From Sphingobium arseniciresistens (lineage in GTDB: Bacteria; Pseudomonadota; Alphaproteobacteria; Sphingomonadales; Sphingomonadaceae): 64,000 nt of DNA. Position numbers and translations under genes: made by a program. Below, one piece after another: positions 1 to 64,000 of the stretch (position 1 is the stretch's first letter; each line of letters opens with the position of its first letter). The DNA lies in the NCBI GenBank assembly GCA_029167225.1, contig JARFNK010000022.1:29408-93407 (forward strand). Reading direction: 5' to 3'. A model generated the notes under the pieces. That model had not been told where the DNA came from. It saw only the letters and a list, made by a program, of their open reading frames with translations, and ran no database searches.

Positions 1-267
1 CCGCTCGGTCAGCGTGCGCGCCTTCGAATTGCCGATGTCGCAGCGAAAGAAGGGCTGGCGGCCGAGGTTGGCTTCGGTGACAATATCGTCGTCGACCACG
101 GTGACATGAAGCGATCGCGAGGAGATCGCGCGCAATGCGGTTTCGAGCGAAGCTAGCCCCATCAGCATCTGCGCGCCGTTGCCACCGCAGCCTACGAGCA
201 GAACCTTGAGTGTGCGGTCGCCGAATGCGGCGGGCAGATAGTGGCGGTCGCTGGTGTCAGGCGGCAT
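1..267 (-). CDS. PRTRC system ThiF family protein (5' part only, cut by window edge)
   Basis: Translating the minus strand from the ATG at 265-267 gives about 89 residues that run off the left edge. A GCGGNG nucleotide-binding loop sits near residue 27, followed by a hydrophobic strand and an acidic run (DDDIVTEANLGRQPFF). That is the Rossmann signature of E1-like/ThiF/MoeB adenylating enzymes. The gene overlaps the end of the JAB-domain PRTRC-A gene by 11 bp. A ThiF protein next to a JAB protein is the standard end of PRTRC clusters, so this is most likely the PRTRC ThiF component. The adenylation chemistry is inferred from the family; the catalytic part lies outside the window. Confidence 0.85.
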   Translation of the reverse strand, partial: MPPDTSDRHYLPAAFGDRTLKVLLVGCGGNGAQMLMGLASLETALRAISSRSLHVTVVDDDIVTEANLGRQPFFRCDIGNSKARTLTER

Positions 268-919
268 ATTGGTCTCCTGCAAATGGGCTGCGTGGCAGCG
301 GAAGGAACATGCCGCCGGCGCAGAGACGCGACGCTCGCGTGGGGCCGTCGGCCTGGTCCAACCGCCCGAACACAAGCGATATCTTGGTCGCGTGCGCGTC
401 GTCGGCATCGTCGGTGGCGCTGAAAAAGGCCGCCCCGGTGCCATGGCTATGGATATCGCAGACGATGTGCCAATCGGGCGGCAGGACCGGCGTGCGATAG
501 ACGAGGCGCGAGGGCGTGGCTTCGTCGATGACGGGGAACTCGACGGCGAACTCTCGCGTAGCCTCGTTCCAGAGAACGAATGCCGCTGCCTCATTGGGCA
601 GCGGGGCCCGCAGATGGTCGAGGATCGTTCCGAGATGTGCGCCGGGGATGAATCCGCAGCGCAGGCCTGCCTTGGGCCCGCCGACGCTGCCATAAGGAAG
701 GTGCGCGGCGATCGGCGGCGTGACGGGGATGTCGAGCGCGAGCCACGGACGGCGCAGGATCAGCAGGACGCCGTCCTTGCCCACGGCGAGGCCGCGTCCG
801 ACGCGAGCGGCGCGAAGCGCATCGAGGGCGGGTGATCCTCCGTGAAGCGGGACCGGATAGCAGGGCACATCGGCAAGCAGCGCGGCCGCCGTGGGCTCGT
901 CGGCGAGTGAGACGGTCAT
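257..919 (-). CDS. PRTRC system protein A (JAB/MPN metallopeptidase-like)
   Basis: 220 residues. The C-terminal half carries HSHGTGAAFFSATDDADD, which matches the JAMM/JAB zinc motif (H-x-H followed by S-x2-D), as in deubiquitinase-like isopeptidases. PRTRC-A is the JAB member of the conserved PRTRC plasmid/ICE gene set, usually beside ThiF and PRTRC-B as here. Its ATG overlaps the stop of PRTRC-B by 4 bp (916-919) and its own stop overlaps ThiF by 11 bp, so the three genes are translationally linked. A JAB plus E1-like pair suggests ubiquitin-like conjugation or processing chemistry, but the biological role of PRTRC systems is not established. Confidence 0.87.
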   Translation of the reverse strand: MTVSLADEPTAAALLADVPCYPVPLHGGSPALDALRAARVGRGLAVGKDGVLLILRRPWLALDIPVTPPIAAHLPYGSVGGPKAGLRCGFIPGAHLGTILDHLRAPLPNEAAAFVLWNEATREFAVEFPVIDEATPSRLVYRTPVLPPDWHIVCDIHSHGTGAAFFSATDDADDAHATKISLVFGRLDQADGPTRASRLCAGGMFLPLPRSPFAGDQYAA

Positions 920-1734
920 CTCGAGCCTCCTGTCAGCAGTCCGACTGTTATCGGCTCGGTCGATGCGCGCCGTCCCTGTCGCCTGTCGCCCGCGCCGAAT
1001 GGCTTGAGACGCTTGACCGGAAAGCGCCTCGCCCGGCGGGCGGCAAGATCGTCCCAGAGCCGGACGAGGCCGCCCTTGCCGCTGACGGTGAACTCCTGGC
1101 CGGGATTAGGGTGCGTCGACCAGCTGTCGAACACCGCCCGTTCGAACTCGGGGATGGAGGAAGCGGCAAGCGCGCGCGGTATCGGGATATTGCCCCAGCA
1201 AAGCGCGCCATTGACGAAGACATTGAGGATCGGTGAGTGGAGCACGCGCGTCTCGGCGACGGGGCGCTCATTTGCAGGGAGCGCATAGACGCCGAGACGT
1301 GACCGGGTGGCGATGAACAGATGTGCCGGATAGGGAACGGGCACCACGGTTCGTTGCGTCAGGACCCGAAGCCCCGCCAGGCGTGTCGACAGGTTGAAAT
1401 AGGCCGGGCGCACCTGTTCCGGCACCCACCAGGCGAGCATGTCGGGGTGAGCGACCAGCACGTTTTCCGGGAGCAGCTCCGGCCGGACTGTTCGCCCGAG
1501 GGCTTCGGTCCATTGCCGCAGGTGCGCGCGTGACAACGGGACGCCCGCAGCGATCACCGGCCGGCCCTCCTCGTCATGCTCGACGGCGTGCATGCTGGCG
1601 AATGCCGCCGTGTCCCCGCGATGGGGGCCATAGGAACTGAAATTGCGCGGACCTTCGCTGCGATAGAGCAGGATCGCGCCCCTCAGGACCAGACCGCCGC
1701 CAGCGGCTTCGAACTGGGTTGAATGGTCGGACAT
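916..1734 (-). CDS. PRTRC system protein B
   Basis: 272 residues from the ATG at 1734 (MSDHSTQFEAAGGGL). A TTG at 1746 in the same frame would add four residues, but GAGGTG lies just upstream of the ATG. Recognisable PRTRC-B features are the N-terminal RGAILLYRSEG segment, a mid-protein proline-rich VPVPYPAHLF, and a W-G-N-x-P-x-P region (CWGNIPIPRAL). There is no known enzymatic motif and function is unknown. It is packed between PRTRC-F (8-bp gap) and PRTRC-A (4-bp overlap) in the usual order F-B-A-ThiF, and this context is the strongest support. Confidence 0.85.
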   Translation of the reverse strand: MSDHSTQFEAAGGGLVLRGAILLYRSEGPRNFSSYGPHRGDTAAFASMHAVEHDEEGRPVIAAGVPLSRAHLRQWTEALGRTVRPELLPENVLVAHPDMLAWWVPEQVRPAYFNLSTRLAGLRVLTQRTVVPVPYPAHLFIATRSRLGVYALPANERPVAETRVLHSPILNVFVNGALCWGNIPIPRALAASSIPEFERAVFDSWSTHPNPGQEFTVSGKGGLVRLWDDLAARRARRFPVKRLKPFGAGDRRQGRRASTEPITVGLLTGGSR

Positions 1735-1742
1735 GAGACACC

Positions 1743-2759
1743 TCAAAGCTGGGTTGGATCAAGCTGGATCAGCTCTTGCGCCGCGAGCAGGAATTCCGCG
1801 CCGAGCCGCAGCGACGCGAACCAGTCATCGATGTGGCCTGCATCGGCATCGGGCAGCGGGCAAAGACCGGCGACCTCCATGAAGCCCATCTCCATGCCGA
1901 TACGGCCGACGTCGTCGAGTTCGCGCGCGAAGTGGTCGAAGGGAACGAGCGTCAGTGGGGGGAGGGACGAGGATTCCTCGATGCCGGGGACATAGTCATA
2001 GGCTTCCTGCAAATCGAAGTTCCACGCGTTGCGTTCGGGCCGGAGAGCGCCGACGGCTTTGTGCGCGGCGTGAAATCTCTTCAGCGTCCGGCGCAGACCA
2101 GCTGGGAGCCGCGCCGACGGCGCCGCGTTTTCCTTGATCATCCAATCGGGCCGGCGCGCGTTCATCTCGGACGGGAGCGTGAGTTCGTCGAGCTCTTCCG
2201 CGTCCGCGCCGTGATAGGCTATCAGGCTTTGACGCGCGGCTTGGTCGTCGATCTCGCCGTCCCAATAATACATCGAGATCTCGTTGAAGAGATCCTCGTA
2301 CCCGAAAATCGGAAGGACACGACCAAGGCATTGTTCAAGCGCCCTGTAAGCGGCGGCGCGCCAGGGAATCGGGGCATCCCCCGTTTCGATCCACCCGAGG
2401 TCGATCTGGCCCAGGCTCTGGCAGATCACGGCAATCGCCGGCGTGCCGTCCTCCTCCTTGAGAATGACGGCGACCCTGAAGTCGGCGAGTTCGATGGGAT
2501 CGAGGACCTCCAGCACGGCGGCGTTGAAAACACCCTCGATATGCCGACGGGCAGCAGGGCGAGTGAACAGCCTCGCCGACGTTTCCCGCGTGGCGACCCA
2601 GCGGCCGATCAGCTTGTGATGGGGCGGCAGGGGCACATCGAATATCACGGGGATATCCGCCGAGATCGCGACGGCACGCCCCGCAAGGTCAGCCGAGCGG
2701 CGGGAGGCGCAAGGCGGAGGGAGATGCAAGCGGTTCGGGAGTTTCGCGGTTCCCGTCAT
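1743..2759 (-). CDS. PRTRC system protein F (start uncertain)
   Basis: The frame is open back to 2954, but the first 60 or so codons read as a shadow (Arg/Pro/Ser-rich) of the neighbouring 73-aa ORF. Protein-like sequence begins around IPVIFDVPLPPHHKL. I place the start at ATG 2759 (338 aa); ATG 2783 or later starts are possible because no strong ribosome binding site is visible. The C-terminal half has a recognisable acidic and aromatic composition (FGYEDLFNEISMYYWDGE). No catalytic motif is visible. Position after PRTRC-C and before PRTRC-B, with the same strand and spacing, fits PRTRC-F. Confidence 0.72.
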   Translation of the reverse strand: MTGTAKLPNRLHLPPPCASRRSADLAGRAVAISADIPVIFDVPLPPHHKLIGRWVATRETSARLFTRPAARRHIEGVFNAAVLEVLDPIELADFRVAVILKEEDGTPAIAVICQSLGQIDLGWIETGDAPIPWRAAAYRALEQCLGRVLPIFGYEDLFNEISMYYWDGEIDDQAARQSLIAYHGADAEELDELTLPSEMNARRPDWMIKENAAPSARLPAGLRRTLKRFHAAHKAVGALRPERNAWNFDLQEAYDYVPGIEESSSLPPLTLVPFDHFARELDDVGRIGMEMGFMEVAGLCPLPDADAGHIDDWFASLRLGAEFLLAAQELIQLDPTQL

Positions 2760-2910
2760 AGGGGTCGGCGAGGAACCGCGCATGGAGCGCCTGGGCCTGG
2801 CTGCTGCAGGCAGGCTGGGAGATATCGGTCGAGTTGCCATCGTTCTCGATCCATTCGATGAGGCTTTTGCGGGATGCGGCCGGGATGGCCGGGCGTTTGG
2901 AGTGCGGCAT
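2689..2910 (-). CDS. 73-aa hypothetical protein between PRTRC-C and PRTRC-F
   Basis: An ATG at 2910, three bases after the PRTRC-C stop, opens a 73-codon frame beginning MPHSKRPAIPAASRKS. It overlaps the proposed PRTRC-F start by about 70 bp. Its composition (SLIEWIENDGNSTDIS, ALHARFLADPYDGNRE) is more protein-like than the other frame over the same bases. I do not recognise the family. It may be a small PRTRC-linked protein, or the true N-terminus of F joined by a frameshift. Tight packing in the operon favours translation. Confidence 0.45.
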   Translation of the reverse strand: MPHSKRPAIPAASRKSLIEWIENDGNSTDISQPACSSQAQALHARFLADPYDGNRETPEPLASPSALRLPPLG

Positions 2911-2913
2911 GGG

Positions 2914-3120
2914 TCAGCCCTTGGTGCCGACGGCCCGGCGATATTCGGTGACATGTGCGCCGCCGGTGACGCCGGCGTCGATCATCTCGGCGTTGAGGAT
3001 CGCCGGATAGAGCGTGGCGTGATAGGCGCGCAGGGCATCCGGGTCGCCCGCGAGATGCGGCGGCACCGGAAGGTCGATGCCGTCATAGCGATACGCGCGT
3101 GCGAGTTGATTGATCTGCAT
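2914..3120 (-). CDS. PRTRC system protein C
   Basis: 68 residues starting MQINQLARAYRYDG, the usual size for PRTRC-C, a very small conserved protein of these clusters. Recognisable elements are the N-terminal R-x-YRYDGxxLP block and PDALRAYHATLYPAILNAE near the middle. It lies between PRTRC-E and PRTRC-F. There is no domain of known function. A purine-rich stretch precedes the start. Confidence 0.85.
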   Translation of the reverse strand: MQINQLARAYRYDGIDLPVPPHLAGDPDALRAYHATLYPAILNAEMIDAGVTGGAHVTEYRRAVGTKG

Positions 3121-3164
3121 GGAAGCCTCCAGAAAAATGATGATGGGGGAGCGAGCGGCGCCGC

Positions 3165-3599
3165 TCAGAACAGGGTGGCGGGTTCATCCGCCTTGGCGTC
3201 GGCCGGCGGGCTGGTCGGTGTCTGGATTTTCGGCGGAGTGGTCGGCGCCGGGGGCTTGCTCGCCGTAGCCTTGGCTACCTTTACCTTCGCGGCTTCCGCG
3301 GCGGCGGCCTTGGCATCCTCGTCCGCCTGCCGCTGCTCGGCGATCTGATCGGCGAGCGTCCTGCGCGTGGCGATGAGCTGGCCGAGCGCACCGTCCGAGC
3401 CACGGGCCAATTCCGCATCGATCTCGGCGGCGCTCGCGGTGATCGAGATCGGCCGGGTCTCGCTGGATTCAAGCGCAGCAGACTTGGGGTCCGCCTTGCG
3501 CGGAATGATGGTCAGGGTGACGGTCTCGTCGGGGCCGGCGACCAGATCGAAGCCGAGCGAATAGCGGGCGAGCAGCGGGAGCAGGCTTGTAACAAGCAT
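3165..3599 (-). CDS. PRTRC system protein E
   Basis: 144 residues. The N-terminal half is a compact predicted beta-rich domain (LARYSLGFDLVAGPDETVTL...IIPRKAD) typical of PRTRC-E. It is followed by a helical Ala/Glu-rich stretch (residues about 65-105, possible coiled coil) and a Pro/Thr/Lys-rich low-complexity tail. It is the second gene of the PRTRC operon, after ParB. Function unknown; assignment rests on the N-terminal block and gene order. Confidence 0.8.
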   Translation of the reverse strand: MLVTSLLPLLARYSLGFDLVAGPDETVTLTIIPRKADPKSAALESSETRPISITASAAEIDAELARGSDGALGQLIATRRTLADQIAEQRQADEDAKAAAAEAAKVKVAKATASKPPAPTTPPKIQTPTSPPADAKADEPATLF

Positions 3600-3636
3600 A
3601 TCGGTAGTCCTTTATCTGGAAGTGTAGGGAAGCAGG

Positions 3637-5271
3637 TCAGGCAGCAAGTTCCGCGATCGGCGGTTCGGTCTGGCGGGCAGCGCGGTCCGGGGGCGGACCA
3701 TAAGTGCCGTCGAGGGTCATGGCGCTCGGCAGGCGCCCGGCCCAATCGAAGCCGATGCGATTGAGCATGCCGGTGATGAGCTCGGGCTTCTTTGAGCCAA
3801 GCATCTTCGCGAACCGCTTCTCGCCGACATGCGCGATCAGGCCGCATTCCTGGGCGATGAATTTGAGCTCGCCCTTGGTGTATCGCTCGAGGAATGCCTG
3901 ATCGACCTTCCAGCTATCGCGCAGGTCGACCTCGAACATCTTGGCGAGATCGGCGACATGGCCGAAACTGACCACATCCTTGGCGTAGGCGGCGCCGATG
4001 ACGGACAGCACGTTCGCCGCCCTGGCGTCGGGCAGCGCGCGGATCGCTGCGATCTTGGCGCTATATTCGTGGTCCGGAAACGCGGGGCCGACCAGCAGGC
4101 CGGCGCGCGACGTCAGCGTATCGGACTTGATTTGTGAGAGCGTGCCCGACATCGCCGCGACAAGGATGGTCGTGCGAGCGTGCTCGGCATTGCCGGCGAG
4201 CGCCCGGGCAAGCGCGGTTCGCCACGTCGCCTCGCGAAGCTCGGCGGTGCGGGCCGCGAGGGATTTGCCGTTGACGGCTGGCTTGTCCACCGTACTGGCG
4301 CTGGTTGCTGGTTTTACGGGGGCGGCGGGCGTCGTGTCACGCGTTCCGCTGCCATCCAGGTTCGAGGTGGTGTATTCCGAGCGCGGCTGAGCGTCGGTCG
4401 ATGCTACGGTTTCCTCGATCGCATCATCGTGGTCGTCGTCTTCGACCGCCTCGATCGGCGGAGATGCCGCCCTTGCCGCCTTCGCGGCGCGCTCCTCCTG
4501 CTCGAAACGGATCACCTCAGCCGCTTCGGCCTTGAGTTCGAAGCACGCCGCGTTGGTGCAATAGCCGTCTTCGACATGGGTTTCGAAAAGCGCGCGCTGC
4601 GTGGCCGAGTTGAATGAACAGGTCGTGCATTCACTCTTGTCGAAGCACGCGCTGCCGAGATGCTGCGTGACGCGCATCAGCAGTTCACGCGTCTTGTTCA
4701 CGTCGAGACCGGCTTTCAGGATCGTTTCGAGGGCCTTGTCCTGCTTGTCGCCGGGAACCGCGGCGAGCAGTTCGGCATGGCCGAGCTTGATCCGGCGTTC
4801 GTCGAGCGCGGTCTTGACCACCTCGGAGAGATTGGCGAGCGCCAGGCGTCGATCGAACTTGTCCCGCGACCATCCGAGCCGCCGTATTGCCTCGGCCCGG
4901 TCGCCCTGGCACGCCGCGAGGTAGCGGACGGCGGCATCCGCCTGCTCCGTCTCGGACGGGTCGTCACGGTCGTCGTTCTCGGCGATCGCGGCTTCGAGCG
5001 CTTCCCGGTCGGTCATCTCGCGGATGATGACCGGCACTTCGCCGCTGGCGCCGTAAACCTCCAGCCCCGCCCTGTAACGGCGCTCGCCGGCGACAATGGC
5101 AAAGACGTCACCCCGCGGACGAAGCAATATCGGCTGGATTATGCCGCGCAGCCGTACCGAAGCTACCATTTCCTCGTGCTTTTTTCGGTCGAAGTATCGG
5201 CGAGGGTTGTCCCCTTTGACGATTCTGGAGAGCGGCAGCGTGGTGGGCCACCGTGTCTGTGGTGCATTCAA
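3637..5271 (-). CDS. PRTRC system ParB family protein
   Basis: 544 residues from a TTG at 5269-5271 (reading MNAPQTRWPTTLPLSRI), chosen because GGAG lies about 8 bases upstream. The frame remains open to 5478, but that extension overlaps the upstream gene and looks non-coding. The N-terminal ParB nuclease-like domain is clear: NPRRYFD, GIIQPILLRP, the GERRYRAG box, then a helical DNA-binding region (residues about 125-200). A cysteine cluster (CFDKSECTTCSF...CTNAACF) near residue 215 resembles a zinc ribbon, and a low-complexity linker precedes a C-terminal domain. The PRTRC ParB is thought to act in partition or DNA binding on plasmids and integrative elements, which marks this region as mobile. 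Confidence 0.87.
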   Translation of the reverse strand: MNAPQTRWPTTLPLSRIVKGDNPRRYFDRKKHEEMVASVRLRGIIQPILLRPRGDVFAIVAGERRYRAGLEVYGASGEVPVIIREMTDREALEAAIAENDDRDDPSETEQADAAVRYLAACQGDRAEAIRRLGWSRDKFDRRLALANLSEVVKTALDERRIKLGHAELLAAVPGDKQDKALETILKAGLDVNKTRELLMRVTQHLGSACFDKSECTTCSFNSATQRALFETHVEDGYCTNAACFELKAEAAEVIRFEQEERAAKAARAASPPIEAVEDDDHDDAIEETVASTDAQPRSEYTTSNLDGSGTRDTTPAAPVKPATSASTVDKPAVNGKSLAARTAELREATWRTALARALAGNAEHARTTILVAAMSGTLSQIKSDTLTSRAGLLVGPAFPDHEYSAKIAAIRALPDARAANVLSVIGAAYAKDVVSFGHVADLAKMFEVDLRDSWKVDQAFLERYTKGELKFIAQECGLIAHVGEKRFAKMLGSKKPELITGMLNRIGFDWAGRLPSAMTLDGTYGPPPDRAARQTEPPIAELAA

Positions 5272-5311
5272 GGCTGATCTCCTGGTAGAATGAGCGGAGC
5301 GCAGCTGACCC

Positions 5312-6232
5312 TCAGGCCACTTGCGACACCCATCCCCTTCCCCCTCCCCTTCCTGACCGGTAACGGTCGTTCCAGTCGTTGAAGCCTCCATCAGGAAACA
5401 GCGTCTCGATCGTTCGTCCGGGCAGTGCATGGACCTCATTCGCTCGCCGCGCGCCATGACGGCCTGCCGCGTCATCATCCGGGAGCAGGATCAAATGCTC
5501 GACCCGTTCCGGTACTGTCACCAGCGGTAGCCGATCCGCGCCGAGTGAAGCCCAGACCGGAATGCCGAGCAGGATGTGCGCAGACCAGGCCGTCTCCCAG
5601 CCTTCTGCGAGACCCAGAATATTGGTCGTCGCCCCGAAACGAACCGAGCCGCCGAGCGGGCGACCAAGCAGAAGCTTCGGCGGATCGAGATCGTTGGCCG
5701 GCAATCCGGTATGGGGATCGACAAATAGCCGCTCCACTGCGATCACCCCAACGTCAGCTTCGAGCGCAGCGAGCAACGCGGGTCGGAAGCAGACGTCAGC
5801 GCCGCGGCCAAGTGGTACTCCGTCATGATAACGCAACGCCGAATGTGGCCCGGTGAAACCGCGCATTGCCGCATATCGGCTCGCCGGCGTGTCGGTAATT
5901 GGACGCGCCTCTTTCCAAAGTGAACGAATACGGCCAGCAAGTTGTCGCTCGCGGCCGTGGGCATACGCCAATTCGACTTCGGCATCAGCAGTCGGGATAG
6001 GCTGTCGACCGGCGCGAAGCGCACGGATGACGTCAATGGTCGAGCAACCGGCAAAACATCTGAAGAGGACGCTACGTTCGCCGACCCGAACCGACAGGCT
6101 TGGCTTGTGATCGTTGTGCGCCGGGCAACGGCACATCACGCCTGACGGCTTCCACTCGCTGCCGAGCGATTTGACGATCCGCGCAGCGGCGGCATGCAGG
6201 CGAGGGTCAGCGCTGGTTCGTGAAAGAGCCAT
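5312..6232 (-). CDS. Zinc-finger/Toprim primase-like protein (DUF7146 type)
   Basis: 306 residues from ATG 6232, with GGAG about 8 bases upstream; the longer frame to 6310 adds a basic non-conserved leader. An N-terminal CHC2-like zinc ribbon (CRCPAHNDHKPSLSV...LFRCFAGC) is followed by a linker and a C-terminal Toprim domain with the acidic GLAEGWETA motif and a LLPDDDAAGR metal-binding motif. This matches short primase-like proteins found on plasmids and integrative elements. It could prime replication of the element or be a P4-type primase relative without a helicase. It is 40 bp upstream of ParB on the same strand and probably co-transcribed. Confidence 0.85.
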   Translation of the reverse strand: MALSRTSADPRLHAAAARIVKSLGSEWKPSGVMCRCPAHNDHKPSLSVRVGERSVLFRCFAGCSTIDVIRALRAGRQPIPTADAEVELAYAHGRERQLAGRIRSLWKEARPITDTPASRYAAMRGFTGPHSALRYHDGVPLGRGADVCFRPALLAALEADVGVIAVERLFVDPHTGLPANDLDPPKLLLGRPLGGSVRFGATTNILGLAEGWETAWSAHILLGIPVWASLGADRLPLVTVPERVEHLILLPDDDAAGRHGARRANEVHALPGRTIETLFPDGGFNDWNDRYRSGRGGGRGWVSQVA

Positions 6233-6470
6233 GGGAAACACTCCGGTTTGAGCTTGCTTCCCAAACCAAAGCCCCCTTCTCTTCCGACGCTTTTTCCCAC
6301 CAGACCTCATCGATGGGATTGTAGGGTCTCGTCAGGCGAGGAAACGTTGCCGGTGTGACCTCTTTGGTATCGCGCTGGCGGTTCAACGTTGTTCGACAAG
6401 CATCCCTGTCCCGGAAAACTGCGATTCTATGGAGTACTCGCCGGCCATGTCTCGCGCGCCGGACGTCCTT

Positions 6471-7019
6471 TCAGACCCGTCTATTTGCGTGGTTTGATGT
6501 TGTTCTTTGACCTGAGGAGCGAGACCGGTGGCGGGCAGCCGCTGATGAGGCTGCGAACGCACTACCACTCCAGGGGCAATGATCCTGGGGCCGAGTGGTG
6601 TCTGTGCACGGAATAGTGCAATCTTGGAAGGCTTGAGCAAATCCGGTCAAGAGAGTTCGGAAACAGGCATCCATTTTCTCTCGGCCAGAGCTGGTTAACC
6701 GAACATAGGTGCGACGCTTGTCGAGAGGATCAGGCAAGCGTTCGACAATGGCTTGTGCCTCCATTTCAGCCAGACAGTGCCGGGCTGTCATTTCTGAGGC
6801 CTTTGAAGCACGCCATAAACTCGTCAGCGAGGTTTTCAGATCTTGGCTGTCACGCCAATAAAGATCAAGAAGCATCTCGCCACCTGGGTCCGAGCAGAGT
6901 GAGCCAAACAATCCCGCCAGTTGCGTCCTGCTTGTGATTATTGACTTACAAAGAGTCGAAAAGACGGCCAGTTGACCGCCGTCTTCTAACATGGATTCAA
7001 TTCGACGTTGATACTGCAT
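6471..7019 (-). CDS. MarR-like winged-helix protein, C-terminus doubtful
   Basis: From ATG 7019 (MQYQRRIESMLEDGG) the frame gives 182 residues. Residues about 45-125 form a winged helix-turn-helix of the MarR type: LTSLWRASKASEMTARHCLAEME, then a wing DPLDKRRTYVRLTSSGREKM. After GFAQAFQ (about residue 128) the sequence becomes Ser/Arg/His-rich and unlike MarR proteins, so the reading frame may be shifted or the natural end lost; a second minus-strand frame (6383-6640) overlaps that part. No partner gene is apparent. GC is lower than in its surroundings, in keeping with acquired DNA. Confidence 0.6.
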   Translation of the reverse strand: MQYQRRIESMLEDGGQLAVFSTLCKSIITSRTQLAGLFGSLCSDPGGEMLLDLYWRDSQDLKTSLTSLWRASKASEMTARHCLAEMEAQAIVERLPDPLDKRRTYVRLTSSGREKMDACFRTLLTGFAQAFQDCTIPCTDTTRPQDHCPWSGSAFAASSAAARHRSRSSGQRTTSNHANRRV

Positions 7020-7211
7020 GGGTGATGTTCTCCGTCCCATTTCGCGGGTCGCCGCAGAAATTGACGCGGACCGCTCGGTTGTTTGCCCCCCGGCATCGTC
7101 GAAACGGAATTTAATCACCCGATCATGGCTCGAAATATTACTGGGTCAATCCGCCTTTTGGCGGGGAAACCCCGTTGCCGATTTAGCTATTCCTGCGTCG
7201 GAACGCGGATC

Positions 7212-7257
7212 ACGAACATGTCAGCGATAGCTGTTGAATACTGGCTCCCATGTTCGT
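7212..7257. repeat. 9-bp inverted repeat, spaced 28 bp, upstream of EEP gene
   Basis: ACGAACATG at 7212-7220 is repeated inverted as CATGTTCGT at 7249-7257, about 55 bp before the endonuclease/exonuclease/phosphatase gene. The arms are perfect. It could be a pair of operator half-sites (for example for the neighbouring MarR-like protein) or a hairpin in the leader. No T-run follows, so it is not a terminator. Confidence 0.4.
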
Positions 7258-7310
7258 CGCGTACCCGCAACAGTAATCGGGTAAATAGCTGAAGAAAATG
7301 GAGAAAGCCC

Positions 7311-8423
7311 ATGAAGCTCGCTGTCTATAACGTTGAAAACCTGTTTGATCGCGCCAAGGCGATGAATCTCGATACTTGGGAAGAAGGCCGCCCAGTTCTG
7401 GAGAAGTTCGCTACACTCAACGGACTTCTAGGTCAGATCACCTATTCTCCTGCCGAAAAAACCCGGATGGTCGAGTTGATGCGCGACCTCGGCCTTGAGA
7501 AATCCGACACCGGCCCGTTCGTCATCTTGCGACGCAACCGCGGCGGTTTGTTGCGACGGCCCAAGGATGGTGGCGTCGTGATCGAGGCAGACGGACGCGC
7601 CGATTGGGTGGGCTCGCTGGAGCTCCGCGACGAACCAGTCAATGAACATGCGATGCGCAACACCGCGCGGGTTATCATGGATCTTCAGGCCGACGTGCTC
7701 GGCGTCATCGAGGCGGAAAGTCGCCCGGTTCTGTCAGCGTTCAACACCGAGATTCTCCCAGCGCTCGGCGGCACGCCGTTTCGCCATGTCATGTTGATTG
7801 ACGGCAATGATGATCGGGGCATCGATGTCGGACTGATGAGCCGCGAGGGCTTTCCGATTGGAACCATGTGCAGCCGCGTCGACGACCGGCTGCCGAACGG
7901 CAAGCCAGTCTTCTCGCGCGACTGCCCGCAGTTCGAGGTGACGACACCGACCGGCGAGACGCTGCTGGTGTTGGTCAACCACCTCAAGAGTAAGGGTTAT
8001 GGCGGCAAGGCTGCGTCCGACGCCAAACGCAAGGCGCAGGCCGAACGGATTGCGGAAATCTATAAAGGGCTGATCGTCAACGGCGCGCGCCATGTCGCTA
8101 TCATCGGCGATTTCAACGACACACCGTCGAGCACCCCACTCACCCCGCTGCTCCATCACACCGAGCTTGCGGACATTTTCACGCATCCTGCGTTCGACGA
8201 TGGTGGTTATCCTGGCACCTATGGACTGTGCAACGCGGCCAATAAGATCGACTATATGCTGCTGTCGCCTTCGCTGTTTGAGCGTGTGCGATCTGGGGGC
8301 GTGTTCCGCACCGGCATGTGGCCAGGCTCGCGGCCCAGGCGCTGGGAGGCCTATCCCGAAGTCGGCAGGTCGGCCGATGCAGGGTCGGATCATGCCGCTT
8401 TGTGGGCGGAAATCGACCTTTGA
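7311..8423 (+). CDS. Endonuclease/exonuclease/phosphatase family protein
   Basis: 370 residues. The DNase I-like fold is supported by ordered motifs: AVYNVENLFD at the N-terminus, VIEAE near residue 133, VNHLKSKGYGG near 230, GDFNDTPSS near 280, KIDYMLLS near 318 and GSDHAALWAEI at the C-terminus. Such enzymes use divalent metal to hydrolyse phosphodiester bonds in DNA, RNA or lipid head groups; the substrate cannot be told from sequence. GGAG lies 9 bases before the ATG. No signal peptide. The next gene begins 11 bp downstream, so the two may form an operon. Confidence 0.85.
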   Translation: MKLAVYNVENLFDRAKAMNLDTWEEGRPVLEKFATLNGLLGQITYSPAEKTRMVELMRDLGLEKSDTGPFVILRRNRGGLLRRPKDGGVVIEADGRADWVGSLELRDEPVNEHAMRNTARVIMDLQADVLGVIEAESRPVLSAFNTEILPALGGTPFRHVMLIDGNDDRGIDVGLMSREGFPIGTMCSRVDDRLPNGKPVFSRDCPQFEVTTPTGETLLVLVNHLKSKGYGGKAASDAKRKAQAERIAEIYKGLIVNGARHVAIIGDFNDTPSSTPLTPLLHHTELADIFTHPAFDDGGYPGTYGLCNAANKIDYMLLSPSLFERVRSGGVFRTGMWPGSRPRRWEAYPEVGRSADAGSDHAALWAEIDL

Positions 8424-8434
8424 CGGAGACTGCG

Positions 8435-9052
8435 ATGCGCGTACTCATCCTCGACGGCCATCCCGACGCAGGCCGGTTTGTCAGCCATCTCCTCGATACC
8501 TATCAGGCCGCGCTTGGCCAAGAGGTCGAGATCGAGCGTATCGCGGTGCGCGATCTTGCTTTCGAACCGAACCTGCGGCGCGGCTATAAAGAGGTTCAGG
8601 GTTGGGAGCCCGATCTGGAACGGATCGGCGCCGCCATTGCGGCCTGCGATCATCTGGTGGTAGGCTTTCCGATGTGGTGGGGCAGCGAGCCAGCGCAGCT
8701 TAAGGGGTTGATCGACCGGGTTTTGCTGCCCGGCTTCGCTTTTCGGTATCACAACGACGATCCCTTCTGGAACCGGCTGCTGGCGGGACGCTCGGCGGAT
8801 GTCCTGATTACCACGGATACACCTGCCTTCTTTCTTTGGCTCGCCTACGGAAACCCGGTCGTGCGCCGCTGGCGTGGCCAGATTCTGGGTTTCTGCGGCT
8901 TCAAGCCCGCACGGATCACCACATTCGGGCCAGTCCGTCAGGGCGGTGTCCAGAAGAACATCGCCGCATGGCGGAGAAAGGTCAAACGGCTCGCGACAAC
9001 GACCTCCGGCCTGAAACGTGCCACAAAGCTGACAGCCGTTCTTCCGAGCTAG
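8435..9052 (+). CDS. Flavodoxin-fold NAD(P)H oxidoreductase
   Basis: 205 residues from ATG 8435 (MRVLILDGHPDAGRF), preceded by GGAG. The motifs LDGHPDAGRF, HLVVGFPMWWGSEPAQLKGLIDRVLLPGFAF and a C-terminal basic region match the quinone reductase/KefF/MdaB branch of flavodoxin-like enzymes, which bind FMN or FAD and pass electrons from NAD(P)H to quinones. It follows the EEP gene closely. The physiological substrate is unknown. Confidence 0.82.
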   Translation: MRVLILDGHPDAGRFVSHLLDTYQAALGQEVEIERIAVRDLAFEPNLRRGYKEVQGWEPDLERIGAAIAACDHLVVGFPMWWGSEPAQLKGLIDRVLLPGFAFRYHNDDPFWNRLLAGRSADVLITTDTPAFFLWLAYGNPVVRRWRGQILGFCGFKPARITTFGPVRQGGVQKNIAAWRRKVKRLATTTSGLKRATKLTAVLPS

Positions 9053-9070
9053 AGAAACGGCATTCTCTTG

Positions 9071-9084
9071 ATCTTATATAAGAT
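9071..9084. promoter_or_regulatory. Perfect 14-bp AT-rich palindrome upstream of 122-aa gene
   Basis: ATCTTATATAAGAT at 9071-9084 is a perfect dyad in an AT-rich island (about 9060-9115) between two GC-rich genes. It lies about 90 bp before the ATG at 9176. It looks like a small-regulator operator or part of a promoter. No cognate regulator can be named. Confidence 0.45.
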
Positions 9085-9175
9085 ATTTGGAAGTGATATA
9101 TTCCGATACACTCATCATTTTCGGCCCATTCGCAGAATCGTTTTCGAAAGCACCGTGGCAGTACGGGAGAAGATA

Positions 9176-9544
9176 ATGTCCAATGACACCCTAACCGATA
9201 CTGAAAAGACCCGTTTTACTCTCGCGCTTGTCGAGCAATGTGTACGCAACACCTTTTTGGAAACGCTACACTCTGGCACAGTGCCCGACAGCGCCACCGG
9301 TGACTATGGCGACGTAAAAGTCGTAACGCCCTTTGGGGAGATTGCCTGGACTCAACTCTCTCGTATCTCCGACGCTGAGATGAAACAGTTGATGATCGAG
9401 ATCACCAACAAAGTGTTTACGTTCCTGACTTATCCAGAGGACCTCGCGACGCTGGGGCCTGCAGCGCGCTGGAAAAAACCAGAAATCGATCCCGCACTTA
9501 TGCGCCAAGCTGAACGGCAGCGCGCCTTAAGACTGGCGCAATAA
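9176..9544 (+). CDS. 122-aa hypothetical protein
   Basis: Start chosen at ATG 9176 (MSNDTLTDTEKTRFTL), which has GGGAG 8 bases upstream; the open frame extends back to 9068 through AT-rich non-coding DNA. The protein is soluble and mixed alpha/beta, with a central VVTPFGEIAWTQLSRISDAEMKQL segment and a basic C-terminus. I do not recognise the family. It is the last plus-strand gene before the convergent gasdermin operon, 52 bp away, and its GC is lower than that of the neighbouring genes. Confidence 0.6.
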   Translation: MSNDTLTDTEKTRFTLALVEQCVRNTFLETLHSGTVPDSATGDYGDVKVVTPFGEIAWTQLSRISDAEMKQLMIEITNKVFTFLTYPEDLATLGPAARWKKPEIDPALMRQAERQRALRLAQ

Positions 9545-9596
9545 TAGCAAGCGCGGCGGCTCTCCTTATGGTTCGGATCGGACCGCACAACGCATT

Positions 9597-11171
9597 CTAA
9601 TCGACGGATTTGACGACTGGCGTGACAGTGAGAGCAGTTGCATTCACGGAGCCGAATGCGAGAATGCTCGAATAACGTTCATCCAGTCCTCCGCGGGACC
9701 GCGCACCGCTCGACATGACCCAACTAAACGAAGAGCCGGCAGCGCGCTGATGCGGTAGGTGCCGGGACCAATATCCCATTTCTTTGGTGGCTTGGGCTCT
9801 TTGTTCCGCCTCTGGAGCGCCATCGCGTAACGCGGTCAGCATATCTCCCAGCAATGTATTCGTATAAGCAAAATAAGGGGCGCCCAATCTCCGCGCCATC
9901 GACAACGCGCGCAAAGCTTCCGCCGCCGCCGCCACCCGGTCGTCCGGCGCAGTTCCTATCAAAAGGCTGCGGGCCAGAAGAACATGGCTGTCGGGAATCC
10001 AACCGAATTGTCCGGCAAGCTTCGGCGCCCATTGCAGGGCCTCGCGCTCCTCGATGGCAGGGAAGCGAACTGCACACAGCATCGCCAGGATCGTCGTCCA
10101 CGGATCTTCGGGAATGTCCCCCGAAATATAGTCGGTGACCGGCGTGCGGCGCGTAAAGTCGCTCCAAATCCCCTGTCCCTCGGATCCAACCGCCGAGGAC
10201 AAGGCCCTGGATAGCGATTGTTTCTCCAGATCGACCGGCGCGACGTCGAGGAGCAACCCTCCTGACGGGTCCAACGCAAATTCGACGGTCACACCACCGG
10301 CGAACAGTGGCACCAGCGTCCGCTCGACCCTTAGCCCTTCGATAGAAACGGACAGCCTCAGCCGTGCGCCGTCTGCGGGCAAGGGCATTCCTCTCGCATC
10401 ACCCTTGCTGGAGATGAGCGTGATGTGGTCGCGCTGGATGTGCAGCCGCGCACTCTTCACATTTTCAAGCACGGCGCCATGATCAAAAGCGTCAGCGCGA
10501 TCGCGCGCTTTCGAGAAGGAGGTCGGCCAAGGACCCACATAGGGCCGCCAGCCACCATAAGCCATGGGCCTGGTATCGACCGAGAGGCCAATCGAAAAAC
10601 GGCGTGCATCAATAGGCGCACTTAACTCTTCACGCCCAGGAAACGAGCCGCTGTCGTCCACCAACGCCGACTTGTTCGCATGTCCGGGCGGGAGGCCCAA
10701 ATCGACATGGTCGTCAATGTCGTCGAAGCCAGCCTCGCCGTCAGAATCGTCATCGCTTGCGGATGAGGCCGCACCCATCTCCCGTACTTGCGGTCCTGTC
10801 GTAGAAAAACCCTCCGTCGGCTTCGACCACACGCTGCCGGAAAACTGCTCCAGCCAGTCCTTGGAAACCGATGATCCGGACAATTCCGACAGCGCTGGCG
10901 CGTCTATTCTGTCGGTAAGGTCATCGACAACGAAGGAATAAAAGGTCGGCGCTTCACCCAGCGGCTCGATGACAGCGGCATAGGCGCCGGGAACCACGTC
11001 CTGGATCATCACCTCGCGATTCGAAGGCGTGGTCATACTCTCCGAGCCAACGCCTCGTCTTTCGAGTTGCATCTCACCTTGCGGTCCCAGAATCCGAATT
11101 CGGGCCGCGACAGCGTCGGGGGGTGCCAAGAAGGACACAGTTTTCAAGCGCTGCCTCCACTCATCGGACAT
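9597..11171 (-). CDS. 524-aa protein of unknown function, last gene of the gasdermin-caspase operon
   Basis: Start ATG 11171 (MSDEWRQRLKTVSFL) lies inside the end of the caspase gene (11-bp overlap), so the pair is translationally coupled. Visible architecture: an N-terminal probable beta-sandwich (residues about 15-80, RIRILGPQGE ... VPGAYAAVIEP), an acidic linker (about 130-160, DDDSDGEAGFDDIDD), a second beta-rich region (about 190-330), and a helical C-terminal third (about 355-480) with repeated Leu/Ala helices reminiscent of TPR-like folds. No catalytic motif is seen. Acting as scaffold, sensor or regulator for the caspase is my inference from the operon; it could equally be an effector subunit. 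Confidence 0.75.
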   Translation of the reverse strand: MSDEWRQRLKTVSFLAPPDAVAARIRILGPQGEMQLERRGVGSESMTTPSNREVMIQDVVPGAYAAVIEPLGEAPTFYSFVVDDLTDRIDAPALSELSGSSVSKDWLEQFSGSVWSKPTEGFSTTGPQVREMGAASSASDDDSDGEAGFDDIDDHVDLGLPPGHANKSALVDDSGSFPGREELSAPIDARRFSIGLSVDTRPMAYGGWRPYVGPWPTSFSKARDRADAFDHGAVLENVKSARLHIQRDHITLISSKGDARGMPLPADGARLRLSVSIEGLRVERTLVPLFAGGVTVEFALDPSGGLLLDVAPVDLEKQSLSRALSSAVGSEGQGIWSDFTRRTPVTDYISGDIPEDPWTTILAMLCAVRFPAIEEREALQWAPKLAGQFGWIPDSHVLLARSLLIGTAPDDRVAAAAEALRALSMARRLGAPYFAYTNTLLGDMLTALRDGAPEAEQRAQATKEMGYWSRHLPHQRAAGSSFSWVMSSGARSRGGLDERYSSILAFGSVNATALTVTPVVKSVD

Positions 11172-12381
11172 TGACCAGATGATGATAGAGCGACCGATTG
11201 GGGCAGAACACCTGCTCGACATCGCGATAACCGCTACCGTTTGTGAACGACGCGCTGACAAAATGCGGATAGATGCTCGCTCGCATCGGCTGCGGCCAAC
11301 TGTCGGCAGCAATCCCAGGACAGGTGTGCAGAATTGCGCCTTGCGGGTCGCGGATACTCACTGTCCCGATCGAAAGCGCCTGGGTCGGATCGAGCACGAC
11401 ATTTACCGTCACATCGGGTGGCTCAGGATAGGTCACAATCGCCGCAGTCGTGGTCGGCAGCATCGGTGACACAGGCTCGAACGGTTGCCGCTGCCAGCGC
11501 TGCTCCAGTGAATAGAGGCTCTTCAAATCCTCATGAATCGCAATAGGATATGCTCCCCATTGCGCGGTTCCTGACGGATTGCGGGCGGATTTTCCGCGAA
11601 GAGCGCGCAATAAGGTCTGCGTAAAGCGACCTCCAGTCGTCGGACTGTCTTCGTAGGTGAAATAGCTGCTCGCAGCCGCCGCCATCAATGTGACTTTTTC
11701 AGTTCCCCCCACAAATGGATCGGAACGAATAAACTTCGCGCCGACACCGGGGTTTTGGACATACAAATCCGTCACCATCTCACCGCAGGCATCGACGAAA
11801 AGATACGCGGCCGACACATTGGGTGCCTGCTTGAGGCCGACACCCAGGTCGTACATGTTGAGGAATGCCCCCCAAGGATTGACCGGATTCTGATTAAGAT
11901 CGGCCAGCAGCACGAAGGGCTGCGAGGTCACGGCGACGCCGTGACCGCAAATGAATACAATCCCGACATTTCCAGCCACGGAATTAAGCCGCGAGAGCCA
12001 TTGGGTGCCTGCTGAGGTTACGTTGGCCGTGTTCGGCACACCGACCGCAGGATTTCCGCGCGGGTCTGAGGGCGCGTTGCCGTTCAACTGGGCTGGCTGG
12101 ACACGAGCGTGCCAAGTATATTGACCATGAGCTGGTGCAGGGCCGTTGGACAGCATTTCGATGGAAGCAAGCGGCTGATCAAGCGCGGCCTCGCCGATAA
12201 GCCAATCGCAAAAGGCGGCCGCGCCTGCGGCGGCACTGGGAAGGTCGCGCACGTCTTTAAGCAATTCGGGTGTAGTGCCTGGCACGAACTTGTCCATCTT
12301 GGCGTCTGGATAGGCACCGACGCCGATGATCAAGGCATGAGTTGCCGCGCCGTTGACCTGTCGTTGATAGATAAGCGTCAT
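11161..12381 (-). CDS. Caspase-like (peptidase C14) protease
   Basis: 406 residues. The caspase p20-like core spans about residues 12-270: ATHALIIGVGAYP (first strand), a PSAAAGAAAFCDWL helix, then the catalytic His in VFICGHG (His147) and catalytic Cys in FVDACGE (Cys199). The C-terminal 100 residues form a separate, probably beta-sandwich domain (VSIRDPQG...). Its ATG overlaps the stop of the alpha/beta hydrolase by 4 bp. Caspase-like proteases next to bacterial gasdermins cleave the gasdermin's C-terminal inhibitory peptide and so trigger pore formation; that role is inferred here from the gasdermin two genes upstream. Cleavage specificity cannot be deduced. Confidence 0.87.
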   Translation of the reverse strand: MTLIYQRQVNGAATHALIIGVGAYPDAKMDKFVPGTTPELLKDVRDLPSAAAGAAAFCDWLIGEAALDQPLASIEMLSNGPAPAHGQYTWHARVQPAQLNGNAPSDPRGNPAVGVPNTANVTSAGTQWLSRLNSVAGNVGIVFICGHGVAVTSQPFVLLADLNQNPVNPWGAFLNMYDLGVGLKQAPNVSAAYLFVDACGEMVTDLYVQNPGVGAKFIRSDPFVGGTEKVTLMAAAASSYFTYEDSPTTGGRFTQTLLRALRGKSARNPSGTAQWGAYPIAIHEDLKSLYSLEQRWQRQPFEPVSPMLPTTTAAIVTYPEPPDVTVNVVLDPTQALSIGTVSIRDPQGAILHTCPGIAADSWPQPMRASIYPHFVSASFTNGSGYRDVEQVFCPNRSLYHHLVNVR

Positions 12382-13502
12382 GCTAGCGCCTGCAGCCGCG
12401 ACCGCAGACGCTCGAAGAAGCGGGGGCGCATGAAATAGCTGGTATGGGCGTCAATCACGCCCGCCATCGAACTGAACATGAAATCCTCGACGCCTTCGAA
12501 TATCCCTTGGCAGCGGAAGCTCAGGACATCGACCGGGTCATAGACATTCCACCAATTCGCAACCGACGCCGGCTTTTCTGCCAGCGGATGATCAAGCGAC
12601 GGAATCGACTCATCGCTTGCTGCAAACAGCTTGAGTTCCTCGAAGAAACCCGGTTGCGAGCCCACGGTCAGCAGAACGTCGATGCTGAAACCCGGCGGTA
12701 ATCCAGCACCAGCGGGATCGGTCAGGAGATCGTACAGGATGACCCCGCCAAGGCTATGGCCTACAACAACCAGCGGCTCAGCCTTCGCGGTTGCATCGGT
12801 GCGTGCTGCGAGCAACTCCGTTACCACCCGCTGACGAATATCAGTCCGTGCAGCGCCGGCGCGCAGATAAACGAACACGTCGCCGACGAACCTGGCAACC
12901 GCCGGGTTAAGCTTGTCACGGGTAAGGCCGACAACGCCCGACGAAACCAGATTCCTGCCGCGATCCAGAACGGTGCCGGCGGCTGCCTTCAGGCGATCAA
13001 GCAGGCCGTAGGCGGCAGGAGTTTCGCGTTGGAGGCGCTCTCGCAAGGCGTCGATGAATGCCGCGTCGGTCATGTCGGGCTTGATCCAAGCCGGGGCGGG
13101 ATTGACCTCGGCGTAGGCGGCGGCGGCCTGCATTTCAGAAAATTCCTCAGGATCAAGCTGCCGATTCTGCGTCGCTGCGGTCTCGATGAGCACCGTGTAG
13201 AGCGTGTCCACTGCAGCAGGGAAATCCACGGCCGCAATCTCTGAGATCGACACACCGCCAGTTGCGCCGACTGACGCACTGCCTCCGGCGAGGCTGAATG
13301 GCGTGGGCACGTCACCGCTGCGCGGCAGGCATTGCTCCCCAAAAGCGAAGGCAGCGCCGAGATCCCCCCAGAACGGATTGCGGATGCCCGCCTCTGCTCC
13401 GATCGCAAGTTTGCGGAACCGCTCATCTCGAAGCTGAATTTCGGCTGTATATGCTGGAGTCTGCCTTGTAGCGACGCCGTGCACAAACACCAATTGAGTC
13501 AT
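12378..13502 (-). CDS. Alpha/beta hydrolase (lipase/esterase-like) within the gasdermin operon
   Basis: 374 residues with no signal peptide. It opens with MTQLVFVHGV, the strand plus oxyanion HG of alpha/beta hydrolases. It carries the nucleophile elbow VVVGHSLGG (Ser250), an acid candidate in NVYDPVDV (Asp322 or Asp325) and a His in DAHTSYF (His353), so the triad looks complete. A long helical insertion (about 90-240) precedes the elbow. The fold resembles PGAP1/DUF676-type lipases that act on lipids or lipid-linked substrates. It lies 27 bp after the gasdermin and overlaps the caspase by 4 bp. A lipid-directed role at the membrane, alongside the pore, is an inference. Confidence 0.82.
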   Translation of the reverse strand: MTQLVFVHGVATRQTPAYTAEIQLRDERFRKLAIGAEAGIRNPFWGDLGAAFAFGEQCLPRSGDVPTPFSLAGGSASVGATGGVSISEIAAVDFPAAVDTLYTVLIETAATQNRQLDPEEFSEMQAAAAYAEVNPAPAWIKPDMTDAAFIDALRERLQRETPAAYGLLDRLKAAAGTVLDRGRNLVSSGVVGLTRDKLNPAVARFVGDVFVYLRAGAARTDIRQRVVTELLAARTDATAKAEPLVVVGHSLGGVILYDLLTDPAGAGLPPGFSIDVLLTVGSQPGFFEELKLFAASDESIPSLDHPLAEKPASVANWWNVYDPVDVLSFRCQGIFEGVEDFMFSSMAGVIDAHTSYFMRPRFFERLRSRLQALA

Positions 13503-13529
13503 TTTCTGGCTATCCCGCTTCTTGCTTAA

Positions 13530-14369
13530 TCAGGCGAATAGTTCACCCTCGCCAAGCTCCGCTGGATCGACCGTCTTGAGTTCTGCAAGCGCGCCTTCAA
13601 AATCAGCGAACACGACACCTTGCCCCGCACCGACGCCGAAGCTGACCGTACCCGCTTTTACCGGGCGGAAAACGAGATCAAACTCTCCATCGTCACCCCG
13701 GTCGCCGGCGGAAAGCTCGATCGCCACGAAACCGAAGGCCAGATTCTTATCGCCTTCGTATGTGACGGTCGTGGTCGTCTCTGTGTCCTTGCCAACCGAT
13801 AGCGAGCCACCGACCAACTCCTTGATCACGGGCACCTCAAGTTTGATGCTGCTATTATCGCGATTGTAAGCCGTGACACCCAGCTTCTTCGAAGCCACAA
13901 TCTCTGTGAGTATGTAAAGGCGCCCCTTACCGAACAGATACTTCTTCAAGATCGGGTGATCCCACCGCACCTTGGACGCCTCTAGGTAGTCGCCGATCTC
14001 GATCGTATTGGCTCGGTGGCGCGTCACCCCGGTGTAGCTGAACTCGACTTTGCTGGCGCGCTCATAGGCCGCTTTCACGCCTAGATTACCGCCCATGGCG
14101 CCAATGATGTTGCCGAGTATATCGAGGCCAAGCTCGATAGGCAGCTTACTGCTCTTCTGGCCGTTAATGTTGGCGGCTTCGCCCGACGTAATCTGCGGAA
14201 GGTTGCCACCTTGTTCTTCGGCAAGCTGGCTCAGAGTCCCAATAATTCCGCGAGCACCCTTATATTCGCCGAGCAGGGCCAGAGGCGCCAAATCTTCGAG
14301 AGGATGCAGTATTACGTTTAGATTCAACGATTTGAGGTAGTTAACCGAACGGTCTGAACAAACTCCCAT
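13530..14369 (-). CDS. Probable bacterial gasdermin (bGSDM), pore-forming cell-death effector
   Basis: 279 residues, close to the size of bacterial gasdermins (about 270). It starts MGVCSDRSVNYLKSLNLNV. Cys4 matches the near-N-terminal cysteine that is palmitoylated in characterised bGSDMs, and YLKSLNLNVILHPLEDLAPL fits the conserved first strand and loop. Further fitting blocks are LGVKAAYERASKVEFSYTGV, KGRLYILTEIVASKKLGV and KNLAFGFVAIEL. The last 30 or so residues (from about FADFEGALAEL) are acidic and predicted helical, as expected for the short autoinhibitory tail removed by a protease. The gene is first in an operon with a caspase-like protease. A run of G's lies 5-10 bases before the ATG. 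Identification is by pattern recognition; a structure or profile search is needed to settle it. Confidence 0.8.
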   Translation of the reverse strand: MGVCSDRSVNYLKSLNLNVILHPLEDLAPLALLGEYKGARGIIGTLSQLAEEQGGNLPQITSGEAANINGQKSSKLPIELGLDILGNIIGAMGGNLGVKAAYERASKVEFSYTGVTRHRANTIEIGDYLEASKVRWDHPILKKYLFGKGRLYILTEIVASKKLGVTAYNRDNSSIKLEVPVIKELVGGSLSVGKDTETTTTVTYEGDKNLAFGFVAIELSAGDRGDDGEFDLVFRPVKAGTVSFGVGAGQGVVFADFEGALAELKTVDPAELGEGELFA

Positions 14370-14627
14370 CGAAGCCCCCCTACAGTTTATGCCATCCGTC
14401 GATCAACTGATTTGGAAATGCCCCACAGAACCGATACGGAAGCAATCTGGACGTCTATTCTGCCCTATCATTGAAGACACTTCAGCAGGGAAATTTGGCA
14501 AAGAATTTTTTTACATCGAGTGGTTCGACGCCGCTGTTTCGCATTTGTTGTCTCTAGCTAGACGCGCGATGATCAGCAGATTCCGCAACGAATCATATTA
14601 TCTCTTTGCTGACTGGAACGTAGCCTG
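14370..14627. other. Divergent intergenic region of the gasdermin locus
   Basis: 258 bp with lower GC than the surroundings, separating the gasdermin start (minus) from the 131-aa gene (plus). It must hold promoters for both directions, but I cannot place them convincingly. A 79-codon plus-strand frame fills it (14389-14628) and ends in TGATG overlapping the next start. It lacks a ribosome binding site and would leave almost no room for the gasdermin promoter, so I do not annotate it as a gene. Confidence 0.5.
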
Positions 14628-15023
14628 ATGAAAACGATGACGCCAACGCCAGACGCCAACGAACCCCTGCGCGCTTTCGTCGCGACGTTGCTCGACGAAA
14701 CGCTCACGTCTGAGGACGCGCTCTATGCCGGCCTCGCAGGGGGCCTCCCCGGCCATGAAGCCTTTGGCAGCGACCTCATCGAAAAAGGACGTGCCGCGTT
14801 TCGCAATGCCCGTGGCGGTATTCAGAGAGCCATCTGCCCGCGCCTCCAAGAGCCCTGGGCGCAGGCTCTCATCACCTCGCAGCAAAGCGGAGATGCTATC
14901 GCGCTCGCTGCGGTAATCGCAAGCATCATCGGTTCGGCAGGAATTGGGCTCAATGCGGCGCTTGCCGCTGTCCTCGTCGTTCGTCTTGGTGCCCGCAATT
15001 TCTGCCCGAACCTACCCGCTTGA
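14628..15023 (+). CDS. 131-aa protein with hydrophobic C-terminal hairpin, beside metallopeptidase
   Basis: 131 residues from ATG 14628; a second ATG at 14637 is equally possible. The N-terminal half is soluble and helical (LRAFVATLLDETLTSEDALYAGL). Residues about 90-104 and 108-119 are strongly hydrophobic with a short polar turn (IALAAVIASIIG, then LNAALAAVLVV), which could be a membrane hairpin or a buried helical pair. The family is not recognised. The stop overlaps the TTG start of the metallopeptidase by 4 bp (TTGA), implying translational coupling. Divergent from the gasdermin operon, so possibly a regulatory or accessory module of it. Confidence 0.65.
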   Translation: MKTMTPTPDANEPLRAFVATLLDETLTSEDALYAGLAGGLPGHEAFGSDLIEKGRAAFRNARGGIQRAICPRLQEPWAQALITSQQSGDAIALAAVIASIIGSAGIGLNAALAAVLVVRLGARNFCPNLPA

Positions 15024-16249
15024 TCGACAGAGCATCCATCGAGGCAGCATGGGCTACCATCGCCCATTTGCTCGACCCAGTGCATCAGGACGCCGAGGCT
15101 GATGCCTTGTTACGCAACCCCGAGGCCGAATCTCCGGGGATTGAGGCGGCCATCGTCCATATGGGGCTGGTAGACCGGACGATGGGCGGTGCGATCCAGG
15201 CGCTCGGGTACGACTTCGCGGCCGACCCCCTGCTCTGGACCCGTGCCAACGAAGCGACGCTTCAAGCCCGATGTCTGCAACAACTCAGCAGCTGGTGGAA
15301 GGTTAATCCGCAGGATGCAGCGTTGCTCCAAGACGTCGTAGTTCGCACAAGCTTCGGCACAAGCTACGGATTCGCTACACCTCAACACATCATCGTCGCA
15401 CCGGTTCATTTCGTCATCGTGCCCTATGTCTACCAGGAGCTGCTGATGCTCTCCGCCCGTGCTTTCGATGAAGCGCTTGGACGCGGCGAGGACAAAGCAT
15501 GGTCCGCGCTTGCAAACTCCGACACTGGCATCGCGCCATCAATGCCGCCAGCGATGCGTCGACTCTTCGCTCGCCTCCTGACCGATCATGCCTTCCATCC
15601 CGCAGAGCCTGGTGACAATCCTACCGATGCGCTCATGGCACGAAGCGAAATCCTGTGTCCCGACGGCAACTCTTACGAGCCCTACACATTGGAAAGCCAT
15701 CTTTCCTACTCGGCGCTGGACTATGCACTATCCCACGAGCTCGCGCATCGGGTCCTTCACGCGATCAATCCCGATTTTGCCATCGACCAAGCCCTAGAGC
15801 AGGCGGCCGACCTTATCGGTTTCCGCTTCTTCGCGTGCAGTTGGGGCTGGCGCGACGACATATTCGAAGGCGCGCCGCTCAGTGAGGGAGGTCGCATCCT
15901 GCTCGGCCCTCTGTGGTTCTTTTATTCCGCTTCGATGTTCTTCACCCTGCGCAGCCTCCTTGCTGCGCGCGTGGCCGAGTTTGCACCAGGATCCGCCCTC
16001 GCACGCCGTCTTGCGTTCAAGGGCGAACCACTACTCGCCCTCACCGAGCGCTGGCACCGAGTCAAAGGACTTCTCGCACAATATGCCGAAGTCGCGGCCG
16101 TTTTCGGTGCGCCACTGTCAAAGCTCGACGGAATAATCCTCGACCATCTGACCATAGCGCTATCGGGCTTTACCGATGCACTGCAGGGCTGGGTGGAAGC
16201 AATTCCGGAGGCCGACATCCTGTTCGCCGCCGAACTCCCCGAAATTTGA
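15020..16249 (+). CDS. HExxH zinc metallopeptidase-like protein
   Basis: 409 residues from a TTG overlapping the previous stop; no in-frame ATG lies nearby. The zinc site is visible: SHELAHRVLH gives His239, Glu240 and His243, and 17 residues on ALEQAADLIG supplies a likely third ligand (Glu260 or Asp264), a gluzincin-like arrangement. The N-terminal 200 residues are helical and unrecognised; the region after the zinc site contains a hydrophobic stretch (ILLGPLWFFYSASMFFTL). No signal peptide. Sharing an island and a divergent promoter with gasdermin and caspase genes suggests a second, protease-based arm of the same system, but nothing in the sequence proves it. Confidence 0.75.
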   Translation: MIDRASIEAAWATIAHLLDPVHQDAEADALLRNPEAESPGIEAAIVHMGLVDRTMGGAIQALGYDFAADPLLWTRANEATLQARCLQQLSSWWKVNPQDAALLQDVVVRTSFGTSYGFATPQHIIVAPVHFVIVPYVYQELLMLSARAFDEALGRGEDKAWSALANSDTGIAPSMPPAMRRLFARLLTDHAFHPAEPGDNPTDALMARSEILCPDGNSYEPYTLESHLSYSALDYALSHELAHRVLHAINPDFAIDQALEQAADLIGFRFFACSWGWRDDIFEGAPLSEGGRILLGPLWFFYSASMFFTLRSLLAARVAEFAPGSALARRLAFKGEPLLALTERWHRVKGLLAQYAEVAAVFGAPLSKLDGIILDHLTIALSGFTDALQGWVEAIPEADILFAAELPEI

Positions 16250-16539
16250 GATACGCCATTTGCCAATCTCGATGCACCACCAGGATTGCCGTGGTTCGCG
16301 GAGATTGCCCCAACATTATTTGGGGCATTTCGTCCCAGCACTTGCCGTGTCGTTCCTTCTTGCCATCGGACGAGCAACGCCTTCCGTTTCGGTGGCCTTG
16401 AGCTCATGCTGCCTTCAGCCAGCCATGTTCATCGCGCCGGATTTCCTCCATTCGAACCCGGAAATCGCCACTTGGAGCCGCGCAAAAAGTTCTATAGGAC
16501 AACGCGAAGGCCGACCATTTTCTTCGGAAAAAAGCACAT

Positions 16540-16577
16540 AAAGCCGAGGTTTTCATAACCTCGGCTTTGCTTTTATT
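16540..16577 (+). terminator. Intrinsic terminator, 12-bp perfect stem
   Basis: AAAGCCGAGGTT (16540-16551) pairs perfectly with AACCTCGGCTTT (16557-16568) across a 5-base loop and is followed by GCTTTTATT. The A-run on the 5' side means it may also terminate in the reverse direction. Confidence 0.85.
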
Positions 16578-16709
16578 GACATGGGTCAGAGGTTCAGCCG
16601 TCCCCTTCATACAAGCGCTGATTTCGATCCGCCCGCGATATTCACGCCCCTTCGCCGCGGCGCCGATCGCCTGCCTTTGCGCACATTGGCCAGCCTCCGT
16701 CCCAACGAC

Positions 16710-16750
16710 AAAAGGCGGCCCGGGGGCTGCATCCCCGAACCGCCTTTCTC
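16710..16750 (-). terminator. Intrinsic terminator downstream of aceA
   Basis: On the minus strand AAAGGCGG and CGGGG arms pair with CCCCG and CCGCCTTT across a short loop, followed by TTTTGTCGTT. It lies about 50 bp after the isocitrate lyase stop codon. Confidence 0.75.
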
Positions 16751-16797
16751 CCCACCCCCGGAGCGCCGACTTATGGCCGGCACTCCGTGAACATCGC

Positions 16798-18393
16798 TTA
16801 TGCCGCGAACTGGTTCATCGTGTTGTGGATGCCGCCTGCCTTCAGCGCGGCCTCGCCAGCGAAATATTCCTTGTGGTCGTCGCCGATGTCGGAGCCCGAC
16901 ATGTTCTGATGCTTCACGCAGGCAATCCCTTCGCGGATCTCCTTGCGCTGCACGCCCTTGACGTAGCCCAGCATACCTTCCTCGCCAAAATATTCCTTGG
17001 CGAGATTGTCGGTGCTGAGCGCGGCCGTGTGATAGGTTGGCAGCGTGATCAGGTGATGGAAGATGCCGGCACGCTTCGCCGCGTCACGCTGGAAGGTGCG
17101 GATCTTCTCGTCGGCCTCGTCCGCCAATTCGGTGCCGTCATAATCGACCGACATCAGCTTGGCGCGATCATAGGCAGACACGTCCTTCCCGGCCTCCGTC
17201 CAGGCATCGAACACCTGTTGGCGGAAGTTCAGCGTCCAGTTGAACGAGGGCGAATTGTTGTAGACCAGCTTCGCATTGGGAATGACTTCCCGGATGCGAT
17301 CGACCATGCCCGCGATCTGCTCGATATGCGGCTTCTCGGTCTCGATCCACAGCAGGTCCGCGCCGTTCTGCAGCGAGACGATGCAGTCGAGAACGCAGCG
17401 GTCCGCGCCAGTGCCCTTGCGGAACTCGAACAGGTTGCTGGGCAGGCGCTTGGGCCGCATCAGCTTGCCGTCGCGGTTCAGGATGACATCGCCGTTACGC
17501 GCGGTCGCCGGATCGATCTCCTCGCAGTCGAGGAAGCTGTTATACTGGTCGCCAATGTCGCCCGGTTCCTTGCTGACCGCGATCTGCTTGGTGAGGCCTG
17601 CGCCCAGCGAGTCGGTGCGGGTGACGATGATGCCGTCCTCGACGCCCAGTTCCAGGAAGGCATAGCGACAGGCCCGGACCTTCGCGAGGAAGTCCTCATG
17701 CGGCACCGTGACCTTGCCGTCCTGATGGCCACACTGCTTCTCGTCGGAAACCTGGTTCTCGATCTGCAGCGCACAGGCGCCGGCCTCGATCATCTTCTTG
17801 GCGAGCAGATAGGTCGCCTCGGCATTGCCGAAGCCTGCGTCGATATCCGCAATGATCGGAACGACATGCGTCTGATAGTTATCGACCGCATTGAGCAGCC
17901 GCTGCTCCTCGACCTGGTTGCCGGCAGCGCGCGCGGCGTCGATCTCGCGGAACATCATGCCCAGTTCGCGAGCGTCGGCCTGACGCAGGAAGGTGTAGAG
18001 TTCCTCGATCAGCGCGGGGACGCTGGTCTTCTCATGCATCGACTGGTCGGGCAGCGGACCGAACTCGCTGCGCAGCGCCGCGACCATCCAGCCCGACAGG
18101 TACAGGTAGCGCCGCTCGGTGGAGCCGAAATGCTTCTTGATGCTGATCATCTTCTGCTGGCCGATGAAGCCGTGCCAGCAGCCCAGCGACTGGGTGTAGT
18201 TGGCCGGATCGGCATCATAGGCGGCCATGTCGCGGCGCATGATCGCAGCGGTGTAGCGCGCGATGTCGAGGCCGGTCTGAAACCGGTTCTGCAGCTTCAT
18301 GCGGGCGACGGACTCGGCGCTGATGCCATCCCATGTGCCGCCATGGCTGCCGATGAGCGCTTTGGTGTGGGTAATATCATCCTGGTACGACAT
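16798..18393 (-). CDS. aceA: Isocitrate lyase
   Basis: 531 residues from ATG 18393 (MSYQDDITHTKALI), with GAGG 9 bases upstream. It cleaves isocitrate to glyoxylate and succinate, the first step of the glyoxylate shunt. The catalytic loop reads EKQCGHQDGK, with Gln where many isocitrate lyases have KKCGH; this matches the long (about 530 aa) Pseudomonas-type enzymes. IIADIDAGFGNAEATYLLAKK carries metal-binding residues, and LLWIETEKP and NNSPSFNW are conserved active-site blocks. It is divergent from a ScfR/RamB-type regulator and followed by a strong terminator, so it is probably monocistronic and controlled from the shared 165-bp region. Confidence 0.96.
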   Translation of the reverse strand: MSYQDDITHTKALIGSHGGTWDGISAESVARMKLQNRFQTGLDIARYTAAIMRRDMAAYDADPANYTQSLGCWHGFIGQQKMISIKKHFGSTERRYLYLSGWMVAALRSEFGPLPDQSMHEKTSVPALIEELYTFLRQADARELGMMFREIDAARAAGNQVEEQRLLNAVDNYQTHVVPIIADIDAGFGNAEATYLLAKKMIEAGACALQIENQVSDEKQCGHQDGKVTVPHEDFLAKVRACRYAFLELGVEDGIIVTRTDSLGAGLTKQIAVSKEPGDIGDQYNSFLDCEEIDPATARNGDVILNRDGKLMRPKRLPSNLFEFRKGTGADRCVLDCIVSLQNGADLLWIETEKPHIEQIAGMVDRIREVIPNAKLVYNNSPSFNWTLNFRQQVFDAWTEAGKDVSAYDRAKLMSVDYDGTELADEADEKIRTFQRDAAKRAGIFHHLITLPTYHTAALSTDNLAKEYFGEEGMLGYVKGVQRKEIREGIACVKHQNMSGSDIGDDHKEYFAGEAALKAGGIHNTMNQFAA

Positions 18394-18470
18394 GACGGTA
18401 ATCCTCAACTGCATGGCAAGTGATGAGCCCGCCTAGCCCGACATTTCATTGCTGTGGATGGCCCGCGAGG

Positions 18471-18535
18471 TTTACCTGTAAAACTTTACAAGCTATTCGT
18501 GTAAGGATGTAAGGGCACGACTTGTCGTGTTACAC
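18471..18535. promoter_or_regulatory. Palindrome cluster between aceA and its regulator
   Basis: The intergenic region contains TGTAAA-AC-TTTACA (18477-18490), overlapped by TTTAC-CT-GTAAA (18471-18482), then further TGTAA steps near 18500-18513, CACGAC-TT-GTCGTG (18516-18529) and GTGT-T-ACAC (18527-18535). The TGTAAA/TTTACA dyads are plausible operators for the adjacent ScfR-type regulator, whose RamB relatives bind short AT-rich dyads at the isocitrate lyase promoter. Assignment of sites to proteins is inference. Confidence 0.55.
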
Positions 18536-18557
18536 AAAAATTGCCGGAGGGCTTCCG

Positions 18558-19973
18558 ATGTCGAATGATCGCCCCGTCTATATGGGCCCGCGCCTCAAAC
18601 GGCTGCGCCGCGAACTGGGGCTGACGCAGGCCAATATGGCGAGCGACCTCGACATCTCTTCCTCCTATGTCGCGCTGCTGGAGCGCAACCAGCGCCCGCT
18701 GACCGCCGACATGCTGCTGCGCCTCGCCCGCACCTACAAGATGGACATGGCCGACCTCGCGGGAGACGGCGGCGCGGAATATACGGCGCGGCTTCAGGGG
18801 GTACTGAAGGATCCGATGTTCGCTGACATCGACCTGCCCTCGCTGGAGGTCGCGGACGCGGCGACCAACTACCCCGGCATTACCGAGGCGCTGCTGCGGC
18901 TATACACCTCCTATCGCGAGGAGCAATTGGCGCTGGCCGACCGAAGCGCGGAAGCTGGCACGGCCGATGGCGAGGAGGACGCCTCCGATCCTGTGGCGGA
19001 GGCCCGTCGCTTCATCGCCGCGCGCCACAACAGCTTCCCGCTGCTGGACGACAGCGCCGAACGGCTGGCGCAGGAAATCGCCGGGCATGACGGCATGGTG
19101 GGGCATCTCAAGACCCGCCACCGCCTGCGCGTGCGCCGCCTGCCCGCCGATATCATGATGGGCACGGTGCGGCGGCTGGACCGGCATCGCGAGGAAATCT
19201 GGCTCAACGAGACGCTGGACAGCGCCAGCCAGAATTTCCAGCTCGCGCTGCAGATCGTCTATCTGGAAATGCGCGGGGAGATCGACACGCTGCTGAAGGA
19301 AGGCAATTTCGCCAATGTCTCCAGCCAGCGGCTCGCCCGCCGGGCGCTGGGCAGCTATGCCGCCGCCGCGCTCATCATGCCCTATTCCGCCTTCGCCAAG
19401 GCTGTCGAGACGAGACATTATGACGTGGAGGCGCTCGCCCGGCAGTTCGGCACCAGTTTCGAGCAGACCGCGCATCGCCTGACCACCCTGCAGAAGCCGG
19501 GGCAGGAGCGCGTGCCCTTCTTCTTCATCCGCGTCGATCCGGCAGGCAATGTGTCGAAGCGGCTGGACGGCGCCGGCTTTCCCTTCGCGCGGCATGGCGG
19601 CGCCTGCCCGCTCTGGTCGCTGCACCAGACCTTCCGCACCCCCCGGCAGATCCTGACGCAGTGGCTGGAACTGCCCGACGGCCAGCGCTTCTTTTCGATC
19701 GCGCGCACCGTGACGGCGGGCGGCGGCGTCTATGGTGCGCTGCAGGTCGAGCGCGCCATCGCCCTGTGCTGCGCGGCGGAACATGCAGGCAAGCTGATCT
19801 ATACCCAGGGACAGGGCGATGCGCGCAGCCAGCCCGCCACCCCCATCGGCGTCACCTGCCGCCTGTGCCATCGCACCGGCTGCACCGCGCGATCGGCGCC
19901 GCCCATCGGACGGCAGGTCATGCCGGAGGATTTCCACCGGGTCAGCGCACCGTTCGACTTCGCCGACGGCTGA
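18558..19973 (+). CDS. ScfR/RamB-type XRE-family transcriptional regulator
   Basis: 471 residues from ATG 18558 (MSNDRPVYMGPRL), with GGAGG upstream. N-terminal XRE helix-turn-helix (residues about 10-65: LRRELGLTQANMASDLDISSSYVALLERNQR written here as separate helices LRRELGLTQANMA and SSYVALLERNQR). The central part resembles the IrrE-like domain of short-chain fatty-acyl regulators, and the C-terminal ScfR domain has a cysteine set (CPLW, LCC, CRLCHRTGC) that may bind metal. RamB and relatives control acetate and glyoxylate-shunt genes, and this gene faces aceA, so it is very likely its regulator. Whether it represses or activates cannot be seen. Confidence 0.9.
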   Translation: MSNDRPVYMGPRLKRLRRELGLTQANMASDLDISSSYVALLERNQRPLTADMLLRLARTYKMDMADLAGDGGAEYTARLQGVLKDPMFADIDLPSLEVADAATNYPGITEALLRLYTSYREEQLALADRSAEAGTADGEEDASDPVAEARRFIAARHNSFPLLDDSAERLAQEIAGHDGMVGHLKTRHRLRVRRLPADIMMGTVRRLDRHREEIWLNETLDSASQNFQLALQIVYLEMRGEIDTLLKEGNFANVSSQRLARRALGSYAAAALIMPYSAFAKAVETRHYDVEALARQFGTSFEQTAHRLTTLQKPGQERVPFFFIRVDPAGNVSKRLDGAGFPFARHGGACPLWSLHQTFRTPRQILTQWLELPDGQRFFSIARTVTAGGGVYGALQVERAIALCCAAEHAGKLIYTQGQGDARSQPATPIGVTCRLCHRTGCTARSAPPIGRQVMPEDFHRVSAPFDFADG

Positions 19974-20004
19974 GCCAGGCAGCAAAGCAACCGACGCGAA
20001 GCGC

Positions 20005-20019
20005 TGTGATATTTTCACA
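20005..20019. promoter_or_regulatory. TGTGA-N5-TCACA dyad upstream of TonB receptor
   Basis: TGTGATATTTTCACA at 20005-20019 is a perfect dyad about 110 bp before the receptor start. It resembles a CRP/FNR-family site but with a 5-base rather than 6-base centre. It is a candidate operator only. Confidence 0.4.
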
Positions 20020-20126
20020 TCGTCACATTCGCGCGTCAATTCGTAACGCAAACGCAATCGCACCGCCGCCAAAGCGTCATGCCTGACAGGCAATGGCTCC
20101 CCCAACACATTACGGGGAGATCATTC

Positions 20127-22451
20127 ATGCGCATTGCATTCCATTCCTTGCTGGCGTCCGCCGCCATCACCGCATTGTTGCCAGCAGCCGCCCTGGCACA
20201 GGCGCCCGTCGCCAGCCCAGCCGAGCCCGCCGCCGTGGAGGGCGCCGATGGCGATGGCGCGATCGTTGTCTATGGCTTTGGCGAGACTCGCCAGGTGCAG
20301 TCGATCGGCAAGGACGACATCGCCCTGCTCACCCCCGGCACCACGCCGCTGAAAGCCATTCAGAAGCTGCCCGGCGTCAACTTCCAGTCGGCCGATGCCT
20401 TCGGCGCCTATGAATGGTCCTCGCGCATCTCGTTGCGCGGCTTCAACCAGAACCAGCTTGGCTTCACGCTGGACGGCGTACCGCTGGGCGACATGAGCTA
20501 CGGCAACTATAACGGCCTGCACATCAGCCGTGCGATCATCTCGGAAAATCTCGGCACCGTCTCTGTCAGCCAGGGCGCGGGCAACCTCGCCACCGCCTCC
20601 ACCAGTAACCTCGGCGGCACGCTTACCTTCACCTCGCGCGACCCTTCCAAGGATCTCGGCATCGCGGCATCGGGCACCTATGGCAGCAATGATACGTGGC
20701 GCGGCTTCGTGCGGATCGACAGCGGCGATCTGGGCGGCATTCGCGGCTATCTGAGCTATGGCTATCTCAATGCCGGCAAGTGGAAAGGCGACGGCGAACA
20801 GCGCCAGCATCAGGTGAATGCCAAGGTCGTCGCCGATGTCGGCGAGGGCAAGATCACGGCCTTCCTCAACTGGTCGGACCGTCGCGAAAACGACTATCAG
20901 GACATGTCGGCGGAGATGATCCAGCGCCTTGGCCGCGACTTCGACAATCTCGCGCCCGACTGGCAGACGGCCTATCAGATCGCCGCCATTGCCCGCAACC
21001 AGCAGTGGCTGGCCGCCAACGGATCGGCCTTCCCGCAGAGTGCCATGCCGTTCCCGCAATATGGCTTTACCTATCCCGCGCCGATCACATTGCTGGACGA
21101 TGGCTATTACGACGCTGCCGGCCTGCGCCGCGATTGGCTGGGCGGTGTCACCTTCGAAACGCCGCTGACGGACAGCGTCGACGTCAAGGTGCAGGGCTAT
21201 TATCATAACAACCACGGCCAGGGTCTGTGGTGGACCCCCTATACCGACAGCCCCAGCGGCGCACCGATCGCGATCCGCACCACCGAATATGACATGGACC
21301 GTGCTGGCACCATCGCCAGCCTCGCCTGGGAAACCGGCCCCAACCGACTGGAAGTGGGCGGCTGGTATGAAAGCAACGACTTCCATCAGGCCCGCCGCTT
21401 CTACGGCCTTGCCAACACGCTCGCGGGCTCCTCGCGCGACAGCCTGAAGTTCCAGAAGAACCCGTTCCTGACGCAGTGGGATTTCAACTACGACACCCAG
21501 ACCATGCAATATTATGTGATGGACAAGCTGGACCTAGGTCAGCTCACCATCTCGGGTGGCTGGAAGGGCGTGCGTGTGGAGAACAAGGCCACGCCGATCG
21601 TCTCGGGCGGCCTCGCCTCGGGCAATATCTCTTCGGAGGACTGGTTCCTGCCGCAGCTCGGCCTGCTCTATCGCATCAACGACAATGCCGAAGTCTTCGC
21701 CAACTATACCGAGAATTTCCGCCCCTTCGTCTCGGCGGCGACCTCCGGCCTGTTCGGCATCAGCCAGGCGAGCTTCAATGCGAGCGCGGGCAACCTCAAG
21801 CCGGAAACATCGAAGACCATCGAGGGCGGCCTGCGTTATCGCACCGGCATGTTCCAGGCGGCGCTGGCCGGCTATTATGTCGACTTCAACAACCGCATCC
21901 TCGCCGTGCAGGTCGGTGCGCCGATCGAGGGCCGGCCTTCGGAACTGCAGAATGTGGGCTCGGTCCGCTCCTTTGGCTTCGAGGCGTCGGGCACGATCAC
22001 GCTGATGCGTGGTCTCTCGGCAACCGCATCCTACGCCTATAACGACTCGACCTATCGCGACGATGTGCTGAGCGGCGTGACGACCATCCCGCTCAAGGGC
22101 AAGACCGTTACCGACAGCCCAAAGCATATCGCGTCGGCCGAGATCGCCTATGACGGCGACCTGTTCTTCGGCCGCATCGGTGCGAACTACATGTCGAAGC
22201 GCTACTACACCTATACCAATGACCAGTCGGTCGGCGGTCGGGTGGTGGCCGATGCCAGCATCGGCATCAAGGTGCCCGAAGGCATGGGCTTCCTGACCGG
22301 CTTCGCCATCGAGGGATCGGTGACGAACCTGTTCGACAAGGACTATGTCGGCACCGTCGGCTCCGGCGGCTTCGGCAACAGCGGCGACGCGCAGACCCTG
22401 CTGCCCGCCGCGCCGCGCCAGTTCTTCGTCACGCTGCGCAAGGGCTTCTAG
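20127..22451 (+). CDS. TonB-dependent receptor
   Basis: 774 residues from ATG 20127 (MRIAFHSLLASAAITALL), with GGGGAG upstream. There is a signal peptide ending near ALAQA, then a TonB-box-like IVVYGFGE. The plug domain follows (LKAIQKLPGVNFQS ... SLRGFNQNQLGFTLDGVPLGD ... GNLATASTSNLGGTL), and the beta-barrel ends in the typical aromatic C-terminus FFVTLRKGF. It moves a ligand across the outer membrane using TonB/ExbBD energy. The ligand is unknown: neither iron nor glycan features are decisive. A terminator follows, so it is probably not co-transcribed with egtB. Confidence 0.92.
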   Translation: MRIAFHSLLASAAITALLPAAALAQAPVASPAEPAAVEGADGDGAIVVYGFGETRQVQSIGKDDIALLTPGTTPLKAIQKLPGVNFQSADAFGAYEWSSRISLRGFNQNQLGFTLDGVPLGDMSYGNYNGLHISRAIISENLGTVSVSQGAGNLATASTSNLGGTLTFTSRDPSKDLGIAASGTYGSNDTWRGFVRIDSGDLGGIRGYLSYGYLNAGKWKGDGEQRQHQVNAKVVADVGEGKITAFLNWSDRRENDYQDMSAEMIQRLGRDFDNLAPDWQTAYQIAAIARNQQWLAANGSAFPQSAMPFPQYGFTYPAPITLLDDGYYDAAGLRRDWLGGVTFETPLTDSVDVKVQGYYHNNHGQGLWWTPYTDSPSGAPIAIRTTEYDMDRAGTIASLAWETGPNRLEVGGWYESNDFHQARRFYGLANTLAGSSRDSLKFQKNPFLTQWDFNYDTQTMQYYVMDKLDLGQLTISGGWKGVRVENKATPIVSGGLASGNISSEDWFLPQLGLLYRINDNAEVFANYTENFRPFVSAATSGLFGISQASFNASAGNLKPETSKTIEGGLRYRTGMFQAALAGYYVDFNNRILAVQVGAPIEGRPSELQNVGSVRSFGFEASGTITLMRGLSATASYAYNDSTYRDDVLSGVTTIPLKGKTVTDSPKHIASAEIAYDGDLFFGRIGANYMSKRYYTYTNDQSVGGRVVADASIGIKVPEGMGFLTGFAIEGSVTNLFDKDYVGTVGSGGFGNSGDAQTLLPAAPRQFFVTLRKGF

Positions 22452-22461
22452 GAACCGGCGG

Positions 22462-22508
22462 GGAGAGAGCGGCCAGCAACATGGCCGTTCTCTCCGCACG
22501 GTTTCTTT
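22462..22508 (+). terminator. Intrinsic terminator after TonB receptor
   Basis: GGAGAGAGCGGCCA (22462-22475) pairs with TGGCCGTTCTCTCC (22482-22495) across a 6-base loop with a single G-T wobble. A T-rich tract (GTTTCTTTCT) follows after a few bases. Confidence 0.8.
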
Positions 22509-22582
22509 CTCATGACGAACACGTAATGACCTTTACAATCTGACGTCCTGCCGGAACATAGCCACCGGTCATGCGCTCTTGA

Positions 22583-22608
22583 CGATACGAGAGCGGCAGA
22601 CCGTATCG
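22583..22608. repeat. 7-bp inverted repeat in egtB leader
   Basis: CGATACG (22583-22589) and CGTATCG (22602-22608) flank 12 bases just before the egtB ribosome binding site. It could be an operator or a leader hairpin affecting translation. The arms are short, so chance is possible. Confidence 0.35.
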
Positions 22609-22619
22609 GAAGGGCAAGA

Positions 22620-23888
22620 ATGGCGACCAGCCGGACCGCATACAAACAAGACGATCTGGAACAGCATTATCGGTCGGTCCGCGCACTGACCGAAGCGCTT
22701 GCTGCGCCCTTGAGCGACGCGGATGCCACCGTGCAGTCGATGCCGGACGCCTCTCCGGCCAAATGGCATCTGGCGCATGTCACATGGTTTTTCGAAACTT
22801 TTGTGCTGCGCGACCATGTGCCCGGCTATCGCCCGTTCAACGATCGCTACGCCTATCTCTTCAACAGCTATTACGAGGCCGAAGGGCCGCGTCATACGCG
22901 ATCGCACCGGGGGCTGCTCACCCGGCCATCGCTGGACGAGATCCGCGCCTATCGCGCCCATGTCGACACCGCCATGATTGCAGCCCTGCCCGCTCTTTCG
23001 GGTGATGTCCACGAGCTGATCACGCTCGGCCTGCATCATGAACAGCAGCATCAGGAACTGCTGCTGACCGACATACAGCATCTCTTCGCGCAGAACCCGA
23101 TGGAGCCGGCGATGTTTCCCACCCGGCCGGCCTCCCCCGCGCCAGCGCCCGGCGCGCTGCACTGGCTGGAGGGTAGGGAAAATCTGGTGGAGATCGGCCA
23201 CAGCGCATCGTCCGGCTTCGCCTTCGATTGCGAAATGCCGCGCCATAAGGTAGCGCTCGTCCCGCACGCGCTTGCCCACCGCCCCGTCACCAATGGCGAG
23301 TGGATCGCCTTCATCGAGGATGGCGGATACCGGGAGCCCCGCCATTGGCTGTCCGATGGCTGGGCCTGGGTGAAGGCGGAAGACGTCGCGGCGCCGCTTT
23401 ACTGGCGTGAAGAGGAAGGGGGGTGGACGGCATTTGCGCTGGATGGGCGTCACCCCGTCAATCTCGCCGCGCCGGTGACGCATATCAGCCTGTACGAGGC
23501 CGACGCCTATGCCAGCTGGGCCGGTGCGCGCCTGCCGACCGAAGCGGAGTGGGAAAGCGCGGCGCAGACCATCTCGCCTTGGAGCGGCGTACAAATGGAT
23601 GAAGCGGCCTGTCCCCGGCCCATGCCTTGCGATTACGAAGGCGCGATCGCGCAGATGTTCGGCGACGTATGGGAATGGACCGGCAGCGCCTATCGCCCCC
23701 ACCCTGGCTTCCGCGCGGCGGACGGCGCGGTGGGCGAATATAATGGCAAGTTCATGTCCGGCCAGTTCATCCTCAAGGGCGGCAGCTGCGCCACCCCGCG
23801 CGGCCATATGCGGGCGAGCTATCGCAACTTCTTCTACCCCCATCAACGCTGGCAGTTTACCGGGCTGCGGCTGGCAAAGGATCTCTGA
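22620..23888 (+). CDS. egtB: Ergothioneine biosynthesis protein EgtB (sulfoxide synthase)
   Basis: 422 residues. The N-terminal DinB-like domain supplies iron ligands: AKWHLAHVTWFFE (His50/His53 region) and LGLHHEQQHQELLLTD (His140 and His144). The C-terminal domain is the formylglycine-generating/sulfatase-modifying fold, ending RASYRNFFYPHQRWQFTGLRL. EgtB joins a sulfur donor (cysteine or gamma-glutamylcysteine) to hercynine with O2 on non-heme iron. egtD begins 3 bp after its stop, a two-gene operon. No egtA, egtC or egtE is in this window. Confidence 0.93.
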   Translation: MATSRTAYKQDDLEQHYRSVRALTEALAAPLSDADATVQSMPDASPAKWHLAHVTWFFETFVLRDHVPGYRPFNDRYAYLFNSYYEAEGPRHTRSHRGLLTRPSLDEIRAYRAHVDTAMIAALPALSGDVHELITLGLHHEQQHQELLLTDIQHLFAQNPMEPAMFPTRPASPAPAPGALHWLEGRENLVEIGHSASSGFAFDCEMPRHKVALVPHALAHRPVTNGEWIAFIEDGGYREPRHWLSDGWAWVKAEDVAAPLYWREEEGGWTAFALDGRHPVNLAAPVTHISLYEADAYASWAGARLPTEAEWESAAQTISPWSGVQMDEAACPRPMPCDYEGAIAQMFGDVWEWTGSAYRPHPGFRAADGAVGEYNGKFMSGQFILKGGSCATPRGHMRASYRNFFYPHQRWQFTGLRLAKDL

Positions 23889-23891
23889 CCG

Positions 23892-24869
23892 ATGCTCCTG
23901 ACATCCGAAATGACGGGCCTCTCCCTGACCCCGCCCCCCGTCGCCGATCCCGCATTCCGCACCGACATGCTGGACGGCTTCGCCCGCAGACCCAAGGCGA
24001 CGCCGCCCATCTGGTTCTACGACCGGCGCGGCTCCGAGCTGTTCGAGGCGATCACCGACCTTCCCGAATATTATGTGACGCGGACGGAAGCTGCGCTGCT
24101 GTCCCGCCATGGCCCGGACGTTGCTGCCGCTGTCGGCGCAGGGCGCGCAGTCGTGGAATTCGGGGCGGGCAGCGCACGGAAAACGCCACTGCTGCTTCAG
24201 GCGATCGCTCCCTCCGCCTATGTGCCCATCGACATCAGCGGCGGATTCCTGCGAGAAAGCAGCAAGGCCCTGGCCCAGCGCTTCCCCGGCCTGCCTGTGC
24301 TGCCCATAGAGGCGGATTTCAACAGCCCCGTGCCGTTGCCAGACGCGATCGCCCGCCTTCCCAAGCTGGGCTTTTTTCCGGGCTCGACCATCGGCAATCA
24401 GGAACCGGCCGATGCGGTCGATCTGCTGCGCGCAATGCGGCAGTCCCTGGGCGAGGGCGCGATGCTGCTAATCGGCATGGATCGCATCAAGCCTCTGGAC
24501 CGGCTCATTCCGGCCTATGACGATGCGGCTGGCGTGACCGCCGCGTTCAACCTGAACCTCCTTCGGCGCATCAACCGGGAGCTTGGCGGTGACATCCCCA
24601 TCGAGCGCTTCGCCCATCGCGCGATCTGGAACGACGCCGCCGCCCGCATCGAAATGCATCTCGAAGCGATGCACGACATCGATTTCCAGATTGCCGGAAC
24701 CCCCTTCACCATGAGCAAGGGCGAGACGATCCATACCGAAAGCAGCCACAAATACGGATCGCGCGACAGCCGCCTGCTGCTGCGCGCAGCAGGCTGGGAA
24801 CCGCGCGCCGAATGGACAGACGACGAGCAGTTCTTCTCACTGATCCTCGCACATGCGATGGAGCGTTAG
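23892..24869 (+). CDS. egtD: L-histidine N-alpha-methyltransferase EgtD
   Basis: 325 residues. EgtD trimethylates histidine with SAM to give hercynine, the EgtB substrate. Diagnostic blocks are FYDRRGSELFEAITDLPEYY, the SAM-binding VVEFGAGSARKTPLLL, FFPGSTIGNQEP and the C-terminal IHTESSHKYG. It follows egtB directly. Its 3' end overlaps the convergent outer-membrane factor gene by 4 bp, so any termination signal for either transcript must lie inside the opposing gene. Confidence 0.94.
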   Translation: MLLTSEMTGLSLTPPPVADPAFRTDMLDGFARRPKATPPIWFYDRRGSELFEAITDLPEYYVTRTEAALLSRHGPDVAAAVGAGRAVVEFGAGSARKTPLLLQAIAPSAYVPIDISGGFLRESSKALAQRFPGLPVLPIEADFNSPVPLPDAIARLPKLGFFPGSTIGNQEPADAVDLLRAMRQSLGEGAMLLIGMDRIKPLDRLIPAYDDAAGVTAAFNLNLLRRINRELGGDIPIERFAHRAIWNDAAARIEMHLEAMHDIDFQIAGTPFTMSKGETIHTESSHKYGSRDSRLLLRAAGWEPRAEWTDDEQFFSLILAHAMER

Positions 24870-26266
24870 CTCGATTCAGCTGTGCCGCCAAGCGAGCGGA
24901 CCAGCGCGATTGCCGCCCTCATATGCTGGGTCTGCACCGTCAAGAGCGCACGCTGGGCTTCCAGCGCATCGGTCTGTGCGGTGACGACTTCCAGATAGTC
25001 CGACGCCCCATCGCGATAGCGGGTCAGCGCGAGCGCGCTTGTCCGCGATGCGGCATCGGCTGCTGTCTTCTGGTCGACGGTCTGCGCTGTCAGCAAACGG
25101 TTGGCGGCAATCGCATCCTCGGTCTGGCGAAAGGCGGTCAGCACCGTGTCGCGATAGCCTGCGGCGAGCTCATCATATTCCGCGCGCGACATCTTCACCT
25201 GCGCCGCGCGGCGGCCGCCGTCGAAAATCGCCAGCGCCGCCGAAAGCGGCCCCAGCCCCCAGAAACTGTTCGGCGTGTCGAACAGCTGGCCACGAGTCGT
25301 TTCGAAGCCGCCCGACAAGCCCAGCGTCAACGTTGGGAAAAAGGCGGCCTTGGCCACCCCGATCCGCGCATTGGCGGCCGCGATGCGACGCTCGGCAGCC
25401 GCAATGTCGGGACGGCGCTGTAGCAGTTCGGACGGGACACCGGCGGGCACAGCGGGCGCGACCAGAGGCTGGACCTGCGGCGCGATCGTGAAATCGGACG
25501 CCACGGCGCCCACCAGCGCGGCGATCTCATGTTCGGTCGCCGCGCGCTCGCTGGCGATCGCGGAAATCTGCGCGCGGGCATTGCCCAGCACCGTCTTGGC
25601 GCGATTGACGTCGATGCCGGACGCGATGCCGCCCTTATGGCGCCGGCGGGTGAGGTCATAGGCCTTGTCGAAGGCGTCAACCGTCTGGCGCAGCAATTCC
25701 GCCTGCGCATCCAGACCGCGCAGCCGCACATAGGCATCCGCCACCGCCGCCTGCAGGCTGAGCCGTGCCGAGGCAAGGTCCGCCGCGCTCGCCTGCGCAT
25801 CGGCGCGGGCCGCCTTCACGCTGTTGCGGATGCGTCCCCACAGATCGAGTTCATAATCCAGCGTCGCGCCGATGCTGAAATCATTATAGGTTTGCGGCGA
25901 ACCATTGCCGAGCGGGCGGTTGCCCGACACCCGTGCGCGGCCGGCGACTCCGCCCACCGCGACGTCCGGGAACAGGTCTGCGCGTTCGACACGCGCGGCG
26001 GCGCGGGCCTGATCGTAGCGGGCGAGCGCCGCGGCCAGCGTCGGGCTCGCCTGTTCCGCCCGGCTTTCCAGATCCGCCAGAACCGGATCATTGAACGCCG
26101 CCCACCAGGCACCCCTGGAAGACGCATCCATGGGAGCGGCTGCTACCCAGCCCTCGATTTCCTTGAAGGCCTGCGGCGCCGCGATCTGGGGTGGCTGATA
26201 GGCCGGCGCCATGGAACAGCCGGCGAGCAGGAGCGGCAGCATCGCTGCGCCAAGACTAATGCGCAT
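24866..26266 (-). CDS. Outer-membrane efflux lipoprotein (NodT/OprM family)
   Basis: 466 residues from ATG 26266 (MRISLGAAMLPLLLAGCSM). The lipobox LLAGC marks a lipoprotein. The body shows the two repeated TolC-like helical hairpin units (for example DLASARLSLQAAVADAYVRL and LTAFRQTEDAIAANRLL). It forms the outer-membrane channel for the RND pump encoded upstream. Its start overlaps the adaptor gene by 11 bp, so the three pump genes are one operon in the order permease, adaptor, channel. Confidence 0.92.
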   Translation of the reverse strand: MRISLGAAMLPLLLAGCSMAPAYQPPQIAAPQAFKEIEGWVAAAPMDASSRGAWWAAFNDPVLADLESRAEQASPTLAAALARYDQARAAARVERADLFPDVAVGGVAGRARVSGNRPLGNGSPQTYNDFSIGATLDYELDLWGRIRNSVKAARADAQASAADLASARLSLQAAVADAYVRLRGLDAQAELLRQTVDAFDKAYDLTRRRHKGGIASGIDVNRAKTVLGNARAQISAIASERAATEHEIAALVGAVASDFTIAPQVQPLVAPAVPAGVPSELLQRRPDIAAAERRIAAANARIGVAKAAFFPTLTLGLSGGFETTRGQLFDTPNSFWGLGPLSAALAIFDGGRRAAQVKMSRAEYDELAAGYRDTVLTAFRQTEDAIAANRLLTAQTVDQKTAADAASRTSALALTRYRDGASDYLEVVTAQTDALEAQRALLTVQTQHMRAAIALVRSLGGTAESS

Positions 26267-27461
26267 TCGGCTTGCCCTTTCCGGCGCTACCCTGCTGCAC
26301 GTTGACCTTGTCGCCCGTCCGAATGGCATCGGGGGGCGTGTCGATGACCCGAGCGCCCGCAGGGATGCCGCCCGAAAGGATGACGGTGCTGCCTTCATCG
26401 CGCGCGATGCTGACGGGCTTGATCGTCACCCGCCCGTCACCCCCGACGATCGCCACCGTGGGGCCGTCATTGCCATAGAGGATCGCGCTGCCGGGCAGGC
26501 TCAGGCTGTTGCCCTTCCCCGCACCCACGTTGAAGCTCACCTGAGAGAAAGCCCCCGGCTTCAGCGCTCCATCGGCATTATCCGCCTGCAGCTCGACGAG
26601 TACCGCACCGGATTGGGCATCGACGGCACCGGCGCTGCGGGTCGTCGTCGCGGCGAAGCTGCGACCCGGATATTCGGGGAGTGTCAGGGTCGCCGCGATG
26701 CCAGGCTTCACCTGCGCCGAATAGCCCTGCGGCACGCGCACATAGATGCGCATCCGATGCACGTCGGATACGGTGAACAGCGGCTGCGCGGCGGCATTGC
26801 CCGACACTACGAGCGCACCGATCTGTGCCGATCGGCTGGTGACGACCCCGTCGAAGGGGGCCGCCAGCCGGGTAAAGCCCTGCAATGCCTTCAGCCGCTT
26901 CACATTGGCGAGCGCTGCATTGGAGACGGCGGTCCGGGCAGCGAGATCGCCGTCCTTCTCGTCCGCTTCCTGCCGGGAGACAGCATCCTGCGTCAGCATC
27001 GTGCTCCAACGCTTGGCGGTCGTCGCTGCAAGGCGCTGGTTCGCGAGCGCCGTCTGATAATCTGCTTGCGCCTGGGCAAGCTGCTGGTCGATTTCCGGCG
27101 CATCGAGGATGGCGAGTGGCTGGCCGGCACGCACATTGTCGCCGATATCGGACAGCCAGCGGCGGACATAGCCGTTGGTGCGGGCATAGATCGCCGCGCT
27201 GTTATAGGCCTGCACATTGCCCGGCAGGGACAATGTGCCGCCATCCCCATCGGTCGTGGGGGAGACGACGGCGACGGTGGGGATGGCGGCCTGCGCGGCG
27301 GACGCGCGCAGTTCGTTGGTGGCGTTGATCCGTGAGGCTGTGCCGGCAGCGACGACAATGAGCGCCACCACCGCCGCGCCGATGCCGACGCGCTTCAAAG
27401 TGCGGCTGTCGGGGCCGGTGGTCATGGAATCTGCATTCTGGGTCGAGGGGGTTTCATGCAT
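26256..27461 (-). CDS. RND efflux periplasmic adaptor subunit
   Basis: 401 residues from ATG 27461 (MHETPSTQNADSM), overlapping the permease stop by 8 bp. An N-terminal membrane anchor (VGIGAAVVALIVVAAGTAS) is followed by a biotinyl-lipoyl-like domain (SAAIYARTNGYVRRWLSDIGDNVRAGQPLAILDAPE written here in part: GYVRRWLSDIGDNV), a coiled-coil hairpin (about 105-180) and beta-barrel domains (FDGVVTSRSAQIGALV). It bridges the inner-membrane pump and outer-membrane channel. Confidence 0.92.
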   Translation of the reverse strand: MHETPSTQNADSMTTGPDSRTLKRVGIGAAVVALIVVAAGTASRINATNELRASAAQAAIPTVAVVSPTTDGDGGTLSLPGNVQAYNSAAIYARTNGYVRRWLSDIGDNVRAGQPLAILDAPEIDQQLAQAQADYQTALANQRLAATTAKRWSTMLTQDAVSRQEADEKDGDLAARTAVSNAALANVKRLKALQGFTRLAAPFDGVVTSRSAQIGALVVSGNAAAQPLFTVSDVHRMRIYVRVPQGYSAQVKPGIAATLTLPEYPGRSFAATTTRSAGAVDAQSGAVLVELQADNADGALKPGAFSQVSFNVGAGKGNSLSLPGSAILYGNDGPTVAIVGGDGRVTIKPVSIARDEGSTVILSGGIPAGARVIDTPPDAIRTGDKVNVQQGSAGKGKPNAH

Positions 27462-30400
27462 GGCTGGGCTGCGGCTCCAAGGACGTCGTTTCACTCCGGC
27501 GATGGCGGTGAACGAAGCTAAAGACAGTGGGAACAAAGAACAGGGTCGCGATGGTGGCGCAGACAAGGCCACCGATCACCGCGCGACCAAGCGGCGCATT
27601 CTGCTCGCCGCCTTCGCCAAGGCCGAAGGCCATCGGCGCCATGCCGATGATCATCGCCAGCGCCGTCATCAGCACCGGGCGGAAGCGGACCACGCCCGCA
27701 CTGAGCGCGGCCTGCGTCGCGTCGCCCAGTTCCTGCAACTGGTCGCGCGCGAAGCTGACGACCAGGATCGAGTTGGCGGTGGCGACGCCCATGCACATGA
27801 TGGCGCCGGTGAGCGCAGGCACCGACAGCGTCGTGCCGGTCATGAAGAGCATCCACACGATGCCCGCAAGCGCGGCGGGCAGCGCGGTGATGATGACGAA
27901 GGGATCGACCCAGCTCTGGAAGTTGACGACGATCAGCAGGTAGATGAGCAGCACCGCACCAACCAGGCCGAAGCCGAGGCCGGAAAAGGCCGTGTTCATC
28001 GTCTGATACTGACCCAGGATCGTGACCGTGACACCCTTGGGCTGTTCGCTTTCCAGCGAGTTGATAGCGGACTGGATGTCTCCGGCGATCGCGCCAAGAT
28101 CACGCCCCTGCGTGGTGCCATAGATGTTGAGCACCGGCTGGATGTTATAGTGCGACACGACAGGCGCGGTATTGGTGCGCTTCAGGCTGGCGAGACCGCC
28201 GAGAAGCTGTGTCGATGTGCCGGTCGCGCCGGAAACCGGAACGTTCGACAATGCGTTCATCGAATCGAGCAGATATTCCGGGGCCTGCGCGACGACCGGA
28301 TATTGCACGCCATTCTCCGGGTTGACGAAGAACACCGGCGCCGTCTGCGACGTGCCCGCCAGCGAGCTGGCAAGGCTGGTCGTCACGTCACGCTCGGTCA
28401 GGCCATATTGGCCGATGCGCGACCGGTTGACCTCCACATTGAGCTGCGGCGAGTTCGCAGGCTGCTGGATACGCGCATCTGCAAGACCCGGGATGACCGC
28501 CATCTTGGCCAGCAGTTTCTGGGCGTAGGCACGGCCCGCGCTCATATCTCGCCCGCTGATCTGCACGTTGATCGGCGCGGGCGCACCAAAGTTCAGGATC
28601 TGGCTGGTGATGTCGGCCGGCAGGAAGGAGAAGGTCGTGCCGGGGAAACGCCTCGACAGTTCCGTGCGCAGTTCGCCGACGACTTCGTCGGTGGGGCGAT
28701 GCCCCTCCTTCAGGGCGATCAGAATATCACCGTCCTGTGGGCCGATCGTGCCACTATTGTTATAGACGGTGTTGATGGCGCTGACCGCCAGCCCGATATT
28801 GTCGGTGATCGAGGCCAGTTCCTCGGGCGGGATCAACGCGCGGATCTCCCGGCCGATACGGTCGAAACGTGCCGCGGTGTCCTCGATCCTCGATCCCATG
28901 GGCACCCGCACATGCATCGCGATCTGCCCCGAATCCACGCTCGGGAAGAAATTGTTGCCCAGCAGTGGGACGAGCCCGAACGAGAGCAGGACGACCATGA
29001 GGAAGCCAAGCATGAACGGCTTGCGTGCATTGAGCGCGCGCTGGAGCATGCCGATATAGCCTGCCCGGATCCGCTCGAACCGATGCTCGAACCCGCGCTG
29101 GAAACGGACCAGCGGGTTACGCGATCCCGGCGTGCCGGCCAGATGCTCGTCCTCGTCGCCCGGCTTGTGGGGCTTCAGCAAATACATGGCGAGCGTCGGC
29201 ACCAGCGTCCGCGAGAGGACGAAGGAGGCGATCATAGCGAACACCACCGACAACGCCATCGGAACGAACAGGAAACCTGCGACGCCGGGCAGGAAGAACA
29301 TCGGCACGAACACGATGCAGATGCACAGCAGCGACACGAAGGCGGGCGTCACGATCTGGGCAGCGCCATCCAGGATCGCTTCCACGACCCCCTTGCCCTG
29401 CTCCAGATGCCAGTTGATGTTCTCGATCGTGACCGTGGCGTCGTCCACCAGGATGCCGACGGCAAGCGCCAATCCGCCCAGAGTCATCACGTTCAGCGTC
29501 TGGCCGAAGACTGCAAGTGCCGCGATGGCCGCCAGGATGGCCAGCGGGATCGACAGCGCGATGATGACCGTGGATCGCCAGGAGCCCAGAAACAGCAGGA
29601 TCATCAGCGACGTCAGCGCGGCGGCAATGGCGCCTTCGTGAATGACCCCGGAGACCGCCGCCTTCACGAACAGCGACTGGTCGCCGACCGGCAAGATCTT
29701 GAGCGTGTCTGGCAAAGTCGCGGCGACGCGGGGCAGTGCCTCCTTCACGCCATTGACGATGGCCAGAGTAGAGGTCGATCCGTTCTTGAGTACCGTCAGC
29801 AAGGCCGATCGGCCGCCCTCGACATGCACGACATTCTGCTGCGGCGCGCTGCCGTCCCGCACATAGGCGACATCGCGCATGTAGATGGTCGCGCCGTTCA
29901 CGACCTTCACCGGCAGGTCGTTGAGCGCCGCGATGGAATCCGGCGCATTGTTCAGGCGCACGCTATACTGTGTCGGCCCGATCTTGACGAAACCGGCCGG
30001 ATTGATCTGGTTCTGCGCGGCGATCGCATTGCCGACATCCTGCGCCGACAGGCCCTTGGACTGGAGCGCCTGCGGGTTCATGTCCACCTGAACCTGCCGC
30101 TGCCTGCCGCCCGAGGGGAACGGCATGGCAAGGCCCGGTATGGTCACGAGTTGCGGACGGATCTGATTCTGGCCCAGGTCGAACAGCTGCTGTTCGGACA
30201 GCCCCTTGCCCGAAAGTGCAAGCTGCAGGATCGGCACGGTCGACGCGCTGTAGTTGAGGATCAGCGGCGGCGTGATGCCCGGCGGCATCTGCCGCAACAC
30301 CGTCTGCGAGATGGACGTTACCTGTGCGGTGGCGGTGCGAATATCGGCGCCGGGCTGGAAATAGATCTTGATGATGCCGATGCCCTGCAACGACTGACTT

Positions 30401-30648
30401 TCGATATGCTCGATATCGTTCACCGTCGTCGTCAGCACGCGCTCATAGGGCGTGACGATCCGGCCCGACATGTCTTCGGGTGAAAGGCCGGCATATTGCC
30501 AGGCGACCGCGATCACGGGGATGCGGATATTGGGAAAGATATCAACCGGGGTGCGGAATGCAGCCAGAATACCAACAACCGCAATCAGAATGGCCATCAC
30601 GATGAACGTGAGCGGACGATACAGCGCGACTTTGACAATTCCGATCAT
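27454..30648 (-). CDS. RND multidrug-type efflux permease
   Basis: 1064 residues, the normal length for HAE-type RND pumps. It starts MIGIVKVALYRPLTFIVMA (first transmembrane helix) and has two repeats of six transmembrane helices with large periplasmic loops. LAVGILVDDATVTIENI carries the Asp-Asp pair of helix 4 used in proton transfer. Substrate range cannot be inferred. It is first in the operon and divergent from a LysR regulator, which probably controls it. Confidence 0.94.
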   Translation of the reverse strand: MIGIVKVALYRPLTFIVMAILIAVVGILAAFRTPVDIFPNIRIPVIAVAWQYAGLSPEDMSGRIVTPYERVLTTTVNDIEHIESQSLQGIGIIKIYFQPGADIRTATAQVTSISQTVLRQMPPGITPPLILNYSASTVPILQLALSGKGLSEQQLFDLGQNQIRPQLVTIPGLAMPFPSGGRQRQVQVDMNPQALQSKGLSAQDVGNAIAAQNQINPAGFVKIGPTQYSVRLNNAPDSIAALNDLPVKVVNGATIYMRDVAYVRDGSAPQQNVVHVEGGRSALLTVLKNGSTSTLAIVNGVKEALPRVAATLPDTLKILPVGDQSLFVKAAVSGVIHEGAIAAALTSLMILLFLGSWRSTVIIALSIPLAILAAIAALAVFGQTLNVMTLGGLALAVGILVDDATVTIENINWHLEQGKGVVEAILDGAAQIVTPAFVSLLCICIVFVPMFFLPGVAGFLFVPMALSVVFAMIASFVLSRTLVPTLAMYLLKPHKPGDEDEHLAGTPGSRNPLVRFQRGFEHRFERIRAGYIGMLQRALNARKPFMLGFLMVVLLSFGLVPLLGNNFFPSVDSGQIAMHVRVPMGSRIEDTAARFDRIGREIRALIPPEELASITDNIGLAVSAINTVYNNSGTIGPQDGDILIALKEGHRPTDEVVGELRTELSRRFPGTTFSFLPADITSQILNFGAPAPINVQISGRDMSAGRAYAQKLLAKMAVIPGLADARIQQPANSPQLNVEVNRSRIGQYGLTERDVTTSLASSLAGTSQTAPVFFVNPENGVQYPVVAQAPEYLLDSMNALSNVPVSGATGTSTQLLGGLASLKRTNTAPVVSHYNIQPVLNIYGTTQGRDLGAIAGDIQSAINSLESEQPKGVTVTILGQYQTMNTAFSGLGFGLVGAVLLIYLLIVVNFQSWVDPFVIITALPAALAGIVWMLFMTGTTLSVPALTGAIMCMGVATANSILVVSFARDQLQELGDATQAALSAGVVRFRPVLMTALAMIIGMAPMAFGLGEGGEQNAPLGRAVIGGLVCATIATLFFVPTVFSFVHRHRRSETTSLEPQPSHA

Positions 30649-30933
30649 TCATAACTCCCAAGCCCAGCCGTCACGCAATGAAGCGTGACGCGGCGTGCAT
30701 TCTCCTCCTCTCCTAGAGGCCAGTATGTAAGACAGACCGGCTTGCTTGATTAGTTGCCCAAAACTGCATGCACCCATGAACTGCGTTCATCAACGACGTG
30801 ACTCGCTGCCATTGCGATGGAGGCCATCAGACAAGTTTCGAACCGATACCGATCCGGCACCGCCAATGCCCACTTGGTTCTTTCTCGTCTAATATATAGT
30901 ATGGCTTGATTGATACATAAAACGACATGATCG

Positions 30934-31827
30934 ATGGACCTTAGACATCTTCGCTATTTTCTGTGCGTCGCCGAGGAGATGCACTTTGGCCGGGCGGCGT
31001 CGCGTCTTGGCATTTCCCAGCCTCCGCTGAGCCAGCAGATCCGGGCCCTGGAGGAAGAACTGGGCGTGCAACTGTTCGAGCGGACCAGCCGGCGCGTGCG
31101 GCTGACCCGCGCCGGGCAGCTGTTCGAACCGGAGGCACGGCAAACGCTGGTACAGGCGGAACATGCAGCGCAGACCGCGCGCAAGGCCCATCGCGGAGAA
31201 ATCGGGCATCTGGGACTAGGCATCATCTCTTCCGGTCCCTTCGTGCCTGCGGTTGCTGACGCCTTGTATCGATTCAGGCAGGCCCACCCCAATGTCGAGC
31301 TGACCTTGCGTGAATTGGGGCGCGATGACCAGATCGCCGCTGCCCAGCAGGACAGGATCGACATCGGCATTATCCGCGGCTTCGAAAGGCCCGTCCTGCC
31401 GGAAGGATTCATCCTCGACCGCCTGCTTGAGGAGCGGATGGTCCTGGCCCTGCGGGATGACCACCCCTTGGCCCGGCGCGAGGCCGACCTGACCATCGCA
31501 GATCTTCAGGGTGAACCACTGGTCCTCTATGGCACCGCCGGGGGGACGGGTTTCAACGAACATTTTTTCGCGCTCTGCAAGGACGCCGGCTTTCAGCCTG
31601 TCGTCATTCACGAAGCCAGCGGCCTTGCGACCTTGCTGGGGCTTGTCGCCGCCGGCTTTGGCGCCAGTATTCTTGCTCAGTCACTGGTCCGGCTGCATGT
31701 CGACAATCTCGTTTACAGGCAGCTATCGCCATCCGTCATCAGCCGCCTGTGGATGATCCACAAGCGCGACCTTTCCCCGACAGCGCTCGCCTTCAAGGAG
31801 ATTATGAACGCTGGCGCGCCGCGTTAG
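30934..31827 (+). CDS. LysR family transcriptional regulator
   Basis: 297 residues. N-terminal winged helix MDLRHLRYFLCVAEEMHFGRAA...ISQPPLSQQIRALEEEL is classic LysR, followed by a periplasmic-binding-protein-like effector domain (GIISSGPFVPAVADALYRFR, ADLTIADLQGEPLVLY). It is divergent from the RND operon across 285 bp of AT-rich DNA (30649-30933), where no single operator stands out. LysR proteins often regulate the divergent neighbour and themselves; the effector is unknown. Confidence 0.93.
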   Translation: MDLRHLRYFLCVAEEMHFGRAASRLGISQPPLSQQIRALEEELGVQLFERTSRRVRLTRAGQLFEPEARQTLVQAEHAAQTARKAHRGEIGHLGLGIISSGPFVPAVADALYRFRQAHPNVELTLRELGRDDQIAAAQQDRIDIGIIRGFERPVLPEGFILDRLLEERMVLALRDDHPLARREADLTIADLQGEPLVLYGTAGGTGFNEHFFALCKDAGFQPVVIHEASGLATLLGLVAAGFGASILAQSLVRLHVDNLVYRQLSPSVISRLWMIHKRDLSPTALAFKEIMNAGAPR

Positions 31828-31883
31828 CGTGGCGCCCACGCTTCACTCAGCCATAGGGAGAATCTAGGTCTGCAGCACAGGCA

Positions 31884-33197
31884 TCAAAGCTGGACCCCGT
31901 AGATGTGGTTTTCCCCTTCCATGTTAGAGCGGAAGATCATCCACTTCCCATCGGGCGTGAAGGTGATGTTGGGTTCAAGACGATAGTCATGCTTGCGCAT
32001 GTCGACGATCTTTTCGACGCCGAAGGTGCCGGGGGAGATCAACGTCTCGCTGTTGTCGGCATGGATGCCCGCAACGTCGGGGATGTCGCGCGGCGTGAAG
32101 AGGTACAGATATTTGCCGTCCGGTGCGTGCGCCACCATCTCCTGGTCGCCGCCGTCGCCGGAGAAATGCTTCATGTCGGGTGCCTGATTATAGTGGACGG
32201 ACCACTGGTTGCGATCGACATGGAACCACTTCCGGCGCCCCGTCGCCAACTCATAGCCCGCCAGCCAGAACACCTCGCCACGCGGCGTCTGCAGATCGTA
32301 CCAGATCCACTTGCCGTCCGGCGAGAAGAACTCATGCCCGGCAATCTCCATGTTCATCGACCGGGTGTGGACCAGCGTCTTGCCGCTGCCATCGGTCCGC
32401 ACCGTCCAAATCCGATCGACCTTGTGCCATGGCCCCTCATGGCAATACATGATGAGCGCGGGATCGGTGGGCGAGAACTGGACGTGGTTGAGCCAGTCGG
32501 TCGACGCGACCACCACCTTCCGTTCGCCGGTACGAATGTCGATGGTGAAGATCTCCATCGGGATTTTCGCTTCCAGCCGGTCGTTCAGGCGCACTTCCTT
32601 CGCCTCGGCAAAGGGCAGCGGCTTGCCGTCGGGGCCATTGGCCGCATAGCTCGCCTGCCCGAATTGCTGGCGGATTTCCGGTCCTCCCGGCTTTTGCGTG
32701 CCATCGGGCTGCAACGGCTTGTCGCTCGCCGCCCATTGCCCCAGCAGCAATGTCTCGTCGGCATTGATCGAACCGATCGATCCGCGATCCACGGTCGCGA
32801 TCCTGCGGACCTTGCCACTGTCGATATCGGCGGCGAAAATCGTCACGCTGCCGGCGGCATCGTCGCGCTTGTGGCTGGCATAATAGGCGGTCCGGGTCTT
32901 GCGCCCGGTGAAGAGCAGCTGAAGGTCTTTCCCCTTCACCAGCGGCTTCACGGTCCAGTTCGCGAGAGTCACGACCGAAATGCCTCCCGGCACGGAAATC
33001 ACCATCCTGTCGCCCTGCGGCGTGTAGCTGCTCTGGTGGAAATAGAGGCTCGCGCTGCCCGCCTCGCGGCTGATGCGGACGATGCGATGGCCGGTCAACG
33101 GGTCCACCCACTGCTTGGCCGGTTCCGCGCGCAACCCCTGCGGCGCCAGCGCGGCCCCGGCCAATGCCAGCGCCATCAATGCCATGTTCCTCATCAT
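31884..33197 (-). CDS. Oligogalacturonate lyase (PL22), exported
   Basis: 437 residues with a signal peptide ending near LRAEP. The sequence is a seven-bladed beta-propeller of the PL22 family: NHVQFSPTDPALIMYCHEG, GHEFFSPDGKWIWYD and NQWSVHYNQAPDMKHFSGDG carry conserved histidines around the metal/active site. It degrades unsaturated digalacturonate to 5-keto-4-deoxyuronate, which feeds KduI (start of gene at the right edge). It is last in the TonB receptor-DUF6250-PL26-PL22 operon. The signal peptide places it in the periplasm, whereas many PL22 enzymes are cytoplasmic. Confidence 0.88.
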   Translation of the reverse strand: MMRNMALMALALAGAALAPQGLRAEPAKQWVDPLTGHRIVRISREAGSASLYFHQSSYTPQGDRMVISVPGGISVVTLANWTVKPLVKGKDLQLLFTGRKTRTAYYASHKRDDAAGSVTIFAADIDSGKVRRIATVDRGSIGSINADETLLLGQWAASDKPLQPDGTQKPGGPEIRQQFGQASYAANGPDGKPLPFAEAKEVRLNDRLEAKIPMEIFTIDIRTGERKVVVASTDWLNHVQFSPTDPALIMYCHEGPWHKVDRIWTVRTDGSGKTLVHTRSMNMEIAGHEFFSPDGKWIWYDLQTPRGEVFWLAGYELATGRRKWFHVDRNQWSVHYNQAPDMKHFSGDGGDQEMVAHAPDGKYLYLFTPRDIPDVAGIHADNSETLISPGTFGVEKIVDMRKHDYRLEPNITFTPDGKWMIFRSNMEGENHIYGVQL

Positions 33198-33235
33198 CCG
33201 ACCTTTTCCTTATTCTTCATTTCACGCGCGCGGCT

Positions 33236-35950
33236 TCAGCCGCTCGAGGCATCAGCAAGCGCCTCCGGGATCAGCGCCAGATTCTCTATCGCGGCGAGCC
33301 CCCACTGGGCGGCGGCATTGGTCGAGACGTTCGGCCATTCGACCACGGGGCGCGGCAGGCCGGGCAGCGTCACCGCCACACGCGGATCATGGTCGGCCAG
33401 CCCCAGGCCCGCCTCGCCAGAGAGGAACTCCTTCCACGCGCGCAAGGCCATCGCCTTGTCTCCCGTCTCCCGCGCCAGAAAGGCGGTGAGGCGCGAATGG
33501 CCTTCCTGCAGGTTGCGCTTGCCGAAAGGCATGTGGAACTGCGCTTCCCATTCCTTGGGACTGGCGTTGAACCAGCGGCAATAGTCGAGCCAGGCAGCGC
33601 GATAGCGGGGCACGTCCAGCAATTGCAGCAGCTCTGCATTCACCTCGACCGCGCCGAAGACTGCGTTGAGGTGGGAGATCGAGATCTTGTCCCCCGGCCC
33701 CATGAAGCGTCCGGACTTGAGATCATAGGGCGCGCTGCCGGCAAGCCAGCCATATTTGAGCCGCCCGATGCTGTCCATGCCCGCCACCAGCCGGGCGCGC
33801 CAGCGGGCATCGCCCGTCCGCTCCCATTCGGTGAGCCAGGCCGAGGCGACCGAGCACCACATGGTGCCGAAGCTGAGGTCGATGACGCCCTCGGGCAGCG
33901 TCCGCTTCTGCGCGCCCGGCACCTTGCGGCCGATCTCGACATGGCCGAGCGTTTGGTCGGAAGGGAGCAGCGCGCGCATCAGGTCGCCGACCCGCTCGTC
34001 TGCGGTCAGATAATAGAAGATGCGGCGATAGATCGCATTGCTCACGCGCGGCTGCTTGGAACTGTCGCTCCAGTGCTGCACGCCATGGCGCGTCCCCAGA
34101 CCCGCGAACCGACCGATATGATAGACGTCCACCTCGCCCGTATGCCGGGTCAGCGCCTCGGCGAAGCGGAAGAGCTTGGCCGATCCGCTGCGCAGCACCG
34201 AATACCAGAGCCACAAGTCTGGCGACAGCTCGCTATTGTCCCACGCGAACCCGCCAATGTCATAGCGCCACTGGTGCCGGTCGCTGTCATAGGTGTGCAT
34301 GACATCGCCATGGTTCCAGAAACCATACCAGCCGCGCCTGTCGACCTCATCGGCATAGAAATCCGCGAGATTGGCGATCTGAAGCTCGATCCGCGCCTTC
34401 ATCGGCGTCGAGCGATCCGGCAGGCCCCATGGGCGGAAGACATCGGCGGCGTGGATGCGCTCGGGCGTTACCATCAGCTGCGGCGGCACGGCGTTCACCT
34501 GCGCCATATCGGACAGCGCCTGCGACGAGGGCGTCGCGGCGCAGGCCCACAACGTCAGTTCGTTCGTGCGCGCCACCCCGGTCGCATCGTCCCAGCCGGG
34601 CTCATAATCCTCATAGGTGATGTCCAGCCCCTGGTTCTGGGCGTCATATTCCTCCATCCCCATGACATCGCGATAGGGGCGCATGTCCATTGGCTGGGCC
34701 TCGGGCGCCCACAGCCATGAGGTGAGCGACGCCATGTCCGTATCCGCATCGCGAATGTCGATCTGCACGGGATGGCGCTGCCAGAAATAGCGGTTGGCGA
34801 TCGCCACGCCGCCCTGCGGGCTGCCGACATAGCCGAGGCCGAGCGACCGCCCGCCGGAAGTGGAATCGATCCACGCCTGTCCGTCATGGGTACGCTTGCG
34901 CAGCGCGAAGCCATCGGCCGACAGCTGGGACAGGGTGAAATCGCCCCAGGTCGGAATGCGTTCGAGCAGCGGCCGGACGGACTTCGCCATGCCGTCAAGC
35001 GAGGGCACCGCAAGCCCCGCCACCTGCGCATCCTTGAATGCCTTGCCGGGATCGCGGCGCAGGCCGGTGAGCGGACGCACGGCCTCCGCGAACAGTCCGC
35101 CATCGGCGGTGGCAAGGCGGACATGCCGGTCATGCATCGCCGCCGCCATCGGCACCTTGGCGCGAAGGCCCAGCCCGCTCAGGAAGTCCTTCTTCGCATC
35201 GCCATCGAAAATGAAGCTGTGGACGATGCGCAGATGGCTGCTGCCGGCATAGGCATAGAGCCGCACGACGAAGGGCAACCATGCCCTCCCCGCCCCTTCA
35301 TGCACGCCTTCAAGCTTCACGACCGCGCGTACCGGCCCTTTCTGCTCCACCGTCACCTTGTCGATCCGGCCGGTAAAGGTCGTGCGGGTGCCGCTCTCCG
35401 GGGCGCTGTCCACGCTGGCCATCAGTTCGAGGGCGCCCATCACCTGCCGTTGGCCGATGCGGGCCGAGCGCACGAGCGCGGAACCCGATCGGCCGATGCT
35501 CCACACGGCATCGCCAATGGTGATGTCGATCTGGTCCGCGCCGTCCTTCAGGATGACGGGCGCGTCAGGTGTGGCGGGCTTGCCGGGCGCGATCTCCAGT
35601 CCTTCGACCAGCCCGGCCCCGGCGGGCAGCGCATGGGCAGTCCACTTGGCCGAGCCATCGGGCCATGTCGCCAGCGTCCAGTGCTGCGAGGGAATGGCAG
35701 CGCCACCTGTCGCCCGGACAGTCAGGGGCTTGCCTTTGGGCAAAGCGCCCTTGGGCCAGGGCACGCCGAAAGTCTGGCCCAGCGTCGTCCGGGGCGGGCT
35801 GTTGTCGATCCAGCGCACGGGCGTCGATGGCACCTCGCTGCCCCCCTTCCGCACGGCGGCGAAGGCACAATCGGGCACCAGGCTGCTCGCGGCGGCCAGC
35901 AGGCCTGCCCTCATCGTGTCCCGTCGACTGATCCAGCTGCTGTTGCTCAT
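33236..35950 (-). CDS. Exo-rhamnogalacturonan lyase-like protein (PL26/PcRGLX type)
   Basis: 904 residues, with GGGAGG before the ATG. An N-terminal twin-arginine signal (SRRDTMRAGLLAAASSL) targets the folded protein to the periplasm. The domain order fits the YetA/PcRGLX family: an N-terminal beta-sandwich (about 40-260), then a beta-rich region with GFWNHGDVMHTYDSDRHQWRY and GVQHWSDSSKQPRV, then an alpha/alpha barrel C-terminal third. PL26 enzymes remove unsaturated disaccharides from the ends of rhamnogalacturonan I. The neighbours (PL22, CE12, GH105, rhamnose catabolism) support that substrate. Catalytic residues are not assigned. Confidence 0.78.
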   Translation of the reverse strand: MSNSSWISRRDTMRAGLLAAASSLVPDCAFAAVRKGGSEVPSTPVRWIDNSPPRTTLGQTFGVPWPKGALPKGKPLTVRATGGAAIPSQHWTLATWPDGSAKWTAHALPAGAGLVEGLEIAPGKPATPDAPVILKDGADQIDITIGDAVWSIGRSGSALVRSARIGQRQVMGALELMASVDSAPESGTRTTFTGRIDKVTVEQKGPVRAVVKLEGVHEGAGRAWLPFVVRLYAYAGSSHLRIVHSFIFDGDAKKDFLSGLGLRAKVPMAAAMHDRHVRLATADGGLFAEAVRPLTGLRRDPGKAFKDAQVAGLAVPSLDGMAKSVRPLLERIPTWGDFTLSQLSADGFALRKRTHDGQAWIDSTSGGRSLGLGYVGSPQGGVAIANRYFWQRHPVQIDIRDADTDMASLTSWLWAPEAQPMDMRPYRDVMGMEEYDAQNQGLDITYEDYEPGWDDATGVARTNELTLWACAATPSSQALSDMAQVNAVPPQLMVTPERIHAADVFRPWGLPDRSTPMKARIELQIANLADFYADEVDRRGWYGFWNHGDVMHTYDSDRHQWRYDIGGFAWDNSELSPDLWLWYSVLRSGSAKLFRFAEALTRHTGEVDVYHIGRFAGLGTRHGVQHWSDSSKQPRVSNAIYRRIFYYLTADERVGDLMRALLPSDQTLGHVEIGRKVPGAQKRTLPEGVIDLSFGTMWCSVASAWLTEWERTGDARWRARLVAGMDSIGRLKYGWLAGSAPYDLKSGRFMGPGDKISISHLNAVFGAVEVNAELLQLLDVPRYRAAWLDYCRWFNASPKEWEAQFHMPFGKRNLQEGHSRLTAFLARETGDKAMALRAWKEFLSGEAGLGLADHDPRVAVTLPGLPRPVVEWPNVSTNAAAQWGLAAIENLALIPEALADASSG

Positions 35951-35988
35951 CCGGGCCTCCCCTGCCTGTGGCTGTTGTGTCTTGCCCG

Positions 35989-36687
35989 TCAGGGGCGGGT
36001 GATGGTGAAATTGCGGATCTGAAGGTGGCTCTCCGTCGATCGCAGGCCGAAATGTCCCCGCCGATAGGGCTGCGGGTCATCCAGGGTGAACAGCGTGGCC
36101 CCGTCCCGCTCGACGGCGATATGGTTGCCGTCCGCGATCAGCCGCAGGCGGAACCAGCGATTGGGCTCCAGCATGTCGGCTTTGTCCTTGCGGTCATGCT
36201 GGGGCAGCAGTGGCCGGTCGCCCGGCCTGCCGATATAGCGGCGCATCCGCGTGGTCGTATTCCGGTTTCCGCCTATGCCGACATAATAGGTTTGCAGCGT
36301 GTCATAATCTTCGAAGACGCCGCTGCGCTTGTGGGCAAGCACCGATCCACCGGCCGAAGACGTGTCGCTTGCCATCCAGAAGGCGTTGACGTCACTGACC
36401 GCATCATTGGCGCCGCCCTGCGCCACAGCACGTACGTCATAGGCGATCGCCACCGGACCGACGAGTTCCTGCAAGAACCAGAGGGTGATACCCGCCGGCG
36501 TGTCGATATCCAGAATGCCCTTGCCAGCAGAGACGCGGGCCGCGCCGGCAGATTCTACCCGCCATTTATCCAGGCCGTGGCGGAAATCATCGCCCGCTGG
36601 CAGCGCTTCACGCCCTGCCATCCCGGCGGCCCGCGCCGCGAAAGGCGTCACCGCGAGCGAGGCAATGAGTGTCCGGCGACTCAGCAT
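35989..36687 (-). CDS. DUF6250-like secreted protein, Tat-type signal
   Basis: 232 residues from ATG 36687 (MLSRRTLIASLAVTPFAA); an in-frame GTG at 36693 adds two residues. The RR-containing leader suggests Tat export. The mature part is a beta-sandwich of the concanavalin-like kind (VSDVNAFWMASD, TLQTYYVGIGGNRNTTTRMRRY, GHFGLRSTESHLQIRNF) resembling DUF6250 proteins in polysaccharide loci. Carbohydrate binding or lyase activity is possible but unproven. It sits between the TonB receptor and the PL26-like lyase. Confidence 0.72.
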   Translation of the reverse strand: MLSRRTLIASLAVTPFAARAAGMAGREALPAGDDFRHGLDKWRVESAGAARVSAGKGILDIDTPAGITLWFLQELVGPVAIAYDVRAVAQGGANDAVSDVNAFWMASDTSSAGGSVLAHKRSGVFEDYDTLQTYYVGIGGNRNTTTRMRRYIGRPGDRPLLPQHDRKDKADMLEPNRWFRLRLIADGNHIAVERDGATLFTLDDPQPYRRGHFGLRSTESHLQIRNFTITRP

Positions 36688-36813
36688 GTCCACATTCCTG
36701 TCATCGCGCGACCGAGGGGCTTGAGGGCCAAGGAAAGCTGCGAAGCCGGACGGGATGGTCCCGCTTCGCAGCCAGGGTCTGGGCCGGCATCAGCCGGCCC
36801 AGGGGGGACAGTG

Positions 36814-39537
36814 TCAGAGCTTGAAGCGGATACCGCCATAGATCTTGCGACCGGGGGTCTCGATGATCGTGCGACGATAGATGCTGTTCGCATTCTCGAT
36901 CCGCGTCGCGTCGAACAGGTTCACGCCTTCCAGGAACAGCGAGATTTCCGGCATCAGCGTGATGTTCAGCGACGCATCGAACTGGCCATAGGCTTCGCCG
37001 AACTCGGGGTTGTTGCCGCGACCCTGCGCCGTGATCAGATATTTCGAACGCCAGTTATAGGCGCCGCGAAGGCTGATGACGTCGTCTTCATAATAGGCCG
37101 AGAGGTTGTAGCTCTTGCGCGACAGCCCCTGGAACGGCAGCGAGCCGCCGGTGAAGAAGTCCTTGCCCTCATAGCCGCTGTCCTTCGAGTAGGTGAAGTT
37201 GGCCACGACGCCCATATGCTTGAGCACCGGCACGTCGATGAAGTCGAACGCGACCTGCGCGCCGGCTTCCACGCCGTTGATCGTCACCTTCTGCGTTCCG
37301 TTGGTCGGCACGGTGATGGCATAGGTCACGCCATTGGCATCCGTGTAGGGCTCGGTCGTATTCTGGATGAACGAACTGATTTCCTTGCGGAAATAGGTGA
37401 CGGACGCAAAGCTGGTCTTGTTGATATAATATTCGACGCCAGCGTCATACTGCCGCGCGCGGAAGGGCTGCAGCCCAGGATTGCCGCGCGAACCAGAAAG
37501 ACCCACGACATCGAGCGTGAAGCGCGGCGCCAGCTGCTGCGGCAGCGGACGGGCCATCACTTCGGTCGCGGTCAGGCGCGCCATCAGCTTGTTGGGGATC
37601 AGCTCTGCCTTCATGTTGAGCGAAGGCAGGAACTCCGTCCCCTTCGCGTTGTAGGCAACGGGGCTGATGATCGCGGGCCGGCCACCACCCTGCGCGGTGC
37701 TCTGATAGCCCGACGTGTCGGTCTTCGTGTTGACGACGCGCGCGCCAAGCACGCCCGACACCGGCACCGAACCGACATCGAATGCGAAGGCCGCCTGCGC
37801 ATAGCCGGCCAAGGTCCGCTCGCCGACCTTCCAGGTGTCGGTGAACACCTGGCTATTGAACGGATCGGGCACGCCCACCGCGTCGGCCACACCCTGCGTC
37901 ATGTTCAGCCAGCCCGAATAGCCATCGCTGAAGCCGAGGTCGCCGGTATTGAAGAACGGCGCGCTGCCCAGCGTGGCATTGCTGGAAATGATGCTCTGGA
38001 TCTGGCTCTGGACCGCAGCATTGTTGTAGCCGTTGAGCACCGTCGAGGTGTTGAAGAATTTGCTCTTCACGGTCAGGTCGCGATACTGGCCACCGACCTT
38101 GAACGAGGTGAACAGGCCGCCATCGGGCTTATACTCAGCATCGAGCTTCGCCATCTTCTCCGCCTGATCATCATAACGCGGGCGGCGCAGCACGGTCAGC
38201 TGGTTGATGCCTGCCGTGGTGGTGGGATCGTTCGGCAGGATGATGTTGGGCGCCTGCTGCGGATTGTCATAGTCGACGATCAGGCTGGGCATACCGAGCA
38301 CGCCGGCGGTGGCGTTGATCTCGTTATTATAGGCCTTCGCCTTGGAATAGGAGATTTTCGGCGTCAGGGTCAGTTGGCCGGACGTCCACTCGCCGCCAAG
38401 CGCGACATTATAGGTCGTGCGGGTGATGTCGCCCAGGATGTTGCGATAGGACACGCCCAACTGGCTGGCGATCGGCAGCGCCGTATTGTTGGTCATGACC
38501 AGATGCTGGACCGTATTGTCCGGGCCGATGACCGTGTTGGCCGTGTCGAGAAGGCCGCCGGTCGTGCCCGTCTGCATATATTGCGACGAAACGGTCTGCT
38601 GCGAGCGCGTGTAGTTGCTTTCCAGATAGGCCTTGAAGTCGTCGCTCGGGCGCCATTCCAGAATGCCGTTCAGCGCATAGCGCTTGGTCTGCAGGCGGTT
38701 GATGACATAGCGCGGAATATCCGGGAAGAAATCGCCTACGCCATCATTGTTGAGGTCATAGGGCTGAACGCCCGCGAGCGTCGGGTTGCTGTCGATCTGC
38801 CGCCAGCCGGTGGTGCGGGCCTGATGGCTTTCGACATGGCGGTTCTCATAGGTGCCCGAAAGCAGGACGCCGATGGTGCCGTTGGCGAAGGTATCGCTGC
38901 CGATCAGGGCGACGCGGGGGTCCATATTGTCGCCCAGGTCGGAATAGATCGTCTGCGCCGATCCGGCGAGATAGGGCTTGCCGCCATTGTCGAACGGACG
39001 GCGCGTGATGACGCGCACGGTGCCGCCAACGCCGCCCTCGGTCATGTCGGCGGTGGCGGACTTCACCACTTCCAGACGATTCACGAATTCGGAGGGAAGA
39101 TCGCGGAAATCGACGTCGCGCCCGCCGCCGACCGTCGTCGACAGGGCAGTGGTGCCGTTGATCTCGACGCGGTTGAGCGACGGATCGGCACCGCGAATGG
39201 TAATGCCCGCGCCTTCACCGTCGGCGCGCGAAATCTGCACGCCGGTCACGCGCTGCAGCGCTTCACCGATATTCTTGTCGGGGAACTTGCCGATGTCTTC
39301 GGCGGAAATGGCGTCCAGCACCTGCGGCGCATTGCGCTTCGCGTTCAGCGCGCCCTGAAGGCTGCTGCGGATGCCCGTTACGATGATGTCCTCGTCACCG
39401 GCTGCGGGGGCTGATGCTGCGTCTGCTCCCTGCGGTTGCGGCGCGCTGTCCTGCGCAAATGCGGCCGGAGCCAGCATGAGCGCGGCCATCGCGAAAAGCG
39501 ATGCGCTACCTGCATAAGAGCGTCGAGAAACGAGCAT
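36814..39537 (-). CDS. TonB-dependent receptor of the pectin locus
   Basis: 907 residues from ATG 39537 (MLVSRRSYAGSASLFAM), with GGAGG upstream. Signal peptide ending near AFAQD, then a TonB-box-like DIIVTG. The plug domain (IGEALQRVTGVQISR, GADPSLNRVEINGT, FVNRLEVVKSATADM) and barrel ending RKIYGGIRFKL match the large proteobacterial TIGR01782 receptors that import oligosaccharides. As first gene of the lyase operon it probably takes up rhamnogalacturonan or oligogalacturonide fragments. Confidence 0.92.
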   Translation of the reverse strand: MLVSRRSYAGSASLFAMAALMLAPAAFAQDSAPQPQGADAASAPAAGDEDIIVTGIRSSLQGALNAKRNAPQVLDAISAEDIGKFPDKNIGEALQRVTGVQISRADGEGAGITIRGADPSLNRVEINGTTALSTTVGGGRDVDFRDLPSEFVNRLEVVKSATADMTEGGVGGTVRVITRRPFDNGGKPYLAGSAQTIYSDLGDNMDPRVALIGSDTFANGTIGVLLSGTYENRHVESHQARTTGWRQIDSNPTLAGVQPYDLNNDGVGDFFPDIPRYVINRLQTKRYALNGILEWRPSDDFKAYLESNYTRSQQTVSSQYMQTGTTGGLLDTANTVIGPDNTVQHLVMTNNTALPIASQLGVSYRNILGDITRTTYNVALGGEWTSGQLTLTPKISYSKAKAYNNEINATAGVLGMPSLIVDYDNPQQAPNIILPNDPTTTAGINQLTVLRRPRYDDQAEKMAKLDAEYKPDGGLFTSFKVGGQYRDLTVKSKFFNTSTVLNGYNNAAVQSQIQSIISSNATLGSAPFFNTGDLGFSDGYSGWLNMTQGVADAVGVPDPFNSQVFTDTWKVGERTLAGYAQAAFAFDVGSVPVSGVLGARVVNTKTDTSGYQSTAQGGGRPAIISPVAYNAKGTEFLPSLNMKAELIPNKLMARLTATEVMARPLPQQLAPRFTLDVVGLSGSRGNPGLQPFRARQYDAGVEYYINKTSFASVTYFRKEISSFIQNTTEPYTDANGVTYAITVPTNGTQKVTINGVEAGAQVAFDFIDVPVLKHMGVVANFTYSKDSGYEGKDFFTGGSLPFQGLSRKSYNLSAYYEDDVISLRGAYNWRSKYLITAQGRGNNPEFGEAYGQFDASLNITLMPEISLFLEGVNLFDATRIENANSIYRRTIIETPGRKIYGGIRFKL

Positions 39538-39690
39538 GTAATCCTCCCAGAACTTCAATTGCGCGACCTTTGACCGCTTGCGACCGGCACCTTTGGAGGC
39601 ATCCGACCGAACGGGTCTCTACTTTCAGAATGGAGGGAGTCGCCTGTCGCAAAAATCGCTGAATTCTGCGCGTTTCGGCATCCTCTATTC

Positions 39691-39720
39691 TATATGTTGG
39701 AACCAAGTCACATATAATGG
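39691..39720. promoter_or_regulatory. Candidate regulon motif upstream of TonB receptor
   Basis: TATATGTTGGAACCAAGTCA followed by CATATAATGG. The half-sites TTGGAA and TCACATAT around a 5-base centre resemble the copy at 57186-57208. It lies about 155 bp before the receptor start. Binding protein unknown; the IclR regulator at 57304 is the best candidate. Confidence 0.35.
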
Positions 39721-39940
39721 GCTATAATGTCAAGACGCGTGAGACAGACGGCGTTGATCTCCCTCATCAAAAATCCATAACTCCGACAATTTGCGTATTT
39801 TTTCCTCTCGCAGGCCGCTTCGCGCCGGAAACCGCCCGACGCAGCAATGGCGGTGCTCTGCCGCATCCCACCCCCCTCCCAGAATTGCCAGCGCTGCTCT
39901 GATGGAGTGGCAGCGATAGCGCTTGATCATTCCAGTTGTT

Positions 39941-39972
39941 TTATATTATGAAACCATATCACGATAAATGGA
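39941..39972. promoter_or_regulatory. Candidate regulon motif upstream of CE12/GH28 operon
   Basis: ATTATGAAA-CCATA-TCACGATAA with flanking AT-rich DNA. Same spacing and TCAC half as the other copies, but weaker palindromic symmetry. It sits upstream of the structured leader. Confidence 0.3.
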
Positions 39973-40000
39973 ACATAGGCGCGAGCACTCCTATGCCTGA

Positions 40001-40186
40001 CGGGAGAGATGCAGTGATCAGTGGGACTGCCCGCAATCTCCCGCGGGACGGCGGGACCATGCCGCTTCCCTGCACCACGCGATCACGCGCTTTGATGCTC
40101 GCGGCTCGTGCCACCTCTTTTTCCGATCTGCCGCCGCTGCACTGGCGGCATATGGGGCCGCCCCCTGCCGGCGGGCGGCCCCTTTT
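40001..40186 (+). ncRNA. Structured leader or small RNA ending in an intrinsic terminator
   Basis: Within about 186 bp there are several hairpins: CGGGAGA (40001-40007) with TCTCCCG (40037-40043); TGCCGCC (40129-40135) with GGCGGCA (40144-40150); and the terminator 40154-40186. GGCGGC (40144-40149) could instead pair with GCCGCC (40158-40163), which would block the terminator's 5' arm. This has the look of an attenuator or a small RNA. No leader peptide with a telling codon run is seen, and the fold is predicted by eye only. Confidence 0.4.
40154..40186 (+). terminator. Intrinsic terminator 59 bp before the CE12/GH28 operon
   Basis: GGGGCCGCCC (40154-40163) pairs perfectly with GGGCGGCCCC (40173-40182) across a 9-base loop, followed by TTTTG. 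T's follow only in the plus direction. Because the flanking genes are divergent, no upstream gene needs it, so it would act on a transcript of the operon leader itself. Confidence 0.75.
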
Positions 40187-40244
40187 GTATTCGCCAGCCT
40201 TGGCCTCAATGCGCCGATAACGGCCTTTCAGAGAAGCCTCCACC

Positions 40245-41471
40245 ATGTCGCTCAGTTCAGCTTTCGCGCTCTTCCTCGGCGCCTCTGCCACGATGAATAT
40301 GCCGCTTGTCTTCCATCTCGATTCCAGCCCGGCAGACGAAACGGCGGTGGCGCGTGATCGCCTGTATGAAAGGGGCGGCTACGGATATGAACCGGGCGGT
40401 ACCGACGACGGCTTCCTGTTTTCGGCAGCGGTGCCCGAGGGCAATTATCGGGTGACGGTGCGCCTGGGCGACCGTAAATCGGCGGCGCGCACCACCATAA
40501 AGGCGGAATCGCGGCGGTTGATGGTCCGAGATCTTGCCACGCGCGCAGGCCAGTTCCGGGAGGCCAGCTTTCTCGTCAATGTCCGCACCGCTGCCCTGCC
40601 ATCCCCGCCGGAAAACGCACCCGGTGGCGTGGCCGTCCGCCTCAATCCACGGGAGAAGAACAGTTACAGCTGGGACGAGAAACTGACCCTGGAGTTTCTG
40701 GGCCATCCCAAGATCGCCTCGATCAGCATCGCGCCGGTCGAAGCACCGACACTCTACCTCGTAGGCGATTCCACCGTGACCGACCAGCGCTATGAGCCCG
40801 CCGCGAGCTGGGGCCAGATGCTGACGGCGATGCTGGACAGCAGCGTTGCGGTCGCCAACCATGCGGAGTCGGGCGAGACGCTGAAGTCCTTCCTGACCGG
40901 GCTGAGGCTGGACAAGGCGCTCTTCGGCATGAAGGCCGGCGACTGGCTGTTCATCCAGTTCGGCCATAACGACCAGAAGACGCAATGGCCGCAGACCTAT
41001 GCCGATCCGGAAACCACCTACCCCGCTTATCTTCGCGCCTATATCGCCGAGGCGCGGCGCCGGGGCGCGCATCCGGTGCTGGTGACGTCGCCGGAGCGGC
41101 GCAACTTCGATGCGGCGGGCCACATCACCGGCACCCTCACCACCTATGCCAATGCCGTGCGCACTCTCGCGCGGCAGGAGAATGTGCCGCTGATCGACCT
41201 TAATGCGGACAGCGTGGCGATCTACCAGGCGCTCGGCCCGGATCGCGCGCCGCTGGCCTTCAACGATGGCGGCGCGGACAAGACGCACCACAATAATTAT
41301 GGCGCATGGCTGATGGCCAGCGCAGTGGCCGAGCGCATTCGCGCAAACATCCCGCAACTCGCGCCGCATGTCACCATCCCGCCCTTCTCGCGGGCCCACC
41401 CGCCCGCGCCGGAAGCCCTGACGATCGCGCCGAGCCTCGCCCGCAGCGATCAACGCCCGGCGGGCAACTGA
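40245..41471 (+). CDS. Rhamnogalacturonan acetylesterase-like SGNH hydrolase (CE12)
   Basis: 408 residues. An N-terminal beta-sandwich (about 20-160) precedes the SGNH domain: LYLVGDSTVTDQRY (nucleophile Ser), FIQFGHNDQK (Asn block) and DKTHHNNYGA (Asp/His). This arrangement is typical of CE12 esterases that remove acetyl groups from rhamnogalacturonan I. A signal peptide is likely but short. First gene of a seven-gene plus-strand run; GH28 begins 2 bp after its stop. Confidence 0.87.
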   Translation: MSLSSAFALFLGASATMNMPLVFHLDSSPADETAVARDRLYERGGYGYEPGGTDDGFLFSAAVPEGNYRVTVRLGDRKSAARTTIKAESRRLMVRDLATRAGQFREASFLVNVRTAALPSPPENAPGGVAVRLNPREKNSYSWDEKLTLEFLGHPKIASISIAPVEAPTLYLVGDSTVTDQRYEPAASWGQMLTAMLDSSVAVANHAESGETLKSFLTGLRLDKALFGMKAGDWLFIQFGHNDQKTQWPQTYADPETTYPAYLRAYIAEARRRGAHPVLVTSPERRNFDAAGHITGTLTTYANAVRTLARQENVPLIDLNADSVAIYQALGPDRAPLAFNDGGADKTHHNNYGAWLMASAVAERIRANIPQLAPHVTIPPFSRAHPPAPEALTIAPSLARSDQRPAGN

Positions 41472-41473
41472 CG

Positions 41474-42997
41474 ATGATGAGCCGCAGGGAATTGGGGCTT
41501 GCCGCCGTCGCCAGCGCAAGCCTGCTCCCCTTCCCCGCCCATGCCGCCCATGTCTTCGACGTGCGGGACCATGGCACGCGTGCCGATGGCCGCACGATCG
41601 ACAGCCCAGCGATCAACGCCGCGATCGATGCAGCCTCGCGCGCGGGCGGCGGCACCGTACTGCTGCCGGAGGGGCGCTATCTCTGTTTTTCCATCCGCTT
41701 GAAGAGTGGCGTGACGCTCATGCTCGCCAAGGGTGCGGTGATCGAGGCCGCCGATCCCGCACCCCATGCCGGGCAGTACGACCTTCCGGAAGCCGGGATC
41801 GACCAGCTCTACCAGGATTTCGGCCACAGCCACTGGCATAACAGCCTGATCTGGGGCGACGATGTGTCCGATGTCGCGATCACCGGCGAGGGCCTCATCC
41901 ACGGTGTCGGGCTGACGCGTGACGGGCCCGGTGCCCGATGGAAGAAACAATCCGGCGAACGCCCCTTGTCGATGAAGGGCATGACCGACGCGGAAATCGC
42001 GCATCTGGAACCCGATGCCGAAGCGATGCGCGGCCGTGGGAACAAGGCCATCGCGTTCAGGAACGGCAGGAACATCCGCCTGTCCGGCTTCTCGATCCTG
42101 AAGGGCGGCCACTTCGCGATCATCGCGACCGGCACGCAGAATCTGGAGATCAGCGACCTTTCCATCGATACGGAACGCGACGGCATCGACCTGGACTGCG
42201 TGCGCGACGTGCGGGTCGAGCGCTGCCGGGTCAACTCCCCTAATGACGACGCGATCGTGGTCAAGAGCAGCTTCGCTCTGGGCCGCGCGGTGGCTTCGGA
42301 AAACATCCTGATCCGCGCCTGCGCCGTGTCGGGATATGACATGGGGTCGATGCTGGACGGCACGTTGCGCACCACCCAGCAGCTTGCGCCGGACCGTGAC
42401 CGCGTGACCGGCCGCATCAAGCTCGGCACAGAGAGCAATGGCGGCTATCGCAACATCATCATCGAGGATTGCAGCTTCACCCATTGTCGCGGGCTGGCGC
42501 TGGAAACGGTCGATGGCGGGGTGATGGAGAATATCGTCGCCCGCCGGCTGACGATGAAGGATGTCACCACCGCCCCCCTCTTCATCCGGCTGGGCGATCG
42601 CCGTCGCGGCCCGCAGGGCACAGACATCGGCGCCGTGCGCGGCGTGGCGATCAGCGAGATCGAGGCGAGCGGCATCGATCACCGCTATCCCGCCGCGATA
42701 GCAGGCCTGCCGGGCCGTCCTGTCGAGGACGTGACGCTCAAAGACATCCACCTGCGCTATCGCGGCGGCGGCAAGCTGGCGGCCTCCGTCGCTCGGCCTG
42801 CGGAACTTGCGGACGCCTATCCCGAGCCGAGCATGTTCGGCATCCTGCCCAGCTGGGCGCTCTGGGTTCGCCATGCCTCCGGCTTGCGGATCGACGGGTT
42901 TTCAGCGGAGACGGAGCAGCCGGACGAACGGCCGGCGATGCTGATGGAAGATGTGACGAAACTGACTGTATCCAGGCCACCACTCTGGCGCGCTTAG
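41474..42997 (+). CDS. GH28 polygalacturonase/rhamnogalacturonan hydrolase-like enzyme
   Basis: 507 residues from ATG 41474. The leader MMSRRELGLAAVASASLLPF carries an RR pair and is probably Tat-directed. The right-handed beta-helix starts HVFDVRDHGTRADGRT..SPAINAAID, with GH28 active-site blocks ERDGIDLD and SPNDDAIVVKSS supplying the catalytic aspartates and NIIIEDCSF, GGVMENI in later coils. It hydrolyses galacturonan or the galacturonate-rhamnose backbone; which one is not certain. It follows CE12 directly. Confidence 0.88.
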   Translation: MMSRRELGLAAVASASLLPFPAHAAHVFDVRDHGTRADGRTIDSPAINAAIDAASRAGGGTVLLPEGRYLCFSIRLKSGVTLMLAKGAVIEAADPAPHAGQYDLPEAGIDQLYQDFGHSHWHNSLIWGDDVSDVAITGEGLIHGVGLTRDGPGARWKKQSGERPLSMKGMTDAEIAHLEPDAEAMRGRGNKAIAFRNGRNIRLSGFSILKGGHFAIIATGTQNLEISDLSIDTERDGIDLDCVRDVRVERCRVNSPNDDAIVVKSSFALGRAVASENILIRACAVSGYDMGSMLDGTLRTTQQLAPDRDRVTGRIKLGTESNGGYRNIIIEDCSFTHCRGLALETVDGGVMENIVARRLTMKDVTTAPLFIRLGDRRRGPQGTDIGAVRGVAISEIEASGIDHRYPAAIAGLPGRPVEDVTLKDIHLRYRGGGKLAASVARPAELADAYPEPSMFGILPSWALWVRHASGLRIDGFSAETEQPDERPAMLMEDVTKLTVSRPPLWRA

Positions 42998-43070
42998 CAT
43001 TGACGCGCGCGGATGCTGGATGTACCATATTATAAATATAACGCTCATATTATGGAATTTCGGAGGGGCA

Positions 43071-43385
43071 ATGTCGATCCACGCATTCAAGATGCAGCTC
43101 AAGCCGGGCGTCGTCGACGAATATCGCAAGCGGCATGACGAGATTTGGCCGGAATTGTCCACCCTGCTCACAGAATCCGGCATCTATGACTATTCGATCT
43201 TCCTCGACGAGGACACGCTGTCCCTCTTCGCCGTGCTCAAGCTGCGCGACGAGAATAAGCGCGACGCCCTGCCCGATCACCCGGTGATGAAGCGCTGGTG
43301 GGATTATATGGCGCCGCTGATGGAGGTCGAGCCCAGCAACAAGCCGGTGGAATGGCCGCTGACGCCATTGTTCCACCTCGCCTGA
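43071..43385 (+). CDS. rhaM: L-rhamnose mutarotase
   Basis: 104 residues from ATG 43071 (MSIHAFKMQLKPGVV), with GGAGGGG just upstream. The typical RhaM size and motifs are present: EYRKRHDEIWPEL, YDYSIFLDEDTLSLFAV, MKRWWDYMAPLM. It interconverts the alpha and beta anomers of L-rhamnose released from rhamnogalacturonan, supplying the form taken by the 1-dehydrogenase. Its stop overlaps the GH35 start (TGATG). An AT-rich dyad (43025-43055, CCATATTAT ... ATATTATGG) just upstream may be an internal promoter. Confidence 0.93.
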   Translation: MSIHAFKMQLKPGVVDEYRKRHDEIWPELSTLLTESGIYDYSIFLDEDTLSLFAVLKLRDENKRDALPDHPVMKRWWDYMAPLMEVEPSNKPVEWPLTPLFHLA

Positions 43386-46300
43386 TGGCCATGTCGATGC
43401 GCCACGCCACCACGGCCCTGCTCCTCGCCTCCGCGCTCGCCATGCCCGCGCTCGCGGCCGCGCAGGACGCCAGGTCGACGGCCAATCTGGCGGCCCCGGT
43501 CAAGAGCTTCGGCCGCGTCTCCTATGACGCGCGGTCGCTGATGATCGACGGCAAGCGCACCATCATCTGGTCCGGCGAGTTCCATCCCTTTCGCCTGCCC
43601 AGCCCCGACCTGTGGCGCGATATCCTGCAGAAGATGAAGGCGAGCGGCTTCAACACCGTCGCGCTCTATTTCGACTGGGGATATCACAGTCCGAAGAAGG
43701 GCGAATATGACTTTACCGGCATTCGCGATCTCGAGCGGCTGCTGACCATGGCCGACGAGGAAGGCCTGTACGTGATGACGCGCGCCGGCCCTTATGTGAA
43801 TGCCGAGCTGTCGCGCGGCGGCTTTCCCGGCTGGCTGGTCAACCAGCGCGGCAAGGCCCGCACCGACGATCCCGAATATATGGCCGCCGCAGACGAATGG
43901 CTGACGCACATCAACGCCATTATCGCCCGGCACCAGATCAACGGCGATGGCAAGGGGCACAAGGGCAGTGTCATCCTGCACCAGATCGAGAATGAACTGG
44001 CCGCTACGACGCCGGCGCAGCGCCGCTACATGGACCATCTCTATGCCAAGGCACGCGCCGACGGCATTACCGTGCCGATCTTCCATAACGACCAGGGCCG
44101 CAACGGCTATTGGGTGCCGGAAAGCTCGAAGGTCGACAAGGCCGTCCATGGCCCCAACGACATGTACGCGTTCGACGGCTATCCCGGCGGCACCTGCACG
44201 GTGCAGGGCAAGCCGACACGCGGATCGGCGGCGCCGGACTGGGGTTTCTATGGCCCCGGCGGCGTCAAGGGCGGCGCGTCCGCTTCCCCCGACACGCCCG
44301 GTTTCCTCGCCGAATTCGGCGGCGGCTGGTTCGATTACTGGGGGTCGAACGGCAGCTATGAATGCAACGCCATCCAGCGGGGCAAGCGCTTCCAGCGCGT
44401 CTTCTACGGCACGAACCTGGCCAATGGCATCGGCATCCAGAGCTTCTACATGACCTATGGCGGCACCAGCTGGGGCTGGCTGCCCGCGCCGGTGGTGTTC
44501 ACCAGCTATGATTATGGCTCGGCGATCTCCGAGGCGCGCGAGATCCGCCCGAAGGCCGAGGAGATGAAACAGCTCGGCGGCCTGATCGCCGCCGTGCCAG
44601 ACCTTGCCGGCATGATCCCGGCGGGAACGCCGCAGATCTCATCGCCCAATATCCAGGTCTATCACAACAAGAGCCCGGAAACCGACGCGCGCTTCCTTAT
44701 GGTGACGCATAAGCCCTCGAACGGCCAGACCAACGACAGCTTCACCATCACGGCCGACCTTCCCGACGGGCGCTACAGCTTCCCGCAGGGCGCGCCGATG
44801 CAGCTCAATGGCTTCGACGCGAAATGGCTGGTGGCGGGGGTCAACATCGGCGGCCAGCGCCTTGTCTATTCGACGTCGGAACTGCGAACCGCCCTCACCC
44901 TCGATGGCGGCGATGTCGCGCTCCTCTATGGCCGTGCGGGCGAGCCGGGCGAAACGGTGCTGCGCTATACCTCAGCCCCCAAGGTAACGGTGCTGGAAGG
45001 CGCGGCTACGAGCAGTTTCGACGCGGCCAAGGGCGACCTCCGCCTCGACTACACGCATGATGGCCGTGCGGTGCTGCGCATCGAGGGCGGTGGTAAGCCG
45101 GCGCTGACGCTCATCATCGCGGACGAGGCCGAGGGCGCGCGCTATTGGCGCCACGAAAGCGCGGCTGGGCCCGTGTTGGTTCGCGGCCCCGCGCTGGTGC
45201 GAACGGCGGTCGCCAAGGGCAGCAAGCTGGCACTGACCGGCGATACCGCGACCGAAAGCCCGCTGGAAATCTGGGCGCCCGCTGCACTGCGGAGCATCGG
45301 CTGGAACGGTGCCGCGGTCGCACTCAAGGCTTCGCCGTTCGGCAGCCGCCTTGCCGTAAAGCCGCTGGCCGGTCCCGCCGCATTCACGCTCCCCACGCTC
45401 GGCCAATGGCGGACCGCGCAGGGTTCGCCCGAAGCCGCGCCGGCCTTTGATGATAGCGGCTGGCAGGCGATCGACAACCGCTCCAGCGCCAGCATCACCG
45501 CGCGTCCCGATGGCCAGCCCAACATGGTGATGGACGCCTATGGCTTCCACGAAGGCGACGTCTGGTATCGCGGGCGCTTCACCGGCACGCCCGACGCTAA
45601 GTCGCTGGCGCTCTTCTATGGCGCGGGCGGGTCCGGCATGGCGCAGGTCTGGCTGGACGGGCAATTTGTCGGCCAGAACGAACTGCCCGCTGGCCTCCCC
45701 CGGCCGATCACCACCGGCGGCGCGCGCTTCCCCCTGCCCGCACAGGCGCAGACACCGGGCGAGCATGTGGTTTCCGTCATGGTCCGCAATAACGGCCATA
45801 ACTGGGATCTGGATGTCGATGACTTCCATAAGGAGGCACGCGGCCTGATCTCCGCATCGCTCGAGGCGCCCGGCGGCCGCAGCTTCGGCGTGCCGATCCG
45901 CTGGAAGATCCAGGGCAGCAAGGGCGGCGAGGATATTGCCGACAAGGCGCGCGGCGTCGCCAATAATGGCGGCCTTGCCGGCGAGCGTCTGGGCTGGTCC
46001 CTGCCCGGCTTCGACGATGGCAAATGGCAGGCGGCGTCCGTTCCGGCTACCAACGCCCCGGCAGGGACGAACTGGTATCGCACCAGCTTCGACCTCGCCG
46101 TGCCCAAGGGGCAGGACGCGACCATCGCCGTGGCCTTTGGCGACACCGCAACCCCGCGCTCCGTCGCGCGCTATCGCGTGCTCATCTTCGTCAACGGCTG
46201 GAACATGGGGCAGTTCATCGCCCATGTCGGCCCGCAACGGACCTTCCCGATCCCCGAGGGCATATTGAACCACCGGGGCCGGAACACCATCGCGCTCGCT

Positions 46301-46426
46301 GTCACATCCGACGGCGAGCCGGGCAACGCGCTGGAAGACGTCCGGCTCGTGACCCTTCGCAACGTAAAGGGCGGACTGCCGGTGCAGATGGTTTCCGCGC
46401 CCAGCCGTCCTTCAGACCTCAACTAG
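43385..46426 (+). CDS. GH35 beta-galactosidase, exported
   Basis: 1013 residues from ATG 43385 (MAMSMRHATTALLLAS), signal peptide ending near LAAAQ. The TIM-barrel GH35 core is clear: IWSGEFHPFRLPSPDLWRDI, GFNTVALYFDWGYHSPKKGE, the acid/base Glu in LHQIENEL and the nucleophile Glu in FLAEFGGGWFDYWG. C-terminal jelly-roll domains with GMAQVWLDGQFVGQNELP and VFVNGW-like segments follow. It removes galactose from galactan side chains of rhamnogalacturonan I. Translationally coupled to rhaM. Confidence 0.93.
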   Translation: MAMSMRHATTALLLASALAMPALAAAQDARSTANLAAPVKSFGRVSYDARSLMIDGKRTIIWSGEFHPFRLPSPDLWRDILQKMKASGFNTVALYFDWGYHSPKKGEYDFTGIRDLERLLTMADEEGLYVMTRAGPYVNAELSRGGFPGWLVNQRGKARTDDPEYMAAADEWLTHINAIIARHQINGDGKGHKGSVILHQIENELAATTPAQRRYMDHLYAKARADGITVPIFHNDQGRNGYWVPESSKVDKAVHGPNDMYAFDGYPGGTCTVQGKPTRGSAAPDWGFYGPGGVKGGASASPDTPGFLAEFGGGWFDYWGSNGSYECNAIQRGKRFQRVFYGTNLANGIGIQSFYMTYGGTSWGWLPAPVVFTSYDYGSAISEAREIRPKAEEMKQLGGLIAAVPDLAGMIPAGTPQISSPNIQVYHNKSPETDARFLMVTHKPSNGQTNDSFTITADLPDGRYSFPQGAPMQLNGFDAKWLVAGVNIGGQRLVYSTSELRTALTLDGGDVALLYGRAGEPGETVLRYTSAPKVTVLEGAATSSFDAAKGDLRLDYTHDGRAVLRIEGGGKPALTLIIADEAEGARYWRHESAAGPVLVRGPALVRTAVAKGSKLALTGDTATESPLEIWAPAALRSIGWNGAAVALKASPFGSRLAVKPLAGPAAFTLPTLGQWRTAQGSPEAAPAFDDSGWQAIDNRSSASITARPDGQPNMVMDAYGFHEGDVWYRGRFTGTPDAKSLALFYGAGGSGMAQVWLDGQFVGQNELPAGLPRPITTGGARFPLPAQAQTPGEHVVSVMVRNNGHNWDLDVDDFHKEARGLISASLEAPGGRSFGVPIRWKIQGSKGGEDIADKARGVANNGGLAGERLGWSLPGFDDGKWQAASVPATNAPAGTNWYRTSFDLAVPKGQDATIAVAFGDTATPRSVARYRVLIFVNGWNMGQFIAHVGPQRTFPIPEGILNHRGRNTIALAVTSDGEPGNALEDVRLVTLRNVKGGLPVQMVSAPSRPSDLN

Positions 46427-46436
46427 GAGACTTCAA

Positions 46437-47549
46437 TTGGCCGCTCTCACCCACGACATCCCGCGCAAGGACATTACCGCGGCGATCGCCAAGCTCATGG
46501 ACAATCTCGTCAACATCAAGGACGAGACCGGCGAGTTCCTGCTGCATCTTGAAGATGGCCGGATCATCGACACCAAGGGCTGGGCCGGTTGGGAATGGAC
46601 CCACGGCGTCGGCCTGTTCGGCATGTGGCGCTATTATGAGCAGACCGGCGACAAGGCCGCGCTCGCCATCATCAAGCAGTGGTTCGAGGATCGCTTCGAA
46701 GAAGGCACGCCGACCAAGAACATCAACACGGTCGCCCCCTTCATCACGCTCGCCTATCTGTACGAGCACGAGCCAGACCCGCGCTACATCCCCTATCTCG
46801 ATACCTGGGCCGAATGGCTGATGGCGCCCGACGGCCTGCCCAAGACCGAGGAAGGCGGCTTCCAGCACATCGTCTATAACGATGTGAACCCCGGCGAGAT
46901 GTGGGACGACACGCTGATGATGTCGGTGCTGCCGCTCGCCAAGATCGGCCTGCTGCTGAACCGCCCGCATTATGTCGAGGAAGCCAAGCGCCAGTTCCTG
47001 GTCCACATCAAATATCTGTTCGACAAGAAGACGGGCCTGTGGTTCCACGGCTGGGATTTCAACGGCCGCCACAATTTCGCCGAAGCCCTGTGGGCGCGCG
47101 GCAACTGCTGGGTGACGATCGCCATCCCCGAGATCATCGAGATCCTGGACCTGCAGCCGGGCGACGCGCTGCGCATGTTCCTGATCGACACGCTCGCCGC
47201 GCAGGTGAAGACGCTGAAGGAAACGCAGGACGAAAGCGGCCTGTGGCACACGCTGATCGTCGACCCTACCAGCTATCTGGAGGCTTCGGCCGCCGCCGGC
47301 TTCGCCTATGGCATCCTGAAGGCCGTACGGAAGGGCTATATCAGCCGCGAATATGAGGAAACCGGCATCAAGGCGGTACGCGGCGTGCTCGCCAATATCG
47401 ACGAGGCCGGCGAGTTGAAGCAGGTGAGCTTCGGCACGGCGATGGGCGACACGCAGCAATTCTACAAGGACATCGCGCTCACCTCCATGCCCTATGGGCA
47501 GAGCCTGGCGATCTGCGCGCTCGCCGAGTTCCTGCGCACCTATATCTGA
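46437..47549 (+). CDS. Unsaturated rhamnogalacturonyl hydrolase (GH105)
   Basis: 370 residues from a TTG at 46437 with AGGAG 8 bases upstream; there is no in-frame ATG nearby. The (alpha/alpha)6 barrel signature: GWAGWEWTHGVGLFGMWRYY, GGFQHIVYNDVNPGEMWDDTLMMSV (catalytic Asp in MWDD), LWFHGWDFNGRHNFAEALWARGNCW given here in part as NFAEALWARGNCW. It hydrates the unsaturated uronate-rhamnose products of PL26 or PL11 lyases to free rhamnose. No signal peptide, so cytoplasmic; this requires disaccharide import, consistent with the transporter gene that follows. Confidence 0.92.
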   Translation: MAALTHDIPRKDITAAIAKLMDNLVNIKDETGEFLLHLEDGRIIDTKGWAGWEWTHGVGLFGMWRYYEQTGDKAALAIIKQWFEDRFEEGTPTKNINTVAPFITLAYLYEHEPDPRYIPYLDTWAEWLMAPDGLPKTEEGGFQHIVYNDVNPGEMWDDTLMMSVLPLAKIGLLLNRPHYVEEAKRQFLVHIKYLFDKKTGLWFHGWDFNGRHNFAEALWARGNCWVTIAIPEIIEILDLQPGDALRMFLIDTLAAQVKTLKETQDESGLWHTLIVDPTSYLEASAAAGFAYGILKAVRKGYISREYEETGIKAVRGVLANIDEAGELKQVSFGTAMGDTQQFYKDIALTSMPYGQSLAICALAEFLRTYI

Positions 47550-47605
47550 TCGATTGACGCGGGGCCGCCCGGCGCGGCCCCGCTCCCCTGTTTCCAGGAG
47601 CCCCC

Positions 47606-49150
47606 ATGGCCAGCGAACCCATTGCCGCCAACCCCGCCATGCCGGTCGCGCCCGCGCGCCCGGTGCGCTGGTACAATATGCTCGCCTATGGTTCGAACGA
47701 CGTGCTCGGCGCGGGGTCGATGGCCGTCATCAGCACCTGGATCCTGATCTTCTACACCAGCTTCTGTGGCCTCTCGGCAGCGCAGGCGACGATCATCTTC
47801 GGCGTCGCGCGCGTGCTGGACGCCTTCACCAGCCCCACCATCGGCCACCTTTCCGATAATCTCGGCCGCAGCTGGCTGGGCCGGAAATTCGGGCGGCGGC
47901 GCTTCTTCATCCTCGCCGCGATCCCGCTGCTCCCCTCCTTCGCGATCATGTGGATCGCGGGCCAGGGCTTCTGGTATTATCTCGTCACCTATGTCCTGTT
48001 CGAGATGGTCTATGCGATGGAGATCATCCCCTATGAGACGCTCGCGTCGGAAATGGCGACGGACTACAAGACCAAGGCAAAGTTCGCCGGCGCCCGCATC
48101 CTGCTGGGGCAGTGTTCCGCGATTGCCGCCGCGTTCCTGCCCGGCTGGCTGATCGCCTATCTCGGGCCGGATTCGCCAGACACCTATTTCTACATGGGCG
48201 TCATCTTCTCCATCCTGTTCATGGCTGCGGCGGGACTGCTCTACGCCTTCAGCTGGGAGCGGCAGCGCCCACCGGGTCTCGATGAGGAAGAGGATGCCGC
48301 CGAGCGGCCGACACTGGGCGCGGCGTTCAAGGCGCTCTACAGGAACCTGTTCTCGACCCTGCGCATCCGGGCGTTTCGCCTGCATCTGGGCATGTATCTG
48401 GGCGGCTATATCAGCCAGGACATCTACAACGCGGCCTTCACCTATTTCGTGATCTTCGCGCTGGCGGGCTCCACCGCCGTCGTCGCCAACCTGGTGGGCG
48501 TGACCTACATCGTCCAGCTGATCGCGGTGGTGCTGGCGATCAACTTCGCGCTGCGGCTCTCGCCTGCCGCCGCCTATCGCTTTGCCGCGCTCAGCTTCGG
48601 GATCGGCGTGGTGGTCTTCCTCGGCATGTATGCGGCGGGCTATACCGCGACATCGGCGCTGTTCTGGCTGCCGGTGGTCTTCGCCGGCCTCGGGCGCGGC
48701 GCGCTCAACTATATCCCCTGGGCCACCTACAACTATATGGCCGATGTCGACGAGATCGTGACCGGGCGGCGGCGCGAGGGTGCCTTTGCCGGCGTCATGA
48801 CCTTCGTGCGCAAGATGAGCCAGGCTGCGGCCGTCATCCTTGTCGGCCAGGTGATGCAGGCGTCCGGCTTCGTCTCCAAGGCGAGCGTGCAGAGCCCGGA
48901 GGCGATCTTGGCGATCGTCGGCGTCCTGGGAGCGGGGACGCTGGCCATGCTGATCTTCGGCGTACTGGTATCGACACGCTTCCGGCTCGATCCGCAGACC
49001 CATGCCATCTTGCTGAGCGAGATCGAGCATCTGCGGGCCGGCGGAACTGTCCCCTCCTCGCCAGCCAACCGTCACGTTGTGGAAGACCTGTCCGGCTGGT
49101 CCTATGACCGGCTGTGGGGCAATAATCCCGTCGCGGCGAAATCGGCATGA
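47606..49150 (+). CDS. MFS transporter, GPH (glycoside-pentoside-hexuronide) symporter type
   Basis: 514 residues with about 12 hydrophobic segments and AGGAG before the ATG. LDAFTSPTIGHLSDN in loop 2-3 and ALNYIPWATYNYMADV near helix 9-10 fit the GPH:cation symporter branch. It probably imports oligogalacturonide or rhamnogalacturonan disaccharides from the periplasm for the cytoplasmic GH105. The stop overlaps the next gene by 4 bp. Confidence 0.88.
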   Translation: MASEPIAANPAMPVAPARPVRWYNMLAYGSNDVLGAGSMAVISTWILIFYTSFCGLSAAQATIIFGVARVLDAFTSPTIGHLSDNLGRSWLGRKFGRRRFFILAAIPLLPSFAIMWIAGQGFWYYLVTYVLFEMVYAMEIIPYETLASEMATDYKTKAKFAGARILLGQCSAIAAAFLPGWLIAYLGPDSPDTYFYMGVIFSILFMAAAGLLYAFSWERQRPPGLDEEEDAAERPTLGAAFKALYRNLFSTLRIRAFRLHLGMYLGGYISQDIYNAAFTYFVIFALAGSTAVVANLVGVTYIVQLIAVVLAINFALRLSPAAAYRFAALSFGIGVVVFLGMYAAGYTATSALFWLPVVFAGLGRGALNYIPWATYNYMADVDEIVTGRRREGAFAGVMTFVRKMSQAAAVILVGQVMQASGFVSKASVQSPEAILAIVGVLGAGTLAMLIFGVLVSTRFRLDPQTHAILLSEIEHLRAGGTVPSSPANRHVVEDLSGWSYDRLWGNNPVAAKSA

Positions 49151-50115
49151 TTGCGCTGCTGTCGCTCCTGATGGCAGCGACTCCGGCGGCGGACATCGCG
49201 CCCCGCCCCCTCTTCCGCGATCCCGTGCATGACGGGGCCGCCGACGCATCCACCGTGCATGACCGCAAGAACCGCGAATGGGTGATGTTCTACACCAATC
49301 GCCGCGCCGACCTGCCACTCGCCGACGCCAAGGACGCGCGCTGGGTCCACGGGACACAGATCGGCATCGCCCGTTCGAAGAATGGCGTGACCTGGCGCTA
49401 TGACGGCACCGCCGACATTCCCGCATCCTGCACCGGCGAGACCTTGTGGGCGCCCGAGGTGCAATGGCTCGCGGGGCAATGGCATATGTGGCTGACGGTG
49501 GTTCCCGGCGTCTTCCGGGACTGGAACGCGCCGCGCTTCATCGTCCACCTGACCAGCCCGGACCTGAAAAAATGGTCCTGCGGCGAGAAGCTGGAGCTTG
49601 GCTCGGACCGGGTGATCGATGCCAGCGTTGCGGCGCTGCCAGAGGGCGGCTACCGGCTGTGGTACAATGACGAGCGCATGAACAAGGCGATCCGCTACGC
49701 CGACAGCAGCGACCTCATCCACTGGACGCTCAAGGACAGGCTGACCGACACGCCGGGCGAAGGCCCCAAGGCGTTCCGCTGGAAGGGCCGCTGGTGGCTG
49801 GTGTCGGATGCGTGGAAGGGTCTGCTCGCGATGCGATCGGACGATGGCGTGCATTGGACCCGGCAGTCCGACTATCTCCTCGCGCAGCCGGGCGACCATG
49901 CGACCGATCGCGCCAAGGGCCAGCATCCCGACATCATCGTCTCGGGGAAGCGCGCCTACATCATCTATTTCGTGCATCAGAGCGGCGAGGCGGAAGCGCT
50001 GGACAATCCCGACTGGGCACGGCGCAGCGTCCTCCAGATCGCGGAGATCAAGGAGAAGGACGGTGCGCTGTCGATCGATCGCAACGCGCCGGTGCATGTC
50101 CGCCTGAAGCCTTGA
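49147..50115 (+). CDS. Five-bladed beta-propeller glycosidase (GH43/GH32-like clan)
   Basis: 322 residues with a short signal sequence (MIALLSLLMAATPAAD). Repeated propeller features: RDPVHDGAADASTVHD, GETLWAPEVQWLAGQWHMWL, GYRLWYNDERMNKAIRYA, GEGPKAFRWKGRWWLVSDAW. Putative catalytic acids are the Asp in DGAADAS and the Glu in LWAPEVQ or GEGPK. It likely trims arabinose or a related sugar from pectin side chains, but the exact GH family and substrate are uncertain. Last plus-strand gene before a convergent junction. Confidence 0.75.
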   Translation: MIALLSLLMAATPAADIAPRPLFRDPVHDGAADASTVHDRKNREWVMFYTNRRADLPLADAKDARWVHGTQIGIARSKNGVTWRYDGTADIPASCTGETLWAPEVQWLAGQWHMWLTVVPGVFRDWNAPRFIVHLTSPDLKKWSCGEKLELGSDRVIDASVAALPEGGYRLWYNDERMNKAIRYADSSDLIHWTLKDRLTDTPGEGPKAFRWKGRWWLVSDAWKGLLAMRSDDGVHWTRQSDYLLAQPGDHATDRAKGQHPDIIVSGKRAYIIYFVHQSGEAEALDNPDWARRSVLQIAEIKEKDGALSIDRNAPVHVRLKP

Positions 50116-50171
50116 ACCGGCCTGAACCCCTGACCCGAGATGCGTCGATCTGCTAGTGACGAGACCCTTCG

Positions 50172-51032
50172 TCAGGGACGGTCGAGAAATCCGGCCTGCG
50201 CCAACCAAGCCTCGCACAGCATGGGCCAGATCGCCACGGGCTTGCCCACCGTATCCAGTGCGAAGCCATGCGGCGCGTCGGCAAAGACATGCAGCTCCGC
50301 CGCGCCTCCTGCCTCGCCCCAAGCCGCGTATAGCCTGCGCGCATTTTCCACCGGCACCACCGGGTCATTGCCCGCATAGACGATGAATAGCGGCGGCGGA
50401 TCGGGCAGCAGCTGCGCGTCGGGTTGCAGCCGATCATACATGGCCTGTTTTTCCACCGGGGGCAGCGGCGGCTTGTCAGCGATGATCGTGCGCCCCTTCG
50501 CATTGGTGGAGATCGGCGCATAGCCCACGACCATGATGTCCGGCCGTGCCGAAATGCCCGGATGCCGGCTTTCGGGCGCCTGCCAATCGTCGGGATACTC
50601 CGCCGCAAGACATGCTGCCAGATGGCCCCCGGACGACAGGCCGACAACGCCCAGCCCATTGGCAGCAACACCATACGCGCGGATCATCCGCATGGCTTCC
50701 ACCGCATCGTCGAGCGGCGCGGCAAGGCCATGCTCGGCATTGGGAAAGCGATGGACGAGGACGAAGGCATGATAGCCCAGCCCCGTCAGCCAGCGCGCAA
50801 CGGCAACACCTTCACGCTCGGCCATCAGCGCGGTGTAGCCACCACCACCAAGCACCAGCATGGCGCGGCCATTGGGGCGCCCCGGCGCATAGCCGAACAG
50901 CCATGGCCGGTCGACCGCCGTGACCACGGCCGCCTCCGAATGTGCCTCCGCGTTATCAAGAGTGAATGCCCCCTCCAGCGCGCCATCCTGCCACAGCGGC
51001 CATGCGGTGTCCGCATCCAGCATCGTCAACAT
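50172..51032 (-). CDS. Alpha/beta hydrolase, BD-FAE/acetyl-xylan-esterase-like
   Basis: 286 residues. LVLGGGGYTALMAEREG (oxyanion region), VGLSSGGHLAACLA (nucleophile Ser), YAGNDPVVPVENA (Asp) and DAPHGFAL (His) give a complete triad. Similar esterases deacetylate or deferuloylate plant polysaccharides. No signal peptide is visible, so it would act on imported fragments. It overlaps the GH43 stop by 7 bp and ends the long minus-strand rhamnose operon. A related but exported enzyme is at 59778. Confidence 0.82.
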   Translation of the reverse strand: MLTMLDADTAWPLWQDGALEGAFTLDNAEAHSEAAVVTAVDRPWLFGYAPGRPNGRAMLVLGGGGYTALMAEREGVAVARWLTGLGYHAFVLVHRFPNAEHGLAAPLDDAVEAMRMIRAYGVAANGLGVVGLSSGGHLAACLAAEYPDDWQAPESRHPGISARPDIMVVGYAPISTNAKGRTIIADKPPLPPVEKQAMYDRLQPDAQLLPDPPPLFIVYAGNDPVVPVENARRLYAAWGEAGGAAELHVFADAPHGFALDTVGKPVAIWPMLCEAWLAQAGFLDRP

Positions 51033-52153
51033 CCCGCCTTGCTTCCTTCCATCGGCGACCGCCCCGGAACGCAGGGATGGGTCGGGTAAGCCTCGCCATC
51101 CAGCTCCGTCGCCTCGCGGATCACCTCGCCCCTGTCGCCCGTGTCGCGCATCTCGTAGAGCTTGCCGAGCGCGAAGGTGAAGGGTCGATGCAGCACCATC
51201 ATCAGGCGGCCATCAAAGGCATGGAACAACATGCCGTGCCCACTGTCGCGCGCGAGCAGCGGCCCGAGTTGCTCCCACGGCCCATCGATTTCACCTGAGC
51301 GCGACCGGGCAAGCGCCTGCACATAACCTTTCGCGCCATAGCTGGACCACAGCATCAGCAATGTGCCAGCCTTCGTGCGAAGCAGCTCCGGTCCGTCCGT
51401 CACATAGGCGTTGCGGCCATCGGGCTGCTTCTGCCCCACGGCCCAGTTCGCTTCATCGGCCCGAAACAGCAGTCGGGGCGGGCCGGATGCGGACAGGTCG
51501 TCCTTGAGCGGGATCGCCTCCATCGTGCCGACCGTCGTCTGCAGCCAATCATGGGCATAGACCAGCCAGGGCTTGCCCTTGCGGTCGACATAGAGGGTGC
51601 CGTCCAGCGTCATCCGTTCCTTCGGGGCAATCGGCTCGCCATCATTCAGCAACCGATAGGGACCATCCGGGTGATCGGCGACGGCAAGCACCGTGGCGCG
51701 ACGATAGGATGTAGAGCGGCCCTCCCCGGCTATCGCCTTGTCGGCATTGTGGACGGTGGTGAACAGATACCATCTGCCCTTCCATTGATGCACCTCCGGC
51801 GCCCAGCTGCCGGCATTGGCCCATGTGTCTTCGGGCAGCACGAAGGCGAGCCTGGGCCTCGTCCAGTGCTTCAGATCGCGGCTGCTGTAGACCATCGTCC
51901 CCAGCCGCCGATCCCCCGTCATCGCAGCCTCATTGCGCGTGAACAGGAAATAGGTGCCGCTCGCCTTGTCCGCGACGAACCAGGGATCGTGCAGGCGCAT
52001 GTCGGTCATCACCAGCGGCGCTTCCGACCCTGCGCCAGATTGCACCGCGGCCGGAGTGGTCATGGGCATGACCGACAGGAACGCACCGGCAAGTCCCGTC
52101 AACAGGCGCTTTCCCACGGTCAAAGCCCTGCGTTCATCACATGCTGTTGCCAT
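51026..52153 (-). CDS. GH43-family glycosyl hydrolase, exported
   Basis: 375 residues, signal peptide after a charged leader (KRLLTGLAGAFLSVMPMTTP). Five-bladed propeller with MRLHDPWFVADKASGTYFLF (catalytic base Asp in HDPW), ANAGSWAPEVHQWKGRWYLF, MTLDGTLYVDRKGKPWLVYA (pKa-modulating Asp) and DGPELLRTKAGTLLMLWSSYG (catalytic acid Glu). These match GH43 arabinofuranosidases or arabinanases. The start lies inside the end of rhaT (17-bp overlap), so the genes are coupled. Confidence 0.87.
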   Translation of the reverse strand: MATACDERRALTVGKRLLTGLAGAFLSVMPMTTPAAVQSGAGSEAPLVMTDMRLHDPWFVADKASGTYFLFTRNEAAMTGDRRLGTMVYSSRDLKHWTRPRLAFVLPEDTWANAGSWAPEVHQWKGRWYLFTTVHNADKAIAGEGRSTSYRRATVLAVADHPDGPYRLLNDGEPIAPKERMTLDGTLYVDRKGKPWLVYAHDWLQTTVGTMEAIPLKDDLSASGPPRLLFRADEANWAVGQKQPDGRNAYVTDGPELLRTKAGTLLMLWSSYGAKGYVQALARSRSGEIDGPWEQLGPLLARDSGHGMLFHAFDGRLMMVLHRPFTFALGKLYEMRDTGDRGEVIREATELDGEAYPTHPCVPGRSPMEGSKAGC

Positions 52154-53222
52154 AGCCGATGACGACCGTCGCCAGTAGTAGCATGCCGATGCCGCCCCAG
52201 ACCGTCGCCTTCACCGAAGCCTGCGCATCCTTCCACTCCCGGAAGGCAAAGCCCCGGAGCGTGCCGAAGATGATGATGCTCGCCATGTGGATGGTCCAGG
52301 ACGAAAAGCCGAAGCGCCCCATCTGGCTTTCACCCATGGTGTAGAAGAAGAACTGGAAATACCAGGCGACGCCGGCGATCGCAGACAGCACATAGTTGCG
52401 CATGAGCGGCGGCGGCGATCCGTCGGCATCGGGAACGTTCTTCGCTCCCACTGGTGCGGGGCGCCCCAGCCACTGGCCCGCCGAGCGATTGCGCAGGATG
52501 AGCCACAGGCACCAGATGCCGTTGGTCACGAATCCGCCGAACATCACCAGGCACAGCACCGGCAGGCCGGTCCACAACGGCCCCGTACCCGCCGCAGCGG
52601 AAAGCGCCTTGATCGGCTCGCCGGCAGCAAGGCCGAAGGCGAAGCAGGCAGACATGATGCCAGAGAATATGGCGACCGCGATCCCCTTGCGGAAATTGAA
52701 CTCTGCCACCGTCGCGGCTTTCTGCTCAGCGCTCAGCGCTGCATTCTTGCGCGCGCCGGCAAAGGCGACGATGCAGATGCCGAGCAGCGTCAGCCCCAGG
52801 CCAAGCAGCACGATCCGCCCCGATACCGGCGTGATGAGTTTTTCGGTAAACTCGCCGGTGAACAGCGGAGGGATCAGCGTACCAAACACCGTGCAGAGCC
52901 CCAGCACCACCGCCATGCCCAGCGAAAGGCCGAGATAGCGCATAGTGAGGCCATAGGTCAGGCCGCCGAAGCCCCACAGCAAGCCGAAGAAGATCGGCCA
53001 CAGCAGGGTCGGCATCGGTGTCGCGCCAAGCACGCCGAGCAGATCATTGGTCTGGATCGAGGCGAAGAACCACGGCGCGAATGCCCAGGAGAAAATGCCG
53101 CCCGTCAGCCAGTAGATTTCCCAGGACCAGCGCTTGATGCCGCGAAACGGCACATAGAAGCTGGCCGAGGCAAGCCCACCGAGCCAGTGATAGAAAACGC
53201 CGAGCAGCGGATTAGGCGTCAT
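52137..53222 (-). CDS. rhaT: L-rhamnose/proton symporter RhaT-like
   Basis: 361 residues, about ten membrane segments. Recognisable RhaT blocks: GVFYHWLGGLASASFYVPFRG, WEIYWLTGGIFSWAFAPW, GLLWGFGGLTYGLTMRYLG. It imports L-rhamnose with protons. The start overlaps the lactonase stop by 4 bp (ATGA). It lies amid the rhamnose catabolic genes, which strengthens the substrate call. Confidence 0.9.
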   Translation of the reverse strand: MTPNPLLGVFYHWLGGLASASFYVPFRGIKRWSWEIYWLTGGIFSWAFAPWFFASIQTNDLLGVLGATPMPTLLWPIFFGLLWGFGGLTYGLTMRYLGLSLGMAVVLGLCTVFGTLIPPLFTGEFTEKLITPVSGRIVLLGLGLTLLGICIVAFAGARKNAALSAEQKAATVAEFNFRKGIAVAIFSGIMSACFAFGLAAGEPIKALSAAAGTGPLWTGLPVLCLVMFGGFVTNGIWCLWLILRNRSAGQWLGRPAPVGAKNVPDADGSPPPLMRNYVLSAIAGVAWYFQFFFYTMGESQMGRFGFSSWTIHMASIIIFGTLRGFAFREWKDAQASVKATVWGGIGMLLLATVVIGYGNSM

Positions 53223-54127
53223 AGTTCCAGCCCCAGTCTGTAAATGCGATTGGCGTTTCGCCCGAACAGGGCGCGGCGCTCATCCTCGGAAAAATCGGCG
53301 ACGATCGCATGATAGGCTTCCAGATAGCGATCGAGCGGCGCGAACAGCTTGTCGGTCGGAGAATCGCTCGCGAACATGCAGCGATCGATCCCGAACAACT
53401 CGATGGCTTCGCACACGAAGGCCGCAATGCGCTCCGTCGTCCAGTCGCGATAGATGAAGCCAAGGCCCGATAGCTTGATCGCGACATGCGGAATGGCCGC
53501 CAGCGACTGCAAGCCGTAGCGCCAGCGGGTGATGCCTTCCCTGTCCGTGGTCACGGGCATGCCGACGTGGTTGATGATCACCGGCACTTCGGGATGACGG
53601 GCGATCAGCGGCGCCAGCCCGGCCATCTGCCCGGCATAGCATTGCAGGTCGAAGGAGAGGCCATATTTGCCGAGCAGGCCAAAGCCCGACCACCACTGGT
53701 CGTCCTGCGTCACGTCATGCGGGGTATAGGTTCGCATGGGATTGGTGTGCCAGTTCACGATCTGGCGGATACCCCGGACATGGGGATGCGCGGCATGCGC
53801 TTCCAACAGCGGTTCCACGGCGGCATCGTCAAGCGGCGCGAAGGCGACGATGGCATTGGGCAAGCCGCGCGCCGAGGATATGCCTTCCAGCCACCGCGTT
53901 TCGTCAAGCGCCTGGTCCGGGTGAGCACCGGCATCGATATGCACGGCCCCCACGACGTTCCATTTGGCCGTGTCGGCCAGATAGTCATCGAGGCCATAAT
54001 CCTTAGCGATGGCTTCCGCGCTGCCATTGGGTCCGTCTTCGGAAAAGGGCGCGGTCAGCCATGGATAACGAATGGCCTTCAGGTCCCACAGATGAACATG
54101 GGCATCTACGAAGGGAATGGTGCTCAT
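53219..54127 (-). CDS. Amidohydrolase-family L-rhamnono-1,4-lactonase (probable)
   Basis: 302 residues from ATG 54127 (MSTIPFVDAHVHLWDLK), with GGAGAGG upstream. An amidohydrolase_2 TIM barrel: metal-binding DAHVHLWD, VIINHVGMPV (His), CMFASDSPTDKL (Asp). The fold matches fuconolactonase-type sugar lactonases. Given the neighbours it should open the L-rhamnonolactone made by the 1-dehydrogenase. The next gene upstream ends 155 bp away. Confidence 0.85.
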   Translation of the reverse strand: MSTIPFVDAHVHLWDLKAIRYPWLTAPFSEDGPNGSAEAIAKDYGLDDYLADTAKWNVVGAVHIDAGAHPDQALDETRWLEGISSARGLPNAIVAFAPLDDAAVEPLLEAHAAHPHVRGIRQIVNWHTNPMRTYTPHDVTQDDQWWSGFGLLGKYGLSFDLQCYAGQMAGLAPLIARHPEVPVIINHVGMPVTTDREGITRWRYGLQSLAAIPHVAIKLSGLGFIYRDWTTERIAAFVCEAIELFGIDRCMFASDSPTDKLFAPLDRYLEAYHAIVADFSEDERRALFGRNANRIYRLGLEL

Positions 54128-54282
54128 CACCTCTCCTATGGCTGGAGCGAACCCTGCTCCGGTGGCATGCGAGCGAATGCTCAAGGTCTGGACGCGGCTT
54201 CTGCTGAACGGATATTTCGGCCCGGCCGAGAAGCACGCGAACTGGTGTGCCGGTCCTTGCGTCCGGTCACACCCTATTGCGG

Positions 54283-55032
54283 TCAGAAGGTCGTGCGTCC
54301 GCCCGACGTGTCGAAGGTCGACGCGGTGGTGAAGGAGCATTCCTCGCTGGCCATGAAGCACACCATCGCAGCGGATTCGCTGACTTCGCCCAGGCGGCCC
54401 ATGGGGATCTTCGAGCGCATATAGTCGACCTGGCTCTGCGGCAGCTGCGCCAGGATGGGGCTTTCGAAAGTCGCCGGGGTGAGCGCATTGGCGATGACGC
54501 CCTTGCCCGCCAGTTCCTTGCCCAGCGACTTGGTGAGGCCGATCACGCCCGCCTTGCTTGCCGAATAGGCGCTGGCGTTGGGATTGCCCTCCTTGCCCGC
54601 GACCGACGCCAGGTTCACGATCCGCCCATAGCCGTTCTCGAGCATGTACGGCGCGACGGCGCGGTTGCAGTAGAACAGGCCATTGAGGTTGATGTCGATC
54701 ACCCGCCGCCAACTGTCGAGCGGATATTCCCACACGGTTGCAGTCGCACCCGTGATGCCGGCCGAACAGACCAGGACGTCGATCTTGCCCAGCGCTTCGG
54801 CACTGGCCTTGGCAGCCGCTTCGACCGCCGCCTGATCTGACACGTCGAGCGCGACCACGAAGCTCGCGCCGACTTCATCCTTGGCCGCCGCCAGCGTTTC
54901 CGCGCTCAGATCCCATAGTGCGACCTTGCCGCCTTCCGCGACGATGCGTGCAGCGACCTGCTTCCCCAGGCCCGACGCGCCGCCCGTGATGATGGCGCAG
55001 CGCCCTTCATAGCGTCCTGCAAAAACGCTCAT
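54283..55032 (-). CDS. 2-keto-3-deoxy-L-rhamnonate 4-dehydrogenase (SDR, LRA5-type)
   Basis: 249 residues. Short-chain dehydrogenase: TGGASGLGKQVAARI cofactor loop, NAG-equivalent SAGITG, catalytic Ser in NLASVAG and YSASKAG (Tyr/Lys). It oxidises 2-keto-3-deoxy-L-rhamnonate to the 2,4-diketo acid in the non-phosphorylating route known from Sphingomonas. Substrate is inferred from the overlap (4 bp) with the following-step hydrolase gene. Confidence 0.85.
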   Translation of the reverse strand: MSVFAGRYEGRCAIITGGASGLGKQVAARIVAEGGKVALWDLSAETLAAAKDEVGASFVVALDVSDQAAVEAAAKASAEALGKIDVLVCSAGITGATATVWEYPLDSWRRVIDINLNGLFYCNRAVAPYMLENGYGRIVNLASVAGKEGNPNASAYSASKAGVIGLTKSLGKELAGKGVIANALTPATFESPILAQLPQSQVDYMRSKIPMGRLGEVSESAAMVCFMASEECSFTTASTFDTSGGRTTF

Positions 55033-55886
55033 CCCAGCACCTCGTCACCCAGATGACGCCATGCGACGACATTCTGCTTCTGCGTGCCTAGCTTGGCGAT
55101 GCCCAGTTCCATGACGTCGCCAGCCTTGAGGTAGATCGCCTCGGGCTTCTTGCCCTCGCCCACGCCCGGAGGCGTGCCGGTGATCAGCAGGTCGCCGGGA
55201 TAGAGCGTGATATATTCGCTGACATAGGAAATCAGCTGCTTGATGTTGAAGATCATCGTCTTCGTGTTGCCGGTCTGCATCCGCGTGCCGTTGACGTCGA
55301 GATACATGTCGAGGTCCTGCTGGTCGCCGACCTCATCAGGCGTCACCAGCCAGGGGCCCACCGGGCAGAAGGTATCATGCCCCTTGCCCTTGCTCCACTG
55401 GGTGCCGCGCTGCTTCTGGTTGAAGCGTTCGGACACGTCGTTGACCAGCACGTAGCCAGCCACCTTGTCCAGCGCCTCGTCCTCGGAGACATAGCGACAG
55501 GTCTTGCCGATGATGACGCCCAGCTCGACTTCCCAGTCGCCATGCGTCGATCCCTTGGGCAGCACGACATCGTCATAAGGGCCGCTGAGCGAAGACAGCG
55601 CCTTCATGAACATCATCGGCTCGGTCGGGATCGGCAGGTTGGATTCGATCGCATGGTCCTCATAGTTGAGACCGATGGCGACGATCTTGCCGATGCCCTT
55701 GAGCGGCACGCCATAACGCGGCGCACCCTCGACGACGGGCAGCGCGGACGCATCGGCGCCAAGCGCCGTGCCCAGCGTCTCGATGGTCAGTTCGCTGACG
55801 ATACCCGACAGGTCGCGAATGGCGCCATCCGCATCGACGATGCCCGGCTTTTCCTGGCCCTTGGGGCCATAACGGCAGAGTTTCAT
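55029..55886 (-). CDS. 2,4-diketo-3-deoxy-L-rhamnonate hydrolase (FAH family, LRA6-type)
   Basis: 285 residues of the fumarylacetoacetate hydrolase fold: KIVAIGLNYEDHAIES, MFMKALSSLSGPYDDV, HGDWEVELGVIIGKTCRYV (metal ligands Glu) and DLLITGTPPGVGEG. LRA6 enzymes split the 2,4-diketo acid to pyruvate and L-lactate. The presence of all preceding steps and of lutABC nearby supports this over other FAH hydrolases. Confidence 0.88.
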   Translation of the reverse strand: MKLCRYGPKGQEKPGIVDADGAIRDLSGIVSELTIETLGTALGADASALPVVEGAPRYGVPLKGIGKIVAIGLNYEDHAIESNLPIPTEPMMFMKALSSLSGPYDDVVLPKGSTHGDWEVELGVIIGKTCRYVSEDEALDKVAGYVLVNDVSERFNQKQRGTQWSKGKGHDTFCPVGPWLVTPDEVGDQQDLDMYLDVNGTRMQTGNTKTMIFNIKQLISYVSEYITLYPGDLLITGTPPGVGEGKKPEAIYLKAGDVMELGIAKLGTQKQNVVAWRHLGDEVLG

Positions 55887-55917
55887 GACTGTTCTCGCTT
55901 CTTTTCGATCAATGCGA

Positions 55918-57111
55918 TCAATGGGTGTAGGGACGGTGCATCGCGATCTCGCGATTGAGCTCGACGCCGAAGCCGGGCGCGTCGAGCGCGCTGGCCTTCA
56001 GCCGGCCATTTTGCGGCACCGGCTCGCCGATCAGCTGCGGATGGAACATCGGCACGACTTCCGTCGGCCCCGGATGCATCATCAGGAACTCGGCGAACGG
56101 GCTGTTGTGGCGCGTGATGACGAAATGATAGCTGTAGACAGACGAGCCATGCGGCACGACCATCTTGCCATGGGCATCGGCCAGCGCGCTGATCTTGAGC
56201 AGCTCGGTCACGCCGCCGCACCAACCGACATCGGGCTGGATGATGTCGCAGCAATCCATTTCCATGAGCATACGGAAGCCCCAGCGGGTCGCTTCATGCT
56301 CGCCGGTCGTCACCAGCATGCCCTTGGGCACGTTGTTCTTGAGCTGCTGATAGCCCCAATAATCGTCCGGGCTGATCGCCTCCTCGATCCACTTGAGGCC
56401 ATGTTCATGCGCGGCAATGGCAAGGCGGGTCGCATAGTCGACGTCCAGCGCCATCCAGCAATCCCACATCAGCCAGAAGTCGTCGCCGACCTTGGCGCGC
56501 ATGTCGGTCAGTTCGGCGATGTTCTTCTTCAGCCCCTCGACGCCCTCGGCCGGGCCGTGGTGCAGCGGCATCTTGCCGCCGATGAAGCCGAAGTCCTTGG
56601 CGACATCGGGACGCGCGCCGGTGGCGTAGAACTGCAGCTCGTCGCGCACCGCGCCGCCCAGCATGTGATAGACCGGCTCCTGCCGCAGCTTGCCCAGCAG
56701 ATCCCACAGCGCCAGGTCGACGCCGGAGATGGCGTTCACGACCAGCCCCTTGCGGCCATAATATTGGGTCGAGAAGTACATCTGGTCCCAGATCTTCTCA
56801 TAATCCGTGGGGGAGCGCCCTTCGAGGAAGCGGGCGAGATGCTTCTCCACGATATAGGCCGCCGGCTCGCCGCCCGTCGTCACCGCGAAGCCGACCGTGC
56901 CGTCCTCGGCCTCGATCTCCACCACCAACGTGCCCAGCACGTTGATCCCGAAGCTCTGGCGGGACTGGCGATATTCCGGGTAGCGCGACATCGGCGTCGC
57001 AATGTGATTGTCGATCCAGTGGCCTTCACCCTGATCATGATAATCTGCACCACCTCCACGCACGGTAAAGGCGCGGACATGCTTGATCTTCGACAAGGTC
57101 GATATCGGCAC
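55918..57111 (-). CDS. rhmD: L-rhamnonate dehydratase
   Basis: 397 residues of the enolase superfamily. [53 protein letters not shown] (Mg-binding Asp), [10 protein letters not shown] and [14 protein letters not shown] (further Mg ligands), and [13 protein letters not shown] (catalytic His) match rhamnonate dehydratases. It converts L-rhamnonate to 2-keto-3-deoxy-L-rhamnonate. First gene of a seven-gene minus-strand operon (rhmD, FAH, SDR, lactonase, rhaT, GH43, esterase). Divergent from the IclR regulator. Confidence 0.93.
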
Positions 57112-57185
57112 TCAAACTTCTCCCGAAAACACGATTACGGTCATCCAGCTTGCGCCCGCCGCGAAGCGGATGCAGAACGTACCAC

Positions 57186-57208
57186 AATGTGGAAATCAAT
57201 CACACATT
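57186..57208. promoter_or_regulatory. AATGTG-N11-CACATT palindrome in the rhmD/iclR divergent promoter
   Basis: AATGTGGAA-ATCAA-TCACACATT at 57186-57208, between the rhmD start (57111) and the IclR start (57304). Outer arms AATGTG and CACATT are perfect inverted repeats. It is the best copy of a motif also seen, more loosely, at 39691, 39941 and 63574. Likely operator of the adjacent IclR regulator. Confidence 0.55.
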
Positions 57209-57303
57209 GGTTCAATTTCTGGAGGTCTGAGCTGGAATGGCATGAGCCTGTCCTCTCCCCTTACCTCTTTACTTTCTCACCTTATGGGATAGGATATTAG
57301 TAG

Positions 57304-58131
57304 ATGAGACAAAACGCGTCAAACACAGAATCGGAAGCGGGCGAGGAAAAATCGAAAACGCAGGGCAGCCAGACGCTGCTCCGCGGCCTCGACCTGCTTG
57401 ACAAGGTGGTGGACGGCCCGGTCAAACTGGCCGAGCTGTCTGCGCGCATGGGCCTGACACGGTCCACCACGCACCGCCTTGCCAACGCTCTCATCGATCG
57501 CGGATTCCTGACATTCCTGCCCCGCGAGGGCTATCAGCTCGGCCCCAAGCTGCTGCAGCTGGGCTTCCTGGCGCAGAGCCAGGCCGACGTCGTGCAGATC
57601 GCCCGGCCCCGGCTTGAGGATCTGGCGACGCTCAGCGAGGATACGGTGCATCTGGGCCGCCTCGACAACGGCCATGCGCTCTATCTGGACAAGATCCCCG
57701 GTCGCCGGCGCGTGGAGATTTCGAGTCGGATCGGCGACCGCCAGCCGCTGACATCGACGGGACTCGGCAAGGCGCTGCTGCTCGACGACAATGAAGGCAC
57801 CTGGCACCGCATCTTCGACGAGGATCAGGCCGCCGGCGCTCCCCATGCGGACTATGATGTCTGGGTCGACCGGATGCGCGGCTATGCCGAAATGGGCCGT
57901 ACCTTCGACCTTGAAGAGAATGAGGACCAGATCCGTTGCGTCGCCGCGCCGATCCGCGATGCATCCGGCGCCATTGTCGCCGCGATCAGCGTGTCGAGCG
58001 CCGCCCAATATATGGATGACGCCCGCATGGGATCGCTGAGCGACGAAGTGCTTGGCACGGTTCACAAGATCAGCGCCGATCTGGGCTGGAGCCCCGGCGT
58101 CAAGCCACCCCGCCGCGCGACGCGGCGATAG
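57304..58131 (+). CDS. IclR family transcriptional regulator of the rhamnose/pectin locus
   Basis: 275 residues. After a polar N-terminal tail, the IclR winged helix spans about residues 22-85 (LLRGLDLLDKVVDGPVKLAE, MGLTRSTTHRLANALIDRG). The effector domain follows (VHLGRLDNGHALYLDKI, TSTGLGKALLLDD, CVAAPIRDASGAIVAAISVS). IclR/KdgR-type proteins control pectin and sugar-acid catabolism and commonly respond to 2-keto-3-deoxy sugar acids; the effector here is unknown. Divergent from rhmD and first in a plus-strand run with the rhamnose dehydrogenase. Confidence 0.9.
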   Translation: MRQNASNTESEAGEEKSKTQGSQTLLRGLDLLDKVVDGPVKLAELSARMGLTRSTTHRLANALIDRGFLTFLPREGYQLGPKLLQLGFLAQSQADVVQIARPRLEDLATLSEDTVHLGRLDNGHALYLDKIPGRRRVEISSRIGDRQPLTSTGLGKALLLDDNEGTWHRIFDEDQAAGAPHADYDVWVDRMRGYAEMGRTFDLEENEDQIRCVAAPIRDASGAIVAAISVSSAAQYMDDARMGSLSDEVLGTVHKISADLGWSPGVKPPRRATRR

Positions 58132-58159
58132 TTACACCACCCAGGAAGGAAGCCGTCCC

Positions 58160-58924
58160 GTGAAGCTGCTTGAAGGCAAAACCGTTCTCGTCACCGGTGC
58201 ATCGACCGGCATCGGCCGCGCCGCCGCCATCGGCGCCGCGCAGCATGGCGCCGATGTCGTCATCAACTATGCGCATAGCGATGGGCCGGCGCAGACCTGT
58301 GTCGAGGCCATCGAAGCCCTTGGCCAGCGCGCCATCGCGGTGAAGGGTGACGTCGCCGATCCGCAGACCGCGCAGGATTTCGTGGCGAAGGCCGTGGACG
58401 CCTTCGGCAAGGTCGACGTGATGGTCAGCAATGCCGGCATCTGCCCGTTCCACGCCTTTCTCGACATGCCGGTCGAGACGGTGGAGCGCACCTTCCGGGT
58501 CAACCTGCACGGCGCCTATTATATGGTGCAGGCCGCCGCGCAGCAGATGGTCAAGCAGGGCCATGGCGGCTCGATCATCGCCGTCTCCTCCATCTCCGCG
58601 CTGGTGGGCGGCGAGTTCCAGACCCATTACACCCCGACCAAGGCCGGCGTGCATTCGCTGATGCAGTCGACCGCGATCGCGCTCGGCAAGCATGGCATCC
58701 GCTGCAACAGCGTGCTGCCCGGCACGATCCTGACCGAGATCAACAAGGATGATCTCGCCGATGAGGAGAAGCGCCGCTACATGGAAGAGCGCACGCCGCT
58801 CGGCCGCCTCGGCCAGCCCGAGGACATGGCCGGCCCGATCGTCTTCCTCGCATCGGACATGGCAGCCTATGTCACCGGCGCCGCGCTGCTGGTTGACGGC
58901 GGCATGTTCGTGAACCTGCAATGA
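58160..58924 (+). CDS. L-rhamnose 1-dehydrogenase (SDR, LRA1-type)
   Basis: 254 residues from GTG 58160, with AGGAAGG upstream; the ATG-started frame reaching back to 58052 overlaps iclR and looks non-coding. Motifs: TVLVTGASTGIGRAAAIGAA, NYAHSDGPAQ (cofactor selectivity region), SNAGICPFHAF, VSSISAL and HYTPTKAGVHSL (Tyr-x3-Lys). It oxidises L-rhamnose to the lactone with NAD(P)+. Homology to the Sphingomonas-type enzyme and gene context agree. Confidence 0.9.
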   Translation: MKLLEGKTVLVTGASTGIGRAAAIGAAQHGADVVINYAHSDGPAQTCVEAIEALGQRAIAVKGDVADPQTAQDFVAKAVDAFGKVDVMVSNAGICPFHAFLDMPVETVERTFRVNLHGAYYMVQAAAQQMVKQGHGGSIIAVSSISALVGGEFQTHYTPTKAGVHSLMQSTAIALGKHGIRCNSVLPGTILTEINKDDLADEEKRRYMEERTPLGRLGQPEDMAGPIVFLASDMAAYVTGAALLVDGGMFVNLQ

Positions 58925-59781
58925 GGTCGCGCCGCGCCATCCCCATGCTGTCGGCTGCGACCGCGCTGTTGATGAGCGCGGCACCCGCCCTTGCTGCGCC
59001 CACGGCTTCTGCCCCGGCACCTTTGGCCCCTTCCGCTTCGGCACGCCCCGGCAGCAATATCCTGATCGCCGGGGATTCCACGGCCTCCAACTACAAGGCC
59101 GCCAATTATCCGCAGACCGGCTGGGGCATGATGCTCGGCTGCGGCCTTGCGCCGGGCATCCGGGTGATCAATCACGCGATGGGCGGCCGCAGCACCCGCA
59201 CCTTCCTGACGGAGGGGCGCTGGCACACGCTGATGGCCGACCTGTTGCCCGGCGACACCGTGCTGATCCAGTTCGGCCATAATGATGCGTATCGGGCCAA
59301 GCCGGAACGCTTCGCCGCCGCCACGACCGATTATCGCAACAACCTGTTGCGGTTCATTCTCGACGTGAAGAGCGCCGGGGGCGTGCCCGTGCTCGTCACC
59401 CCGGTCGCGCGCCGGTCCTTCGGGGCAGATGGACGGGCCAAGGCCGACTTCGCCGAATATTCCGCCGTCGTGCGCGAACTCGCCGGCCTTACCCATACGC
59501 CGCTGATCGATCTGGAAGCGCTCTCCCGCGCCTGGGTCGACAAGGCCGGGCAAGAGGGATCGCGCGCCTATTATCTGCATTACAAGGCGGGGGAAGCCCT
59601 GCCCGGCTTTCCCAAGGGGATCGCCGACGACACCCATTTCAGCGAACTGGGCGCCCGCGGCGTCGCCAATCTGGTGGCCGGCGCGCTCAAGGGGCTAAAC
59701 CTGCCGATATCGGGCCAGGTGCTGGATGCCCGCCCCGCTCTGGAACGCACCACAGCCCTTGGGAAGACGAGCTGCCAATGA
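58921..59781 (+). CDS. Second rhamnogalacturonan acetylesterase-like SGNH hydrolase (CE12)
   Basis: 286 residues with signal peptide (to about LAAPTA) and a short Ala/Pro/Ser linker. SGNH blocks: ILIAGDSTASNYK (Ser), GGRSTRTF (Gly), LIQFGHNDAYR (Asn), DDTHFSELGA (Asp/His). Smaller than the first CE12 (40245) because it lacks the N-terminal beta-sandwich, so the two are likely to differ in substrate or position. Overlaps the dehydrogenase stop by 4 bp. Confidence 0.88.
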   Translation: MRSRRAIPMLSAATALLMSAAPALAAPTASAPAPLAPSASARPGSNILIAGDSTASNYKAANYPQTGWGMMLGCGLAPGIRVINHAMGGRSTRTFLTEGRWHTLMADLLPGDTVLIQFGHNDAYRAKPERFAAATTDYRNNLLRFILDVKSAGGVPVLVTPVARRSFGADGRAKADFAEYSAVVRELAGLTHTPLIDLEALSRAWVDKAGQEGSRAYYLHYKAGEALPGFPKGIADDTHFSELGARGVANLVAGALKGLNLPISGQVLDARPALERTTALGKTSCQ

Positions 59782-60761
59782 CCGCGATCGACCGGCGCAC
59801 CCTCATCACTGCAGCCGCGCTTTCGGGCCTGGCCGCGCCTGCCGCCGCTGCGACACTCGGGCAATCCATCCCCGTGCCGCAGGGCTTCACGCGCTTTCCG
59901 ATCTGGAAAGGCCCTGCGCCGGGCGGTGAGAAGGTGACGGTCAAGGAGGAGGAAGCGCTCCGCAAGCCGGACGGTCCGGCGGACGACAGCTTCTTTGCCC
60001 ATATCGTGACCCCGACCCTCACCATGCTGCGCCCTGCCCGCCCGAACGGCGCAGCGATGCTACTGATCCCCGGCGGCGGCTATACCCGCGTCGCCATCGG
60101 TCACGAGGGCTATGCCATCGCCCGCCGCTTCGCCGAAGCCGGCTACACTTGTTTCGTCCTGCTCTATCGCCTGCCCGCCGATGGCTGGGCGGCCGGAGCC
60201 GACGCCCCGTTGCAGGACGCCCAGCGCGCCTTGCGCGTAATCCGCAGCCTTGCACCGCGCGAGCAGTTCAGCCCCGAGCGGATCGGCGTGATCGGCTTTT
60301 CGGCGGGTGGCCATCTTGCCGCATGGCTCTCGACCCGCGCCCCGCGCGAAACCTATGCGCCCAGGGACGCCATCGACCGCGAGCCCCTGAACCTTTCCGT
60401 CGCCGGGCTCATGTATCCGGTCATCATGATGGAAGGGCCTGATGTTCATCAGGGATCGCGCACGCAGCTGCTCGGCCCCAATCCTTCGCCGGAGCGCATG
60501 AAGGCCTATTCCATGAACATGGATGTGATGGCGACCGGCGCGCCGCCCGTCTTCCTCGCCCATGCGCTGGACGACCGGTCGGTGCCGCCCGAAAACAGCC
60601 TTGCGATGCTCGCCGCCCTGCGCGCGCTCAAGGTGCCGACAGAGTGCCATCTGTTCGAAAATGGCGGCCATGGCTTTGGCCTGCTGCCCCCCACGTCGCC
60701 GGCCGCGCCAGTGCTGTGGCCCGATCTCTTCCTGTCCTTCGCACGACGCCACGGGGTCTGA
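59778..60761 (+). CDS. Exported alpha/beta hydrolase, polysaccharide esterase-like
   Basis: 327 residues. Tat-like leader (IDRRTLITAAALSGLA). MLLIPGGGYTRVAIGHEGYA (oxyanion), GVIGFSAGGHLAAWL (nucleophile Ser), LAHALDDRSVPPENSL (Asp) and ENGGHGFGLLP (His). It resembles acetyl-xylan or feruloyl esterases in pectin loci. Overlaps CE12 by 4 bp. The paralogue at 50172 lacks the signal peptide. Confidence 0.83.
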   Translation: MTAIDRRTLITAAALSGLAAPAAAATLGQSIPVPQGFTRFPIWKGPAPGGEKVTVKEEEALRKPDGPADDSFFAHIVTPTLTMLRPARPNGAAMLLIPGGGYTRVAIGHEGYAIARRFAEAGYTCFVLLYRLPADGWAAGADAPLQDAQRALRVIRSLAPREQFSPERIGVIGFSAGGHLAAWLSTRAPRETYAPRDAIDREPLNLSVAGLMYPVIMMEGPDVHQGSRTQLLGPNPSPERMKAYSMNMDVMATGAPPVFLAHALDDRSVPPENSLAMLAALRALKVPTECHLFENGGHGFGLLPPTSPAAPVLWPDLFLSFARRHGV

Positions 60762-60765
60762 GCCG

Positions 60766-61527
60766 ATGTCCGCCACCCCGCGCGTCGCACTGTTCGTCAC
60801 CTGCCTCGTCGACCTGATGCGGCCACGCATCGGCTTCGCCGCGATCCGCACGCTAGAAGCCGCCGGATGCGAGGTCGTCGTCCCCGAAGGACAGACCTGC
60901 TGCGGGCAGCCCGCGCTCAATTCGGGCGATCGCGCCCATGCCACCGCCATCGCTCGCCAGACCATCGCCGTGCTGGAACCCTTCGAGCATGTCGTCGTGC
61001 CTTCCGGCTCCTGTGCCGGCACCATCCGTTGCCATTATCCCGAACTGTTCGAGGAGGATGCCGAATGGGGGCCACGCGCCCGCGCCGTCGCCGAGAAGAC
61101 CTTCGAGATCATGGCCTATCTGGACGAGGTACGCGGATGGCGGCCCGATGATGTCAGCCTCGATGCAAAGGCGACCTATCATGACAGCTGCTCGGGCCTG
61201 CGCGAACTGGGGATCAAGGCCCAGCCCCGCCGGCTGCTGAAGGCGGTGGACGGGCTGACCCTCGCCCCGCTCTCCGGCGAGGAAACCTGTTGCGGCTTCG
61301 GCGGCACCTTCTGCGTCAAATATCCGGCGATCTCCAACGCTATCGTCGATGAGAAGGCCGTCGCCATCGAAGCGACGGGCGCGGACCTGCTGCTCGCCGG
61401 AGACCTTGGCTGCCTGATGAACATGGCGGGCAAGCTCAACCGTCGCGGTTCGGGCATCCGGGCTTTCCACGCGGTCGAACTACTCGCCGGCATGGGTGAC
61501 GGCCCGGCCATCGGGGAAGAGGAATGA
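60766..61527 (+). CDS. lutA: L-lactate utilisation protein LutA (Fe-S, cysteine-rich domain)
   Basis: 253 residues. Two CCG-type cysteine-rich domains: EGQTCCGQPALNSG with VPSGSCAGTI, and YHDSCSGLRELG with GEETCCGFGGTFCVKYP. With LutB and LutC it forms the flavin-independent L-lactate dehydrogenase complex that converts L-lactate to pyruvate. In this locus L-lactate is a product of the rhamnose pathway. Begins 4 bp after the esterase stop. Confidence 0.93.
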   Translation: MSATPRVALFVTCLVDLMRPRIGFAAIRTLEAAGCEVVVPEGQTCCGQPALNSGDRAHATAIARQTIAVLEPFEHVVVPSGSCAGTIRCHYPELFEEDAEWGPRARAVAEKTFEIMAYLDEVRGWRPDDVSLDAKATYHDSCSGLRELGIKAQPRRLLKAVDGLTLAPLSGEETCCGFGGTFCVKYPAISNAIVDEKAVAIEATGADLLLAGDLGCLMNMAGKLNRRGSGIRAFHAVELLAGMGDGPAIGEEE

Positions 61528-62945
61528 GCGGCGTTACCGATCGCGCCGACGCGGCAAGTTTCAAGGCGCGCGCCGACATGGCGCTGGCCGACCGCATCCT
61601 GAAGGTCGCGGTCGAGCGCACCGCCGGCACAGCCGAAGCCAAGCGCGCCGTCGCCGTCGCCGCCTTCCCCGATTTCGAGCGTGCGCGCGACCGCGCGGCA
61701 GCGATCAAGGATCATGTGGTCGCGCATCTCGGCCATTATCTCGAGCAATTCGAGGCGAACGCCATCGCCGCCGGGGCGAAGGTCCACTGGGCCAGCACCG
61801 CCGACGAAGCCTGCGCCATCGTCATCGACATCTGCAAGGCGGCTGGCGCGAAGACCGTCGCCCGTTCGAAATCGATGCTGGGCGAAGAGATCGGCCTGCC
61901 CCATGCCCTGGCCGAAGCAGGCATAGGCCGGGTCGAGACCGACCTTGCCGAACATATCATCCAGCTGGCCGACGAGCGTCCCTCGCACATCATCTGGCCA
62001 GCGATGCACAAGACCCGCGAACAGGTTTCCGCCCTGTTCAAGGCCCGCCACCGCGAACCGCATGTGACGGAAGACATTGCTGCCATGGCCGAGAGCGCCC
62101 GGCGGGAACTGCGCGGCCAGATGCTGGGCGCGGACGTCGGCATTTCCGGCGCCAATTTCCTGGTGGCGGATACCGGTGCGGTCTGCACCGTCACCAATGA
62201 AGGCAATGCCGAGCTGTCGCTGGTCCCGCCCCGCGTCCATATCGTAACGGCCGGCATCGAGAAGATCGTGCCCTCCATGGCGCACACCGTCCACATGCTG
62301 CGGATGCTGGCGCGCTCCGCGACCGGCGCGGCGCTGACCCAATATACGACCTTCTACACCGGCCCCAAGCGCGCGGACGATCCCGACGGCCCGGAAGAGA
62401 TGCATATCGTACTGGTCGACAATGGCCGCACGAAGATGCGCGAGGAAGGGCTAGCGGAGATGCTGCGCTGCATCCGCTGCGGCGCCTGCATGAACCATTG
62501 CGTCGTGTTCCGCCAGATCGGCGGCCATGCCTATGGCGGCACCTATCCGGGGCCGATGGGCGCGGTGCTGACGCCGGTGCTGGACGGGCTTGCCGCCAGC
62601 CGCGACCTGCCCAATGCCTGCACGCTCAACGGCAAGTGCCAGGAAGTCTGCCCGGTCCGCATCCCCCTGCCCACGCTGCTGCGCGGCTGGCGCGAGAAGA
62701 GCTGGCGCGAAGGGCTGGAGCCCGCGACGATGCGCGCGGGCATCGGCATCTGGGCCTGGGTTGCCGGGCGCCCCCGGCTCTATCGCCTCGGCACCGGCAT
62801 CGCGGTCCGCGCGATGCGGCTCATGGGCGGCAAGGGCTGGATCGCTCGCCTGCCGCTCGCCGGCGGATGGACCCGGCATCGCGACATGCCAAAGCCCGCA
62901 GCCCGCACCTTCATGGCCCAATATGCCTCGGAGCGCCGCAAATGA
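61524..62945 (+). CDS. lutB: L-lactate utilisation protein LutB (iron-sulfur subunit)
   Basis: 473 residues. The N-terminal two-thirds is the LutB/LUD domain (AKTVARSKSMLGEEIGL, LGADVGISGANFLVADTG). The C-terminal part carries two ferredoxin-type sets, CIRCGACMNHCVVF and CTLNGKCQEVCPVRI, for [4Fe-4S] clusters. Overlaps lutA and lutC by 4 bp each. Confidence 0.94.
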   Translation: MSGVTDRADAASFKARADMALADRILKVAVERTAGTAEAKRAVAVAAFPDFERARDRAAAIKDHVVAHLGHYLEQFEANAIAAGAKVHWASTADEACAIVIDICKAAGAKTVARSKSMLGEEIGLPHALAEAGIGRVETDLAEHIIQLADERPSHIIWPAMHKTREQVSALFKARHREPHVTEDIAAMAESARRELRGQMLGADVGISGANFLVADTGAVCTVTNEGNAELSLVPPRVHIVTAGIEKIVPSMAHTVHMLRMLARSATGAALTQYTTFYTGPKRADDPDGPEEMHIVLVDNGRTKMREEGLAEMLRCIRCGACMNHCVVFRQIGGHAYGGTYPGPMGAVLTPVLDGLAASRDLPNACTLNGKCQEVCPVRIPLPTLLRGWREKSWREGLEPATMRAGIGIWAWVAGRPRLYRLGTGIAVRAMRLMGGKGWIARLPLAGGWTRHRDMPKPAARTFMAQYASERRK

Positions 62946-63565
62946 GCAGCCGCGACACCATCCTCGCTCGGCTCAGGACAGACGCGCCCGGTCCGATCGA
63001 CGCAGAGGCGAGCGCACTGCTGATCACGCCGGAGCGCCCCACGGTCGACTTGGATGAGCTGGAAGGAACCTTCCTCGCCAGCCTTTCGCTGCCCAGCATT
63101 GCCGCGACCCATGACCGGATCGGTGACATCGCAGCCCTCCCGGAGGCCGTGTCACGCTATCTTGCCGGGCACGGCCTGCCCAATGCGGTGGTGCTGCCGC
63201 CCGAACCCGCCCTGCTCGGCTGCGACTGGTCCAACTTCACGCTACACGGACGCGCCGCGCCGAATGAACCCGCAGCGATCGCGGTGGCCCGATGCGGCAT
63301 CGCGGAGACTGGATCGCTGGTGTTCGAAACGAGCCCGGTTGCACCGATGCTGCCCAATTTCCTGGCGCTGCATCATATCGTTCTGCTATCCACAGGCGCT
63401 ATCCATCCCTATCTGGAAGATGCGATCCTGCCCGGCGCGCAGCCCCGCGCGCATTATTGGATTACCGGCGTATCGGGCACCACGGATATCGAGGGCACCT
63501 ATGTCCGCGGCGCGCATGGCCCCCGCTTCCTGCACGTTATCCTGCTGGATGCGAAAACCGGCTGA
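62942..63565 (+). CDS. lutC: L-lactate utilisation protein LutC
   Basis: 207 residues, LUD domain: ARCGIAETGSLVFETSPVA and HHIVLLSTGAIHPYLEDA, ending GVSGTTDIEGTYVRGAHGP, the conserved C-terminal block of LutC. Completes the lutABC operon. About 100 bp later kduI begins with its own candidate operator, so transcription may stop or restart there. Confidence 0.93.
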   Translation: MSSRDTILARLRTDAPGPIDAEASALLITPERPTVDLDELEGTFLASLSLPSIAATHDRIGDIAALPEAVSRYLAGHGLPNAVVLPPEPALLGCDWSNFTLHGRAAPNEPAAIAVARCGIAETGSLVFETSPVAPMLPNFLALHHIVLLSTGAIHPYLEDAILPGAQPRAHYWITGVSGTTDIEGTYVRGAHGPRFLHVILLDAKTG

Positions 63566-63573
63566 ACATCTGC

Positions 63574-63596
63574 ATATTGGATATCAATTCCACATT
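63574..63596. promoter_or_regulatory. Candidate regulon motif upstream of kduI
   Basis: Read on the minus strand, AATGTGGAA-TTGAT-ATCCAATAT: the left half is identical to the copy at 57186-57194 and the right half is degenerate. It sits 73-95 bp before the kduI start in an AT-rich gap. Confidence 0.45.
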
Positions 63597-63668
63597 TAGG
63601 GAATTTTTGGTTACATCACGCCCAAGCGCGACTATAGCGCATGCAGCACATTGAGATGGAGTGACCCC

Positions 63669-64000
63669 ATGTTTGAGAAGACGTATCACGCGACGCATCC
63701 CGAGATGATGGAGTGCGTGGAGAATGAGGCGTTGCGCGAGCGCTATCTTGTGGGCGGGATGTTCGTGGCGGGCGAGGTGAAGCTGAACTACTCGCATAAT
63801 GAGCGGTTCGTGATCGGCGGCGCGGTGCCGGCGGGCGGGGTGATCAAGCTGCCCGAGCAGGTGGTGCCGGCGTCGGCTTCGGGCAAGCCCTTCCTGGAGC
63901 GGCGCGAGGCGGGGATCGTCAACATCGGCGGGCCGGGCGCGATCACGGTCGACGGCACCCGCTACGAGATGGGCAACAAGGAATGCCTGTACGTGCCGAT
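63669..64000 (+). CDS. kduI: 5-dehydro-4-deoxy-D-glucuronate isomerase KduI (5' part, cut by window edge)
   Basis: The ATG at 63669, with GGAG upstream, opens a frame to the end of the window (about 110 residues): MFEKTYHATHPEMMECVENE, LRERYLVGGMFVAGEVKLNY, ERFVIGGAVPAGG, then a cupin-like region. These are KduI hallmarks. It isomerises the 5-keto-4-deoxyuronate made by the PL22 lyase toward 2-keto-3-deoxygluconate. Synonymous codons lean to G-ending (GCG, GTG, ACG) where lutABC uses C-ending ones, suggesting a different origin for this segment. Confidence 0.93.
   Translation, partial: MFEKTYHATHPEMMECVENEALRERYLVGGMFVAGEVKLNYSHNERFVIGGAVPAGGVIKLPEQVVPASASGKPFLERREAGIVNIGGPGAITVDGTRYEMGNKECLYVP

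What the first reader, a model, noticed from the sequence alone, without database searches (positions are those of the whole stretch)
9597..14369. Gasdermin-caspase cell-death operon with two extra, unexplained components
Seen: a 279-aa protein with Cys4 and the N-terminal YLKSLNLNV block, followed in one tight operon by an alpha/beta hydrolase with a full triad (Ser250, Asp322/325, His353), a caspase with His147/Cys199, and a 524-aa unknown protein (overlaps 4 and 11 bp). Known: bacterial gasdermins form membrane pores after a neighbouring protease, often caspase-like, removes a short C-terminal peptide, giving abortive defence against phage. Inference: this is a defence island in which the hydrolase and the 524-aa protein are additional parts, perhaps lipid-modifying enzyme and sensor or scaffold. 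I do not know this exact four-gene set from described systems.
Basis: partly seen in the sequence, partly recalled or inferred. Interest (0 to 1): 0.95.

Follow-up and report, generated by a model that had tools for sequence, protein, structure and literature searches.

The report
Gasdermin plugged into caspase–hydrolase trio
A bacterium carries a likely suicide operon in which a pore-forming gasdermin sits beside a caspase, a partner protein and a lipase-like enzyme; relatives of the last three genes occur elsewhere without a gasdermin, so the gasdermin looks like an exchangeable weapon plugged into an older alarm unit.

Summary
Window 14369-9597 (minus strand) is a tight four-gene operon: bacterial gasdermin (bGSDM), alpha/beta hydrolase, caspase, and a 524-aa protein without library match. 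All four are under purifying selection and recur in the same order in the five loci of this gasdermin clade that I found (two of them near-identical).

The interpretation needs turning round. Hydrolase–caspase–third protein is a core that exists without gasdermin: 15 loci outside this clade have it (11 of 13 plasmid regions and 4 of 7 genome regions read), none with a gasdermin in the region. In four of the 15, caspase and third protein share one frame. Caspase and third protein are also homologous to the first two genes of caspase–third–MBL loci resembling the published Canu defence system, where a CanA–CanB complex activates a pro-nuclease.

Best reading: a Canu-like caspase complex that, when infection is sensed, cuts the gasdermin and opens pores; the hydrolase is probably a second effector. 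This combination is a new variant of known kinds. Both structure predictions failed, no cleavage was tested, Klebsiella CanA/CanB were not compared directly, and the main gasdermin papers were not readable here.

The parts
13530..14369 (-). bacterial gasdermin (279 aa), Cys4 near the N-terminus, short C-terminal tail; predicted pore-forming executor
   Evidence: PADLOC bGSDM 9.1e-69, NF051890 194.4 bits, 7n51_A E 2.3e-49, 37% identity, alignment of 5
12378..13502 (-). alpha/beta hydrolase (374 aa), Ser250/Asp322 or Asp325/His353; HG motif and nucleophile about 240 residues apart; predicted effector of the core trio
   Evidence: weak Pfam matches below cut-off, invariant triad in 10 sequences, next to a caspase in 11 of 13 plasmid regions read
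11161..12381 (-). caspase (406 aa), His147/Cys199, CanA-like
   Evidence: PF00656, PADLOC caspase 4.8e-92, profile match to caspases of MBL loci E 4.2e-30 over 348 columns
9597..11171 (-). 524-aa protein without library match; C-terminal helical half related to the second protein of Canu-like loci (CanB-like)
   Evidence: no match at E 1; profile match E 6.6e-8, probability 94.6%, over 145 columns, controls E 0.59 and 0.35; fused with the caspase in L020, L026, L029, L039
9567..14523 (-). conserved cassette: the four genes plus about 150 bp upstream, shared as one 4958-bp block with L015 and L059 (86%)
   Evidence: blastn blocks

Best explanation
A cell-death defence operon in which a Canu-like caspase complex drives a gasdermin. 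Shown by comparison: the gasdermin is a bGSDM; the caspase, and the C-terminal half of the 524-aa protein, are homologous to the first two genes of caspase-third-MBL loci that resemble Canu; hydrolase-caspase-third is a core that exists without gasdermin; caspase and third protein share one frame in some relatives, so they probably act together. Inferred: the third protein binds the caspase and takes part in sensing or control, as CanB in complex with CanA; on infection the caspase cuts off the C-terminal tail of the gasdermin, and the N-terminal part, probably acylated at Cys4, forms pores that kill the cell. Candidate cut regions are the glycine-rich stretch at about residues 243-251 or the conserved Leu272-Gly273. 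The alpha/beta hydrolase is probably the older effector of the core, perhaps a lipase or esterase controlled by the caspase, which would give this operon two membrane-directed effectors.
For: Gasdermin identity. Caspase identity and invariant dyad. Four genes in the same order in five loci and dN/dS 0.04-0.17. The trio without gasdermin in 15 of 20 hydrolase-selected regions outside the clade; no gasdermin over the cut-off in 12 of 12 of those records or genomes searched whole. 23 of 23 frames matching the third-protein profile overlap, adjoin or are fused with a same-strand caspase (8 of the 23 built the profile). Profile homology to Canu-like loci, whose MBL protein matches PADLOC LmuA, RTasMBL and Avs1a. 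Published: the CanA-CanB complex activates CanC and the system stops phage T4 (PMC12799240, section 8); bGSDMs are activated by tail removal by neighbouring proteases (PMC9612521 passages). The 524-aa protein changes fastest (dN 0.25 against 0.11-0.12, window against L016), as a sensing part might.
Against: No cleavage, pore formation or defence was tested. Structure predictions of the 524-aa protein and the hydrolase failed (pLDDT 37.9 and 38.4). Klebsiella CanA and CanB sequences were not at hand, so the Canu link runs through L030-L032, which were named Canu-like here from gene order and the MBL match. The separate N-terminal domains of the third proteins and the C-terminal domains of the caspases did not match, so homology of the third protein is shown for its C-terminal half only. 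PADLOC's caspase model fits the two MBL-linked caspases tested (2e-18, 6.6e-10) better than the hydrolase-linked ones (best 8.8e-8; one of five without a hit), although hydrolase-linked caspases are nearer in the tree (weak forks). Two of 13 plasmid hydrolases (L008, L024) and three of 7 genome regions (L022, L040, L041, weak partial matches) have no caspase. G801 has a divergent gasdermin without the trio.
Confidence: 0.62

Rival explanations
1. The hydrolase is a regulator of the gasdermin: a thioesterase that removes the acyl group from Cys4 and so keeps the gasdermin off the membrane or resets it.
For: The gasdermin keeps the N-terminal Cys; reviews report palmitoylation of bGSDM Cys3 (PMC10989679 passages); one relative of the hydrolase (in L020) has weak thioesterase matches, including Palm_thioest E 0.0053.
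Against: The same hydrolase family stands next to the caspase in 15 loci without a gasdermin, so acting on a gasdermin cannot be its basic role. P0002 itself matches Thioesterase only at E 0.069.
Confidence: 0.1
2. It is an ordinary two-gene gasdermin-caspase pair; the hydrolase and the 524-aa protein travel with the caspase but are not needed for gasdermin action.
For: Gasdermin next to a caspase-like protease is the published arrangement (PMC9612521 passages) and PADLOC models exactly these two parts.
Against: The hydrolase lies between gasdermin and caspase, frames overlap by 4 and 11 bp, all four genes are under purifying selection, and the third protein is tied to the caspase by adjacency or fusion in 23 of 23 cases.
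Confidence: 0.15
3. The operon lyses the cell for a purpose other than defence, for example release of gene transfer agents.
For: A CARD-NLR-like system, LypABC, controls lysis for gene-transfer-agent release in Caulobacter (PMC13236601 passages).
Against: The cassette is mobile (98% identical between L014 and L015 over 4706 bp; near-identical in L015 and L059 with different left flanks) and rare (only the own genome over the gasdermin cut-off among 398 and among 396 genomes), as expected of defence cargo.
Confidence: 0.07

Closest known systems
Canu (caspase-nuclease; CanABC of Klebsiella aerogenes, PMC12799240)
   Same: Caspase followed by a partner protein; both homologous, by profile, to the first two genes of Canu-like loci L030-L032. 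Proposed logic, a caspase complex unlocking an effector, is the same.
   Different: No MBL nuclease in the operon; a gasdermin and an alpha/beta hydrolase stand upstream instead. Direct comparison with the Klebsiella proteins was not possible.
bGSDM with a caspase-like protease (reviewed in PMC9612521 and PMC10989679; original papers not held)
   Same: bGSDM with a neighbouring caspase; both match the PADLOC models.
   Different: Two further genes with no PADLOC match; these accompany the caspase elsewhere without gasdermin.
Alpha/beta hydrolase-caspase pairing of VMAP ternary systems (PMC7159879)
   Same: A caspase with a neighbouring alpha/beta hydrolase; that paper says this is always so for VMAP-linked caspases.
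   Different: No MoxR, vWA or VMAP match in the four genes or the six neighbours scanned. Whether the hydrolases are of one family was not tested.
CARD-NLR gasdermin systems (Lysobacter; read only through PMC13236601 and PMC9612521 passages)
   Same: Protease-activated gasdermin in a multi-gene operon; gasdermins are exchanged for other effectors in variants.
   Different: No ATPase or trypsin-like match among the four products.

Membership tests
Bacterial gasdermin (bGSDM) | gasdermin sequence profile over the pore-forming part | tested here: met
   NF051890 194.4 bits over cut-off 100; PADLOC 9.1e-69; 7n51_A 2.3e-49; Pfam's Gasdermin model below its cut-off
Bacterial gasdermin (bGSDM) | N-terminal cysteine that is acylated | tested here: inconclusive
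   Cys4 present and invariant in 5 rows; acylation itself not testable
Bacterial gasdermin (bGSDM) | neighbouring protease | tested here: met
   caspase two genes downstream in five of five loci
Bacterial gasdermin (bGSDM) | activation by removal of the C-terminal tail | not testable with these tools
   needs biochemistry
Canu | CanA-type caspase | tested here: met
   E 4.2e-30 to caspases of L030-L032; Klebsiella CanA not compared
Canu | C-terminal Ig-like domain on the caspase | tested here: inconclusive
   one search aligns to residue 379 of 406, but the C-terminal domains alone do not match; no structure
Canu | CanB-type partner next to the caspase | tested here: met
   C-terminal half E 6.6e-8 to the second proteins of L030-L032; N-terminal half no match; Klebsiella CanB not compared
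Canu | MBL-fold pro-nuclease | tested here: not met
   none of the four products matches an MBL family
VMAP ternary system | VMAP, MoxR and vWA genes in order | tested here: not met
   no such Pfam match in the four genes and six neighbours; that Pfam holds these models is recalled
VMAP ternary system | alpha/beta hydrolase beside the caspase | tested here: met
CARD-NLR gasdermin system | ATPase and trypsin-like CARD protease | tested here: not met
   no ATPase or trypsin match in the four products; a CARD fold was not testable

The most novel reading that the evidence does not exclude
Caspase plus CanB-like partner is a general bacterial alarm unit with exchangeable, proteolytically unlocked effectors: an MBL nuclease (Canu), an alpha/beta hydrolase held inactive by its long insertion, or a gasdermin. 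The operon in the window is a two-effector version in which one caspase complex unlocks both a membrane pore and a lipase, a bacterial counterpart of inflammasome signalling through a caspase.
Probability: 0.4. Interest if true: 0.78.

Novelty: new variant of a known kind. Interest (0 to 1): 0.62.

Why it matters
It links two defence families described separately, gasdermin systems and caspase-nuclease (Canu) systems, through a shared caspase and partner protein. If right, it points to what acts upstream of a caspase-activated bacterial gasdermin, which PMC9612521 treats as open (passages), and offers a four-gene set in which control part, protease and executor can be separated and tested. It also suggests that the alpha/beta hydrolase that often accompanies bacterial caspases is an effector in its own right.

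Tried and rejected
No structure was predicted for the gasdermin or the caspase. PDB profile searches: caspase family none at E 0.1, hydrolase family none at E 0.01, third family only two designed filaments at E 0.2 and 0.38. Viral contigs gave no relative of gasdermin, hydrolase, third protein or caspase; phages and plasmids none of the gasdermin at E 1e-5. The gasdermin scan of genome contigs used patterns from two sequences only and kept 3 of 124 stretches, so more distant gasdermins with the same neighbours may be missed. G801 has a divergent gasdermin (44.9 bits; PADLOC 6.8e-20) and no trio gene in the 20 kb read: the trio is not a rule for all gasdermins. I first thought the caspase C-terminal and third-protein N-terminal domains were related; profile comparison gave no support. 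I considered the hydrolase as a gasdermin deacylase and rejected that as its basic role. The caspase tree (17 rows, L059 not included) keeps the four gasdermin-linked caspases together (100/99), compatible with one acquisition, but deep forks are weak and long branches are flagged. The 20.5-bit gasdermin match in G167 was not pursued. Promoter and terminator scans of 9300-15100 were at the level of shuffles; no tRNA in the window.
Full report
What is there. On the minus strand the window holds four consecutive genes: 14369-13530 (279 aa), 13502-12378 (374 aa), 12381-11161 (406 aa) and 11171-9597 (524 aa), with a 27-bp gap and overlaps of 4 and 11 bp.

Identity of the parts. The 279-aa protein is a bacterial gasdermin: PADLOC bGSDM E 9.1e-69, NCBIfam prok_gasdermin 194.4 bits, cut-off 100, PDB 7n51_A E 2.3e-49, 37% identity. 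That 7n51 is the Bradyrhizobium protein is recalled; a review mentions a Bradyrhizobium tropiciagri crystal structure. Pfam's Gasdermin model gives only 15.1 bits, below its cut-off of 25. The 406-aa protein is a caspase (PF00656, 22.6 bits, cut-off 21.4) that matches PADLOC's caspase model over positions 2-414 of 453 (E 4.8e-92). Caspases of gasdermin-free loci match it much less: four of five hydrolase-linked ones, best E 8.8e-8, and two of two MBL-linked ones, 2e-18 and 6.6e-10. The 374-aa protein is an alpha/beta hydrolase by Pfam matches that stay below their cut-offs and by an invariant triad. The 524-aa protein matched nothing at E 1.

Conservation of the set. A scan of genome contigs gave three further loci of this gasdermin clade: Sphingomonas sp. 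S2M10 (L014), Hephaestia caeni (L015), a Sphingobium MAG (L016). All five have the four genes in order; in L014 the contig ends inside the fourth. L015 and L059 are 99.99% identical over 11745 bp, so they are not independent. dN/dS between the window, L014, L015 and L016 is 0.04-0.17, with one gasdermin pair at dN 0; the 524-aa protein changes fastest (dN 0.25 against 0.11-0.12, window against L016). Gasdermins are rare: over the family cut-off only the own genome, among 398 genomes of the phylum and among 396 of the order; one further genome in each search had a weaker match.

The trio without the gasdermin. tblastn of the hydrolase found 25 plasmid records; I read regions of 13 of them. In 11 of 13 a caspase is the next gene and a third-protein match follows or lies in the same frame; the exceptions are Deinococcus proteolyticus (L008) and Cupriavidus taiwanensis (L024). 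In L009 the hydrolase frame is broken in two; in L028 the third-protein match is weak (8e-8). The 12 records not read cover 39-60% of the query. In whole genomes, the hydrolase hit 3 genomes besides the own one in a search of 385 and its profile 4 in a search of 398. Of these 7 regions, G504, G473, G167 and G256 have caspase and third protein; G545, G390 and G108, weaker partial matches, have neither. No gasdermin match in any of these 20 regions, and none over the cut-off in 12 of 12 of the records or genomes searched whole (G167 has a 20.5-bit match not pursued). In L020, L026, L029 and L039 the caspase and the third-protein domain lie in one frame (in L020 the mechanical frame also runs back over the hydrolase gene). 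Across the 31 loci longer than 9 kb plus the window, 23 of 23 frames matching the third-protein profile overlap, adjoin (within 13 bp) or are fused with a same-strand caspase. The loci were chosen by hydrolase, caspase, gasdermin or flank matches, not by the third protein, but eight of the 23 built the profile and four more are orthologues of the window's.

The Canu link. A caspase search of plasmids gave 13 records. Three that I fetched (L030 Sinorhizobium americanum, L031 Rhizobium leguminosarum, L032 Agrobacterium tumefaciens) have the order caspase, third protein, MBL-type protein and no hydrolase match. The L031 MBL protein matches PADLOC LmuA (4e-71), RTasMBL (7.8e-47) and Avs1a (3.7e-43) and is 39.0% and 39.6% identical to those of the L030 and L032 records. 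PMC12799240 (passages and section 8 in full; [quoted passage not shown] The window-type caspases align with those of L030-L032 at E 4.2e-30 over 348 columns, the third proteins at E 6.6e-8, probability 94.6%, over 145 columns of the C-terminal half; two unrelated controls gave E 0.59 and 0.35. The isolated N-terminal domains of the third proteins and C-terminal domains of the caspases did not match. So caspase and third protein are Canu-like; the operon is not Canu, since the nuclease is absent, and the Klebsiella proteins were not compared.

What is published. PMC7159879 states that VMAP-linked caspases always have a neighbouring alpha/beta hydrolase (passages; part 1 of section 9 read), so the pairing as such is known. 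PMC9612521 and PMC10989679 (passages) describe bGSDM activation by tail removal, after leucine or arginine. PMC13236601 (passages) says gasdermins of CARD-NLR systems are replaced by phospholipases or endonucleases. The main gasdermin papers and the 2020 paper cited for Ig-like domains in caspase systems are not held. My searches listed no paper that by title or opening of the abstract describes this four-gene set (several lists were cut, for example 12 of 55 and 12 of 108); that is an open-licence library only.

Mechanism. The simplest model: third protein and caspase form a complex; infection activates it; the caspase removes the gasdermin tail; pores kill the cell. Two stretches of the tail are the same in the four orthologues aligned: the glycine-rich SFGVGAGQGVVFADFEG (residues 243-259) and the dipeptide Leu272-Gly273 in an otherwise varying end. 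Leu-Gly is what one bGSDM needs for cleavage, but here it leaves only seven residues; a cut at 243-251 would release about 30. This is inference. The hydrolase is probably an effector of the core: it is there without gasdermin, its triad did not vary, and in the Canu-like loci another hydrolytic enzyme is present instead. Its HG motif and nucleophile are about 240 residues apart with a less conserved stretch between, which could be a gate; also inference.

Context. The cassette is one 4958-bp block, 9567-14523, shared with L015 and L059 (86%). The same two short flanking stretches (window 9146-9548 and 16404-16526) surround it in the window, L015 and L059, with different cargo between; the L015-L059 identity begins close to the second stretch. 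In L015 the next gene matches PADLOC candidate-defence models. In a 17-row caspase tree the four gasdermin-linked caspases form one group (100/99), with weak deeper forks.

Verdict. Real, conserved and coherent. The parts are known kinds; the combination is a new variant that ties gasdermin defence to a Canu-like caspase pair.

Noticed in passing
window 9146-9548 and 16404-16526; L015 18548-18950 and 9091-9206; L059 13346-13748 and 3882-4004: The same two short stretches flank the cassette in three genomes with different cargo between them, and the 99.99% identity of L015 and L059 starts within a few bases of the second one: a likely border of a mobile island.
   Followed up: partly
L015 14782-18144 (also L059 9580-12942): 1120-aa frame right behind the cassette with nucleoside-phosphorylase and HD domains and a sub-cut-off AAA match; PADLOC PDC-M60C 8.4e-22.
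   Followed up: partly
L026 391-1944: Deinococcus plasmid with a thiol-activated-cytolysin family gene (Pfam 9e-20) about 3.5 kb upstream of hydrolase and caspase-third fusion: perhaps another pore former near the same core.
   Followed up: no
L005 9318-11150: The third protein of the Rhizobium ruizarguesonis trio ends in a pYEATS domain (Pfam 2e-14).
   Followed up: no
L004 5638-6792 and 11401-13584: The Bradyrhizobium trio has a pentapeptide-repeat gene upstream and a 727-aa gene without Pfam match overlapping its 3' end by 11 bp.
   Followed up: no
L020 3793-6315: 840-aa frame with a hydrolase-family match (E 3.1e-12) and a subtilase domain (Pfam 4.7e-41) beside hydrolase and caspase-third genes.
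   Followed up: no
L006 2558-5912 and L009 2558-5924: A divergent pair, ATP-binding protein and S8 peptidase, lies beside the trio in both Agrobacterium and Komagataeibacter plasmids.
   Followed up: no
L019 14785-17637: 950-aa SIR2-like protein about 690 bp downstream of the trio in G504 (Pfam SIR2_2 1.3e-11).
   Followed up: no
L018 9419-13985 (G801): Divergent gasdermin (PADLOC 6.8e-20) followed by a 445-aa unknown and a 377-aa protein with a weak CHAT match (E 0.018): another gasdermin operon type.
   Followed up: partly
window 14628-15023 and 15020-16249: Two genes of 131 and 409 aa, divergent from the operon; the 409-aa one has an HELAH motif seen by eye; no match above a Pfam cut-off, and the DNA is outside the block shared with L014-L016.
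   Followed up: no
whole genome G000: 6.6 Mb in 120 contigs with a stated contamination of 6.02, so a foreign origin of some contigs cannot be excluded.
   Followed up: no
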